From the NCBI GenBank assembly GCA_009779405.1, contig WREI01000018.1, positions 1 to 36,549 of the forward strand: a stretch of 36,549 bases of DNA, in the 5' to 3' direction. Below the pieces are notes generated by a model, which was not told the origin of the DNA, did no database searches, and worked only from the letters and a program-made list of their open reading frames with translations. Below, piece after piece: positions 1-36,549 of the stretch. The first letter of the stretch is position 1, and the number at the start of each line of letters is the position of its first letter. Source of the DNA: Clostridiales bacterium. GTDB taxonomy: Bacteria > Bacillota > Clostridia > Christensenellales > CAG-138. Position numbers and translations under genes: made by a program.

Positions 1-1
1 A

Positions 2-27
2 CTTCGTAAATGTATACATTTACGAAG
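2..27. promoter_or_regulatory. Perfect 26-bp palindrome upstream of the giant secreted protein gene
   Basis: The half-site CTTCGTAAATGTA is followed directly by its exact reverse complement, with no spacer. It ends 23 bases before the start codon and 6 bases before the ribosome binding site. It could be an operator for a dimeric repressor, or an RNA hairpin in the leader that controls access to the RBS. There is no T-tract directly after it, so it is not a standard terminator. The upstream promoter lies outside the window. Confidence 0.75.
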
Positions 28-50
28 AATACAGCGGAGGGAATTTTATC

Positions 51-3000
51 ATGAGGAAGTTTTTGTGTTTTGTTCTAATCGTCTGTTTAGCGCTTGCAAC
101 ATTTACATTGCCGCAAGCAGTAAGCTATGCCTACCCGGCAGCATATCAGATTCCGGCACTAACAGGAAATCAGGCTATGGATATTGCTGCAATTGCAGAT
201 TCACAAGTGGGCTACACAGAAGAAGCAACAGACAGAACGATCTACAATGAATGGTTTTATGGTTCTAACACATCGGCGGCATGGTGTGCAATCTTTATCG
301 CGTGGTGTGCCAATAAGGCGGGGGTATCAACCAGTATTATCCCAAAGAATGCATCCGCTTCTGCAAGCGGCATTGTCTCCGGCATGACACCAATAACCAA
401 GAGTGAGTTAAGGCCCGGCGATATTGTGCGCTGGAATTCACCCGCACACGTGGCGATTGTTGTGGAGGCGGGGGCGGATCCGATTGTTGTGGATGGAAAC
501 TGCAGTAACAAAGTAGCCAAACACAAGCTTTCTTCACAAACAAACACGGGGCTAAGTTATTACCGACCGAGCTATGCGTCTATATTTACGCCGCGCCTGA
601 CGGATCCGGCAACGAATAATACCTACTATATTCATACAAGTTACGGCGGATTGAATGAGTGTATACGCATTTCTGGCGATTCGGTTTTACCAAATTGCGT
701 TGGGTATGCCTGGGGAAGAGCATACGAAATTACAGGTAAAAAACCAACATTAAGCAAAAACAATGCAAACACCTTTTGGGGAAGAACTAGTGATGGTTAC
801 AAGCGGGGTCAGGAGCCACGCTTGGGTGCAATTGTTTGCTGGAACAGTGGCTCTGCAGGGCACGTAGCTGTAGTAGAAAAAATTGAGGGTGATTATATCA
901 CCATTTCAGAATCTTCCTATGGAGGGGCAAGATTTCGTACTCGCTCTCTCAAGATTGGTTCATATGGAAGCAACTTTCAAGGATTCATTTATATATTAGG
1001 TGAAGGTGCAAGCAGTATCAACATTGGAACGCCAAAGAATTTTCGAGGGAACAATCTTGCATCAGATTTGTCCAAAGCCGTATTCTCGAGTGATGTCAAT
1101 ACTCCAATCGCACTTGCGTGGGACGCAGTCCCCAACGCTACAAGATATAAAATTGAGCTAATATCGTGGAACGGCACGAGCTGGGTGATAAGCAGTCTAA
1201 ACAATGCGAATACCAGGACGGTAACCGGAACAAGCACGACATATAGTAATCCTCCTGCCGGATATTATGGATTTAGGATAACCGCAGGAAGCGCAATCAG
1301 CTGGAGCGATGCATATGAACAGTGGGGTGCGGTTAATATTGTGAACCACCCCACATGCAGCTGGACATCCGGCTATGACACGAACCACCCGCACCGCGAA
1401 TATATGGCTTGCGCCTGCGGCGCGCGGCAATACCTGAGCACATACAGAACATTGCCCTCCTGCGACGAATGCACCCCCCCGGGTCAACCGCCAAGCGTAA
1501 GCTTTGCCCCGGGCGTGAACGTCGGCTTGGGCGCGGGTCTGGGTAACAACATCGGCAGAGGGGACAGCGTGAAGGTCAGTTACGGGGAAGCTTCGGGCTA
1601 TGCCGTTGGCTATCAGATCGACCTGGTTTGCACAAGCAACGCAAGCTTCAGCAAATCCAACGTGGGGACGAATTTCACCATAGAGAATCCGGGTACATAC
1701 AGGGTGGACGTGCGCGCGTATAACAATTCGGCGGCAAAATGGAGTTCCGCGGCGGCGTCCAACACCATCACCGTACACCCGGATGTAACGGCCACCTATT
1801 ATAACAATTGCACCGTATTATGCGATGCGCCTTGCAGCAATTATTGCACTGCAGAAATCGTAGATGCCAGAACCGTGAAATACGGCAGAAGCATTGCAAG
1901 GACGGTGCCCAACCGGCCCACCAAGTTGCACCACGACTTTGACGGCTGGGTGGATATGAACAGTATTACGGGCAACTGCTCCCAAACGGCAACCTTTACC
2001 ATTAAACAATACAGCGTGACCTTCACAGACCACTACGGCAACCGCAACGGCCCGATTCAATATGTTACGGCCTTGCAGGCGGCAACGCCGCCCGCGCCCA
2101 TGAATATTCCCGCCGGTTATGCCTTTACGGGTTGGGATAACCACGGTTATCTGCGGGTTGAATCGAATATCACAGTCAAGCAGGTGATCGCTTGGGAAAA
2201 TCCGAACTTCCTTTCGGCGGTGAGCGTGGAATCGGCCACAGCGGTGAAGCAAACAATAGGTGGAAAAGAGGAAATCATCGGATACGACGTGGTTGTTCGG
2301 ATTAAGGGGCATCCCGAACTGAACGCCAAGGGCAAAATCATCGTATCCTTAAAGACAGACGAAGCGCTCAGCGGATTGCCCGAGAAAATGGTTGCGGTAG
2401 AAATCAAATCCTTCCAAAAATTCGCCCAACCCAACCCGGCTGTCGGGGATACTTTGGAAACGGTCTTTGTGCCGTATACCGGCGGCGAGCACGGGTTCAT
2501 TGTGACAAGATGCGAGGTGGAGGTGGTAGGCATCCTTGCAGAGAACATTTCCGGCGTGTCGGACAATACCGGCGCTTCGATTGCCGCGAAAGCAACTTTT
2601 GCCATTGACTTGGGCGAAGAGTGGACGGGCTGGTCTACCAATCTGCCGCCGGCCGACGCGGACTTCACCGAGAGCCGACAGGAATATAGATACAAAGACA
2701 AATCTACCACAACAAGCTCGTCAAGCTCTATGAGTGGATGGACATTGTACAACACAACTTGGGTATGGGGTTCCTGGTCTGCGTGGAGCCAAACAGATCC
2801 CGGAGGAGCGACGTATCCAAATGAAACGCAAAACCGGCAAAAACAATCCAGATGGATTCCGGAAACATATAAGACTCAGTACCATTATTACATTTGGTGT
2901 ACAAACGCAAACGATGGCTGGACGACTAAGAGCTATGCGGAGAAGCAAACCGGGAAGACCGCGTATTTGAATGAAACCTGGTCAGATTATCAGTTTGCAT

Positions 3001-4895
3001 TCAACAAGACTGCGGGCGGTATGAATTGGTATAAGGGCTACGCAGGTCAATATTTTGGCAACACCAATTGGTTTGTTGCGGATGGAGCTGCCGGTGGTCT
3101 CGGAACGCCGACGCGCACAGTTGTAGCTACGCCGGGGTACACCGAATATCAGTACCGCGATAAGGTATACACATATTACTTTGAAAAATGGAGCGATTGG
3201 TCCGCTTGGCAGACAACCGCCCCAACGCCGAACGCCAACAGGGAGATTGAAACACGAACCGTTTATCGCTATAAATATAACAGGTCAACCCAAACCTTCT
3301 ATAATTATAAGCGCTTTATGGTGCAAAGTCTTGTAGACGGTAATTTCTACCCCGTGCACGACCCAATCTTGATTAGCCTGTTGGGCTTCCCGGGCAGGTG
3401 GGAGTATCACCGTACGAATGTGGAGTTGCCGATAGCGGGATCGACGGGATCCATCACCATCTACGGCACGGGGGACGATACATGGGTGAAGGCGGACGCG
3501 CACGCACTCGGTGACCGGCCCGACCTCCATGTGTATCTGAGCGAGCAATCCCGTGAAGACCTGTTCGGCACGGAGCGGACGGTTGAAGGCACGATGCCTG
3601 CGGAGTTTGGCGGCCTGATTGCGACGATTATGGTGTATAAGGAGACGAATACCGACCCGACGGCAAACCAGCTGCAGTATATCAGCCAAACGACCTTGGG
3701 GCCGAACGGCGAATACAGCTTTACCTTCCGTCCTCGGCAGGAGCCCATCAGCAACGACCCCAACCCGTTTAAGATTACGGGTGACTTCCTCGTCGCAATC
3801 GCCGTCGAGGGGCAATTGGCGCCGAGCACCGTGCAAACGATCTACGCGCCGCGCCCTGTCTATGAAGTTCTGTTTGTCGATGATGACGGCAGTCTGCTGG
3901 CGAAGCAAATGGTATTGCGGGGTGACAGCGCAAGCCTGCCCGATGCGCCCGTTAAAGAGGGGCATGTGTTTATAGGCTGGGACAGGGCGGCGACCAATGT
4001 GCAGTTGGATATGGTACTCAAAGCACGGTATATCAAAAACCAGTACAGCGTTGTATTCATCGATTGGGATGCTTACTTCCTTGAAATCAAGACCTTTGAA
4101 CACGGCGACGCACTGACCTTGCCCGATGTTACGCGTGACAACGGCAGAATTTTCTCCGGCTGGGCGGACGAAAACGGGGAAGCCGTGGAATTTGTGACGC
4201 GGAATATGGTGGTGACGGCACAGTATGATTTGGAAGTATATACTGTAAACTTCATGAATTGGGACGGCAGCTTGATCAGCGAGCAGTCTGTGGAGCACGG
4301 AAGCGACGCGGAACTGCCGAATGTCGAGATAGCGCCGATGGGCGAAATGTTGTTTGCCTATTGGAGCAGTTATGTGGATTATGTCACCGAGGATATGGAT
4401 GTCTATCCGATCATGATGTATGAATTCAGTGTCGAGTCAGTTGTGGCATCGGTCGCCGGCGGCGTATACGCAACGCCGCGAACGGTTGCGCTGACCTGTT
4501 CCACGCCCGATGCGCAGATATATTACACCGTGGACGGCACTGTCCCGTTCAATGACGAGTACGGAACAGAGAGCACGATGCTCTACACCGGACCTATCGA
4601 AATAACACAGGATACCGAATTGATGTTTATCGCAGTAGCGGACGGAATGAATCCAAGCTATGTAGGGTATGAGGAGTATATCATTGATGCATCCATCGTG
4701 AAACGCGGCGACGCCAACTGCGATGGCGAAGTGAGTGCCGCCGATGCCGCATTGGTTCTGCGCTATTTGGCGGGGCTTACGGATATCAGCGAACAGGGCC
4801 TGCTGAATGCGCATGTCACGAATGGTGATTCCATCGGCGCGGCGGACGCCGCAATGATACTGCGGTATTTGGCGGGACTGACTATGCTGGAATAG
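51..4895 (+). CDS. Secreted giant protein: two CHAP-like domains, InlB-type repeats, dockerin
   Basis: This 1614-residue protein has a signal peptide (about residues 1–28, ending near AYPA) and should act outside the cell. Two CHAP/NlpC-like cysteine peptidase or amidase domains follow: the first has Cys79 in AAWCA and His133 in PAHVAIV; the second, about 190–317, has Cys216 in PNCVGYAWG, His271 in GHVAVVE and a possible third residue, Glu287. Such domains usually cut peptidoglycan. The middle has W-S-x-W/YRY repeats near 857, 905 and 1047. InlB/Listeria–Bacteroides repeats (V-x-F-x-D/W...GW) lie near 650 and 1270–1455. A chitobiase-C-like beta domain spans about 1465–1550. Residues 1551–1614 are a type I dockerin; the first calcium loop (GDANCDGEVSAADA) is intact and the second (VTNGDSIGAADA) is degenerate. 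ATG at 51 is supported by GCGGAGGG at 34–41. The CHAP-coding part is visibly more AT-rich than the rest. Substrate and cohesin partner are unknown. Confidence 0.9.
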   Translation: MRKFLCFVLIVCLALATFTLPQAVSYAYPAAYQIPALTGNQAMDIAAIADSQVGYTEEATDRTIYNEWFYGSNTSAAWCAIFIAWCANKAGVSTSIIPKNASASASGIVSGMTPITKSELRPGDIVRWNSPAHVAIVVEAGADPIVVDGNCSNKVAKHKLSSQTNTGLSYYRPSYASIFTPRLTDPATNNTYYIHTSYGGLNECIRISGDSVLPNCVGYAWGRAYEITGKKPTLSKNNANTFWGRTSDGYKRGQEPRLGAIVCWNSGSAGHVAVVEKIEGDYITISESSYGGARFRTRSLKIGSYGSNFQGFIYILGEGASSINIGTPKNFRGNNLASDLSKAVFSSDVNTPIALAWDAVPNATRYKIELISWNGTSWVISSLNNANTRTVTGTSTTYSNPPAGYYGFRITAGSAISWSDAYEQWGAVNIVNHPTCSWTSGYDTNHPHREYMACACGARQYLSTYRTLPSCDECTPPGQPPSVSFAPGVNVGLGAGLGNNIGRGDSVKVSYGEASGYAVGYQIDLVCTSNASFSKSNVGTNFTIENPGTYRVDVRAYNNSAAKWSSAAASNTITVHPDVTATYYNNCTVLCDAPCSNYCTAEIVDARTVKYGRSIARTVPNRPTKLHHDFDGWVDMNSITGNCSQTATFTIKQYSVTFTDHYGNRNGPIQYVTALQAATPPAPMNIPAGYAFTGWDNHGYLRVESNITVKQVIAWENPNFLSAVSVESATAVKQTIGGKEEIIGYDVVVRIKGHPELNAKGKIIVSLKTDEALSGLPEKMVAVEIKSFQKFAQPNPAVGDTLETVFVPYTGGEHGFIVTRCEVEVVGILAENISGVSDNTGASIAAKATFAIDLGEEWTGWSTNLPPADADFTESRQEYRYKDKSTTTSSSSSMSGWTLYNTTWVWGSWSAWSQTDPGGATYPNETQNRQKQSRWIPETYKTQYHYYIWCTNANDGWTTKSYAEKQTGKTAYLNETWSDYQFAFNKTAGGMNWYKGYAGQYFGNTNWFVADGAAGGLGTPTRTVVATPGYTEYQYRDKVYTYYFEKWSDWSAWQTTAPTPNANREIETRTVYRYKYNRSTQTFYNYKRFMVQSLVDGNFYPVHDPILISLLGFPGRWEYHRTNVELPIAGSTGSITIYGTGDDTWVKADAHALGDRPDLHVYLSEQSREDLFGTERTVEGTMPAEFGGLIATIMVYKETNTDPTANQLQYISQTTLGPNGEYSFTFRPRQEPISNDPNPFKITGDFLVAIAVEGQLAPSTVQTIYAPRPVYEVLFVDDDGSLLAKQMVLRGDSASLPDAPVKEGHVFIGWDRAATNVQLDMVLKARYIKNQYSVVFIDWDAYFLEIKTFEHGDALTLPDVTRDNGRIFSGWADENGEAVEFVTRNMVVTAQYDLEVYTVNFMNWDGSLISEQSVEHGSDAELPNVEIAPMGEMLFAYWSSYVDYVTEDMDVYPIMMYEFSVESVVASVAGGVYATPRTVALTCSTPDAQIYYTVDGTVPFNDEYGTESTMLYTGPIEITQDTELMFIAVADGMNPSYVGYEEYIIDASIVKRGDANCDGEVSAADAALVLRYLAGLTDISEQGLLNAHVTNGDSIGAADAAMILRYLAGLTMLE

Positions 4896-4931
4896 AGGGG
4901 TCAGCGGCAAGCATAATTTCATACACCAACG

Positions 4932-4966
4932 AAATGAGCCGGGGACAATTCCCGGCTCGTTTTATC
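4932..4966 (+). terminator. Intrinsic terminator after the giant dockerin gene
   Basis: An 8-bp perfect stem GAGCCGGG / CCCGGCTC (4936–4943 and 4951–4958) with a 7-base loop is followed by GTTTTAT. It separates the giant gene from spoIVA. Confidence 0.8.
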
Positions 4967-4979
4967 GCCCCCGTTCCAC

Positions 4980-5008
4980 GCATACCCGCGCACGACCGTG
5001 CATACATT
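4980..5008 (+). promoter_or_regulatory. Sigma-E-like promoter of spoIVA
   Basis: GCATACC at 4980–4986, a 14-base spacer, and CATACATT at 5001–5008 fit the mother-cell sigma-E consensus (KMATATT, N14–15, CATACA-T). The -10 element is a full match and the -35 matches 5 of 7 positions. In Bacillus subtilis spoIVA is sigma-E dependent, so motif and gene agree. Transcription should start about 34 bases before the RBS GGAGG (5032–5036). Confidence 0.65.
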
Positions 5009-5042
5009 TCCATGAACAAAAATGTTTCGCGGAGGAAAAACG

Positions 5043-6521
5043 ATGGACAGAGCAGGCCTGTATAAAGATATTGCGCAGCGCACGGACGGGGACATCTATT
5101 TGGGGGTCGTGGGGCCGGTGCGCACGGGGAAATCCACCTTTATCAAGCGCTTTTCGGAGCTGCTGATGCTCCCGAATATCCAGCATGAGCATACCCGCAC
5201 CCGCGTGGTGGATGAGCTGCCCCAGAGCGGCAGCGGGCGCAGCGTGATGACGACCCAACCCAAGTTTGTGCCTGCTGAGGCGGCGGATGTGCAGTTGGAT
5301 GAGCACACCCGCGCGCGGATGCGGCTGGTAGATTGCGTGGGTTATATGATACCCGGCGCGCTGGCGAGCGCGGAAGAGGATGTGCCGCGCATGGTGCGCA
5401 CGCCCTGGTTTGCCGAGGATATCCCCTTCGAGCAGGCGGCGGAGATCGGCACTGACAAGGTGATACGCGACCACTCGACGATCGGCATCGTGATGACGAC
5501 GGACGGCAGCATCACCGAGCTGCCGAGAGAGCGCTATATCGAGGCGGAGGAAAAGGCGATTGCCGCCGCAAGAACTGCGGGCAAACCCTTTATCGTCGTC
5601 GTCAACAGCCGCAACCCCGACGCCGACGCCGCGCGGGACTTGGCGGAGGAACTGGCGGCACGCCACAGCGTCACCGCCGTATCTATGGACGTCCTGCGCA
5701 TGAGCGATCGGGATTTGCTTCAATTGCTCTCGGAGATATTGTATGCCTTCCCGCTGAAGCTGATCGAGCTGCAACTGCCGCCCTTTATGCGGGCGCTCGG
5801 CGCGGATCACGCGTTGATGCAGCGCCTGCTGCTGCCCGTGCTCACGACGGCGCCGAATCTGCATACCGTGAAGGATTATGGCGCCGTGCTTACCGAGCTA
5901 TCCAATCTGGAACAGTTTGAAAAGCCGACGGTCGAGGAAATTTCACTCGGGACCGGCACCGTGCAGATTCGCATACGCCCGGAGGATGGCCTGTTTTATC
6001 AGGTGCTCTCCGAGGCCTGCGGCGCGGATATCGGGGATGAATACCAGCTGATGGCGACGGTTTCGGAGTTTGTCGCGGCCAAAAAGGAATACGACCAGAT
6101 TGCGGGTGCCTTGCAGCAAGCCAAACAGACGGGTTATGGCATCGTGCCGCCCATACTCGATGAGATGGAGCTCTTGGACCCCGAAATTATACGCGCGGGC
6201 AACAAGTTCGGCGTCAAGCTTCACGCCAAGGCCAGCGGGCTGCACCTGATCCGCGTGGATATAGACAGCGAAATCAATCCGCTGGTGGGCAGCGAACAGC
6301 AGAGCGAAGCCCTCGTCAAGCACCTCACCGACTCCTTCGAGCAAGACCCCTCCTCCATCTGGCAGACGGATATCTTCGGCAAGTCGCTCTATGATCTCGT
6401 CTGCGACGGCATGCAGGGCAAGGTCGTCGGCATGAACGAGCAGGTGCAGCAGCGCATGCAGAGCACCTTGCAGCGTATTGTCAACAATGGGTGCAATGGG
6501 TTAATTTGTATTATGTTGTGA
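5043..6521 (+). CDS. spoIVA: Stage IV sporulation protein A (spore coat morphogenetic ATPase)
   Basis: SpoIVA hydrolyses ATP to polymerise on the outer forespore membrane and forms the base on which the spore coat assembles. The product is 492 residues from ATG 5043, the same length as B. subtilis SpoIVA. I chose this start over the in-frame ATG at 5022 because GCGGAGGAAAAA sits just before it. The N-terminal GTPase-like ATPase domain has a Walker A motif GPVRTGKST near residues 24–32 and a switch region rich in conserved threonines. The C-terminus ends NNGCNGLICIML, the characteristic SpoIVA tail that binds SpoVM and anchors the protein. The last 215 coding bases (6307–6521) are duplicated at 8131–8345 with mostly silent differences, so this 3' end may have been replaced during insertion of the AT-rich segment that follows. 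Confidence 0.97.
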   Translation: MDRAGLYKDIAQRTDGDIYLGVVGPVRTGKSTFIKRFSELLMLPNIQHEHTRTRVVDELPQSGSGRSVMTTQPKFVPAEAADVQLDEHTRARMRLVDCVGYMIPGALASAEEDVPRMVRTPWFAEDIPFEQAAEIGTDKVIRDHSTIGIVMTTDGSITELPRERYIEAEEKAIAAARTAGKPFIVVVNSRNPDADAARDLAEELAARHSVTAVSMDVLRMSDRDLLQLLSEILYAFPLKLIELQLPPFMRALGADHALMQRLLLPVLTTAPNLHTVKDYGAVLTELSNLEQFEKPTVEEISLGTGTVQIRIRPEDGLFYQVLSEACGADIGDEYQLMATVSEFVAAKKEYDQIAGALQQAKQTGYGIVPPILDEMELLDPEIIRAGNKFGVKLHAKASGLHLIRVDIDSEINPLVGSEQQSEALVKHLTDSFEQDPSSIWQTDIFGKSLYDLVCDGMQGKVVGMNEQVQQRMQSTLQRIVNNGCNGLICIML

Positions 6522-6523
6522 TG
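6307..6523 (+). repeat. Upstream copy of a 217-base direct repeat (spoIVA 3' end)
   Basis: This segment matches 8131–8347 with a constant offset of 1824 bases, no gaps and 8 substitutions. It encodes the functional C-terminus and stop of spoIVA. With the other copy it brackets the AT-rich cassette 6524–8130. Confidence 0.93.
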
Positions 6524-6554
6524 GGCTTTGCGGGGTATATGGAGGATGTTGCAT

Positions 6555-6572
6555 GGCGCGATTTATCGCGCC
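6555..6572. repeat. Short intergenic palindrome, GGCGCGAT-TT-ATCGCGCC
   Basis: This is a perfect 8-bp inverted repeat with a 2-base centre, followed by CCTAC. A near-identical copy is at 9541–9563 and a decayed one at 12384–12406. It lies 4 bases beyond the stop codon of the minus-strand HTH gene. It has no T-tract, so terminator function is doubtful. Confidence 0.75.
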
Positions 6573-6576
6573 CCTA

Positions 6577-6774
6577 CTATTCTTCTATAATAAACAAATC
6601 ATTTGGAGTGCATTCTAATAACTTGCAAAGCTTTTCCATTGTGTCAAATCGAATTCCGGTTGTTTGATTGTCGATCATATTATTAATAACCGTATAATTA
6701 CTTCCAAGTTCTTGGACTAACCAATACTTGCTCTTCCCCTTTTTCTTTAAGAGATTTTCTATGTTCAAATACAT
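6577..6774 (-). CDS. Small Cro/C1-type (HTH_26-like) transcriptional regulator
   Basis: This 65-residue protein is almost entirely one Cro/C1-type helix-turn-helix domain: IENLLKKKGKSKYWLVQELG forms the first helices, and the FDTMEKLCKLLECTPNDLF pattern at the end is typical of HTH_26 regulators. It probably binds DNA as a dimer. I chose ATG 6774 (MYLNIENLL) because family members start about four residues before the first helix. An in-frame ATG at 6792 and a longer reading frame to 6882 exist, but the extension would run through the promoter of the divergent lipoprotein gene and looks non-coding. A GAGGGA lies 19 bases upstream, poorly placed, so the start is uncertain. Its divergent position suggests it may control the neighbouring lipoprotein genes. 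Confidence 0.8.
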   Translation of the reverse strand: MYLNIENLLKKKGKSKYWLVQELGSNYTVINNMIDNQTTGIRFDTMEKLCKLLECTPNDLFIIEE

Positions 6775-6823
6775 AATACATTCATTGTACATATCCCTCA
6801 AATCAATTATAAGTATAATAGGC

Positions 6824-6852
6824 TTGACAGTATATTCTATTTGAGGTATTAT
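6824..6852 (+). promoter_or_regulatory. Sigma-A promoter of the cassette lipoprotein genes
   Basis: TTGACA (6824–6829), a 17-base spacer and TATTAT (6847–6852) form a near-consensus housekeeping promoter. It reads toward the lipoprotein gene starting at 6895, between that gene and the divergent HTH gene. Confidence 0.8.
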
Positions 6853-6894
6853 AGGTTCGTCGATTTGACAAATAAAATACAAATGGAGGCCTTT

Positions 6895-7287
6895 ATGGGG
6901 AAGAACTTTATTATGCGAAAAACACTGATTTTTGTGCTAGTATTAATGCTAATACTATCCTCTGTTGCTTGCAGTTGCGGAGGTAGCAACAGCATTGTAG
7001 GAACTTGGGAAACTCCAAACGGCAAGAGCACAATTGAATTCTTCAAAGATGGAACATGTAATACGGATAACCTGTATGGTGATGCTTTCTCTGGAGCTTC
7101 GAGTCTTAATACTGACAATTATGCAGTCGGCGAAAATGGAAAGATTGTATTTAGTCCCGGAAGTTATTACGAGAAAACTTTTTATTACAAGATTATCGGT
7201 AATAGGTTGTATCTTAGCGGTACTAAGCTTACGGATGAAGAAATAGCCCGGATTGACGGACGCGCTGAATATTTAGTGCGCAAATAG
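6895..7287 (+). CDS. Small lipoprotein with lipocalin-like (DUF5640-type) domain
   Basis: The predicted product is a 130-residue surface lipoprotein. The N-terminus MGKNFIMRKTLIFVLVLMLILSS... leads to a lipobox SSVAC with lipidated Cys26. The mature part opens with SIVGTWETPNGKSTIEFFKDGT and continues as short beta strands ending in YKIIGNRLYL, the pattern of small bacterial lipocalin-like or DUF5640 domains; function is unknown. ATG 6895 is preceded by TGGAGG at 6884–6889. A longer frame from a TTG at 6841 would start inside the promoter -10 region and is rejected. The gene is AT-rich and belongs to the inserted segment; it is followed 49 bases later by another lipoprotein, probably co-transcribed. 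Confidence 0.8.
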   Translation: MGKNFIMRKTLIFVLVLMLILSSVACSCGGSNSIVGTWETPNGKSTIEFFKDGTCNTDNLYGDAFSGASSLNTDNYAVGENGKIVFSPGSYYEKTFYYKIIGNRLYLSGTKLTDEEIARIDGRAEYLVRK

Positions 7288-7336
7288 GCTATTAACAGGT
7301 TCCGTTTTGACTTGAAAAACGTGGAGGTTTTGGTTT

Positions 7337-8074
7337 ATGAAGAAAACCCATTTTACGCTTGCAGTTGGCTTGATTTTATTAGCAATGCTGGTTTTAGCAA
7401 TGAGTTGCGGCAGCAAGGGAAGCAATATGGGCGCTTCCTTATCAAATGACTTCCAGTATAACGACATTACGGAGAGCAACTCTCGGTCTGACTTCAAATA
7501 TATCTACGATGATACGGTTTGCGGTATCGTGATTATAGAATATGTAGGATCAGGCGGAAAGGTGCAGCTACCCGCGATGATTGAGGGAAAGCCAGTAGTG
7601 AAGATTGGTAATAATGCCTTTTGGGGAAACACCAGTATCAAAGAAGTATATATACCGGATAGTGTAGTGGAGTTTGGTAATGCCGTATTTGCCTTCTGTA
7701 CGTCGTTGAGAAACGTTACAATGCCTAATAACGTGGCTGTGATAAATGACTGCATGTTTCAGGGTTGCAAAAGGTTGATGGACATTACAATACCTGATGG
7801 CGTGGTGACCATTGGAGAGCGTGCGTTTCTCGACTGCAAAGAATTAACGAGCATCACGATACCTGATAGCGTAACAAGCATTGGCGAATCAGCATTCGCC
7901 CGCACAGGGCTGGCAAATGTTGATATACCTATCAGTGTTACAAGTATTGGAAATGGAGCATTCAACGCAATTTCCGCCGATTTTTTTGCTATATACAACG
8001 GAGAAGTATTTGTCCCCGACCAGCAAGGTAATTATTTTATGCCAGATGCATTTTATGATGCCATTAACGGATAG
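7337..8074 (+). CDS. BspA-type leucine-rich-repeat lipoprotein
   Basis: This 245-residue surface protein has a signal sequence ending in the lipobox LAMSC (Cys24). From about residue 70 it carries five or six LRR_5 (BspA/TpLRR) repeats of about 23 residues, with the pattern IPDSVTSIGESAFAxCxxLxxI. Such repeats form an extended curved surface and usually bind host, matrix or bacterial proteins; they are not enzymes. GTGGAGG at 7321–7327 lies 9 bases before the ATG. The C-terminal 30 residues (AIYNGEVFVPDQQGNYFMPDAFYDAING) fall outside the repeat and may cap it. The gene ends 56 bases before the duplicated spoIVA fragment, so it is the last gene of the cassette. I see no terminator directly after it. 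Confidence 0.88.
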   Translation: MKKTHFTLAVGLILLAMLVLAMSCGSKGSNMGASLSNDFQYNDITESNSRSDFKYIYDDTVCGIVIIEYVGSGGKVQLPAMIEGKPVVKIGNNAFWGNTSIKEVYIPDSVVEFGNAVFAFCTSLRNVTMPNNVAVINDCMFQGCKRLMDITIPDGVVTIGERAFLDCKELTSITIPDSVTSIGESAFARTGLANVDIPISVTSIGNGAFNAISADFFAIYNGEVFVPDQQGNYFMPDAFYDAING

Positions 8075-8130
8075 ATCCTTGTATGATGCTGCTCTTTCTG
8101 CTTAATCACCACGTTGAAAAGCAAGCAGCT

Positions 8131-8347
8131 AAGCCCTCGTCAAGCACCTCACCGACTCCTTCGAGCAGGACCCCTCCTCCATCTGACAGACGGATATCTT
8201 CGGCAAGTCGCTCTATGATCTCGTCTGCGACGGCATGCAGGGCAAGGTCGTCGGCATGAACGAACAGGTGCAGCAGCGCATGCAGAGCACCTTGCAGCGC
8301 ATTGTCAATAATGGGTGCAATGGGTTGATTTGTATTATGCTTTGATG
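8131..8347 (+). pseudogene. Orphan, broken copy of the spoIVA 3' end
   Basis: This 217-base stretch is collinear with 6307–6523 and differs at eight positions. Six codons differ silently (CAA/CAG, GAG/GAA, CGT/CGC, AAC/AAT, TTA/TTG, TTG/CTT, seven base changes). One difference turns the Trp codon TGG into the stop TGA. It has no start codon or upstream coding sequence, so it cannot make SpoIVA. It is followed within 20 bases by a strong terminator, which the intact spoIVA lacks; this suggests it is the original chromosomal tail displaced by the insertion. An independent duplication remains possible. Confidence 0.93.
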
Positions 8348-8363
8348 TATGCAAACTTGCACA

Positions 8364-8387
8364 GGGACGTGAGGCGTCCCTTTTTTT
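8364..8387 (+). terminator. Intrinsic terminator, probably the ancestral spoIVA terminator
   Basis: The stem GGGACG / CGTCCC (8364–8369 and 8375–8380) with loop TGAGG... is followed by seven T residues. It lies just past the spoIVA fragment and now ends transcription of the cassette lipoprotein genes. Confidence 0.88.
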
Positions 8388-8471
8388 GATCTATACTGCT
8401 TTTATGCAGCATTGAGAGTATAATATTTATGGCAATTGACAAAATGTTCGACAGGTTTGGGAGGGTCATTT

Positions 8472-9479
8472 ATGAAGCGTTGGGTTAAGAATGTCATTTG
8501 GGTGGTTGCGGTGCTGGTGGTGCTGGTTGCCGCGATATTGCTTGTGCGGGGCGCGATGCTGCGGGTCAGGCCGTCGGATGTTACGAGAATACAGGTGGTT
8601 GGCGATTGGATTTATTTCAGCGGGTTCAGGCACGGGGATAATAATCTTTGGCACCCTTGGCAGCCCCTTTTCCGCATGCGATTGGACGGCAGTCGGCGGC
8701 AGCGCATTACAGGCGACAGGCTCTGCCATACCGCGTTTCTCGCAACAGAGGATTGGGTGTTTTATACCAGCGAAACCGACCAGCATTATATCTATCGCAT
8801 GCGACCGAATGGCAGTAAACGCGAGAAATTGGGCGAAGGTATTCGCGGTTCTGTGATCGAAGTGGCGGACGGATGGGTTTATTACATGGCTCAAAATAGA
8901 GATCACCCTTTGGAGCACGGCGGATTCATGCTTGGTGATTTATCCCGAATAAGGACGGATGGTTCCGATTGCGAAAAACTGACCGAACAATGCTTCAGCG
9001 CCAACACGGCAGATATAGATGGTGATTGGATATACTTTGGTGGTACGCGCGGTGTGTTCAAAATGAGAACGGACGGCTCGGATTGTGAGTTGCTGTACAG
9101 TCTGGAGAGTCTGGAGCATGGGTTCGTTGTGGCACTGCAGGTGAGCGATGATTGGATTTATTATAGCGTCTGTGAGGAATCCACTCCCACAGCTGACAGC
9201 GGCCTGCATCGAATAAAGAAGGACGGCACGTCGCACGAATTGCTGGACAATATAGCAGTCCATCACATGAATCCAATCCGCATTGTCGATGGCTGGGTAT
9301 ACTATATATCATGGCAAGCCGAGGTGTGTCGCATATCTACGGACGGTACGGGCAAGGCACAACTCTCTGATTCCTATTTGTCCGCGCGCGTTTTCACGGA
9401 TGATTGGGTGTATTATTTTAACGAAGAAGGCGTATTCCGCATGCGACCGGATGGAACGGAAATAGAGAGATTGTATTGA
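8472..9479 (+). CDS. Membrane-anchored DUF5050-like beta-propeller protein
   Basis: The 335-residue product has one N-terminal membrane anchor (about residues 5–27, VIWVVAVLVVLVAAILLV) and then a long extracellular part. The latter repeats a unit of about 45 residues: DWIYF/Y...R(M/I)RxDGS..xxL, at least six times. This is the DUF5050 / six-bladed TolB-like propeller signature, with WIYY strands and an RxDGxxxxxL turn. Propellers of this kind bind ligands or partner proteins; no catalytic function is known for the family and none is visible. ATG 8472 is preceded by GGGAGGG; a TTG 36 bases upstream gives a longer frame but lacks an RBS. It stands alone between the spoIVA fragment terminator and a convergent acetyltransferase gene. 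Confidence 0.85.
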   Translation: MKRWVKNVIWVVAVLVVLVAAILLVRGAMLRVRPSDVTRIQVVGDWIYFSGFRHGDNNLWHPWQPLFRMRLDGSRRQRITGDRLCHTAFLATEDWVFYTSETDQHYIYRMRPNGSKREKLGEGIRGSVIEVADGWVYYMAQNRDHPLEHGGFMLGDLSRIRTDGSDCEKLTEQCFSANTADIDGDWIYFGGTRGVFKMRTDGSDCELLYSLESLEHGFVVALQVSDDWIYYSVCEESTPTADSGLHRIKKDGTSHELLDNIAVHHMNPIRIVDGWVYYISWQAEVCRISTDGTGKAQLSDSYLSARVFTDDWVYYFNEEGVFRMRPDGTEIERLY

Positions 9480-9540
9480 TGCGGCGTATGGCAGGCGAGG
9501 GATACACTACGCCCTGCACCGGGTTTCATATGCTCCATCA

Positions 9541-9563
9541 GGGCGCGATGTATCGCGCCCCTA
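9541..9563. repeat. Short intergenic palindrome supplying a stop codon
   Basis: GGGCGCGAT-GT-ATCGCGCCC is a perfect 9-bp inverted repeat, followed by CTAC as at 6555–6577. Read on the minus strand the motif begins GTAG, and this TAG (9561–9563) is the stop codon of the double-GNAT gene. There is no T-tract on either side. Confidence 0.8.
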
Positions 9564-10847
9564 CAACCCCCATCTCACCCCATACCCTCGCAAAACAGCC
9601 CGGATAATCTCTATAGCCTGCCCGTTCATCCCCGGCAGCGCGGCGATTTCGCGTTCGCTGTAGGCGGTCATCATTTGCAGGGAAGGACAATCGATGCCTG
9701 CGAGGGCGGCGGCGGCTTCGGATTCCAACTGCTCCAATAGTATGCGGATGGGCGTGGGCATGAAGGGGGCTTTGGGCGGGAAGCGTTGGTCGAACGCGCA
9801 CGTGTCCTCCTCGGTCAGTTGGGTATAGACCGGATCGTAGCTATGTCGCCCGCGTATGTCGTTGAGCGCCCCGTCGCAGAGCGGATATGCCATAAAGGAA
9901 TCGGGGCCGGGGCCGTCGAACAGCGCGATGCCGAACTCTTTGGCGGGGCGGAAGCCGACGCGGGGATAGAAGTCCGGGTTGCCGAAGATAAGGACGGCTT
10001 TGTGGCCGAGCTGTTTGGCCGCTTCGAAACTGTGGCGCATCAGCGCGCGGCCTATCCCCCTGTTTTGATAGCCCGGCAAGACCGAGAGCGGGCCGAAAGT
10101 CAGGGTTTCATGCACCTGCCCGGCGTCGTCCGTGACACTGCTCCTCGTATAGATGATATGCCCGACGATTTCGCCGTCCGCTTCCGCGACGAAATTCAGT
10201 TCCGGTACAAGGGCCGCCGCCACGCGCAGGCGGTGCACCAGCAGGTGCTCGTTGCAGATCGTCTGATTCGGCTCCCAGAATTCCCAAAAGGCTTCGCGGG
10301 TCAGGGCTTCCACGGCGTAATGGTCGGCAGGGGTTTCGGGGCGGATATGCAGATGCATTTTGCCTTCTTTCTGAAACGCGGCGCGCGCGTCCTTGCCGTC
10401 GCGCACCCAGATGGTGCCGCAATGGGCGAAGCCGAGCTTGCGCAGGAGCGCCAGCATGGGCGCGTTGTCCCTATGGGTGTCGATGCGCAGGTTGCCGCAC
10501 TGCGCCAGCGCCCATTGCAGGCAGTATGTGCCGATGCCCTTTGTATCGCGGCGGACGGCGATGCGGTGCACCACGCCATAGGGCGCGTCGTTTTGCCACG
10601 CGCCGTTTATATATGCGTAGGTCGGTTCTTCCTCGATAAGATAATAGAACGCGGCGAGGATTTGGCCGTTTTCCTCGCAGACATAGCCGTGGCCCTGCGG
10701 CGCGCAGTCGCGCGTTATGTATTCTGCGGGCGGATAGTCGTCCCGCCACTGCGTGGGGTTGCCGCACTCGCGCATAAAGGCTCGCGCGTCGGCATAGATG
10801 GCATGAATCGCCGGCAGATCGGCGGGGGTGGATCGGCGGATGTGCAT
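9561..10847 (-). CDS. Double GNAT acetyltransferase with C-terminal HhH-like segment
   Basis: Two GNAT-family N-acetyltransferase domains are fused in 428 residues. Domain 1 (about 1–160) has VVHRIAVRRDTKGIGTYCLQ, the strand and acetyl-CoA pyrophosphate loop, and a typical end (LLRKLGFAHCGTIWV). Domain 2 (about 164–325) is YhbS-like: GPLSVLPGYQNRGIGRALM is the acetyl-CoA loop and DFYPRVGFRPAKEFGI is the family signature. Both domains open with a similar M-H-x-R-x-(S)TPAD sequence. The last 35 residues (SEREIAALPGMNGQAIEIIRAVL) look like the helix–hairpin–helix of the RNA polymerase alpha C-terminal domain; this is my inference. ATG 10847 follows GGAGGG. Met164 could be an internal start but lacks a good RBS. 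The acceptor substrates are unknown. The stop codon is provided by the palindromic repeat at 9541. Confidence 0.88.
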   Translation of the reverse strand: MHIRRSTPADLPAIHAIYADARAFMRECGNPTQWRDDYPPAEYITRDCAPQGHGYVCEENGQILAAFYYLIEEEPTYAYINGAWQNDAPYGVVHRIAVRRDTKGIGTYCLQWALAQCGNLRIDTHRDNAPMLALLRKLGFAHCGTIWVRDGKDARAAFQKEGKMHLHIRPETPADHYAVEALTREAFWEFWEPNQTICNEHLLVHRLRVAAALVPELNFVAEADGEIVGHIIYTRSSVTDDAGQVHETLTFGPLSVLPGYQNRGIGRALMRHSFEAAKQLGHKAVLIFGNPDFYPRVGFRPAKEFGIALFDGPGPDSFMAYPLCDGALNDIRGRHSYDPVYTQLTEEDTCAFDQRFPPKAPFMPTPIRILLEQLESEAAAALAGIDCPSLQMMTAYSEREIAALPGMNGQAIEIIRAVLRGYGVRWGL

Positions 10848-10861
10848 AAACCCTCCGGGTG

Positions 10862-10974
10862 GTTAAGAGTGAAGAGTGAATGGTTAAGAGTTGCGGAAAG
10901 AATCGCAAGCGATTCTTTCTGTTTTGAAATGCCGCAGACATTTCTTCCATAACTCTTAACCCTTCACTCTTAAC
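10862..10974. repeat. Modular inverted-repeat element A
   Basis: The arms read GTTAAGAGTGAA...GGTTAAGAGTTGCGG on the left and its approximate reverse complement on the right; an 8-base unit (GAGTGAAT) is extra on the left. Between them are two hairpins: AAAGAATCGC/GCGATTCTTT (10897–10918) and GAAATG/CATTTC (10926–10944). It fills the spacer between the divergent acetyltransferase and NTF2-like genes. It is related to the elements at 14091 and 32403. No ORF is visible inside. Confidence 0.85.
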
Positions 10975-11012
10975 TTGAATTATATGAGATGCAAAGACCC
11001 CGCGTCAAGCTC

Positions 11013-11041
11013 TTGCCCTTCTCGCTGTTTTCGTCTATACT
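11013..11041 (+). promoter_or_regulatory. Sigma-A promoter of the membrane NTF2-like gene
   Basis: TTGCCC (11013–11018), a 17-base spacer and TATACT (11036–11041) form a good housekeeping promoter 31 bases before the start codon at 11073. It probably also drives tcdA. Confidence 0.7.
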
Positions 11042-11072
11042 ATATACATACGAAAATACGCGGAGGTATTCC

Positions 11073-11660
11073 ATGAAAATCAGTAAAACGGCTTTGATCG
11101 TCCTGGCTTGCGTCTCGGCTCTGCTGCTGGCCCTCTGTATCCTGCTGCTCACGGGCGTGATCCCCTTGCAGCGCGGCATGCCGGGGAACGCGGACGGACC
11201 GGGCGACGTGCCGGTTTCGATCGACGACCCGGACAGGCCCGACCGCAGCGGGGAGGCGAACGCCGCCTATGCGCAGAAGAAGGATTATAAGCGCCAGTTG
11301 GACGATTATTTCACCGCGTTGAAGACCGGAGACGCGCCGCTCCTGCTGAGCCTGTATCATCAGGATTTTTGGGAAGACAGCGGCCTTACGCTTTCCGACG
11401 CGCTCTATACCATGGAGGAAAGCGTGGAAGTCTATGCCCTGCCCGCGGACAGCAGCTATGAGATTATACAGGAGCGCGCGCCGGACAAGGAGACAAGGGC
11501 TGCCGTGCTCGAGCATTATCCCAATCTGACCATCGCCAATATCATTGAGCTGGATGTGTCCTATACCTTAGACGGCGAAACGTACAGAATCATATGCACC
11601 TTTTTCCAGGTGGACAACGCATGGTATCTCTATGAGGATATCGGGCAGCTGAACTATTGA
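11073..11660 (+). CDS. Membrane-anchored protein with NTF2-like extracellular domain
   Basis: The 195-residue product has one N-terminal membrane segment (about 7–29), a Gly/Pro/Asp-rich linker (about 35–65), then a domain of about 125 residues starting KDYKRQLDDYFTALKTGDAPLLLSLYHQDFW and ending TFFQVDNAWYLYEDIG. The helix, cone and strand order with a terminal WYLYED strand resembles NTF2-like/DUF4878 domains, which bind ligands or peptidoglycan-linked partners; the assignment is tentative. The Cys in LLALC does not fit a lipobox, so it is probably a plain membrane anchor. ATG 11073 has CGGAGG just upstream; the longer frame from 10989 overlaps the promoter. Its stop codon overlaps the start of tcdA by one base, so the two are translationally coupled. 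Confidence 0.75.
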   Translation: MKISKTALIVLACVSALLLALCILLLTGVIPLQRGMPGNADGPGDVPVSIDDPDRPDRSGEANAAYAQKKDYKRQLDDYFTALKTGDAPLLLSLYHQDFWEDSGLTLSDALYTMEESVEVYALPADSSYEIIQERAPDKETRAAVLEHYPNLTIANIIELDVSYTLDGETYRIICTFFQVDNAWYLYEDIGQLNY

Positions 11661-12364
11661 TGGAACGGTTTTCACGGACGGAGTTGCTGATCGGCGCGGA
11701 AGGAATTTCGCGCCTTTTGCGCGCGCGGGTCGCGGTGTTCGGGCTGGGCGGCGTGGGCGGACACGCGGCGGAGGCCCTGGCGCGGGCGGGTGTGGGCAGC
11801 TTAGACCTCTTTGACAACGATGTGATCTGCGAGAGCAACCTGAACCGCCAGCTATTCGCCACAATGGACAGCTTGGGGCAGCTGAAGACCGACGCCGCGC
11901 GGGCGCGGATCTTGTCCATACGCGGGGACGCGGTTGTCAACTGCCATCCCATATTCTATACTGGCAAGACGGCGGACGGAGTGGATTTGTCCGTATACGA
12001 CTATGTGATCGACGCGGTGGACACGGTAGACGCCAAGCTGACCCTGGCCGAGCGCTGTTTTGCGGGGAAGATACCCCTGATCTCCGTCATGGGTTGTGGG
12101 AATAAGCTGGATCCGACAAAGTTTACGGTCTGCGATATTTTCGAGACCTCCGTCTGCCCGCTGGCGCGCGTGATGCGGCACGAACTGAAAAAGCGCAATG
12201 TGCCGCGCCTGCAGGTGGTATATTCGACGGAAGCGGCGCGCAGGCCGATTGGTGAGGACGGCGCGCGGCGGCAGACTCCGGGCAGCATTGCCTTTGTGCC
12301 TGCTGTGGCGGGATTGATCGCGGTGGGGGTGGTGGTGCGGGGTTTGTGCGGTATCCCCCATTGA
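11660..12364 (+). CDS. tcdA: tRNA threonylcarbamoyladenosine dehydratase (TcdA/CsdL)
   Basis: TcdA uses ATP to dehydrate t6A37 of ANN-decoding tRNAs to the cyclic form ct6A, which improves decoding. The 234-residue protein has an E1-like ThiF fold: nucleotide loop VFGLGGVGG (25–34), FDNDVICESNLNRQ (51–64) with the Asp and Arg that contact ATP, and DAVDTVDAK for the metal or adenylate site. SVMGCGNKLDPTKF (about 142–155) and SVCPLARVMRHELKK (Cys166) are signatures of the TcdA branch rather than ThiF or MoeB. It lacks the paired CxxC zinc motifs of MoeB. The ATG at 11660 overlaps the upstream TGA; a TTG at 11657 is the alternative start. Pairing with a membrane protein is not a known functional link. 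Confidence 0.92.
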   Translation: MERFSRTELLIGAEGISRLLRARVAVFGLGGVGGHAAEALARAGVGSLDLFDNDVICESNLNRQLFATMDSLGQLKTDAARARILSIRGDAVVNCHPIFYTGKTADGVDLSVYDYVIDAVDTVDAKLTLAERCFAGKIPLISVMGCGNKLDPTKFTVCDIFETSVCPLARVMRHELKKRNVPRLQVVYSTEAARRPIGEDGARRQTPGSIAFVPAVAGLIAVGVVVRGLCGIPH

Positions 12365-12383
12365 GATTATTTATGATGATGCA

Positions 12384-12406
12384 GGGCGCAATGTATGGCA
12401 CGCCTA
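12384..12406. repeat. Decayed copy of the GGCGCGAT palindrome
   Basis: GGGCGCAATGTATGGCACGCC followed by TAC keeps the centre and flank of the palindromes at 6555 and 9541 but has lost perfect pairing. It lies 20 bases after the tcdA stop codon. Confidence 0.5.
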
Positions 12407-12407
12407 C

Positions 12408-12436
12408 TTGAAATCCGCATCCCCGCGTGATATACT
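12408..12436 (+). promoter_or_regulatory. Sigma-A promoter of the hydrolase-like/NagB-like pair
   Basis: TTGAAA (12408–12413), a 17-base spacer and TATACT (12431–12436) lie 28 bases before the start codon of the hydrolase-like gene. The -35 begins right after the decayed palindrome. Confidence 0.7.
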
Positions 12437-12463
12437 CGCCACAAAGAAAATGGGGAGGGTTGC

Positions 12464-13408
12464 ATGCAGGTATTTGTGCGAGAGCGCCGCTTTGTGTCCG
12501 CGACGGGCGTTTGCGATGTGCGCTGCCGCGTTTGGGCGCCCGAGGAGCCCTGCGGGGCGCTGCAGCTGACGCACGGGCTCTGTGAGCAGCTCGAGCGCTA
12601 TGAGGCCCTGGCCCAATATTTGGCCGCGAACGGCTGGCTATGCTATGGCATGGACAATCCGGGACACGGCAAGAGCCAGCGCGCCGGGCAGCCTGCGAGT
12701 TATTTCGGGGACGCCGGGGGCTGGGACGCCCTGATCGCCGATATGGCGACACTGCGGAACTTGATTCTGTCCGACTATCCCGCCCTGCCCGCCGTTTTGC
12801 TCGGACAGGGCTTCGGTTCCCTGCTGGCGCGCAGTTATGCGGCGCGGCGCGGCGGCGATTTCCATGGCTATGCCTTCTTTGGCACGGCGGGCGGCGGATT
12901 TTTGCGCTATCGCGTGGCCCGGATGCAGCTTGCCAAGCAAATCAAGGCCGGGCGCGGCATGGGGACGGCGGATGAGCTCTTTCGCAAATATACGGAACGC
13001 TTTGAAAAATCCGTACCCGGCGCGACAACCCCGTTCTGCTGGCTTTCGCGGGACGAGGGCGCGGTGCTGGAATATTTGGGCGATCCCCTCTGCGGCAAAG
13101 TGCCGACCGTCTATGCACTGCGCGACGTGCTGGACGGACTCTTGGAGGTGAGCGACGCGCGCTGGGCGCAGCGGCAGAGCCGCAGGCCCGTCTATCTCGC
13201 ATCCGGGGCCTGCGACCCCATAGGCCGCGCGGGGCGGGGCGTGCTGCAGGTGGAGCGCTGGCTCTTAAAGGCCAAGCGCAGGGTCTCCCTGAAACTCTAT
13301 CCGCTGGCGCGCCACGATATATTGCACGAGACCATACGCGATACGGTGTTTGCGGACCTGCTCCTGTTTTTGGAGTCCGTGGCCGTGCTGGGTGAATACG
13401 GGAATTAG
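12464..13408 (+). CDS. Alpha/beta hydrolase homologue lacking the serine nucleophile
   Basis: The 314-residue protein has the fold of the monoacylglycerol lipase/lysophospholipase family (Hydrolase_4). It keeps the oxyanion loop LTHGLCEQLERY (His37-Gly38), the strand-turn MDNPGHGKS (63–71), the acid loop SGACDPIG (Asp251) and the histidine RHDILHE (His284). The nucleophile elbow, normally G-H-S-M-G-S, is GQGFGS (114–119) with Gly116 in place of serine. The usual hydrolysis mechanism is therefore not possible, and the protein may be a binding or regulatory pseudoenzyme. A sequencing error would need to change GGC to AGC. GGGGAGGG precedes ATG 12464. It is 11 bases upstream of a NagB-like gene that has also lost catalytic residues. 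Confidence 0.85.
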   Translation: MQVFVRERRFVSATGVCDVRCRVWAPEEPCGALQLTHGLCEQLERYEALAQYLAANGWLCYGMDNPGHGKSQRAGQPASYFGDAGGWDALIADMATLRNLILSDYPALPAVLLGQGFGSLLARSYAARRGGDFHGYAFFGTAGGGFLRYRVARMQLAKQIKAGRGMGTADELFRKYTERFEKSVPGATTPFCWLSRDEGAVLEYLGDPLCGKVPTVYALRDVLDGLLEVSDARWAQRQSRRPVYLASGACDPIGRAGRGVLQVERWLLKAKRRVSLKLYPLARHDILHETIRDTVFADLLLFLESVAVLGEYGN

Positions 13409-13419
13409 AAGGAGAGTCT

Positions 13420-14088
13420 ATGAGCGTTTTGATCTACCCCGATAAGAAGATGGCGGCGAAGGCGGCGGCGGCCCTGCTGGCCGCGCAGATTATCGCCAAG
13501 CCCTCTTCCGTCATAGGACTGGACTATGACCCCACCCTGCTGCCCTGTTATCATGAGCTGGCGGACACCGCGGTCTCGGGCCTATTGGATTGGAGCCGCG
13601 TCACGGTGTTCCAGCTCTGCGAACGGGCCAAGTCGGACGAGGCCATCTCATTGCGCGACCTGTTATGGCGGGCTCTGCTGCACCGCACCAACCTGCCGCC
13701 CAAGGCTTTTTTCGCGCCGCCCGAGGAGTCAGGCGACTGGGTGGGCGAATGCCTGCATCTGGAGGAAGCCATATTGCACCGCGGCGGCCTGGACCTTGCG
13801 CTGCTGGGACTGAAAGACGACGCCACGGTCCTCTTCAACCGCCCTGCGTCCGCGCTGGCCCACGGGGCGCATACCGTGCACTATCGGGAGGAGCGGGTGC
13901 TCACCGCAGGGATTCCCACCGTGATGCAGGCCCGGAAGCTGATCGTGCTGGCGACGGGCGAGGAGAGACGGGAAGCGGTGCTCTCCATGCTGCGGGAAGC
14001 GATCACCCCACAGAGGCCCGCGTCGTTCCTGCAACTGCACGCAAATGTCACGTTTATTCTGGACGCCGCGGCGGCGGAGAAGCTTTAG
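13420..14088 (+). CDS. NagB-like (glucosamine-6-phosphate isomerase fold) protein, degenerate active site
   Basis: The 222-residue protein resembles glucosamine-6-phosphate deaminase/6-phosphogluconolactonase in overall pattern: IGLDYDPTLLPCYHEL (32–47) for the substrate loop, RVTVFQLCERAKSDE (60–74), DLALLGLKDDATVLFNRP (125–142) and GIPTVMQARKLIVLATGEER. In active NagB these places hold GxATGSTP, LDEY, GxDGHIxFNEP and the lid. Here the Asp of LDEY is Cys67, the catalytic His of DGH is Thr136 and the Glu of FNEP is Arg141, while Asp134 and FN remain. The deaminase reaction is unlikely; sugar-phosphate binding or regulation is possible. AGAAGGAGAG precedes ATG 13420. It shares a transcript with the hydrolase-like gene. 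Recognition is by motif spacing only, so the family call is moderate. Confidence 0.7.
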   Translation: MSVLIYPDKKMAAKAAAALLAAQIIAKPSSVIGLDYDPTLLPCYHELADTAVSGLLDWSRVTVFQLCERAKSDEAISLRDLLWRALLHRTNLPPKAFFAPPEESGDWVGECLHLEEAILHRGGLDLALLGLKDDATVLFNRPASALAHGAHTVHYREERVLTAGIPTVMQARKLIVLATGEERREAVLSMLREAITPQRPASFLQLHANVTFILDAAAAEKL

Positions 14089-14090
14089 GG

Positions 14091-14200
14091 GAGTGAATAG
14101 TTAAGAGTTGTGGTAGGAATCGCAGGCGATTCAAATTAAATCAAAAATACCGCAGGTATTTTCACCGCAACTCTTCACTCATAATTCTTCACTCTTCATT
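14091..14200. repeat. Modular inverted-repeat element B
   Basis: The arms contain GAGTGAATAGTTAAGAGTTG on the left and the complementary CAACTCTTCACTC...TTCACTCTTCATT on the right. Core hairpins are GAATCGC-AG-GCGATTC (14117–14132) and AAAATACC-GCA-GGTATTTT (14144–14162). It belongs to the same family as 10862–10974 and 32403–32523. It lies between the NagB-like gene and yebC and starts 2 bases after the stop codon. Confidence 0.85.
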
Positions 14201-14224
14201 CAAATCAAACATGGAGGGATATAC

Positions 14225-14959
14225 ATGTCAGGGCATTCTAAGTGGGCCAATATCAAGAATAAGAAGGAAAAGACGGATTCACAGCGGGGGAAGATCTTCA
14301 CCAAGATCGGGCGCGAGATCGCCATTGCGGTGAAGGAGGGCGGCGGCGGCGACCCCACCACGAACTCCAAACTGCGGGACGTGATTGCCAAGGCCAAGGC
14401 GAACAATATGCCGAACGACAATATCAGCCGTTCAATCAAGAAGGCCACGGGCGAGGGCAGCAGCGTCAACTATGAGGAGATCCTCTACGAAGGCTACGGG
14501 CCGCACAATGTCGCCGTCATCATCGAGGTGCTGACGGACAACCGCAACCGCTGTGCCGCCGAGATACGGCACATCTTCAGCAAGGCGGGCGGCAGCATGG
14601 GCGCGAGCGGCTCCGTCGCGTGGATGTTCGACAAGAAGGGCGTAATCGTGATCGAGCGGACGGCCCTGCACGACGAGGACGAGGTGATGTTGGAAGCGCT
14701 CGACGCGGGAGCGGAGGACTTCGTTGCCCAAGACGACGCGTTCGAGGTATGCACCGCGCCCGAGGACTTTTCCGCAGTGCGCGAGACCTTGGAGAAGGCG
14801 GGCTACAGCTTCCTCTCCGCTGAAATAGACCGCATCCCGCAGAACCCCTTGGAGATACGCGACGCGGGTGCGGCGGATTCCATACAGGCCTTCCTGGACA
14901 GGCTGGAGGACAACGACGACGTGCAGAATGTGTTTCATAATGCGGAGATGCCGGAGTAA
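14225..14959 (+). CDS. yebC: YebC/PmpR family protein (TACO1 family)
   Basis: This family was first described as transcriptional regulators and is now also linked to translation through difficult proline-rich stretches. The 244-residue product is full length and begins with the signature MSGHSKWANIKNKKEKTDSQRGKIFTKI... . Conserved blocks are LRDVIAKAKANNMPNDNISRSIKKA, YEGYGPHNVAVIIEVLTDNRNR and KAGGSMGASGSVAWMFDKKG. The protein acts in the cytoplasm. GGAGGGATATAC precedes ATG 14225. It follows repeat element B and precedes the Asp23–fakA–recG operon; no intrinsic terminator is visible after it, but a promoter-like sequence at about 15013 suggests separate transcription of the next operon. Confidence 0.96.
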   Translation: MSGHSKWANIKNKKEKTDSQRGKIFTKIGREIAIAVKEGGGGDPTTNSKLRDVIAKAKANNMPNDNISRSIKKATGEGSSVNYEEILYEGYGPHNVAVIIEVLTDNRNRCAAEIRHIFSKAGGSMGASGSVAWMFDKKGVIVIERTALHDEDEVMLEALDAGAEDFVAQDDAFEVCTAPEDFSAVRETLEKAGYSFLSAEIDRIPQNPLEIRDAGAADSIQAFLDRLEDNDDVQNVFHNAEMPE

Positions 14960-15012
14960 TTCCTGTCCCTAAATCACGGCAAGATACGATTAGAACGTAT
15001 TTTTGACGAAAT

Positions 15013-15041
15013 AATAAGATATTATATATACAATAGGAGGA
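15013..15041 (+). promoter_or_regulatory. Probable promoter of the Asp23–fakA–recG operon
   Basis: TTGACG near 15002–15007 is followed 16–17 bases later by TATATA/ATATAC in an AT-rich stretch just before AGGAGG. This is a plausible sigma-A promoter for the operon; the exact -10 is ambiguous because of the repeated TA steps. Confidence 0.5.
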
Positions 15042-15047
15042 TGCGTT

Positions 15048-15410
15048 ATGGTTTTTGAAGTGAACACCGAACTCGGAAAGGTGATCGTTCCCGAAGATCT
15101 GATCGCCACGATCGCCGGGTATGCGGCGCAGGAGAACTACGGGCTGGCCGGTATGCGCGCCAAGACGGCGGGCGACTCCATCACGGAGCTCTTCGGCGGC
15201 AAGGACAAACTGAACAAGGGTGTGAAGGTGACCGCGCTCTCGCCGACGGAACTGTCGCTGGATCTGTATGTCACCCTGCAATACGGGGTGTCCCTGCCCG
15301 CCGTGGCCCAGAACCTGATCAGCAATGTGAAGTACCGCGTGGAAGATATCATCGGTATCACGGTGCAAAGCGTCAACATCTTTGTGGAAAGTATCCGCGT
15401 CGAAGAATAG
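15048..15410 (+). CDS. Asp23/Gls24 family envelope-stress protein (YloU-like)
   Basis: The 120-residue protein is a complete Asp23/Gls24-family member: VNTELGKVIVPEDLIATIAGYAAQENYGLAGM at the N-terminus and YRVEDIIGITVQSVNIFVESIRVEE at the C-terminus are family hallmarks. In Bacillota the YloU branch is encoded just before yloV/fakA, exactly as here. Asp23 proteins are cytoplasmic, peripheral to the membrane, and linked with cell-envelope homeostasis; the molecular role of YloU is not settled. AGGAGGATGCGTT lies before ATG 15048. The gap to fakA is 56 bases with no terminator, so they are probably co-transcribed. Confidence 0.93.
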   Translation: MVFEVNTELGKVIVPEDLIATIAGYAAQENYGLAGMRAKTAGDSITELFGGKDKLNKGVKVTALSPTELSLDLYVTLQYGVSLPAVAQNLISNVKYRVEDIIGITVQSVNIFVESIRVEE

Positions 15411-15466
15411 CTCGCATTGACAAGCTATGGCTTGCCGTATGCTTTTACGCGGACGGAGGAAATGTT

Positions 15467-17116
15467 TTGAAAACTTTGAAACTGAGCGGCGCGGCCCTGC
15501 GCGATATGTTTTTGCAGGGCGCGGCGTACTTGGAAAAATGCCGCGCGGAGATTGACGCGCTGAACGTGTTCCCCGTTCCCGACGGGGACACCGGATCCAA
15601 TATGTCCATGACCATGCAGGGCGCGGTGAAGGAATTGCGCACGATGCCGCCGAATGTCCGCGCCGATGAGGTGGCGGACGCGGTTTCCCGCGGGGCCCTG
15701 CGCGGCGCGCGCGGGAACTCGGGCGTCATTCTGTCCCAGCTCTTTCGCGGCTTTGCGCGCGCGCTCAAGGGACACGCGGATATCGACGCCGCGGCGTTCG
15801 CGAACGGCTTGACCGAGGGTACGCACGCCGCCTATAAGGCCGTGATGAAGCCCAAGGAGGGTACGATACTGACCGTTTCGCGCCTGATCGCCGATGCGTC
15901 GGTTATTGCGGCCGCAGAGGATCCGGGCTTTGAGGCCTTGCTCGAGACCATGCTGGCTTCGGGCAGGGTGGCGCTGGCCAATACGCCCAATCTGCTCCCC
16001 GTTCTGAAAGAAGCGGGCGTGGTGGACAGCGGCGGCAAGGGCCTGCTCACCATCTATATCGGGTTTTTGGCCGCCCTGTCCGGCGAGGACGTGCAGATAA
16101 ACGACGCGCTGCCCACCGAATCCGAACACGCGCCCGTCAATATGGAGGTGGACGTCTCCACCTTCAATGTCGAGAGCATTGAATACGGCTATTGCACGGA
16201 GTTCTTTATCGTGCGCCTGAAGGAGACGACGGACGAGACCCTGATTGAAAGCTTCCGCAACCACCTGATCCGCACGGGGGACTCCGTGGTCGTCGCCAGT
16301 GACGAAGAGCTGATTAAGGTGCATGTGCACAGCAACGCGCCGGGCAAAGTGCTGCAATTGGCCATGCAGCTCGGCGAACTGGATCATCTGAAGATCGAAA
16401 ATATGCGCGAGCAGAACCGCCAGCTGCTGGAGACCCGCAAGCGCAACGAGAAGGAATACGGCATCGTCGCCGTCTCCTGCGGCGAGGGCATGGACGCCGT
16501 GTTCCGTGAACTCGGCGCGAACCAGCTGATTTCCGGCGGACAGACCATGAACCCGAGCATCGATACCATCGTCCACGCCATACGGCAGGTGAACGCGCGC
16601 AACGTGTTTGTGCTGCCGAACAACGGCAATATCATATTGGCGGCGGAGCAGGCCAAGGATTTGTGCGACTGCCAAGTGTTCGTCCTGCCCACCAAGACTT
16701 TGCCGCAGGGTATTTCGACCCTGTTGGCCTTCAACCCCGACGCGGACGCGGCCGAGAACGCCGAGGAGATGGCGGATGCTATTCACTCCGTGCTCAGCGG
16801 CGCGGTGACCTATGCGGTGCGCGACACGCAGTTTGCGGGCAAGCAGATTGGCATGGGGGATATCATCGGCCTGATTGACAACGATCTGTCCGTGGTGGAA
16901 GCGGATGTGGCCACTTGCGGTCAAAAGCTGCTCAGCGAGATGATCGCGAAGAAGGGGATCAAGGACGCGGTGGTCACCATTTTCTACGGTGAAGATGTGG
17001 AGCCCGACGCCGCGCAGACGCTGGCCGACGCTTTGCAGGAGATGCATGCCAGCGCGGAGTTTATCGTGCAGCACGGCGGACAGCCCCTTTATTATTATTA
17101 TTTCTCCGTGGAATAA
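15467..17116 (+). CDS. fakA: Fatty acid kinase catalytic subunit (FakA/YloV, DAK2–DegV-like)
   Basis: FakA phosphorylates fatty acids held by a FakB (DegV) protein, feeding exogenous fatty acids to phospholipid synthesis. The 549-residue protein has an N-terminal DAK2 (Dak phosphatase-like) domain with FPVPDGDTGSNMSMT (Asp39, Asp41 bind Mg-ATP) and GARGNSGVILSQLFRGF (about 80–96). The middle domain includes GYCTEFFIV and VHVHSNAPGKVL. The C-terminal DegV-like part has SGGQTMNPS and VFVLPNNGNIILAAEQA. It starts with TTG at 15467: GGAGGA sits 6 bases upstream, and the nearby ATG is out of frame and closes at once with TGA. recG follows with no gap. No fakB gene is in the window. Confidence 0.94.
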   Translation: MKTLKLSGAALRDMFLQGAAYLEKCRAEIDALNVFPVPDGDTGSNMSMTMQGAVKELRTMPPNVRADEVADAVSRGALRGARGNSGVILSQLFRGFARALKGHADIDAAAFANGLTEGTHAAYKAVMKPKEGTILTVSRLIADASVIAAAEDPGFEALLETMLASGRVALANTPNLLPVLKEAGVVDSGGKGLLTIYIGFLAALSGEDVQINDALPTESEHAPVNMEVDVSTFNVESIEYGYCTEFFIVRLKETTDETLIESFRNHLIRTGDSVVVASDEELIKVHVHSNAPGKVLQLAMQLGELDHLKIENMREQNRQLLETRKRNEKEYGIVAVSCGEGMDAVFRELGANQLISGGQTMNPSIDTIVHAIRQVNARNVFVLPNNGNIILAAEQAKDLCDCQVFVLPTKTLPQGISTLLAFNPDADAAENAEEMADAIHSVLSGAVTYAVRDTQFAGKQIGMGDIIGLIDNDLSVVEADVATCGQKLLSEMIAKKGIKDAVVTIFYGEDVEPDAAQTLADALQEMHASAEFIVQHGGQPLYYYYFSVE

Positions 17117-19102
17117 ATGGAGCTCACCGACCTTAAAGGTATAGGCGAAAAGACTGCGAAGATCCTGACGGACGCGGGCATGGCCCGGCCCGAGGATCTT
17201 CTTTCCTGTCTGCCGCTTTCCTATATCGATACGCGCCACCCCAAGCCCCTGCGGGACGTGGACGAGGGGGAGTTTGCCTGCGTCGCCGCGCTGGTGGAGC
17301 GGGCGCCGACCGTTTACTATTTCAAGGGCAGCGCGCGCGTGACTGTCGCCTGCGTGAGCGGGGCGGACAGGCTTTCCCTTTGCTTTATGAACCAGAGTTA
17401 CCGCGCCGGGCAGTTTACGATTGGACAGAAGTTGCTGGTCTACGGCTGTTTTGGCGGACATCCGAAGCGGAGCGTCTGGAATCCCGTGCTGTGCAAGCCC
17501 GAGGATGGGATATTACCGCGCTATAAGCCGCTCAAGGGCGTGGCTCAGACGACCCTGCGCCGCGCGATTGCGCAGGCACTGGAACTTTGCCCCGTGGCGG
17601 AGCTGCCGGATGAGAGTTTATTTGCGGATTTGGGACTGATGCGGCGCGGGGAGGCCTATCGTGTTGCGCATTTTCCAACAGACACCGGGGAACTGGCGCG
17701 GGCGCAGACCCGCTTGGCCTTTGATAAAGCGTTTGCCTATCTGCTTTCCGTGGCGCGGCGGCGCGCCGAGCGCCGGGCGCAGGGCGGCAGGGCCTTTGCT
17801 ATGGAGGACCTGCCCGAGAACTTTATCGCTACCCTCCCCTTCTCCCCCACGCGGGCGCAGGAGCGGGTGCTGCTCGAGATCAGCGCGGATATGTCGCTGA
17901 GCGCGCCCATGAATCGATTGGTGCAGGGGGATGTGGGCTGCGGGAAGACCCTGTTGGCCGAATATGCGCTCTTTGCCGCCGCCGAAAACGGCAGACAGGG
18001 CGCACTGCTTGCGCCTACCGAGATACTGGCGCGCCAGCACTATGCGCACTTGCAGCAGCGTTTCGGCGAACATTGCGTGCTGCTATTGGGTGGGCAAACG
18101 GCAGCTACAACCCGCGCGGCCAAGGCGGCCTTGCAGAGCGGCACGGCGCAAATCGTCGTCGGGACGCATGCGCTGCTGACCGAGAATGTCGCGTTTACCA
18201 ACCTCGCGCTATTGGTCGTGGATGAACAGCATCGCTTTGGCGTGGCACAGCGGGCCGGCTTGGCCGCCAAGGGCAGCGCGCCCGATATGCTGGTGATGAG
18301 CGCGACGCCCATCCCGCGCACGCTGGCGATGACCCTGTTTGGGGATTTGGATATTTCCGCAGTGGACGAACTGCCCGCCGGACGCTTGCCCGTCAAGACG
18401 CGCTATATCGCGCCCGCCAAGCGCGCGGAGATGTACCGCTATATCGCGGAACAGGCGGCAAATGGCGTGCAGAGCTATGTCGTCTGCCCCTGCATTGAAG
18501 CCGCCGAGGGTTTGGAGGGGCTGTCCGCGAAGGAGATTTATAAGGAATTGCAAAGCCTTTGCGCGGGCGCGCGGATCGCGCTGCTGCACGGAAAGCTTTC
18601 AAGCAAGGAAAAGACGCGCGTGATGCAGGCCTTTGCCGATGGGGCAGCGGATATTTTGGTGACGACGACCGTAATCGAGGTGGGCGTGCATATGCCGAAC
18701 GCCAACTGCATGGTGATCGAGGGCGCGGAGCGCTTTGGGCTCTCGACCCTGCATCAACTGCGCGGGCGCATCGGCAGGGGGACCGTGGAAGCGCATTGCT
18801 TTTTGCTCTCGCGCTCCCGCAGTTTGTCGACGCGGGAACGATTGGAGGTGCTGCTCTCCGGCGCGGACGGCTTTGCCGTGGCGGAGGAGGATCTGCGCCT
18901 GCGCGGCGCGGGCGATTATTTCGGGCAGCGCCAGTCGGGCGAGGACGCCACCGCGCGAAGCCTGTACAACATCAACGCCGCCGTGATCGCAATGGCGCAG
19001 GACGCCGTGTTTCGGGTGGAGCGGTTGGCGGCGGGAGAACGGGAAAAGTGGTTTGACACGCTGTGCGGGGATGCGCGGGCGGACGCGATTGTGATGAATT
19101 AG
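17117..19102 (+). CDS. recG: ATP-dependent DNA helicase RecG
   Basis: RecG remodels stalled replication forks and branched recombination intermediates. The 661-residue protein begins with a helix–hairpin–helix-like LTDLKGIGEKTAKILTDAG and an OB-fold wedge domain (about 55–170). Helicase motifs are in order: LVQGDVGCGKT (Walker A, near 272), LLAPTEILARQH (Ia), VVDEQHRFGV (motif II, DEQH, near 368), MSATPIPRTLAM (III, near 393), TTTVIEVGVHMPNAN (V, near 515) and LHQLRGRIGRG (VI, near 545). It is slightly shorter than typical RecG (about 680–690) with all motifs intact. The ATG follows the fakA TAA directly (TAAATG), so translation is probably coupled. The Asp23–fakA–recG order is a common Bacillota arrangement. 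Confidence 0.97.
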   Translation: MELTDLKGIGEKTAKILTDAGMARPEDLLSCLPLSYIDTRHPKPLRDVDEGEFACVAALVERAPTVYYFKGSARVTVACVSGADRLSLCFMNQSYRAGQFTIGQKLLVYGCFGGHPKRSVWNPVLCKPEDGILPRYKPLKGVAQTTLRRAIAQALELCPVAELPDESLFADLGLMRRGEAYRVAHFPTDTGELARAQTRLAFDKAFAYLLSVARRRAERRAQGGRAFAMEDLPENFIATLPFSPTRAQERVLLEISADMSLSAPMNRLVQGDVGCGKTLLAEYALFAAAENGRQGALLAPTEILARQHYAHLQQRFGEHCVLLLGGQTAATTRAAKAALQSGTAQIVVGTHALLTENVAFTNLALLVVDEQHRFGVAQRAGLAAKGSAPDMLVMSATPIPRTLAMTLFGDLDISAVDELPAGRLPVKTRYIAPAKRAEMYRYIAEQAANGVQSYVVCPCIEAAEGLEGLSAKEIYKELQSLCAGARIALLHGKLSSKEKTRVMQAFADGAADILVTTTVIEVGVHMPNANCMVIEGAERFGLSTLHQLRGRIGRGTVEAHCFLLSRSRSLSTRERLEVLLSGADGFAVAEEDLRLRGAGDYFGQRQSGEDATARSLYNINAAVIAMAQDAVFRVERLAAGEREKWFDTLCGDARADAIVMN

Positions 19103-19173
19103 GATGGCCCTGTATATTATTTTTGTGTTTGGATAAGCTAATCACGATTTGAAAACACAGGAGGTTATCCTTT

Positions 19174-19419
19174 ATGAAGAAGCTTGTATGCATGGCCGCG
19201 TGCCTGTTCATACTGTTTGGCGCGGTGGGCTGTACCTGCCGTGACACTATACGGCCCATGGCTACCGTTGCGCCGAGCCCGACCCAGCATGTGACGGAGC
19301 GACCCGTGACCCCGGAGCCCGTTGTGACGGTTGCGCCGCAGGTGACGGAAAATCCCGAGCTGTCGCCGGGTGTGACAGACGGCGCGGGCGGCACGGGGAA
19401 TACGACGCCGAATCCGTGA
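19174..19419 (+). CDS. Small lipoprotein with Thr/Pro-rich tail
   Basis: This 81-residue protein has a lipoprotein signal (MKKLVCMAACLFILFGAVGC, lipidated Cys20) and a low-complexity tail rich in Thr, Pro, Val and Glu with PxPT/VTxxP repeats. There is no folded domain; it resembles small secreted spacer or stalk lipoproteins. AGGAGG 9 bases upstream supports ATG 19174. Its function is unknown. It lies after recG, separated by 71 bases, and is followed by the inverted-repeat element at 19429. Confidence 0.75.
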   Translation: MKKLVCMAACLFILFGAVGCTCRDTIRPMATVAPSPTQHVTERPVTPEPVVTVAPQVTENPELSPGVTDGAGGTGNTTPNP

Positions 19420-19428
19420 TGTAAAGTA

Positions 19429-19516
19429 AAAGAGGAAAGGGGAAAGAGGAAAGTTAGGGCATTTCCATGTGCTTGCCCGCTCAATCTTTCCACTTTCCTC
19501 TTTCAACTTTCCTCTT
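19429..19516. repeat. Inverted-repeat element E (GAGGAAAG family)
   Basis: Tandem GAGGAAAG words (19432–19439 and 19446–19453) on the left are mirrored by CTTTCCTC words (19493–19500 and 19507–19514) on the right, around a core with GGGCA/TGCCC. The right arm overlaps the end of the minus-strand HTH gene and encodes its last residues (EES) and TGA stop (19503–19505). The word differs from elements A–C but the architecture is alike. Confidence 0.75.
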
Positions 19517-19928
19517 CACAAAGCGGCAGCTGCACGGAGAGTTTGGTCTTCTTGTCCTGCAGGCGGGAGAGATAGTCGAGACCCTTGGGCGTGATATAGA
19601 AATTGCGGGGCCTATCCTCGCCGCCGCGGCCCTTGGCGATATAGCCGTTCTTGTGCAACTCGCCGAAATAGGCGGCAAACAGGGTCTCGTCACAGCAGAG
19701 CAGTTCCGCGCTGACGTGGCGGTTTTGGGAGAGGGCGAGGAGTATGTCCTTATATTGATCGCGCGCGCTGCGCTTCTTTTTTTTGCGGCACAGATAGGGC
19801 GGGCGCACATTTTTCGTGACGATATATTTCCCGTCGACTTCGCGGCAGGGAATGAGCCCCTTTTTGCAATAGGACTTGGCCGATTGTACGCTGATGCCCC
19901 GCAGGGCGGCATATTCCGAAACTGTCAT
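19503..19928 (-). CDS. HTH / winged-helix DNA-binding protein
   Basis: The 141-residue protein begins with a MerR/excisionase-like helix-turn-helix, MTVSEYAALRGISVQSAKSYCKKGLIP, then a small wing (REVDGKYIVTKN). The second half (about 55–125) resembles a winged-helix domain: LLALSQNRHVSAELLCCDETLFAAYFGELHKNGYI and a wing RNFYITPKGLDYLSRL. A basic stretch CRKKKKRSAR (47–56) joins them. It is probably a transcriptional regulator of unknown target. I use ATG 19928 because GGAGGTGG lies before it; the upstream frame to 19982 runs into a hairpin. Its C-terminal residues and stop lie inside repeat element E. Its leader is unusually structured (four hairpins at 19946–20091). Confidence 0.8.
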   Translation of the reverse strand: MTVSEYAALRGISVQSAKSYCKKGLIPCREVDGKYIVTKNVRPPYLCRKKKKRSARDQYKDILLALSQNRHVSAELLCCDETLFAAYFGELHKNGYIAKGRGGEDRPRNFYITPKGLDYLSRLQDKKTKLSVQLPLCEEES

Positions 19929-19945
19929 AAGGCCACCTCCGGTGC

Positions 19946-20091
19946 GTGTCGACAAAGCTGCGGCTTTATCGACACGGGACACCGCGGTGTTGCCGCGGTG
20001 GGTTTGCGGGCGGCTGCGAGCTCGGATGCAATCTGTCGCCCGCAGCCGCCCGCAAGGAATGATTTCCGCCGCGCAGGTCGTCGGAAATCAT
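19946..20091 (-). promoter_or_regulatory. Four-hairpin leader upstream of the HTH gene
   Basis: Four separate inverted repeats follow one another: 19946–19975 (13-bp stem, one mismatch), 19980–20000 (8 bp, CACCGCGG/CCGCGGTG), 20004–20055 (15-bp perfect stem, 22-base loop) and 20059–20091 (10-bp perfect stem). All lie between a minus-strand promoter (20108–20137) and the RBS of the HTH gene, so they would be transcribed as its 5' leader. No U-tract follows any stem in the minus direction. I do not recognise a known riboswitch class. Confidence 0.7.
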
Positions 20092-20107
20092 GATTTGAAG
20101 CTTTATG

Positions 20108-20137
20108 AGTATATCGGATTCGTAAGGTTTATGTCAA
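20108..20137 (-). promoter_or_regulatory. Minus-strand sigma-A promoter upstream of the hairpin leader
   Basis: On the minus strand TTGACA (20132–20137) is followed by an 18-base spacer and TATACT (20108–20113). Transcription would start near 20100 and enter the four-hairpin leader. Confidence 0.7.
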
Positions 20138-20145
20138 GGCTTTAA

Positions 20146-20736
20146 TCATGGCATGCCGTCGCGGGCCAGATTTGCGTTTTTGTAGCGCTTGTCGGAGGTG
20201 ATCTCCGGGCCGAACCAGTGCGGGGGGCGGTAGGATTCGGACTGTTTTACGTTCGCAAATTCCACTTCGGCCACGGCGAGACCGCTCAGTTCGTGGGAAT
20301 ATATATCGACCGTGATCAGGAAGCCCTCCTCATAAAACTGATAGCGGGTTTTATAGATGGTCATTCCCACCTGCTTTGTCAGCAATTCGCGGTATTCCTC
20401 CTCCGTGACAAGAAACTCAATTTCTTCGCGGGAGAGGCCAATATTGTCCTTGGGGAGTTTGATGGTGAAATAATAATAGGTTTCGTTCACTTCCCGCACG
20501 CGTATCTCGGGGGAATAGTTGATATAGGTTTGGACAAATTCAAATATCTCCGCGCGCTCAGCCATATCGGGCGGCAGATTGTTCAAATCCAGCAGAAATT
20601 TGCGCTCTACCTCAATATTGCTTTCGCTGTTCCGCTTGTTTTGGGTCGCGAGCAGTATGTATTGCACGGACAGGGCGGCCAGCGCGCAGGCGAGGATGAA
20701 TATGAGGATGTCACGAAAGTTTATTTTTTTCTTCAT
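20146..20736 (-). CDS. Membrane-anchored CYTH-domain protein
   Basis: The 196-residue protein has an N-terminal membrane segment (about 8–30) followed by a CYTH (triphosphate tunnel metalloenzyme) domain. Signatures are IEVERKFLL (ExExK, residues 42–46), EIRVREVNETYYYFTIK, IYKTRYQFYEEGFLITVDIYS and LAVAEVEFANV. CYTH enzymes bind triphosphate compounds with metal ions inside a beta tunnel and act as triphosphatases or adenylate cyclases; an anchored extracytoplasmic form is unusual. ATG 20736 overlaps the upstream stop as ATGA, so I prefer it to GTG 20748. It is the last gene of an operon with two TM–BamE-like genes. The substrate is unknown. Confidence 0.85.
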   Translation of the reverse strand: MKKKINFRDILIFILACALAALSVQYILLATQNKRNSESNIEVERKFLLDLNNLPPDMAERAEIFEFVQTYINYSPEIRVREVNETYYYFTIKLPKDNIGLSREEIEFLVTEEEYRELLTKQVGMTIYKTRYQFYEEGFLITVDIYSHELSGLAVAEVEFANVKQSESYRPPHWFGPEITSDKRYKNANLARDGMP

Positions 20737-21299
20737 ACGTTTTGCCACTCCCCTTCATAATAGAATTTTCTGATGCCAACGACCTTGCTATCTTCCAGCT
20801 GAAATTCCACTTGCCACAGGCCGCTGTAACTGTTTTCGCTGCAATAATAGGTATATGCCTTATCGCTCTTCACATTCGGCTCGCCCAGGAGGGCGATTAC
20901 TTCTTCTGTGGACATGCCGATGATATCGTGATTTTTCTTTAAGTCTTCCAACATCATATACCGATCCCGCGGATACCGCTGCCACTTTTCCTGCGTGAAG
21001 TCTGCCAGATATGCGTTTGCGAGATGCGCCGTACCCACAAGCAGCGCGAAAAGCAGAACGGCGATACCCGCGCAAATCCCGACCCGCAACCAGTGCTTTT
21101 TGACGAAGAATCGCAGGGTGAGCGGCGCAGAGAAGCAGGCGAAGCCGAGAAACAATAGAATCCAAAAGAAAACACCGCCGCCAACGCGGCCTACCGGGCC
21201 GAAGTTCGCAATGATGAGCATAAAGCCAATGAGCAGGAATGCGGCCACCCAAGCGAGAGTGCCGAGTATGCGCAAGATGATTTTTACTATCGGTTTCAT
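20733..21299 (-). CDS. Membrane protein with BamE/SmpA-like domain (paralogue 2)
   Basis: The 188-residue protein has about three hydrophobic segments in the first 100 residues and then a soluble domain (about 110–188): KNHDIIGMSTEEVIALLGEPNVKSDKAYTYYC...WQVEFQLEDSKVVGIRKFYYE. The pattern G-M-(S/T)-x-x-E-(V/I)-x-x-L-L-G-x-P and a closing strand matches SmpA/OmlA (BamE-like) folds, a protein-interaction module. It is a tandem paralogue of the gene at 21313–21858, with the same architecture and a shared core FACFSAPL. GGGAGGGGAA precedes ATG 21299. It overlaps the CYTH gene by four bases, implying coupled translation. The function is unknown. Confidence 0.75.
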   Translation of the reverse strand: MKPIVKIILRILGTLAWVAAFLLIGFMLIIANFGPVGRVGGGVFFWILLFLGFACFSAPLTLRFFVKKHWLRVGICAGIAVLLFALLVGTAHLANAYLADFTQEKWQRYPRDRYMMLEDLKKNHDIIGMSTEEVIALLGEPNVKSDKAYTYYCSENSYSGLWQVEFQLEDSKVVGIRKFYYEGEWQNV

Positions 21300-21312
21300 T
21301 TCCCCTCCCCCA

Positions 21313-21858
21313 TCATTCAAAAAACATTTTGGTGACTTTGACCACTATGCCATCTTCTATGTGGAATTCTATCTGCCACATGCCCGCGTATTCCCGCTCG
21401 CCGATTTGATATGTATAGACCTTATCGCTTTTCACACGCGGTTCGCCCAGCAAGGGGATGATCTCTTCTGCGGGCAGGCCGATGATGCCGTGATTTTCTT
21501 CCAAATCCTCAACCATACGATGCCGTTGATTCGGATATTTCTGCCACTTTGCTTGCGTGAAGTCCTTGAAATATGTTTTCGCGAGGGAGAGCCCGCCCCA
21601 AACCAGCAGGAAGTATACGACCGCAAATGCCACGGAAAGCGCCGCGCGTTTCCAGAGGGATTCTGTAAATACTCTCAGGGAGAGCGGCGCGGAGAAGCAC
21701 GCAAACCCAAGCAGCAACACAAAGACCAAGAAGAGACCGATAAAGCTGGCCAGTGCGCCTTCTCCTGCCAACGCAAAGGCAAAGGTTACAAGCGAAAATG
21801 CGACTACCCAAACAATGGTTCCGATTACGCGCAGAATAACATTTAGTGCCTTTTTCAT
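21313..21858 (-). CDS. Membrane protein with BamE/SmpA-like domain (paralogue 1)
   Basis: The 181-residue protein starts with three predicted membrane segments (about 7–30, 35–60, 72–95) and ends with a BamE/SmpA-like domain: ENHGIIGLPAEEIIPLLGEPRVKSDKVYTYQIG...MWQIEFHIEDGIVVKVTKMFF. It aligns over its whole length with the neighbour at 20733–21299, so the pair arose by tandem duplication. AGGAGGTCAAT precedes ATG 21858. It begins 9 bases after the CNNM/CBS gene ends, so it probably shares a transcript with it. Nothing ties it to a known outer-membrane pathway, and a Clostridia host would normally have none. Confidence 0.75.
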   Translation of the reverse strand: MKKALNVILRVIGTIVWVVAFSLVTFAFALAGEGALASFIGLFLVFVLLLGFACFSAPLSLRVFTESLWKRAALSVAFAVVYFLLVWGGLSLAKTYFKDFTQAKWQKYPNQRHRMVEDLEENHGIIGLPAEEIIPLLGEPRVKSDKVYTYQIGEREYAGMWQIEFHIEDGIVVKVTKMFFE

Positions 21859-21867
21859 ATTGACCTC

Positions 21868-23145
21868 CTAATCATACAAAGAGTCCGTTTCCTCCTCCGC
21901 TTCCCAGTTGGCGTCGACCTCCACGCGCAGGCGCGTGACGCGGTGTTTTTCGCGGCGGAGTATGGAGAGGGTGAGGTTTTCGTAGCTGAAGCGCTCCATG
22001 ACTTTGGGATAGCCGCCCAGGGCCGATACCGCCCAACCGCCGACGGTCTCGTTCTCCTCGTCCTCGTCCACGTCCTCTATGTCCTTTTCAAAATATTCGC
22101 AGAAGTCCTCCAAGCGCATATCGCCGTCTACTTCAAAGGTGCCGGGCTTTATTTCCCGTATCTCCTCCTCGATCTGGTCGGTCTCATCCCAGATATCGCC
22201 GACCAATTCTTCGATCAGATCCTCCATCGTGACGATGCCCATGGTGCCGCCGTATTCGTCCGTGACGATAACCATGTGGCATTTGCGGCGGCGCATGACG
22301 GCCAGCACATCGGGCAGGGGCATGGTCTTATGCACGAAGACGGGCTGCATCAACAGGGGGGCTATGGGGGTGTTCTCATTCTCGGTCAGGGCGCGGAAGA
22401 GACGGTTGAGGTGGAGTATGCCGACGACGTTATCGGGCGTGCCGCGATAGACAGGCATGCGCGTATAGGGTGAGGCGAACGCTTTGCGGAGCAGCTCTTC
22501 GCGCGAGTCGTTCAGGTCGACGGCGAGCGTGTCGACGCGATGGGTCAGGATATCGTAGGCGGCCATATCGTCGAAGTCCAGCGCGGACTGGAGTAGTTCC
22601 ACGGTGTCCTCGTCGACCGTACCCTCGTCCTCGGCCTTTTCCAAATAGACCTCTATGTCCTCCTCGGTGACGGAGGGGACCCTGCCCTTTTTCCAGATGC
22701 GATTGAACAGGCGGAGCAGGGCGCGGAAGATGATGAGTGGGATGAAGATGAGGATCATCCAGATGCGGAGGGGGATGGCAACCCGCTTTGCTGTGGCGAT
22801 GGCGCGCGCGTTCGCGAGGATTTTGGGCGTGATCTCGGCGAAGAAGACCAATAGTATGGTGGTGACGAGGGTCGCCACCCACGCGAAAGCCGGATCCCAG
22901 AGTTTGACGACAAAGAAGGTGGAGAGCGAACCCGCGGCGATCGCGGCGAGGTTGCTGCCCAAAAGGTTGGCGACCAGCGTCGCTTCCCCGTCGTTGTGAT
23001 TGCGCAGGGTCAGGCGGTAGAGCCCCTTTTTCTCCTCGGCCATATGGCGCAGGCGGAGGGGGTTGAGCGCGGAATAGGCATATTCGGCGGCGGCGAAGAA
23101 GGCGGCGACGGCGATGCAGAGGATGTAGAGCGCTATGGTTGTCAT
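21868..23145 (-). CDS. CNNM/CBS-domain ion transport protein with CorC_HlyC domain
   Basis: The 425-residue protein belongs to the hemolysin C/CorC/CNNM family, linked with Mg2+ and other divalent-ion efflux. The CNNM (DUF21) membrane domain spans about 1–150, with FFAAAEYAYSALNPLRLRHM and FFAEITPKILANARA. Two CBS domains follow (about 195–315), with YTRMPVYRGTPDNVVGILHL and KCHMVIVTDEYGGTMGIVTMEDLIEELVGDIWDE. The CorC_HlyC domain (about 335–415) has FEVDGDMRLEDFCEYF and ETVGGWAVSALGGYPK. Its ATG overlaps the stop of the upstream paralogue as ATGA. The acidic DVDEDEENE run before the CorC domain is notable. Confidence 0.93.
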   Translation of the reverse strand: MTTIALYILCIAVAAFFAAAEYAYSALNPLRLRHMAEEKKGLYRLTLRNHNDGEATLVANLLGSNLAAIAAGSLSTFFVVKLWDPAFAWVATLVTTILLVFFAEITPKILANARAIATAKRVAIPLRIWMILIFIPLIIFRALLRLFNRIWKKGRVPSVTEEDIEVYLEKAEDEGTVDEDTVELLQSALDFDDMAAYDILTHRVDTLAVDLNDSREELLRKAFASPYTRMPVYRGTPDNVVGILHLNRLFRALTENENTPIAPLLMQPVFVHKTMPLPDVLAVMRRRKCHMVIVTDEYGGTMGIVTMEDLIEELVGDIWDETDQIEEEIREIKPGTFEVDGDMRLEDFCEYFEKDIEDVDEDEENETVGGWAVSALGGYPKVMERFSYENLTLSILRREKHRVTRLRVEVDANWEAEEETDSLYD

Positions 23146-24179
23146 ACGATGCCCTCCCCCACCCCCGGCTGTTCGGGGTCTTCCTCGTCGTAGATTTCGC
23201 CTAACAACTCCTCGACGATATCTTCGACCGTGACGATGCCGACCAGGGCGCCCTCGGCATCACGCACAAAGGCAAGGTGGCATTTCTGCGCGCTCATATG
23301 CGGGAGCAGCTCGTCTATCGGCTCGTCGGCGGACGCGAAATAGGGGGCCTCCATCACGCGGCGCGGGGAGACGTGGCCCTGCCGCTGCATATAGGCTTTC
23401 AGAAAGCGGCGGATTTGCAGCACGCCGACGGCGACATCGCCCGCGTCCAATACGGGCAGGCGGGAATGGGTTGTGCTGCGGATCAGCTCGATGATTTTCG
23501 TGGGTTGGGTGTCGGTGCGGATATATTGTACGCGCGCCCAGGGGGTCATTACCTCGCGGACACTGCGCCGCGTGAATTCCAATGCGGACTGCACCAATTC
23601 CGTGGTCTCCTCATCCAAGGCACCTTCGCGGACCGCCGTCTCAATAAGCTCGGTCAGCTCGGTCTCCGTGACAGTCACCTGCTCGGATTTGGCCTTCTTC
23701 TGCAAGAAGCCTGTCCAGAGGGAGAGGAGCTTTGTGACGGGCGAAAGCAGGCCCATCAGCAGAATCAGGGACGAGGAGATGCGCAGGGCGAGGGTTTCGG
23801 CATGGTTTTTGGCATAGGACTTGGGCAAAATTTCGCAGAACAGGAGCACGACCGCGGTCAATACGACGGCGGCGGAAGCGAGTGCGCCCTGGCCCCACGC
23901 ATTTGTGAACAGGAGCGTGACGAGGGAAGCGCAGGCGATATTGACCAAATTGTTGCTGATTAAGATGGTGACGAGGGTCTGGTCATAGCATTCGAGGATG
24001 CGCAGCACGCGGCGGGCGCGGTGGCTGCCGTCCTCGGCCAAGCCTTCCATGCGTATGCGGTTGACGGAGGTGATCGCCATTTCGGCGGCGGAACAATACG
24101 CGCTGCAAACGAGCAGCAGCAGGGTGACGAGTATACTGCCTATGGGAACGGGACTACCGGGGAGCGGACTTGCGTCCAA
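23142..24179 (-). CDS. CNNM/CBS-domain ion transport protein, without CorC_HlyC domain
   Basis: The 345-residue protein is the partner paralogue of the next gene. It has an N-terminal CNNM membrane domain with SAYCSAAEMAITSVNRIRMEGL, ILISNNLVNIACASLVTLLF and LFCEILPKSYAKNHAETLAL, then two CBS domains with EVMTPWARVQYI, HSRLPVLDAGDVAVGVLQI and KCHLAFVRDAEGALVGIVTVEDIVEELLGEIYDEED. It stops about 25 residues after the second CBS domain, so the CorC_HlyC domain is absent. The start is TTG 24179, with GAGGTGG about 8 bases upstream; no ATG fits. The four-base overlap with the downstream paralogue suggests the two form a heteromeric complex, which is inference. Confidence 0.92.
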   Translation of the reverse strand: MDASPLPGSPVPIGSILVTLLLLVCSAYCSAAEMAITSVNRIRMEGLAEDGSHRARRVLRILECYDQTLVTILISNNLVNIACASLVTLLFTNAWGQGALASAAVVLTAVVLLFCEILPKSYAKNHAETLALRISSSLILLMGLLSPVTKLLSLWTGFLQKKAKSEQVTVTETELTELIETAVREGALDEETTELVQSALEFTRRSVREVMTPWARVQYIRTDTQPTKIIELIRSTTHSRLPVLDAGDVAVGVLQIRRFLKAYMQRQGHVSPRRVMEAPYFASADEPIDELLPHMSAQKCHLAFVRDAEGALVGIVTVEDIVEELLGEIYDEEDPEQPGVGEGIV

Positions 24180-24216
24180 GAAAAAACCACCTCACAGTTG
24201 ATTCGGGTTGACCGGG

Positions 24217-24277
24217 AAAAGAAAAAAGGGCCGCGCGGGGGCGCATGCACATGCATGCATATGCGCCCCAGCACGGC
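24217..24277 (-). terminator. Long-stem intrinsic terminator of the DUF4190-like gene
   Basis: Read on the minus strand, a 17-base arm (24277–24261, GCCGTGCTGGGGCGCAT) pairs with ATGCGCCCCCGCGCGGC (24246–24230), with one mismatch and one wobble, followed by CCTTTTTTCTTTT. The 14-base loop holds overlapping ATGCAT palindromes. It isolates this gene from the CNNM operon downstream. Confidence 0.85.
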
Positions 24278-24288
24278 TGTTGCAGGGA

Positions 24289-24582
24289 TTAATACGGATA
24301 CGAATAGTAGGGCGCCGCTGTGGCAGCGGCAATAATGCCAACAATCAGTATGATCGTGAAGACGATACCGAAGATTAGGCCGATGATGGCGCAGATCTTA
24401 CCACCCTTGGCCATACCCGTGGGGAAGCCCACAGCTTCGCATTCCGGAAGCGCCTTCTTCGCGAATATCAGCGCGACGATGGCGAATATCCATCCGACAT
24501 AAGGCGTGAACGCGGCGATGCCGAGCGCCAACGCCGGGATGGACAGGCCTATTGCCTTGCCCTTGCTTGGTTGTTGTTCCAT
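24289..24582 (-). CDS. Small DUF4190-like two-helix membrane protein
   Basis: The 97-residue protein has a short charged N-terminus (MEQQPSKGKAIG) and two long hydrophobic segments (about 13–40 and 62–88), ending in the Tyr/Pro-rich tail PYYSYPY. The order is that of DUF4190-family proteins (LGIAAFTPYVGWIFAIVALIFAKKAL... GGKICAIIGLIFGIV). The family has no known function. I use ATG 24582 with GGAGGT upstream instead of the longer frame to 24648. It lies after the DUF4956 gene by 112 bases and is followed by its own terminator. Confidence 0.8.
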   Translation of the reverse strand: MEQQPSKGKAIGLSIPALALGIAAFTPYVGWIFAIVALIFAKKALPECEAVGFPTGMAKGGKICAIIGLIFGIVFTIILIVGIIAAATAAPYYSYPY

Positions 24583-24694
24583 CTTCTTTACCTCCAATGA
24601 TGATTTTTTATGTTGCGTATGCCGCGCATATGCTCCTGCGCGCGTCATACGGAAACATTATAGCATATCCGCCTACAGAATCATATACCCCAGT

Positions 24695-25351
24695 TTAAGA
24701 AATCATGTCTCCCTGGTGCGCAATCAGCGTGGCGTCATACACGCCCTCCACCTGCATAAACTTGGAGACGAAGCCGGTTTCGTTGTCGCGTACGCGCAGT
24801 TCGATGGCCAGCTCCACGCCGTCGCGCTGCTCGGTGCGGCTCTTTAAGCGGGCGTGCGGCAGTTGCGCGACCATCTTGCGGATCTGCCCGTTGGCGGCGG
24901 GGTCATAGTGGATGATCAGCAAAAACGGCAGCGCGGCGTTCTTCTTGATGCTGCAGAGTATCAGCATGATGATGCCGATCAGGAAGGTGCCGATAATCGC
25001 CTCGATAAAGTACTGCGCACCGCAGGCGATGCCCACAGCGATGGCCCAGAACATGAAGACCGTATCGATCGGGTCCTTGATCGCCGTGCGGAAACGGACG
25101 ATGGACAGCGCGCCGACCATGCCGAGACTGAGCTTGACGTTGTTGCTCATAAACATGATCACCAGCGAGGACACCATGGTGAGCATCACGAGCGAGAGGT
25201 TGTAACTGCGGGAATACAGCACGCCCGTGAAGGTGACCTTATAGATCAGGAAGATGAACAAGCCGAGCGCCAGACCGACAAACACCGTGAAGACGGTGAG
25301 CCAGGGTTGGAAGGTATTCATGTGAAAGACGTAACTGAAAAATTCTGCCAT
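24695..25351 (-). CDS. DUF4956 multi-pass membrane protein
   Basis: The 218-residue protein has about five membrane segments in its first 135 residues, then a cytoplasmic domain of about 80 residues. The segment GVLYSRSYNLSLVMLTMVSSLVIMFMSNNVKLSLGMVGALSIVRFRTAIKDPIDTVFMFWAIAVGIACGA is the core of the DUF4956 family, including the conserved SIVRFRTAIKDP. No biochemical function is established. It lies 26 bases after the VTC-domain gene in a CotH–VTC–DUF4956 operon, an arrangement I recall from other bacteria. It may serve as the membrane or transport part of that system; this is inference. AAGGAGC precedes ATG 25351. Confidence 0.92.
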   Translation of the reverse strand: MAEFFSYVFHMNTFQPWLTVFTVFVGLALGLFIFLIYKVTFTGVLYSRSYNLSLVMLTMVSSLVIMFMSNNVKLSLGMVGALSIVRFRTAIKDPIDTVFMFWAIAVGIACGAQYFIEAIIGTFLIGIIMLILCSIKKNAALPFLLIIHYDPAANGQIRKMVAQLPHARLKSRTEQRDGVELAIELRVRDNETGFVSKFMQVEGVYDATLIAHQGDMIS

Positions 25352-25377
25352 GGGGTTTGCTCCTTTTATATCCGTTT

Positions 25378-26082
25378 TTAATACTCAAATTGCCGGGAGT
25401 AGATATATTTGCTGGCAGCCGTCTGCTGCCGGGCATTCACCTGAATGAGACCGCGTATATAGGCGGGGAGATACCGATTGTATTTCACTTCCAATATACA
25501 GCAGCCGCGATAGGCCTGCGCGGGGATGGTCGGCGCATAGGGGTTGAAGAGGTCCGTGCAGCGATAGGCCGTGCGGATATCGCGGTCGAAGGTGATGCGC
25601 ACATCCTCCTGCGCAAAGAGAAAGGGCTCACGCGTGTAGTCCACCAAGACCCTGGGGCGCAGGGCGCGCGTGCGCAGGGCGGCGTACATCTCGCGCGCGA
25701 AGGATTCTTCGCGACCGAACAGGAATTCTATGCGCCCGGCGATCAGGGCCTCGGCCTCGGCGCGGGAGAGGTTCAGGCTCTCCTTCTTGATATAGGCGCC
25801 GTTCTTGTGCTTGCGCTCGAACTTGATCGTGCGGTCGGAGAGGTTGTAGATGCGTATCCTGTACTTATTGCGGAACTCCACGCCCGCAATCTTCTCGGCG
25901 ATGGCGCTGTCATAGGGATCATCGAAATAGAGACTGCGTATATGGTAGGTGCCGCCACTCTGGAGGGCGTGCGGGTCCTTTTCCATGCTCAAGCGCAAAC
26001 GCATGGCGAGAAGCTCCGCTTCCGCCAGATCCAGCACATATTTTTGCTCGTGCCTGTAGGCACTATGCTGTTGCACCGCCAC
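25378..26082 (-). CDS. VTC-domain (polyphosphate-polymerase-like) protein
   Basis: The 234-residue protein is a single VTC domain, the triphosphate-tunnel catalytic fold of the yeast Vtc4 polyphosphate polymerase. Tunnel motifs are present: YRHEQKYVL (9–17), YHIRSLYFDDPYDSA, FRNKYRIRIYN, KFERKHKNGAYIKK, RPRVLVDYTREPF, VRITFDRDIRT and CCILEVKYNRYLP. In the family the basic residues hold the triphosphate chain and the Glu residues bind metal. No membrane segment or SPX domain is fused, so it is probably cytoplasmic and partnered with the DUF4956 protein. It starts with GTG, one base overlapping the stop of the CotH gene (TAGTG), so the two are coupled. Polyphosphate synthesis is plausible but unproved for bacterial VTC proteins. 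Confidence 0.9.
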   Translation of the reverse strand: MAVQQHSAYRHEQKYVLDLAEAELLAMRLRLSMEKDPHALQSGGTYHIRSLYFDDPYDSAIAEKIAGVEFRNKYRIRIYNLSDRTIKFERKHKNGAYIKKESLNLSRAEAEALIAGRIEFLFGREESFAREMYAALRTRALRPRVLVDYTREPFLFAQEDVRITFDRDIRTAYRCTDLFNPYAPTIPAQAYRGCCILEVKYNRYLPAYIRGLIQVNARQQTAASKYIYSRQFEY

Positions 26083-29000
26083 TATAAACTGCTCTTTCTG
26101 CCGAAGATTTCATACATCTTCGCGTCGTTGAGGGTATAATTCGTGTTGTTGTTGATCCATTGCTGGACATATTTCAGGAAATAGTCAGGGTATCTGTCCG
26201 CCTGCAGGCGTATCCTGTCCGTATTGTGCTCCGCAAAACGCTTGTTCTGATCTTGGGCAGGATCCCACAGCGCGATGGTCATACCCCAGCGCTCGAAGTC
26301 CCAGCGCATCTCCGATTTTACGAGATACACTATCTCTTCCAATTTACCGTGGATCGCTTCCGTTGAGTATACCTTATTTACCATCAATGCGCAATAGCGC
26401 AGGAAAATTTCAACAAACTCGTTGCGCGAGAGCAGACTGCGCATCAGCACCGTGGAGTAGCCCCTGTTCGCGCCGTGTCCTTCGGGATGCAGGTATTTCG
26501 AGAAAAAGTCGCGGCGATAGCCGACCGTATACGCGTCTTCCTTATCATCGTCACCGTTGAACGCCCAACAATAGTCATAGATCTGCCAGCGCCACTTGCC
26601 GTCCAGCTCGGAACTGCGCCAGAATTTGATGTTGCCCGTATCCGTGTTGCCCACGGCGATCTCCTGCGCCATATAGAGGGCGAAGTTTTCCACGTCGATG
26701 TATTTGCAGAGATAGGCATAGTCCTCCGCACTCAGTTTTGCATTCCTCGCCCTGCAGTACTCCAGCAGCGCCTGGTATTCCCCCGCGGCGCTTGGGTCGC
26801 CGGCGGACGTGATCGTCCCGCTGCCGACGAGTACGTCGATGCTGTCGGGATTCTTCACACCATAGTGCTGGGCGAAGAAACTGCGGCTGATCTTTTCACG
26901 CAGATAATACATGCCCCAATATTTGCCGTTCAGATATACGGCGCAGGGGATAAAGGCCTGCGTGGCCATATTCATACCCGCGTCTTCCATCAGCGCTTGA
27001 ATCATCACGTCGCGCATTTTGCTGCGGCTGTTGTCGTTCGCGCCGCAACGCAGAACCAATGAATTATAGGATTCAAACGGGCGGTTCTTCTCCGCGAAAA
27101 ACGGAAAGTCGAGACTGGTGCCGCCATAGCCCTTACGCGTGATGAGACCGAAGCCCTTTTGGTTGTTCGCGCGGGAATAGGCGCCGAAGATGCGGAGCAT
27201 GATATCCTGTTCAAAGAGGAGTTCGCCACCGCCCTTGGAGGTATAGCTGAAGTGGGTCTGGCGCTCCCAGCTGCGGCCTCGTTGGTTGAAGTTCGCGCCC
27301 TTGGTGGAGGTCGCCCATTTGTGCGTGTAATCCGTAGGACGCCAGGGGGTTACCTGGGCGCCCTCATAGTCGTTGCCCAGCACATAGATGCCGATGGTGG
27401 GATCGAAGAGATTTTTGGGGTCCGTCACCAAAAAGACCATGTTCATCTCGGTATTGTGAGCCTCATAGGTCTCCTCCTGCCCGACGATGACATAGGTGGC
27501 CGTCGCAATATCGCTTGCAAACCGCGCATCCGCGCTGTCGAAGGCGCGGGCACGGAGCACGGTGTTCGCGGTGACGGGGATGGATTGGCCCGGCGTGACC
27601 CGCGTATCGCCCGCCTTGGGATCGTCGCAGTTGGTGGTATAGGTGACATAGCTGCCTTCCGGCACACTGATGCTGACGCTCTGCGCCATGTGATAGAGAC
27701 CGCCCGTGACGGAAAAGACCGGCGTTTCACAGCGCCCCTGCCGCGTGTTCGTGTTCGGCGCGTTGGGCGTGGGCGTATCGGAAAGGCCCCAACTTCCATC
27801 CGCCAGGCGCACGACGGAGACGCCCGCATGCGCCTTGGGCATGCGGACGCGATCCACGAGTTCTCCCGACGGATCAAAGAGATAGAGGGTTTCGCCTTCG
27901 TCGTTCAGGTCAAAATTTAACTGCAGATAGCTCTGGTTCCTGTCCGGCGGCGTCCCGCCCTTTAAGAGTACGACCAGGTATCCTTTACCGGCGATACCCG
28001 TTCCTTCCTGAAAAACCCAGCGTCCCGCGCCGCCCGGCTTGTCGGAAAGCGACCAGCCCGCAAGGTCGGCGTGATGATCGGATTTATTGAACAATTCCAC
28101 CCATTCGCCGAGATAGCGATCCTGCGGGCGGCCGTTGGCGTCCACATAATAGGTATAGCCCGCGTTCAACACCTCGGAGATCGTGATATCCCGCACGCCT
28201 AAGCCCTGGTTGTTGGCCGCGTCGAAGGCAGCCCATCCGGCATAGGTATTGGGATAGCCGGGGCTGGGCAAGTCCGTTTCGACGAAACCCGCATCCAAGC
28301 GCATCCTGCCCGCCTCGTCAAAGGGGCGCATATAGCTGAAATCGGTCTTTTGCGGGCCAAAGCTCACGGAGTCCAATATGCCGCCGTCGGGCGCGCTCAA
28401 AATCAGGGTTTCGCCCATGCTCGACAGACCGAAACTGGCGCAGAGATAGCCCTCTACGCGCTCGGTCGTGCAATAGATGAGGAGATAGCCGCCCGGGGGG
28501 ATGATGGACAGTGCACTGTCGGGGAAGGTGAATTTATAGGGCTTTGCGGCGTTGTCGGAGAGACCGCAACCGCGCAGGTTCTTGGATTCGTTCGTCGTGT
28601 TGTGCAGTTCTATCCAGTCGCCGAAGCTGCCGTCGGGCAGGCGCAGGGTGCCGCCGTTGCTGGCCATAAATTCGGAGATATAGACGCCGCTGTTGGCGAC
28701 ATGGCTGACGGCATTCGCCTGCTTGCTCGCCTGAAACGCGGCGATGCCCTCGGGCGTGTTCGGATAGCCGGGACTGGGCTCGCCCTCCGACCAGGTGTGG
28801 GTTGCGATATCATAGAGGAGCGCGTGGCCCGAGAAGATATCGGGCAGCTCCTTTACCATCAGTAAGTTGCCGGATGCGTCAGTGAAGCGCAGGACATCGC
28901 CGCTGCTGAGCTTGAAGTTGGTGACATTTCCCGATGCGAGGTCGCCGTTCGTCTTCCCCTTGCCCGTGCACCAAACGACCATATAGCTTTGCGCCGCAAT

Positions 29001-29294
29001 GGTGGTTCCCGCAGGGAAAACCCATATCTTATCTTCACGCTGGGAAACCCCGAAGCCCGCTATGGAATAGTCTGTATTGCCCGAATTAAAGAGCTCAAAA
29101 TAATCCGCCGCGGAACCGTCCGGCGCCATCGCGACGCCCTTGTTGCTCGTCACAATCTCCGTGACGATGATGGGACAGCGATCGCCCTGCACGATGCCGA
29201 GGTCTTCGGCATTGCAGCGCGTGGAGAACAGCAACACCACGAAGACGGCGAGGACTAAGAAAACGATCAGGAATTTCATCTTTCGGGCTCTCAA
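26082..29294 (-). CDS. Secreted CotH-family kinase with three lamin-tail domains
   Basis: CotH proteins have a protein-kinase-like fold and phosphorylate serines on secreted or coat proteins. The 1070-residue product has a hydrophobic signal or anchor (about 7–24). Three lamin-tail domains (about 40–180, 205–350, 371–515) follow, each with a (D)YFELFN/WIELHN/WVELFN strand; the first two end PSPGYPNT and the third NAPNT. A chitobiase-C-like domain spans about 521–603. The CotH domain (about 620–1050) includes GKYWGMYYLREKIS and near 865–910 IDVENFALYMAQEIAVGNTDTGN-KFW and WRWQIYDYCWAFNG, the family's metal and nucleotide region. The start is TTG 29294 with AAAGGA upstream; ATG 29279 is an alternative. 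It is first in an operon with VTC and DUF4956 genes. Attachment to the envelope and its target are unknown. Confidence 0.92.
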   Translation of the reverse strand: MRARKMKFLIVFLVLAVFVVLLFSTRCNAEDLGIVQGDRCPIIVTEIVTSNKGVAMAPDGSAADYFELFNSGNTDYSIAGFGVSQREDKIWVFPAGTTIAAQSYMVVWCTGKGKTNGDLASGNVTNFKLSSGDVLRFTDASGNLLMVKELPDIFSGHALLYDIATHTWSEGEPSPGYPNTPEGIAAFQASKQANAVSHVANSGVYISEFMASNGGTLRLPDGSFGDWIELHNTTNESKNLRGCGLSDNAAKPYKFTFPDSALSIIPPGGYLLIYCTTERVEGYLCASFGLSSMGETLILSAPDGGILDSVSFGPQKTDFSYMRPFDEAGRMRLDAGFVETDLPSPGYPNTYAGWAAFDAANNQGLGVRDITISEVLNAGYTYYVDANGRPQDRYLGEWVELFNKSDHHADLAGWSLSDKPGGAGRWVFQEGTGIAGKGYLVVLLKGGTPPDRNQSYLQLNFDLNDEGETLYLFDPSGELVDRVRMPKAHAGVSVVRLADGSWGLSDTPTPNAPNTNTRQGRCETPVFSVTGGLYHMAQSVSISVPEGSYVTYTTNCDDPKAGDTRVTPGQSIPVTANTVLRARAFDSADARFASDIATATYVIVGQEETYEAHNTEMNMVFLVTDPKNLFDPTIGIYVLGNDYEGAQVTPWRPTDYTHKWATSTKGANFNQRGRSWERQTHFSYTSKGGGELLFEQDIMLRIFGAYSRANNQKGFGLITRKGYGGTSLDFPFFAEKNRPFESYNSLVLRCGANDNSRSKMRDVMIQALMEDAGMNMATQAFIPCAVYLNGKYWGMYYLREKISRSFFAQHYGVKNPDSIDVLVGSGTITSAGDPSAAGEYQALLEYCRARNAKLSAEDYAYLCKYIDVENFALYMAQEIAVGNTDTGNIKFWRSSELDGKWRWQIYDYCWAFNGDDDKEDAYTVGYRRDFFSKYLHPEGHGANRGYSTVLMRSLLSRNEFVEIFLRYCALMVNKVYSTEAIHGKLEEIVYLVKSEMRWDFERWGMTIALWDPAQDQNKRFAEHNTDRIRLQADRYPDYFLKYVQQWINNNTNYTLNDAKMYEIFGRKSSL

Positions 29295-29336
29295 AATATG
29301 TTTTCCTTTCGAGCGGCTAATAATATAAGTGTTTTC

Positions 29337-29365
29337 ATTTTAGCACATACGAAACAAAACCGCAA
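29337..29365 (-). promoter_or_regulatory. Sigma-A promoter of the CotH–VTC–DUF4956 operon
   Basis: On the minus strand TTGCGG (29360–29365), a 17-base spacer and TAAAAT (29337–29342) lie about 40 bases before the CotH start codon. The -35 matches 4 of 6 and the -10 matches 5 of 6 consensus bases. Confidence 0.6.
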
Positions 29366-29447
29366 ATCCTGCGTGAAGTTTTCGCGTTTATGTGACATTT
29401 TGTTTTGATATGGGCTATACCGCGCACGCATTTATGGGCGCGTGGTA

Positions 29448-30410
29448 TTAAATCAGGCCTACCGTTTTCAGCCATTCCACGAATTCCCGCACCTGCGCGC
29501 GCAGGCTCAGTTCGGGCAGGGCCGATTCCTGCATATAGAAGATCGCGCCCGTGCTGGCGTCCTCGGCGGTCGTTAGCTGTTCGCGGATTTGTTCCGCGTC
29601 CCTCTTTGTATTGAAGGAATGGAAGTTGGAGCCAATGACGACCGCGCCGTCCAATGCGCCGCCCTTGCTTGTGTTTGTCGGCAACAGAGCTTCGCGCTCG
29701 GCGCGCTCCGCCGCGCTGTCCTCGCTATAGCTTGGCAGCCATTCGATATAGACGGGCTCCGCCGCGCCCGCGACGGCCAGATCGAAAGTCCATACACTGT
29801 ATAAATCCTCGCCACGCGGGACGAACACCTGTTTTTGCGTGGTTGTGACCGTCAGTCCCGCTTCCTCGAGCGTGGTTGTGATGATTTGCAGGGCGTCCGC
29901 TTCGGAAAGATAGGGAAACATGGGGAAGTTGCCGAGCTGGCGCAACTCGAGACCTTGCTCTTGCAAGGATAGTTGCTTGACAGGCGGCTTTTCGCCCGGC
30001 GCGGGATCGGGGATAAAGTTGCCTGCGGGCAGTTCACCGGGGAAGATCGGGGCCATTTGCATGGTGCGGGTGCTTTCGGGGGGCGTGAATTCGCCGGGTA
30101 TGTCCCAATATGGCTCCTCGGTCTGCATGCCGATGACAGCTTCGGGGGGTGCATATCTGCCGAGCAACGGCAGTGGCTCCTCGGTCTGCATACCCCGCGT
30201 CGTCTCGGGCGGCAGCATATCGCCGTCCAAGGGCGGCGCTATCATGCGGCAGCCCGCTATCGTTGTGAGCGTCAGCGCGCCCAGCAGCGCCATCGCGGGG
30301 GCGGAACGCTTCCAGCGCAGGGGTGCGTTTTGGCGCAGGAGGGTCTGCAAATCGGTGCCGTGAGCCTCGGGGTATTGGGGATTGGATTTTTTGACGGGTT
30401 GGAGTTGCAT
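29448..30410 (-). CDS. Membrane/lipoprotein of unknown function with PPExxxxMQTEEP repeats
   Basis: I do not recognise the family. The 320-residue protein has a 36-residue polar N-terminus, a hydrophobic segment (about 37–53) ending in a lipobox-like TIAGC (Cys54), then three repeats PPETTRGMQTEEP (67–79), PPEAVIGMQTEEP (88–100) and PPESTRTMQMAP (110–121) in a Pro/Met-rich linker. The soluble part (about 145–320) alternates helices and strands, with EADALQIITTTLEEAGLTVT, SVWTFDLAVAGAAEPVYIEWLPSY and AREFVEWLK-like ends. A polar N-terminus this long before a lipobox is unusual; it may be a transmembrane anchor like an anti-sigma factor, but no sigma gene is near. AAGGAGGTCTCCC precedes ATG 30410. 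It follows the KPVIYLYP lipoprotein gene by 31 bases. Confidence 0.7.
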   Translation of the reverse strand: MQLQPVKKSNPQYPEAHGTDLQTLLRQNAPLRWKRSAPAMALLGALTLTTIAGCRMIAPPLDGDMLPPETTRGMQTEEPLPLLGRYAPPEAVIGMQTEEPYWDIPGEFTPPESTRTMQMAPIFPGELPAGNFIPDPAPGEKPPVKQLSLQEQGLELRQLGNFPMFPYLSEADALQIITTTLEEAGLTVTTTQKQVFVPRGEDLYSVWTFDLAVAGAAEPVYIEWLPSYSEDSAAERAEREALLPTNTSKGGALDGAVVIGSNFHSFNTKRDAEQIREQLTTAEDASTGAIFYMQESALPELSLRAQVREFVEWLKTVGLI

Positions 30411-30441
30411 GGGAGACCTCCTTGTTGTAATTCGGGCAGGG

Positions 30442-31233
30442 TTATGGGACGATCGCGCAGCCGCCCCATTCGATGACGGTGAATCCCGTTCGGGTGAAGG
30501 GGCTTAGTGTTTGTTCTTCGATTTGGATCGGAGCATCCAATGGGAGAAAAACCATAAAGACGCGCAGGATGCTGTCCGGCGCGGGGGCTATGATCAATTC
30601 AGCCGTGTTGATGTAGGCCTCACCTTGGAACGTGATTAGATTATACGCGTTATTCTGCATCTGCGGAAGCCAATACACAATAAATTCGTTGTATTCTTTC
30701 GGCAAAAGACCCATATAGGCGAGCTTTTCCTGCAAAAATGCAACGGTATCTTCACCCTTGATAACAAAGCCGCGGCTGAAATCATAGTCCGCTTCGTTAT
30801 GGCCTTCCCAAAACAGATAGGAATACTCCCTGCCGTCGCGGAGGTCGATCAGCGTGCCATCGGGGGAAGCCTTTACGCGCCAACCGTTATCGTAGCTTGG
30901 GTATGTGAAGTCCAGAGTGCCTTTATATCGCAGTTGGACGGTCGCTTCGATGGGTTTTTCGGGATACAAATAGATAACAGGTTTTGCGCCAATGCGTTGG
31001 ATTTGTCCCGGCGCGAAGGTATTAGAAATCCCGGTATAGGTAGGGGATGGTACGGATTCTTCTGTCGGCTCGGCGGTGGGTGCTTCCGTAGGTTCCAGCA
31101 TCAAAATAATTTCTGGGGTGAATACCGGCTCTTCCGTCGCGGCGGGTTCGCCTGTGCCGACGCAGGCGCAGAGGAGGGCAAGCACCAAGAGTGATGCCAA
31201 TATGCAAATGATCTTTGTTTTCCTTATGCTCAT
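30442..31233 (-). CDS. Surface lipoprotein with KPVIYLYP motif
   Basis: The 263-residue lipoprotein has a signal ending in the lipobox LLCAC (Cys24), a Thr/Glu/Pro-rich linker (25–68), then a beta-rich domain. This opens with KPVIYLYPEKP (84–94) and ends with GFTVIEWGG, a pair of motifs I recall from a family of uncharacterised Clostridia surface proteins. Between are YKGTLDFTYPSYDNGWRVKASPDG, EYSYLFWEGHN and EFIVYWLPQMQNNAYNLITFQG. Function is unknown. AAAGGGATTAACC precedes ATG 31233. It begins 25 bases after the radical SAM gene ends, so the two are probably co-transcribed; whether the SAM enzyme modifies it is open. Confidence 0.8.
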   Translation of the reverse strand: MSIRKTKIICILASLLVLALLCACVGTGEPAATEEPVFTPEIILMLEPTEAPTAEPTEESVPSPTYTGISNTFAPGQIQRIGAKPVIYLYPEKPIEATVQLRYKGTLDFTYPSYDNGWRVKASPDGTLIDLRDGREYSYLFWEGHNEADYDFSRGFVIKGEDTVAFLQEKLAYMGLLPKEYNEFIVYWLPQMQNNAYNLITFQGEAYINTAELIIAPAPDSILRVFMVFLPLDAPIQIEEQTLSPFTRTGFTVIEWGGCAIVP

Positions 31234-31258
31234 GGTTAATCCCTTTCAACCCTACAGA

Positions 31259-32386
31259 TCATGAAATTCGTGGAATACTATCCGTCTCCGCAACCAGCGA
31301 CACCAGCGGATAGTGTTTGTTATAGTGTTTCTGGATAAACATGCCGCTGCGCTCGGCGAATAGGGTGCTTGCGGCACGGTCGGCGGCAGCGATCAGGATG
31401 CGCTCGTGGGCGCAGAGCAGGGGGGAGGGCGAAATGGGGTCGCCCGTCGATGCCATATTGATGCAGCGGCAGCTTTGCAGGCAGCGGTCTTTGAGCGCGC
31501 ATTTTTTGCATAGGGGGTGCGCGCCGCGACTCTCGCTGTATACTTCCATGCGCCTGCTTTCATTTATACCATGCTCCAGGTCGCCGATGCAATAGGCGAG
31601 ATTGCCGACGAACTGCGTGCAGGGATAGAGTTTGCCGTCCGTGTCGATGCAGATTTGCTCATAGCCTAATTTGCAACGTTCCTTGCAGAAGGTGCGGCGG
31701 TTGACACGGCTGTTGATTTTGCTGTCTATGGGGCTGAAAAAGAATTTGCGTTCGGCGCGTGTCTCGGCGCAGTACCAGTCCGCGAGGGTATCATACTGTT
31801 TTTCCAGTTCGGCCAAATCCGCGTCCGTCCATGTGGCGGAATAGTCGGGCGAGACGACGAGGTTTTGGAAGCCGAGGGCATAGATATGGCGTACGGAGTC
31901 GGCATAAACCGCCAGATTGTTGGGCGAAAGCGTCATCATGCAGGCGGTATAGGGGTTGGCGGCCAGGAGAGCCGGGGCGTGGGCGACGGCCTTCTCATAG
32001 CTCCCTTCCTCCGCCGCGTTCATGCGGTTGCGGTCGTGCGCCACCTGCGTGCCGTCGAGCGACAAGGAAATGATGATACCCGCGCGCTTAGCGAAGGCGA
32101 TAAAATCCGCATCCAAGAGCGTGCCGTTCGTAGTGATTTTGAAATACAGCTTCTGCCCCTGCGCCTTGTGCGCGTGGGCGTATCCGATCAGCTCCGCGAT
32201 CCGTTCGCGGCAGAGCAGCGGCTCGCCGCCGTACAGACCTATGCCCACGGCGGAACCGCCATATTCCAGCGCGAGGTCTATCGCGGCGAAAGCCGTGTCG
32301 GCGGACATATGGATGTTTCCCTTGTGCTGCCCGCAGTAGCGGCAGCGCAGGTTGCATTGGTGGGTGATGTACAAGGTGAATTGCAC
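31259..32386 (-). CDS. Radical SAM/SPASM-domain protein, peptide- or protein-maturase-like
   Basis: The 375-residue enzyme starts with a radical SAM site very close to the N-terminus: ITHQCNLRCRYCG (Cys11, Cys15, Cys18 for the 4Fe-4S cluster that splits SAM). GLYGGEPLLC is the SAM-binding GGE motif, and KITTNGTLL and ISLSLDGTQVAHDRNR follow, as in anaerobic sulfatase-maturing enzymes. The C-terminal SPASM region carries many Cys for auxiliary clusters: FCKERCKLGYEQICIDTDGKLYPCTQFVG, then CKKCALKDRCLQSCRCINM and a final LLC. Such enzymes modify peptides or proteins. No short Cys-rich precursor gene is visible nearby. It starts with GTG 32386 after GGGAGGA. Repeat element C lies directly upstream. 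Confidence 0.9.
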   Translation of the reverse strand: MQFTLYITHQCNLRCRYCGQHKGNIHMSADTAFAAIDLALEYGGSAVGIGLYGGEPLLCRERIAELIGYAHAHKAQGQKLYFKITTNGTLLDADFIAFAKRAGIIISLSLDGTQVAHDRNRMNAAEEGSYEKAVAHAPALLAANPYTACMMTLSPNNLAVYADSVRHIYALGFQNLVVSPDYSATWTDADLAELEKQYDTLADWYCAETRAERKFFFSPIDSKINSRVNRRTFCKERCKLGYEQICIDTDGKLYPCTQFVGNLAYCIGDLEHGINESRRMEVYSESRGAHPLCKKCALKDRCLQSCRCINMASTGDPISPSPLLCAHERILIAAADRAASTLFAERSGMFIQKHYNKHYPLVSLVAETDSIPRIS

Positions 32387-32402
32387 TTAGCTGTCCTCCC
32401 TC

Positions 32403-32523
32403 GAGTGAAGAGTGAAGAGTTGCGGTAGGAATCGCAAGCGATTCCTGATTGAACCAGAAATCCCGAAGGGATTTTTCTACCGTGCCGATACATCGGCACG
32501 GTGCAACTATTCACTCATAACTC
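32403..32523. repeat. Modular inverted-repeat element C
   Basis: The left arm GAGTGAAGAGTGAAGAGTTG is mirrored on the right by CAACTATTCACTCATAACTC. Core hairpins: AGGAATCGC-AA-GCGATTCCT (32427–32446), AAATCCC-GAA-GGGATTT (32458–32474), and an extra one inserted in the right arm, ACCGTGCCGAT-AC-ATCGGCACGGT (32479–32502). It lies in the divergent spacer between the radical SAM gene and spoIIID. Confidence 0.87.
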
Positions 32524-32571
32524 CACACAAAGTATACCACGCAAAGTGCGGAAAAGTTGCATCGCTTTCTT

Positions 32572-32600
32572 GTATTTTTGCACGCTTTCCCTCATACCCT
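32572..32600 (+). promoter_or_regulatory. Possible sigma-E-like promoter of spoIIID
   Basis: GTATTTT (32572–32578), a 14-base spacer and CATACCCT (32593–32600) match the sigma-E consensus at 5 of 7 and 7 of 8 positions. spoIIID is sigma-E dependent in B. subtilis, which supports the call. Confidence 0.5.
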
Positions 32601-32628
32601 GTACAAACGGGTAATGGGGGGGCGCGCT

Positions 32629-32883
32629 ATGCGGCATGCGGAAGAGCGGATTTACAGGGAAGCGCAGTATATTTTGGAGCACCACGCGACCGTGCGCGAC
32701 GCGGCGCGGGTTTTTCACGCGGGGAAATCGACCGTGCATCAGGATGTGACGACGCGGCTGATGCAATTGAACCCCGCGCTTTACGCGAAGGTGCGCGCGG
32801 TGCTGGATGTGAATCTGGCCGAGCGGCATGTGCGCGGCGGGCAGGCGACGAGGGAGAAGTATTTGGGGATAGGTAACAGGTAA
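32629..32883 (+). CDS. spoIIID: Stage III sporulation transcriptional regulator SpoIIID
   Basis: SpoIIID is a small DNA-binding protein that adjusts the sigma-E regulon in the mother cell and helps switch on sigma-K genes. The 84-residue product aligns with B. subtilis SpoIIID: ERIYREAQYILEHHATVRDAARVF, then the recognition helix GKSTVHQDVTTRLMQLNP and the end ERHVRGGQATREKYLGIG. Start ATG 32629 is chosen because the family begins about six residues before the first helix, and a G-run (32616–32622) lies 6 bases upstream; ATG 32614 is possible. The last residues (NR) and stop codon fall in the start of repeat element D. It is convergent with the EF-G-like gene. Confidence 0.95.
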   Translation: MRHAEERIYREAQYILEHHATVRDAARVFHAGKSTVHQDVTTRLMQLNPALYAKVRAVLDVNLAERHVRGGQATREKYLGIGNR

Positions 32884-32991
32884 TAATGCAGAATGCAGAG
32901 AGGGGTTTAGCAAGTAATAAAGGGTAATGCAGAATGCAGAGAGCTTGGTATACAAGCTTCTCTGCATTCTGCATTATTACTTATTACCTTA
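32871..32991. repeat. Inverted-repeat element D (TAATGCAGAATGCAGAG family)
   Basis: A 19-base direct repeat TAATGCAGAATGCAGAGAG occurs at 32884–32902 and 32925–32943. The second copy with GCTTG pairs with 32953–32976 to give a 23-bp stem with one bulged base and a 5-base loop. Outer GGTAATAA-like words are also inverted. The element holds the stop codon of spoIIID (32881–32883) and the TAA stop of the EF-G-like gene (32989–32991). There is no clear T-tract, though the hairpin may still stop convergent transcription. Confidence 0.8.
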
Positions 32992-35052
32992 TTCCTCGTC
33001 TTCCTCTTCGCGCTTGGCTTGTTCGATGATCTTTTGCGCGATGTTGCCGGGGACGTCCTCGTAGCGGACGAACTCGGAGGAGAAGGAGCCGCGGGCTTGG
33101 GTCATCGACAGGAGGTCCGTGGCATATTTCAGCATCTCGGAGAGGGGAGCTTCGGCGGCGACTTCGGTGCCGCCGTCGACCGGGTTCATGCCCAGCATTC
33201 TGCCGCGGCGGCGGTTCAGGTCGCCGATAACGTCGCCCACGTAGTCACTGGGAACCGTGATCTTATAGAGATAGATTGGCTCGATCAGGGCGGGATTGGC
33301 TTTGACGCAGGCCGCCTTATAGGAGAGACGGGCCGCGCTCTTGAACGCGACTTCCTTGGAATCGACCGGGTGATATTTGCCGTCATAGAGCGTGGCCTTC
33401 AGGCCGACCATGGGATAGCCCGCCAGCACGCCGCGAAGCATCGCTTCCTTTAAGCCTTTTTCCACGGCGGGGACATATTCCTTCGGCACGACGCCGCCGA
33501 CGATGGCGTTGACGAACTCATAGTCCGTACCCTCGGGCGCGGGCTCGAAACGCATCTGCACGACGCCGAACTGGCCGCTGCCGCCCGACCGCTTCTTGTG
33601 CTTCCCTTCGGCCTCGGCTGTGCCGCGTATGGTCTCGCGATACGGGATCGAGGGATCGGAGAGCTGGGCTTCCACGTTGGACTTGTTCTTCAGCTTGGAG
33701 CATACCACGTCGATATGCTTCTCGCCCAGACCGCCTATCAGCACGTCGCCCGTCTCCGCGTTCTTTTCGATGCGGATCGTGGGGTCCTCTTCGCGCAGGC
33801 GCTGGAGACCCGCGATAACCTTGTCCTCTTCGCCCTGCTTCTTGGAGGAGACCGCCATATTGATGCAGGCCTGCGGGAACGCGATGGGTACGACGCGCAC
33901 GGGATCCGCCGCGTCGCACAGGGTATCGTTCGTGTTGGTGAATTGCAGCTTGGCCAGTGCGCCGATATCGCCCGCGCAGAGCTTATCTATACCGATGGAC
34001 TTTTTGCCGCGGAGCAGATAGGGCGAGGAGGGCTTTTCGCTCTTCTCGGAGTTGATATTATAGGGCGCGACATTGAGGTCGAGGGTGCCGCGCAGAACCT
34101 TGACGATGGAGAACTTGCCGAACTGGTCGTTGACCGTTTTGGCGACGATCGCCACCAGCTTGCCGTCGCGGGTCAGCTCAATGACTGCATCCGTCTTGAG
34201 ACTGTAGGCCACGGGCAGTTTCGCGTCCACGGCGGCGGGCAGATAGTGGACGATATTGTCCAACAGGGCCGCAATGCCGAGGTTGGCCTGGGCAGCCGTG
34301 CAGACGACGAGGGTGGTATCGCCGTTTTGTACGCCGACGCTGAGACCGCGCAGGATATCCTCGCGGGAGAGCTCGCCATCCTCGAAGAACTTTTCCATCA
34401 GTTCCTCGTCCGTCTCGGCGGCGGCCTCGGTGAGCTGCTCATAGAGGGCCTGCGCCTTGTCTTTCAGCGCGGCGGGGAGGGGCATATCCTTCTCGCCCTT
34501 GCCGTCGAACTTCTTGGCCGTCATATTGATGATATCCACATAGCCGATGAAGTTGCTGCCCTCCATGATGGGCAGCTGGATGGGCACGACCGAGGGGCCG
34601 AACTTTTCATTGACGGCGGCCATCACCTTCTCAAAGTTGGCGTTTTCGCGATCCATCTGGTTGATCACCATTAGCCGCGGCTTGCCCTGCGCGCGACTCA
34701 AAGCCATCGCCTTTTCGGTGCCGACCACGGGGCCGGAAACGGCACCGACCACGATGAGCGCGCTGTCGCAGAGGGCGAATGCAGCGGCGACCTCGCCGTA
34801 GAAATCGAAGCCGCCCGGCGCGTCGATTATATTGATCTTCGTGTTCTTCCATTCCAAGGGCGCGAGCGCGAGGTTGATGGAAATTTTGCGGTTGATTTCC
34901 TCGGGATCAAAGTCCGTCGTTGCGGTGCCGGGCACCATGCGATCCACCAGGCCGACCGTGTACAATGCGGCCTCGGTGATTGTGGATTTGCCTTCGCCGC
35001 CGTGTCCGAACACGCCGATATTGCGAATGTCTTTTGCGGTGTAGTCTTTCAT
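32989..35052 (-). CDS. Elongation factor G-like GTPase with atypical switch motifs
   Basis: The 687-residue protein has the EF-G domain order: G domain with insert (1–270), domain II (about 290–370), III (about 390–460), IV (about 465–590) and V (about 590–670, with YLYKITVPSDYVGDVIGDLNRRRG). The P-loop is GHGGEGKST (16–24), not GHVDHGKTT. Switch I has EEINRKISIN. Switch II reads DAPGGFDF (77–84) where true EF-G has DTPGHVDF, so the catalytic histidine is replaced by Gly81. The base-binding motif is NQMD, not NKMD. It thus belongs to the EF-G-like (EF-G2-type) paralogues rather than housekeeping FusA, and GTP hydrolysis may be slow. TAGGAGAACAG precedes ATG 35052. Its role is unknown. Confidence 0.93.
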   Translation of the reverse strand: MKDYTAKDIRNIGVFGHGGEGKSTITEAALYTVGLVDRMVPGTATTDFDPEEINRKISINLALAPLEWKNTKINIIDAPGGFDFYGEVAAAFALCDSALIVVGAVSGPVVGTEKAMALSRAQGKPRLMVINQMDRENANFEKVMAAVNEKFGPSVVPIQLPIMEGSNFIGYVDIINMTAKKFDGKGEKDMPLPAALKDKAQALYEQLTEAAAETDEELMEKFFEDGELSREDILRGLSVGVQNGDTTLVVCTAAQANLGIAALLDNIVHYLPAAVDAKLPVAYSLKTDAVIELTRDGKLVAIVAKTVNDQFGKFSIVKVLRGTLDLNVAPYNINSEKSEKPSSPYLLRGKKSIGIDKLCAGDIGALAKLQFTNTNDTLCDAADPVRVVPIAFPQACINMAVSSKKQGEEDKVIAGLQRLREEDPTIRIEKNAETGDVLIGGLGEKHIDVVCSKLKNKSNVEAQLSDPSIPYRETIRGTAEAEGKHKKRSGGSGQFGVVQMRFEPAPEGTDYEFVNAIVGGVVPKEYVPAVEKGLKEAMLRGVLAGYPMVGLKATLYDGKYHPVDSKEVAFKSAARLSYKAACVKANPALIEPIYLYKITVPSDYVGDVIGDLNRRRGRMLGMNPVDGGTEVAAEAPLSEMLKYATDLLSMTQARGSFSSEFVRYEDVPGNIAQKIIEQAKREEEDEE

Positions 35053-35194
35053 TCTGTTCTCCTATTGTATTTATGGCGCGACAAAACGCCCAGTCTTACT
35101 TAGAATAGATTATAGCAGATGTGCGCGCGTTTGTAAACGGCTGTTTGACGGATTATTCCCTTGCATTTGTCACAATAACGCCCCAATTCCCCGC

Positions 35195-35223
35195 TTGACA
35201 AGCGGTATGTGCGCATGTATTAT
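35195..35223 (+). promoter_or_regulatory. Sigma-A promoter of the MarR–ABC transporter operon
   Basis: TTGACA (35195–35200), a 17-base spacer and TATTAT (35218–35223) form a near-perfect promoter 38 bases before the MarR start codon. Confidence 0.85.
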
Positions 35224-35243
35224 TTAATAGTATTAATAATTAA
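35224..35243. promoter_or_regulatory. Possible MarR operator
   Basis: Just after the -10 element, TTAAT and ATTAA form the ends of an AT-rich imperfect 20-base inverted repeat. MarR regulators often repress their own operon from such sites. Only the outer five positions pair perfectly, so confidence is low. Confidence 0.4.
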
Positions 35244-35260
35244 GAGAGGGGAATAATTTT

Positions 35261-35701
35261 ATGGATTACGATGCGCTGGCTGTCGAACTGCTCGAGAACA
35301 TGCACGCGCTTCGCAAGGCGCGGATGCAAAAGGATATGGAGGAGGGCTTGCAGGGGGAAAAGCGGGTTTTGCACTTTATCGCAAACCGAGGTGACAATGT
35401 CCAGCCCGGCGATATAGTGCAGGATATGCAGGTCAGTGCCGCGCGTATCGCGCAGACCCTGAACGGCATAGAGAAAAAGGGACTGATCATCCGTCACATA
35501 GACAACAGCGATCGACGCAGGATTCTGATTACCATCACTCCCGAAGGCATAGATTTGGCGGAAGCGCATATGCGGAACCAGATGCAGTCCACGGCCGAAA
35601 TGCTCCGCCTGCTGGGCGAAAACGACGCAAGGGAGCACGTGCGCATCATGGGTAGATTGGCGGCTCTGATGTCAGAAGAAAACAAATCACAGGAAGGATA
35701 A
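35261..35701 (+). CDS. MarR-family transcriptional regulator
   Basis: The 146-residue winged-helix repressor has the MarR pattern: GEKRVLHFIANRGDNVQPGDIVQDMQVSAARIAQTLNGIEKKGLIIRHI (helices 2–4 with recognition helix), NSDRRRILITITPEG (wing with the conserved D-x-R-R) and a C-terminal dimerisation helix. GAGAGGGG lies before ATG 35261. It is followed five bases later by an ABC exporter gene, a standard arrangement in which the repressor senses the exported compound. A TTGACA/TATTAT promoter and an AT-rich inverted repeat lie upstream. The ligand is unknown. Confidence 0.94.
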   Translation: MDYDALAVELLENMHALRKARMQKDMEEGLQGEKRVLHFIANRGDNVQPGDIVQDMQVSAARIAQTLNGIEKKGLIIRHIDNSDRRRILITITPEGIDLAEAHMRNQMQSTAEMLRLLGENDAREHVRIMGRLAALMSEENKSQEG

Positions 35702-35706
35702 GATAT

Positions 35707-36549
35707 ATGCTCAAAATATTTAAGTATCTCAAGCCCAAAGAATGGCTCCTGTTTGGTATCAGCCTGCTCTTTATCGTCGCGCAGGTCTGGCTGGATATTG
35801 CAATGCCCGATTATATGAAAGAGATTACGATGCTCATTAACCAGGAAAGCGCCCTGGCCGATATTTGGCGTGCGGGGGGCATGATGCTCCTTTGCGCGTT
35901 GGGCAGCCTGGTCGGTGCCGTCATTGTGGGCTACTTCGCGGCGCGCATAGCCGCCGGCGTCTCACAGCGCGTACGCAGCCTGCTCTTCAACAAGGTGGAG
36001 AGCTTTTCCATGGAGGAGATCAACCGTTTCTCCACCTCCAGTTTGATTACGCGTTCCACGAACGACGTTATGCAGGTGACGATGTTTATCACCATGGCCA
36101 TGCAATTGCTGTTCAAGGCTCCCATCACGGCTGTATGGGCGCTGACAAAAATAGCGGGTCAGGGCTGGCAATGGTCGCTTGTAACGGGCGTGGGCGTTTT
36201 GATCGTTCTGGTTACCGTGACGCTGATGATCGTTTTCGTCATGCCGAAGTTCCGAAAAATGCAGGTGCTGACCGACAATATCACGCGGGTGACGCGGGAA
36301 AACCTGATGGGGCTGCGGGTTGTGCGAGCCTATAACGCCGAAGCGTATCAAGAAGAGAGATTTGAGCAGGCCAATGCGGAACTGACGGGGACACAACTCT
36401 TTACCAACCGCGCCATGGCCTTTATGATGCCCCTTATGAATCTGGTGATGGGCGGGCTCACGCTCGCGATCACATGGATAGGCGCATATCTCATCTCGGC
36501 AGCGGGCGTGGAAGTCAAGGGCGTTTTGTTTGCCGATATGGTCGTATTC
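35707..36549 (+). CDS. ABC multidrug-exporter-type permease/ATPase, 5' part only
   Basis: The reading frame stays open for 281 codons to the window edge. It encodes the transmembrane domain of an ABC exporter: MLKIFKYLKPKEWLLFGISLLFIVAQVWLDIAMPDYM at the start, then RVRSLLFNKVESFSMEEINRFSTSSLITRSTNDVMQV, a motif of the ABC_membrane family (heterodimeric multidrug exporters), and ENLMGLRVVRAYNAEAYQEERFEQAN in the next cytoplasmic loop. About five membrane segments are covered. The ATPase domain would be outside the window, as would a likely partner gene. AGGAAGGA precedes ATG 35707, and the MarR gene is five bases upstream, so both are one operon. Confidence 0.93.
   Translation, partial: MLKIFKYLKPKEWLLFGISLLFIVAQVWLDIAMPDYMKEITMLINQESALADIWRAGGMMLLCALGSLVGAVIVGYFAARIAAGVSQRVRSLLFNKVESFSMEEINRFSTSSLITRSTNDVMQVTMFITMAMQLLFKAPITAVWALTKIAGQGWQWSLVTGVGVLIVLVTVTLMIVFVMPKFRKMQVLTDNITRVTRENLMGLRVVRAYNAEAYQEERFEQANAELTGTQLFTNRAMAFMMPLMNLVMGGLTLAITWIGAYLISAAGVEVKGVLFADMVVF

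Follow-up and report, generated by a model that had tools for sequence, protein, structure and literature searches.

The spoIVA locus examined here lies on contig WREI01000018.1 of Clostridiales bacterium (GCA_009779405.1), whose 36,549 nucleotides form the window analysed; coordinates refer to its forward strand unless another stretch is named. spoIVA is intact, encodes 492 amino acids and occupies 5043–6521 on the forward strand, with 5043 as its likely start (TIGR02836, E = 1.9e-192; Pfam SpoIVA_ATPase, middle and C domains). The 3' end of the gene is present twice. The upstream copy (6303–6523, forward strand) is the live end of spoIVA, encoding residues 421–492 and spanning nearly the whole SpoIVA_C domain as defined by Pfam, so that the gene is left whole beside the inserted DNA, as the initial annotation had it. 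The downstream copy (8127–8347, forward strand) is dead: it lacks a start and has an in-frame TGA at codon 440, and when read from 8127 it meets a further stop, TAA at codon 422. The repeat was originally described as 217 ungapped bases (6307–6523 against 8131–8347) with 8 differences, which we reproduced exactly; it can be extended to 221 bases, starting at 6303 and 8127, at 95.9% identity. Similarity ends at 8127–8131, a junction without extended homology. The match between the copies (blastn, E about 1e-99) is far beyond chance, and these two places are the only matches to the spoIVA tail in the whole genome. Immediately 3' of the dead tail is an intrinsic terminator (8360–8390, forward strand; fold -15 kcal/mol, z -2.3), plausibly the former terminator of spoIVA. 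Upstream of spoIVA, 51–4895 encodes a 1614-aa secreted protein with dockerin-like repeats at its C-terminus.

Between the tails lies a 1.6-kb interval (6524–8126) with a GC content of 40%, where windows of the genome average 56% and just 1.5% of its 1.25-kb windows have a GC fraction of 0.42 or less; the interval is foreign-looking. It bears out the earlier description of an AT-rich segment with a helix-turn-helix (HTH) regulator and two surface proteins. The regulator, of the HTH_26 (Cro/C1) type, is convergent with spoIVA (6577–6882, reverse strand; Pfam PF13443, E = 1.3e-12). It is followed on the forward strand by a small exported or lipoprotein-like gene (6895–7287), whose similarity to DUF5640 is weak and under the Pfam cutoff (E = 2.9e-4), and by a gene for an exported BspA-type leucine-rich repeat (LRR) protein (7337–8074; Pfam LRR_5, E = 1e-34). 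Judging from their signal sequences, it is plausible that both exported proteins are lipoproteins. No integrase domain was found by Pfam among the open reading frames (ORFs) of the cassette, as previously reported, and Rfam and tRNA scans gave no matches. A REP-like palindromic repeat, GGGCGCGATATATCGCGCCCCTAC (6530–6575, forward strand), to which the initial annotation did not refer, lies at the cassette's left edge; it recurs in the window at 9520–9563, and the genome has 18 or more copies of it, together with three Y1_Tnp (RAYT-type) genes.

Seven of the 8 differences between the spoIVA tails are synonymous, and the remaining one is a nonsense change. Neutral change would be synonymous in about one quarter of cases, and the observed proportion has a probability of about 2e-4 (1e-4 to 5e-4 over the transition biases tried). 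Such a bias suggests that the tails are two alleles, once functional, and not a local duplicate that has drifted since; on their codon pattern, it looks as though each evolved as coding sequence before the two came together. This agrees with the original proposal that the cassette brought its own functional C-terminus in so far as two alleles appear to be present, although the available relatives are too distant to polarise which copy was the incoming one.

The same pattern bears on the possibility that the tail was copied in place, either by insertion with long target duplication or by local duplication followed by loss. Long direct repeats around cargo are a published signature of the former (PMC1643837) and are present here, and the REP-like repeat and Y1_Tnp genes are in keeping with local rearrangement of this kind. 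However, a dead tail copied in place would drift neutrally, while 7 of 8 changes are synonymous, and this divergence points to two alleles where a repeat of single origin is expected. We regard copying in place as improbable.

A scan for gene tails repeated downstream covered 1.6 Mb of the same genome, in stretches, and 1.66 Mb of other genomes. Besides spoIVA, two AT-rich cassettes of like build were found in the former. On contig 17 (stretch L203), the last 138 bp of an AraC-type gene (2954–3880) recur at 5111–5248 with 88% identity; the interval is 1.2 kb long with 41% GC and contains one convergent zinc-ribbon gene. Six of the nine codons that differ between these tails are synonymous and three alter the residue, two of those from V to I. 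Just before the second AraC tail, at 5003–5104, is a short open stretch, EAIYFMTDERTVACVDMHLLNSLEQFAATLKEKG, that resembles the tail of another gene; no source gene for it was found in the sequence compared. On contig 3 (stretch L341), the last ~33 bases of an ABC-2 permease gene (Pfam) recur 950 bp further on, enclosing 0.95 kb of 42% GC with an LRR gene that uses the stop codon supplied by the repeated permease tail. This inserted gene (17483–18430, reverse complement) is frameshifted, with a lipoprotein-like start in another frame. The permease tails are nearly identical, as duplication in place would have it, and are too short for allelic divergence to show; for the spoIVA and AraC tails that explanation is strained.

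The three cassettes have no terminal motif in common and their tails no common core. The tail repeats differ in length (221, 138 and ~33 bp) and all begin within genes, and no integrase or other mobility gene was found in any of the three. No tail-bracketed cassette was found in the 1.66 Mb of other genomes, where matches were paralogs within ORFs, one REP-like case and one contig-end case. As scan matches were sorted by inspection, recurrence within a single genome is a strong lead and not a measured rate. Insertion with long target duplication has been described for restriction-modification genes of Helicobacter pylori (Nobusato 2000, via PMC1643837 and PMC3154945). The likeness lies in a small cargo placed between long direct repeats, in a cassette without a transposase; the cargo here is instead a regulator and surface proteins and, unlike in a fresh long target duplication, two of the three repeat pairs have diverged, mostly at synonymous positions.

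Recurrence also bears on whether the structure is an artefact, produced when a metagenome-type assembly fused two co-occurring strains, one of which had the cassette and the other not. There are 116 contigs in the assembly, and a synonymous divergence of 4% resembles that of two strain alleles. Nevertheless, a like build on three contigs is poorly explained by such a mixture, the right-hand junctions offer no overlap by which a cassette could be joined to the middle of a gene, and the dead copy has a nonsense change. We consider an assembly artefact quite improbable.

Comparison with relatives did not uphold the ancestral order that the initial annotation predicted, of spoIVA followed by the terminator and a DUF5050 gene. 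In the one congener compared, as in most of the family genomes examined, gpr comes directly after spoIVA. In the present genome gpr is on contig 34 (stretch L168), preceded by a dockerin-type gene and REP-like repeats, which indicates that the spoIVA locus underwent other rearrangements besides. Split-contig cases aside, among the 78 family genomes that have a match to spoIVA a second copy of its tail occurs in one, namely the present one, and in none of the other 77, which include no conspecific genome and differ in gene order.

The cassette HTH protein has a homolog in the congener with 89% identity, whereas the SpoIVA proteins share 73%; the gene is again convergent with its neighbour, there lying behind cinA. 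The tail of cinA in the congener is accompanied by a repeat of ~30 bp, which was matched in 0 of 2000 shuffles within the tail but is not significant over the whole gene, and is only a hint of the same build as at spoIVA. More distant HTH_26 relatives (~50% identity) are found across the order, often with a divergent lipoprotein-like gene next to them and convergent with the neighbour on their left. The spoIVA cassette thus places a common accessory module in a new position. HTH homologs at the level of the order were located in 38 regions; of the 37 that could be tested, none had a coding-tail repeat. In one of these regions (G347, stretch L297) intergenic REP-like repeats flank both sides, and in another (G113, stretch L301) a terminator is present twice. 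The present genome has a second, truncated HTH relative on contig 84 (stretch L261, 5378–5518), which abuts the 3' end of rarA and adjoins a PASTA-DUF5050 protein; no tail repeat was found there.

A duplicated gene tail is also left by site-specific integration, and the cassette could be a decayed integrase element, such as a CIME-like island or prophage, that used the 3' end of spoIVA as its attachment site, restored the tail on entry and has since lost its integrase. Prophage e14 in the icd gene of Escherichia coli (15.2 kb, with intE/xisE; PMC6379469), used as a positive control, gives the same signature: a coding tail of 165 bp with 12 differences, 10 of them synonymous. As at spoIVA, a diverged but synonymous tail is restored upstream and a dead tail lies downstream. 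A gene-tail pair of the attachment type with spoIVA restored is just what such an element leaves; furthermore, the repressor-like HTH_26 gene adjoining the tail fits a phage remnant, and conserved genes such as spoIVA and cinA fit as attachment sites. Unlike e14, the cassettes here are 1–1.6 kb long and mobility genes are missing from all three, their tails share neither core nor ends, and neither an AraC-type regulator nor an ABC-2 permease makes a likely integrase target. Searches of viral contigs with the spoIVA tail, the HTH and LRR proteins and two exact DNA patterns gave no confirmed relative or match, and no tail-only spoIVA was found in viral contigs, phages or plasmids. The spoIVA-like matches in phage and plasmid records were rejected as tail-only attachment sites, for they extend well past the tail and are full or contig-truncated genes. 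Because the e14 control shows the same signature, an element that has lost its integrase is a live rival, albeit one that we judge unlikely.

We give about an even chance to the reading in which a close relative supplied the cassette and its capture, anchored by homology to the gene tail, needed no integrase. It is supported by the repeat, the synonymous pattern, the dead copy, the absence of an integrase and the two further like loci, and also by the HTH protein being closer to the congener than SpoIVA is, yet lying behind a different gene there. The insert is flanked on one side by homology to its target (the 217/221-bp repeat), while the other junction has no extended homology and the cassette ends have no common motif. 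Of the routes raised in the initial annotation, homologous single-crossover capture best fits the tail repeat, the two-allele pattern and the lack of an integrase; the first interpretation thus stands as regards the intact gene, the two alleles, the missing integrase and capture, and is not borne out as regards the ancestral gene order.

A donor fragment comprising a relative's spoIVA tail and the DNA 3' of it would pair by homology with the resident tail. It might then be circularised by end-joining and inserted by a single RecA-type crossover, or it might enter by homology-facilitated illegitimate recombination (HFIR), with homology at one end and illegitimate joining at codon 421. The product of either route would be an intact hybrid spoIVA, the cassette, and an orphan tail joined to the old downstream DNA. 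A bias towards the 3' ends of genes would follow from selection, since only such insertions keep the gene whole. We infer the donor's identity, the route of entry and the dependence on RecA from the footprint; no donor came to light. Both HFIR and circularisation with a single crossover are documented reactions (PMC3240628), and have been proposed for the T6SS immunity arrays of Vibrio cholerae (PMC5361080); HFIR is infrequent in experiments (PMC5361080, PMC3240628). The present case resembles them in having one end anchored by homology, no integrase, foreign DNA beside conserved sequence and a displaced remnant downstream, and differs in being read from footprints at three loci in an uncultured Clostridia-type genome. 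Crude motif searches of part of that genome gave no candidate for DprA or ComGA and one uncertain ComEC-like ORF. A bolder scheme, which we think has little likelihood, would make these cassettes mobile without an integrase: a copy of the host gene tail would serve as the address, and, through ordinary recombination, a circle of tail and cargo would enter and leave the gene that it matches, so that HTH-lipoprotein and LRR modules would pass between related gut bacteria.

The spoIVA cassette represents a variation on insertion types already known, made more interesting by recurring in one genome. Small genomic islands without mobility genes have mostly gone unexplained so far, and a duplicated gene tail alone does not prove an integrase. 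If the capture reading is true, two gene-tail alleles around foreign DNA, recurring in one genome, would be a simple mark of integrase-free capture, and the footprint could be used to gauge how often uncultured bacteria gain surface and regulatory genes.

Other scan matches in the stretches compared were set aside after inspection. Those in L211, L357, L364 and L366 are apparent paralogs or tandem families, that in L353 is likely a wrong-frame ORF, and those in L335, L351 and L371 are weaker repeats. The match in L200 is probably a diversity-generating retroelement. From the repeat pattern and translated ORFs, this element appears to occupy 11087–15349 of that stretch (contig 14) and to include a reverse transcriptase-like gene, with its template repeat at 12404–12523 and its variable repeat at 13129–13248, at the 3' end of the target gene.
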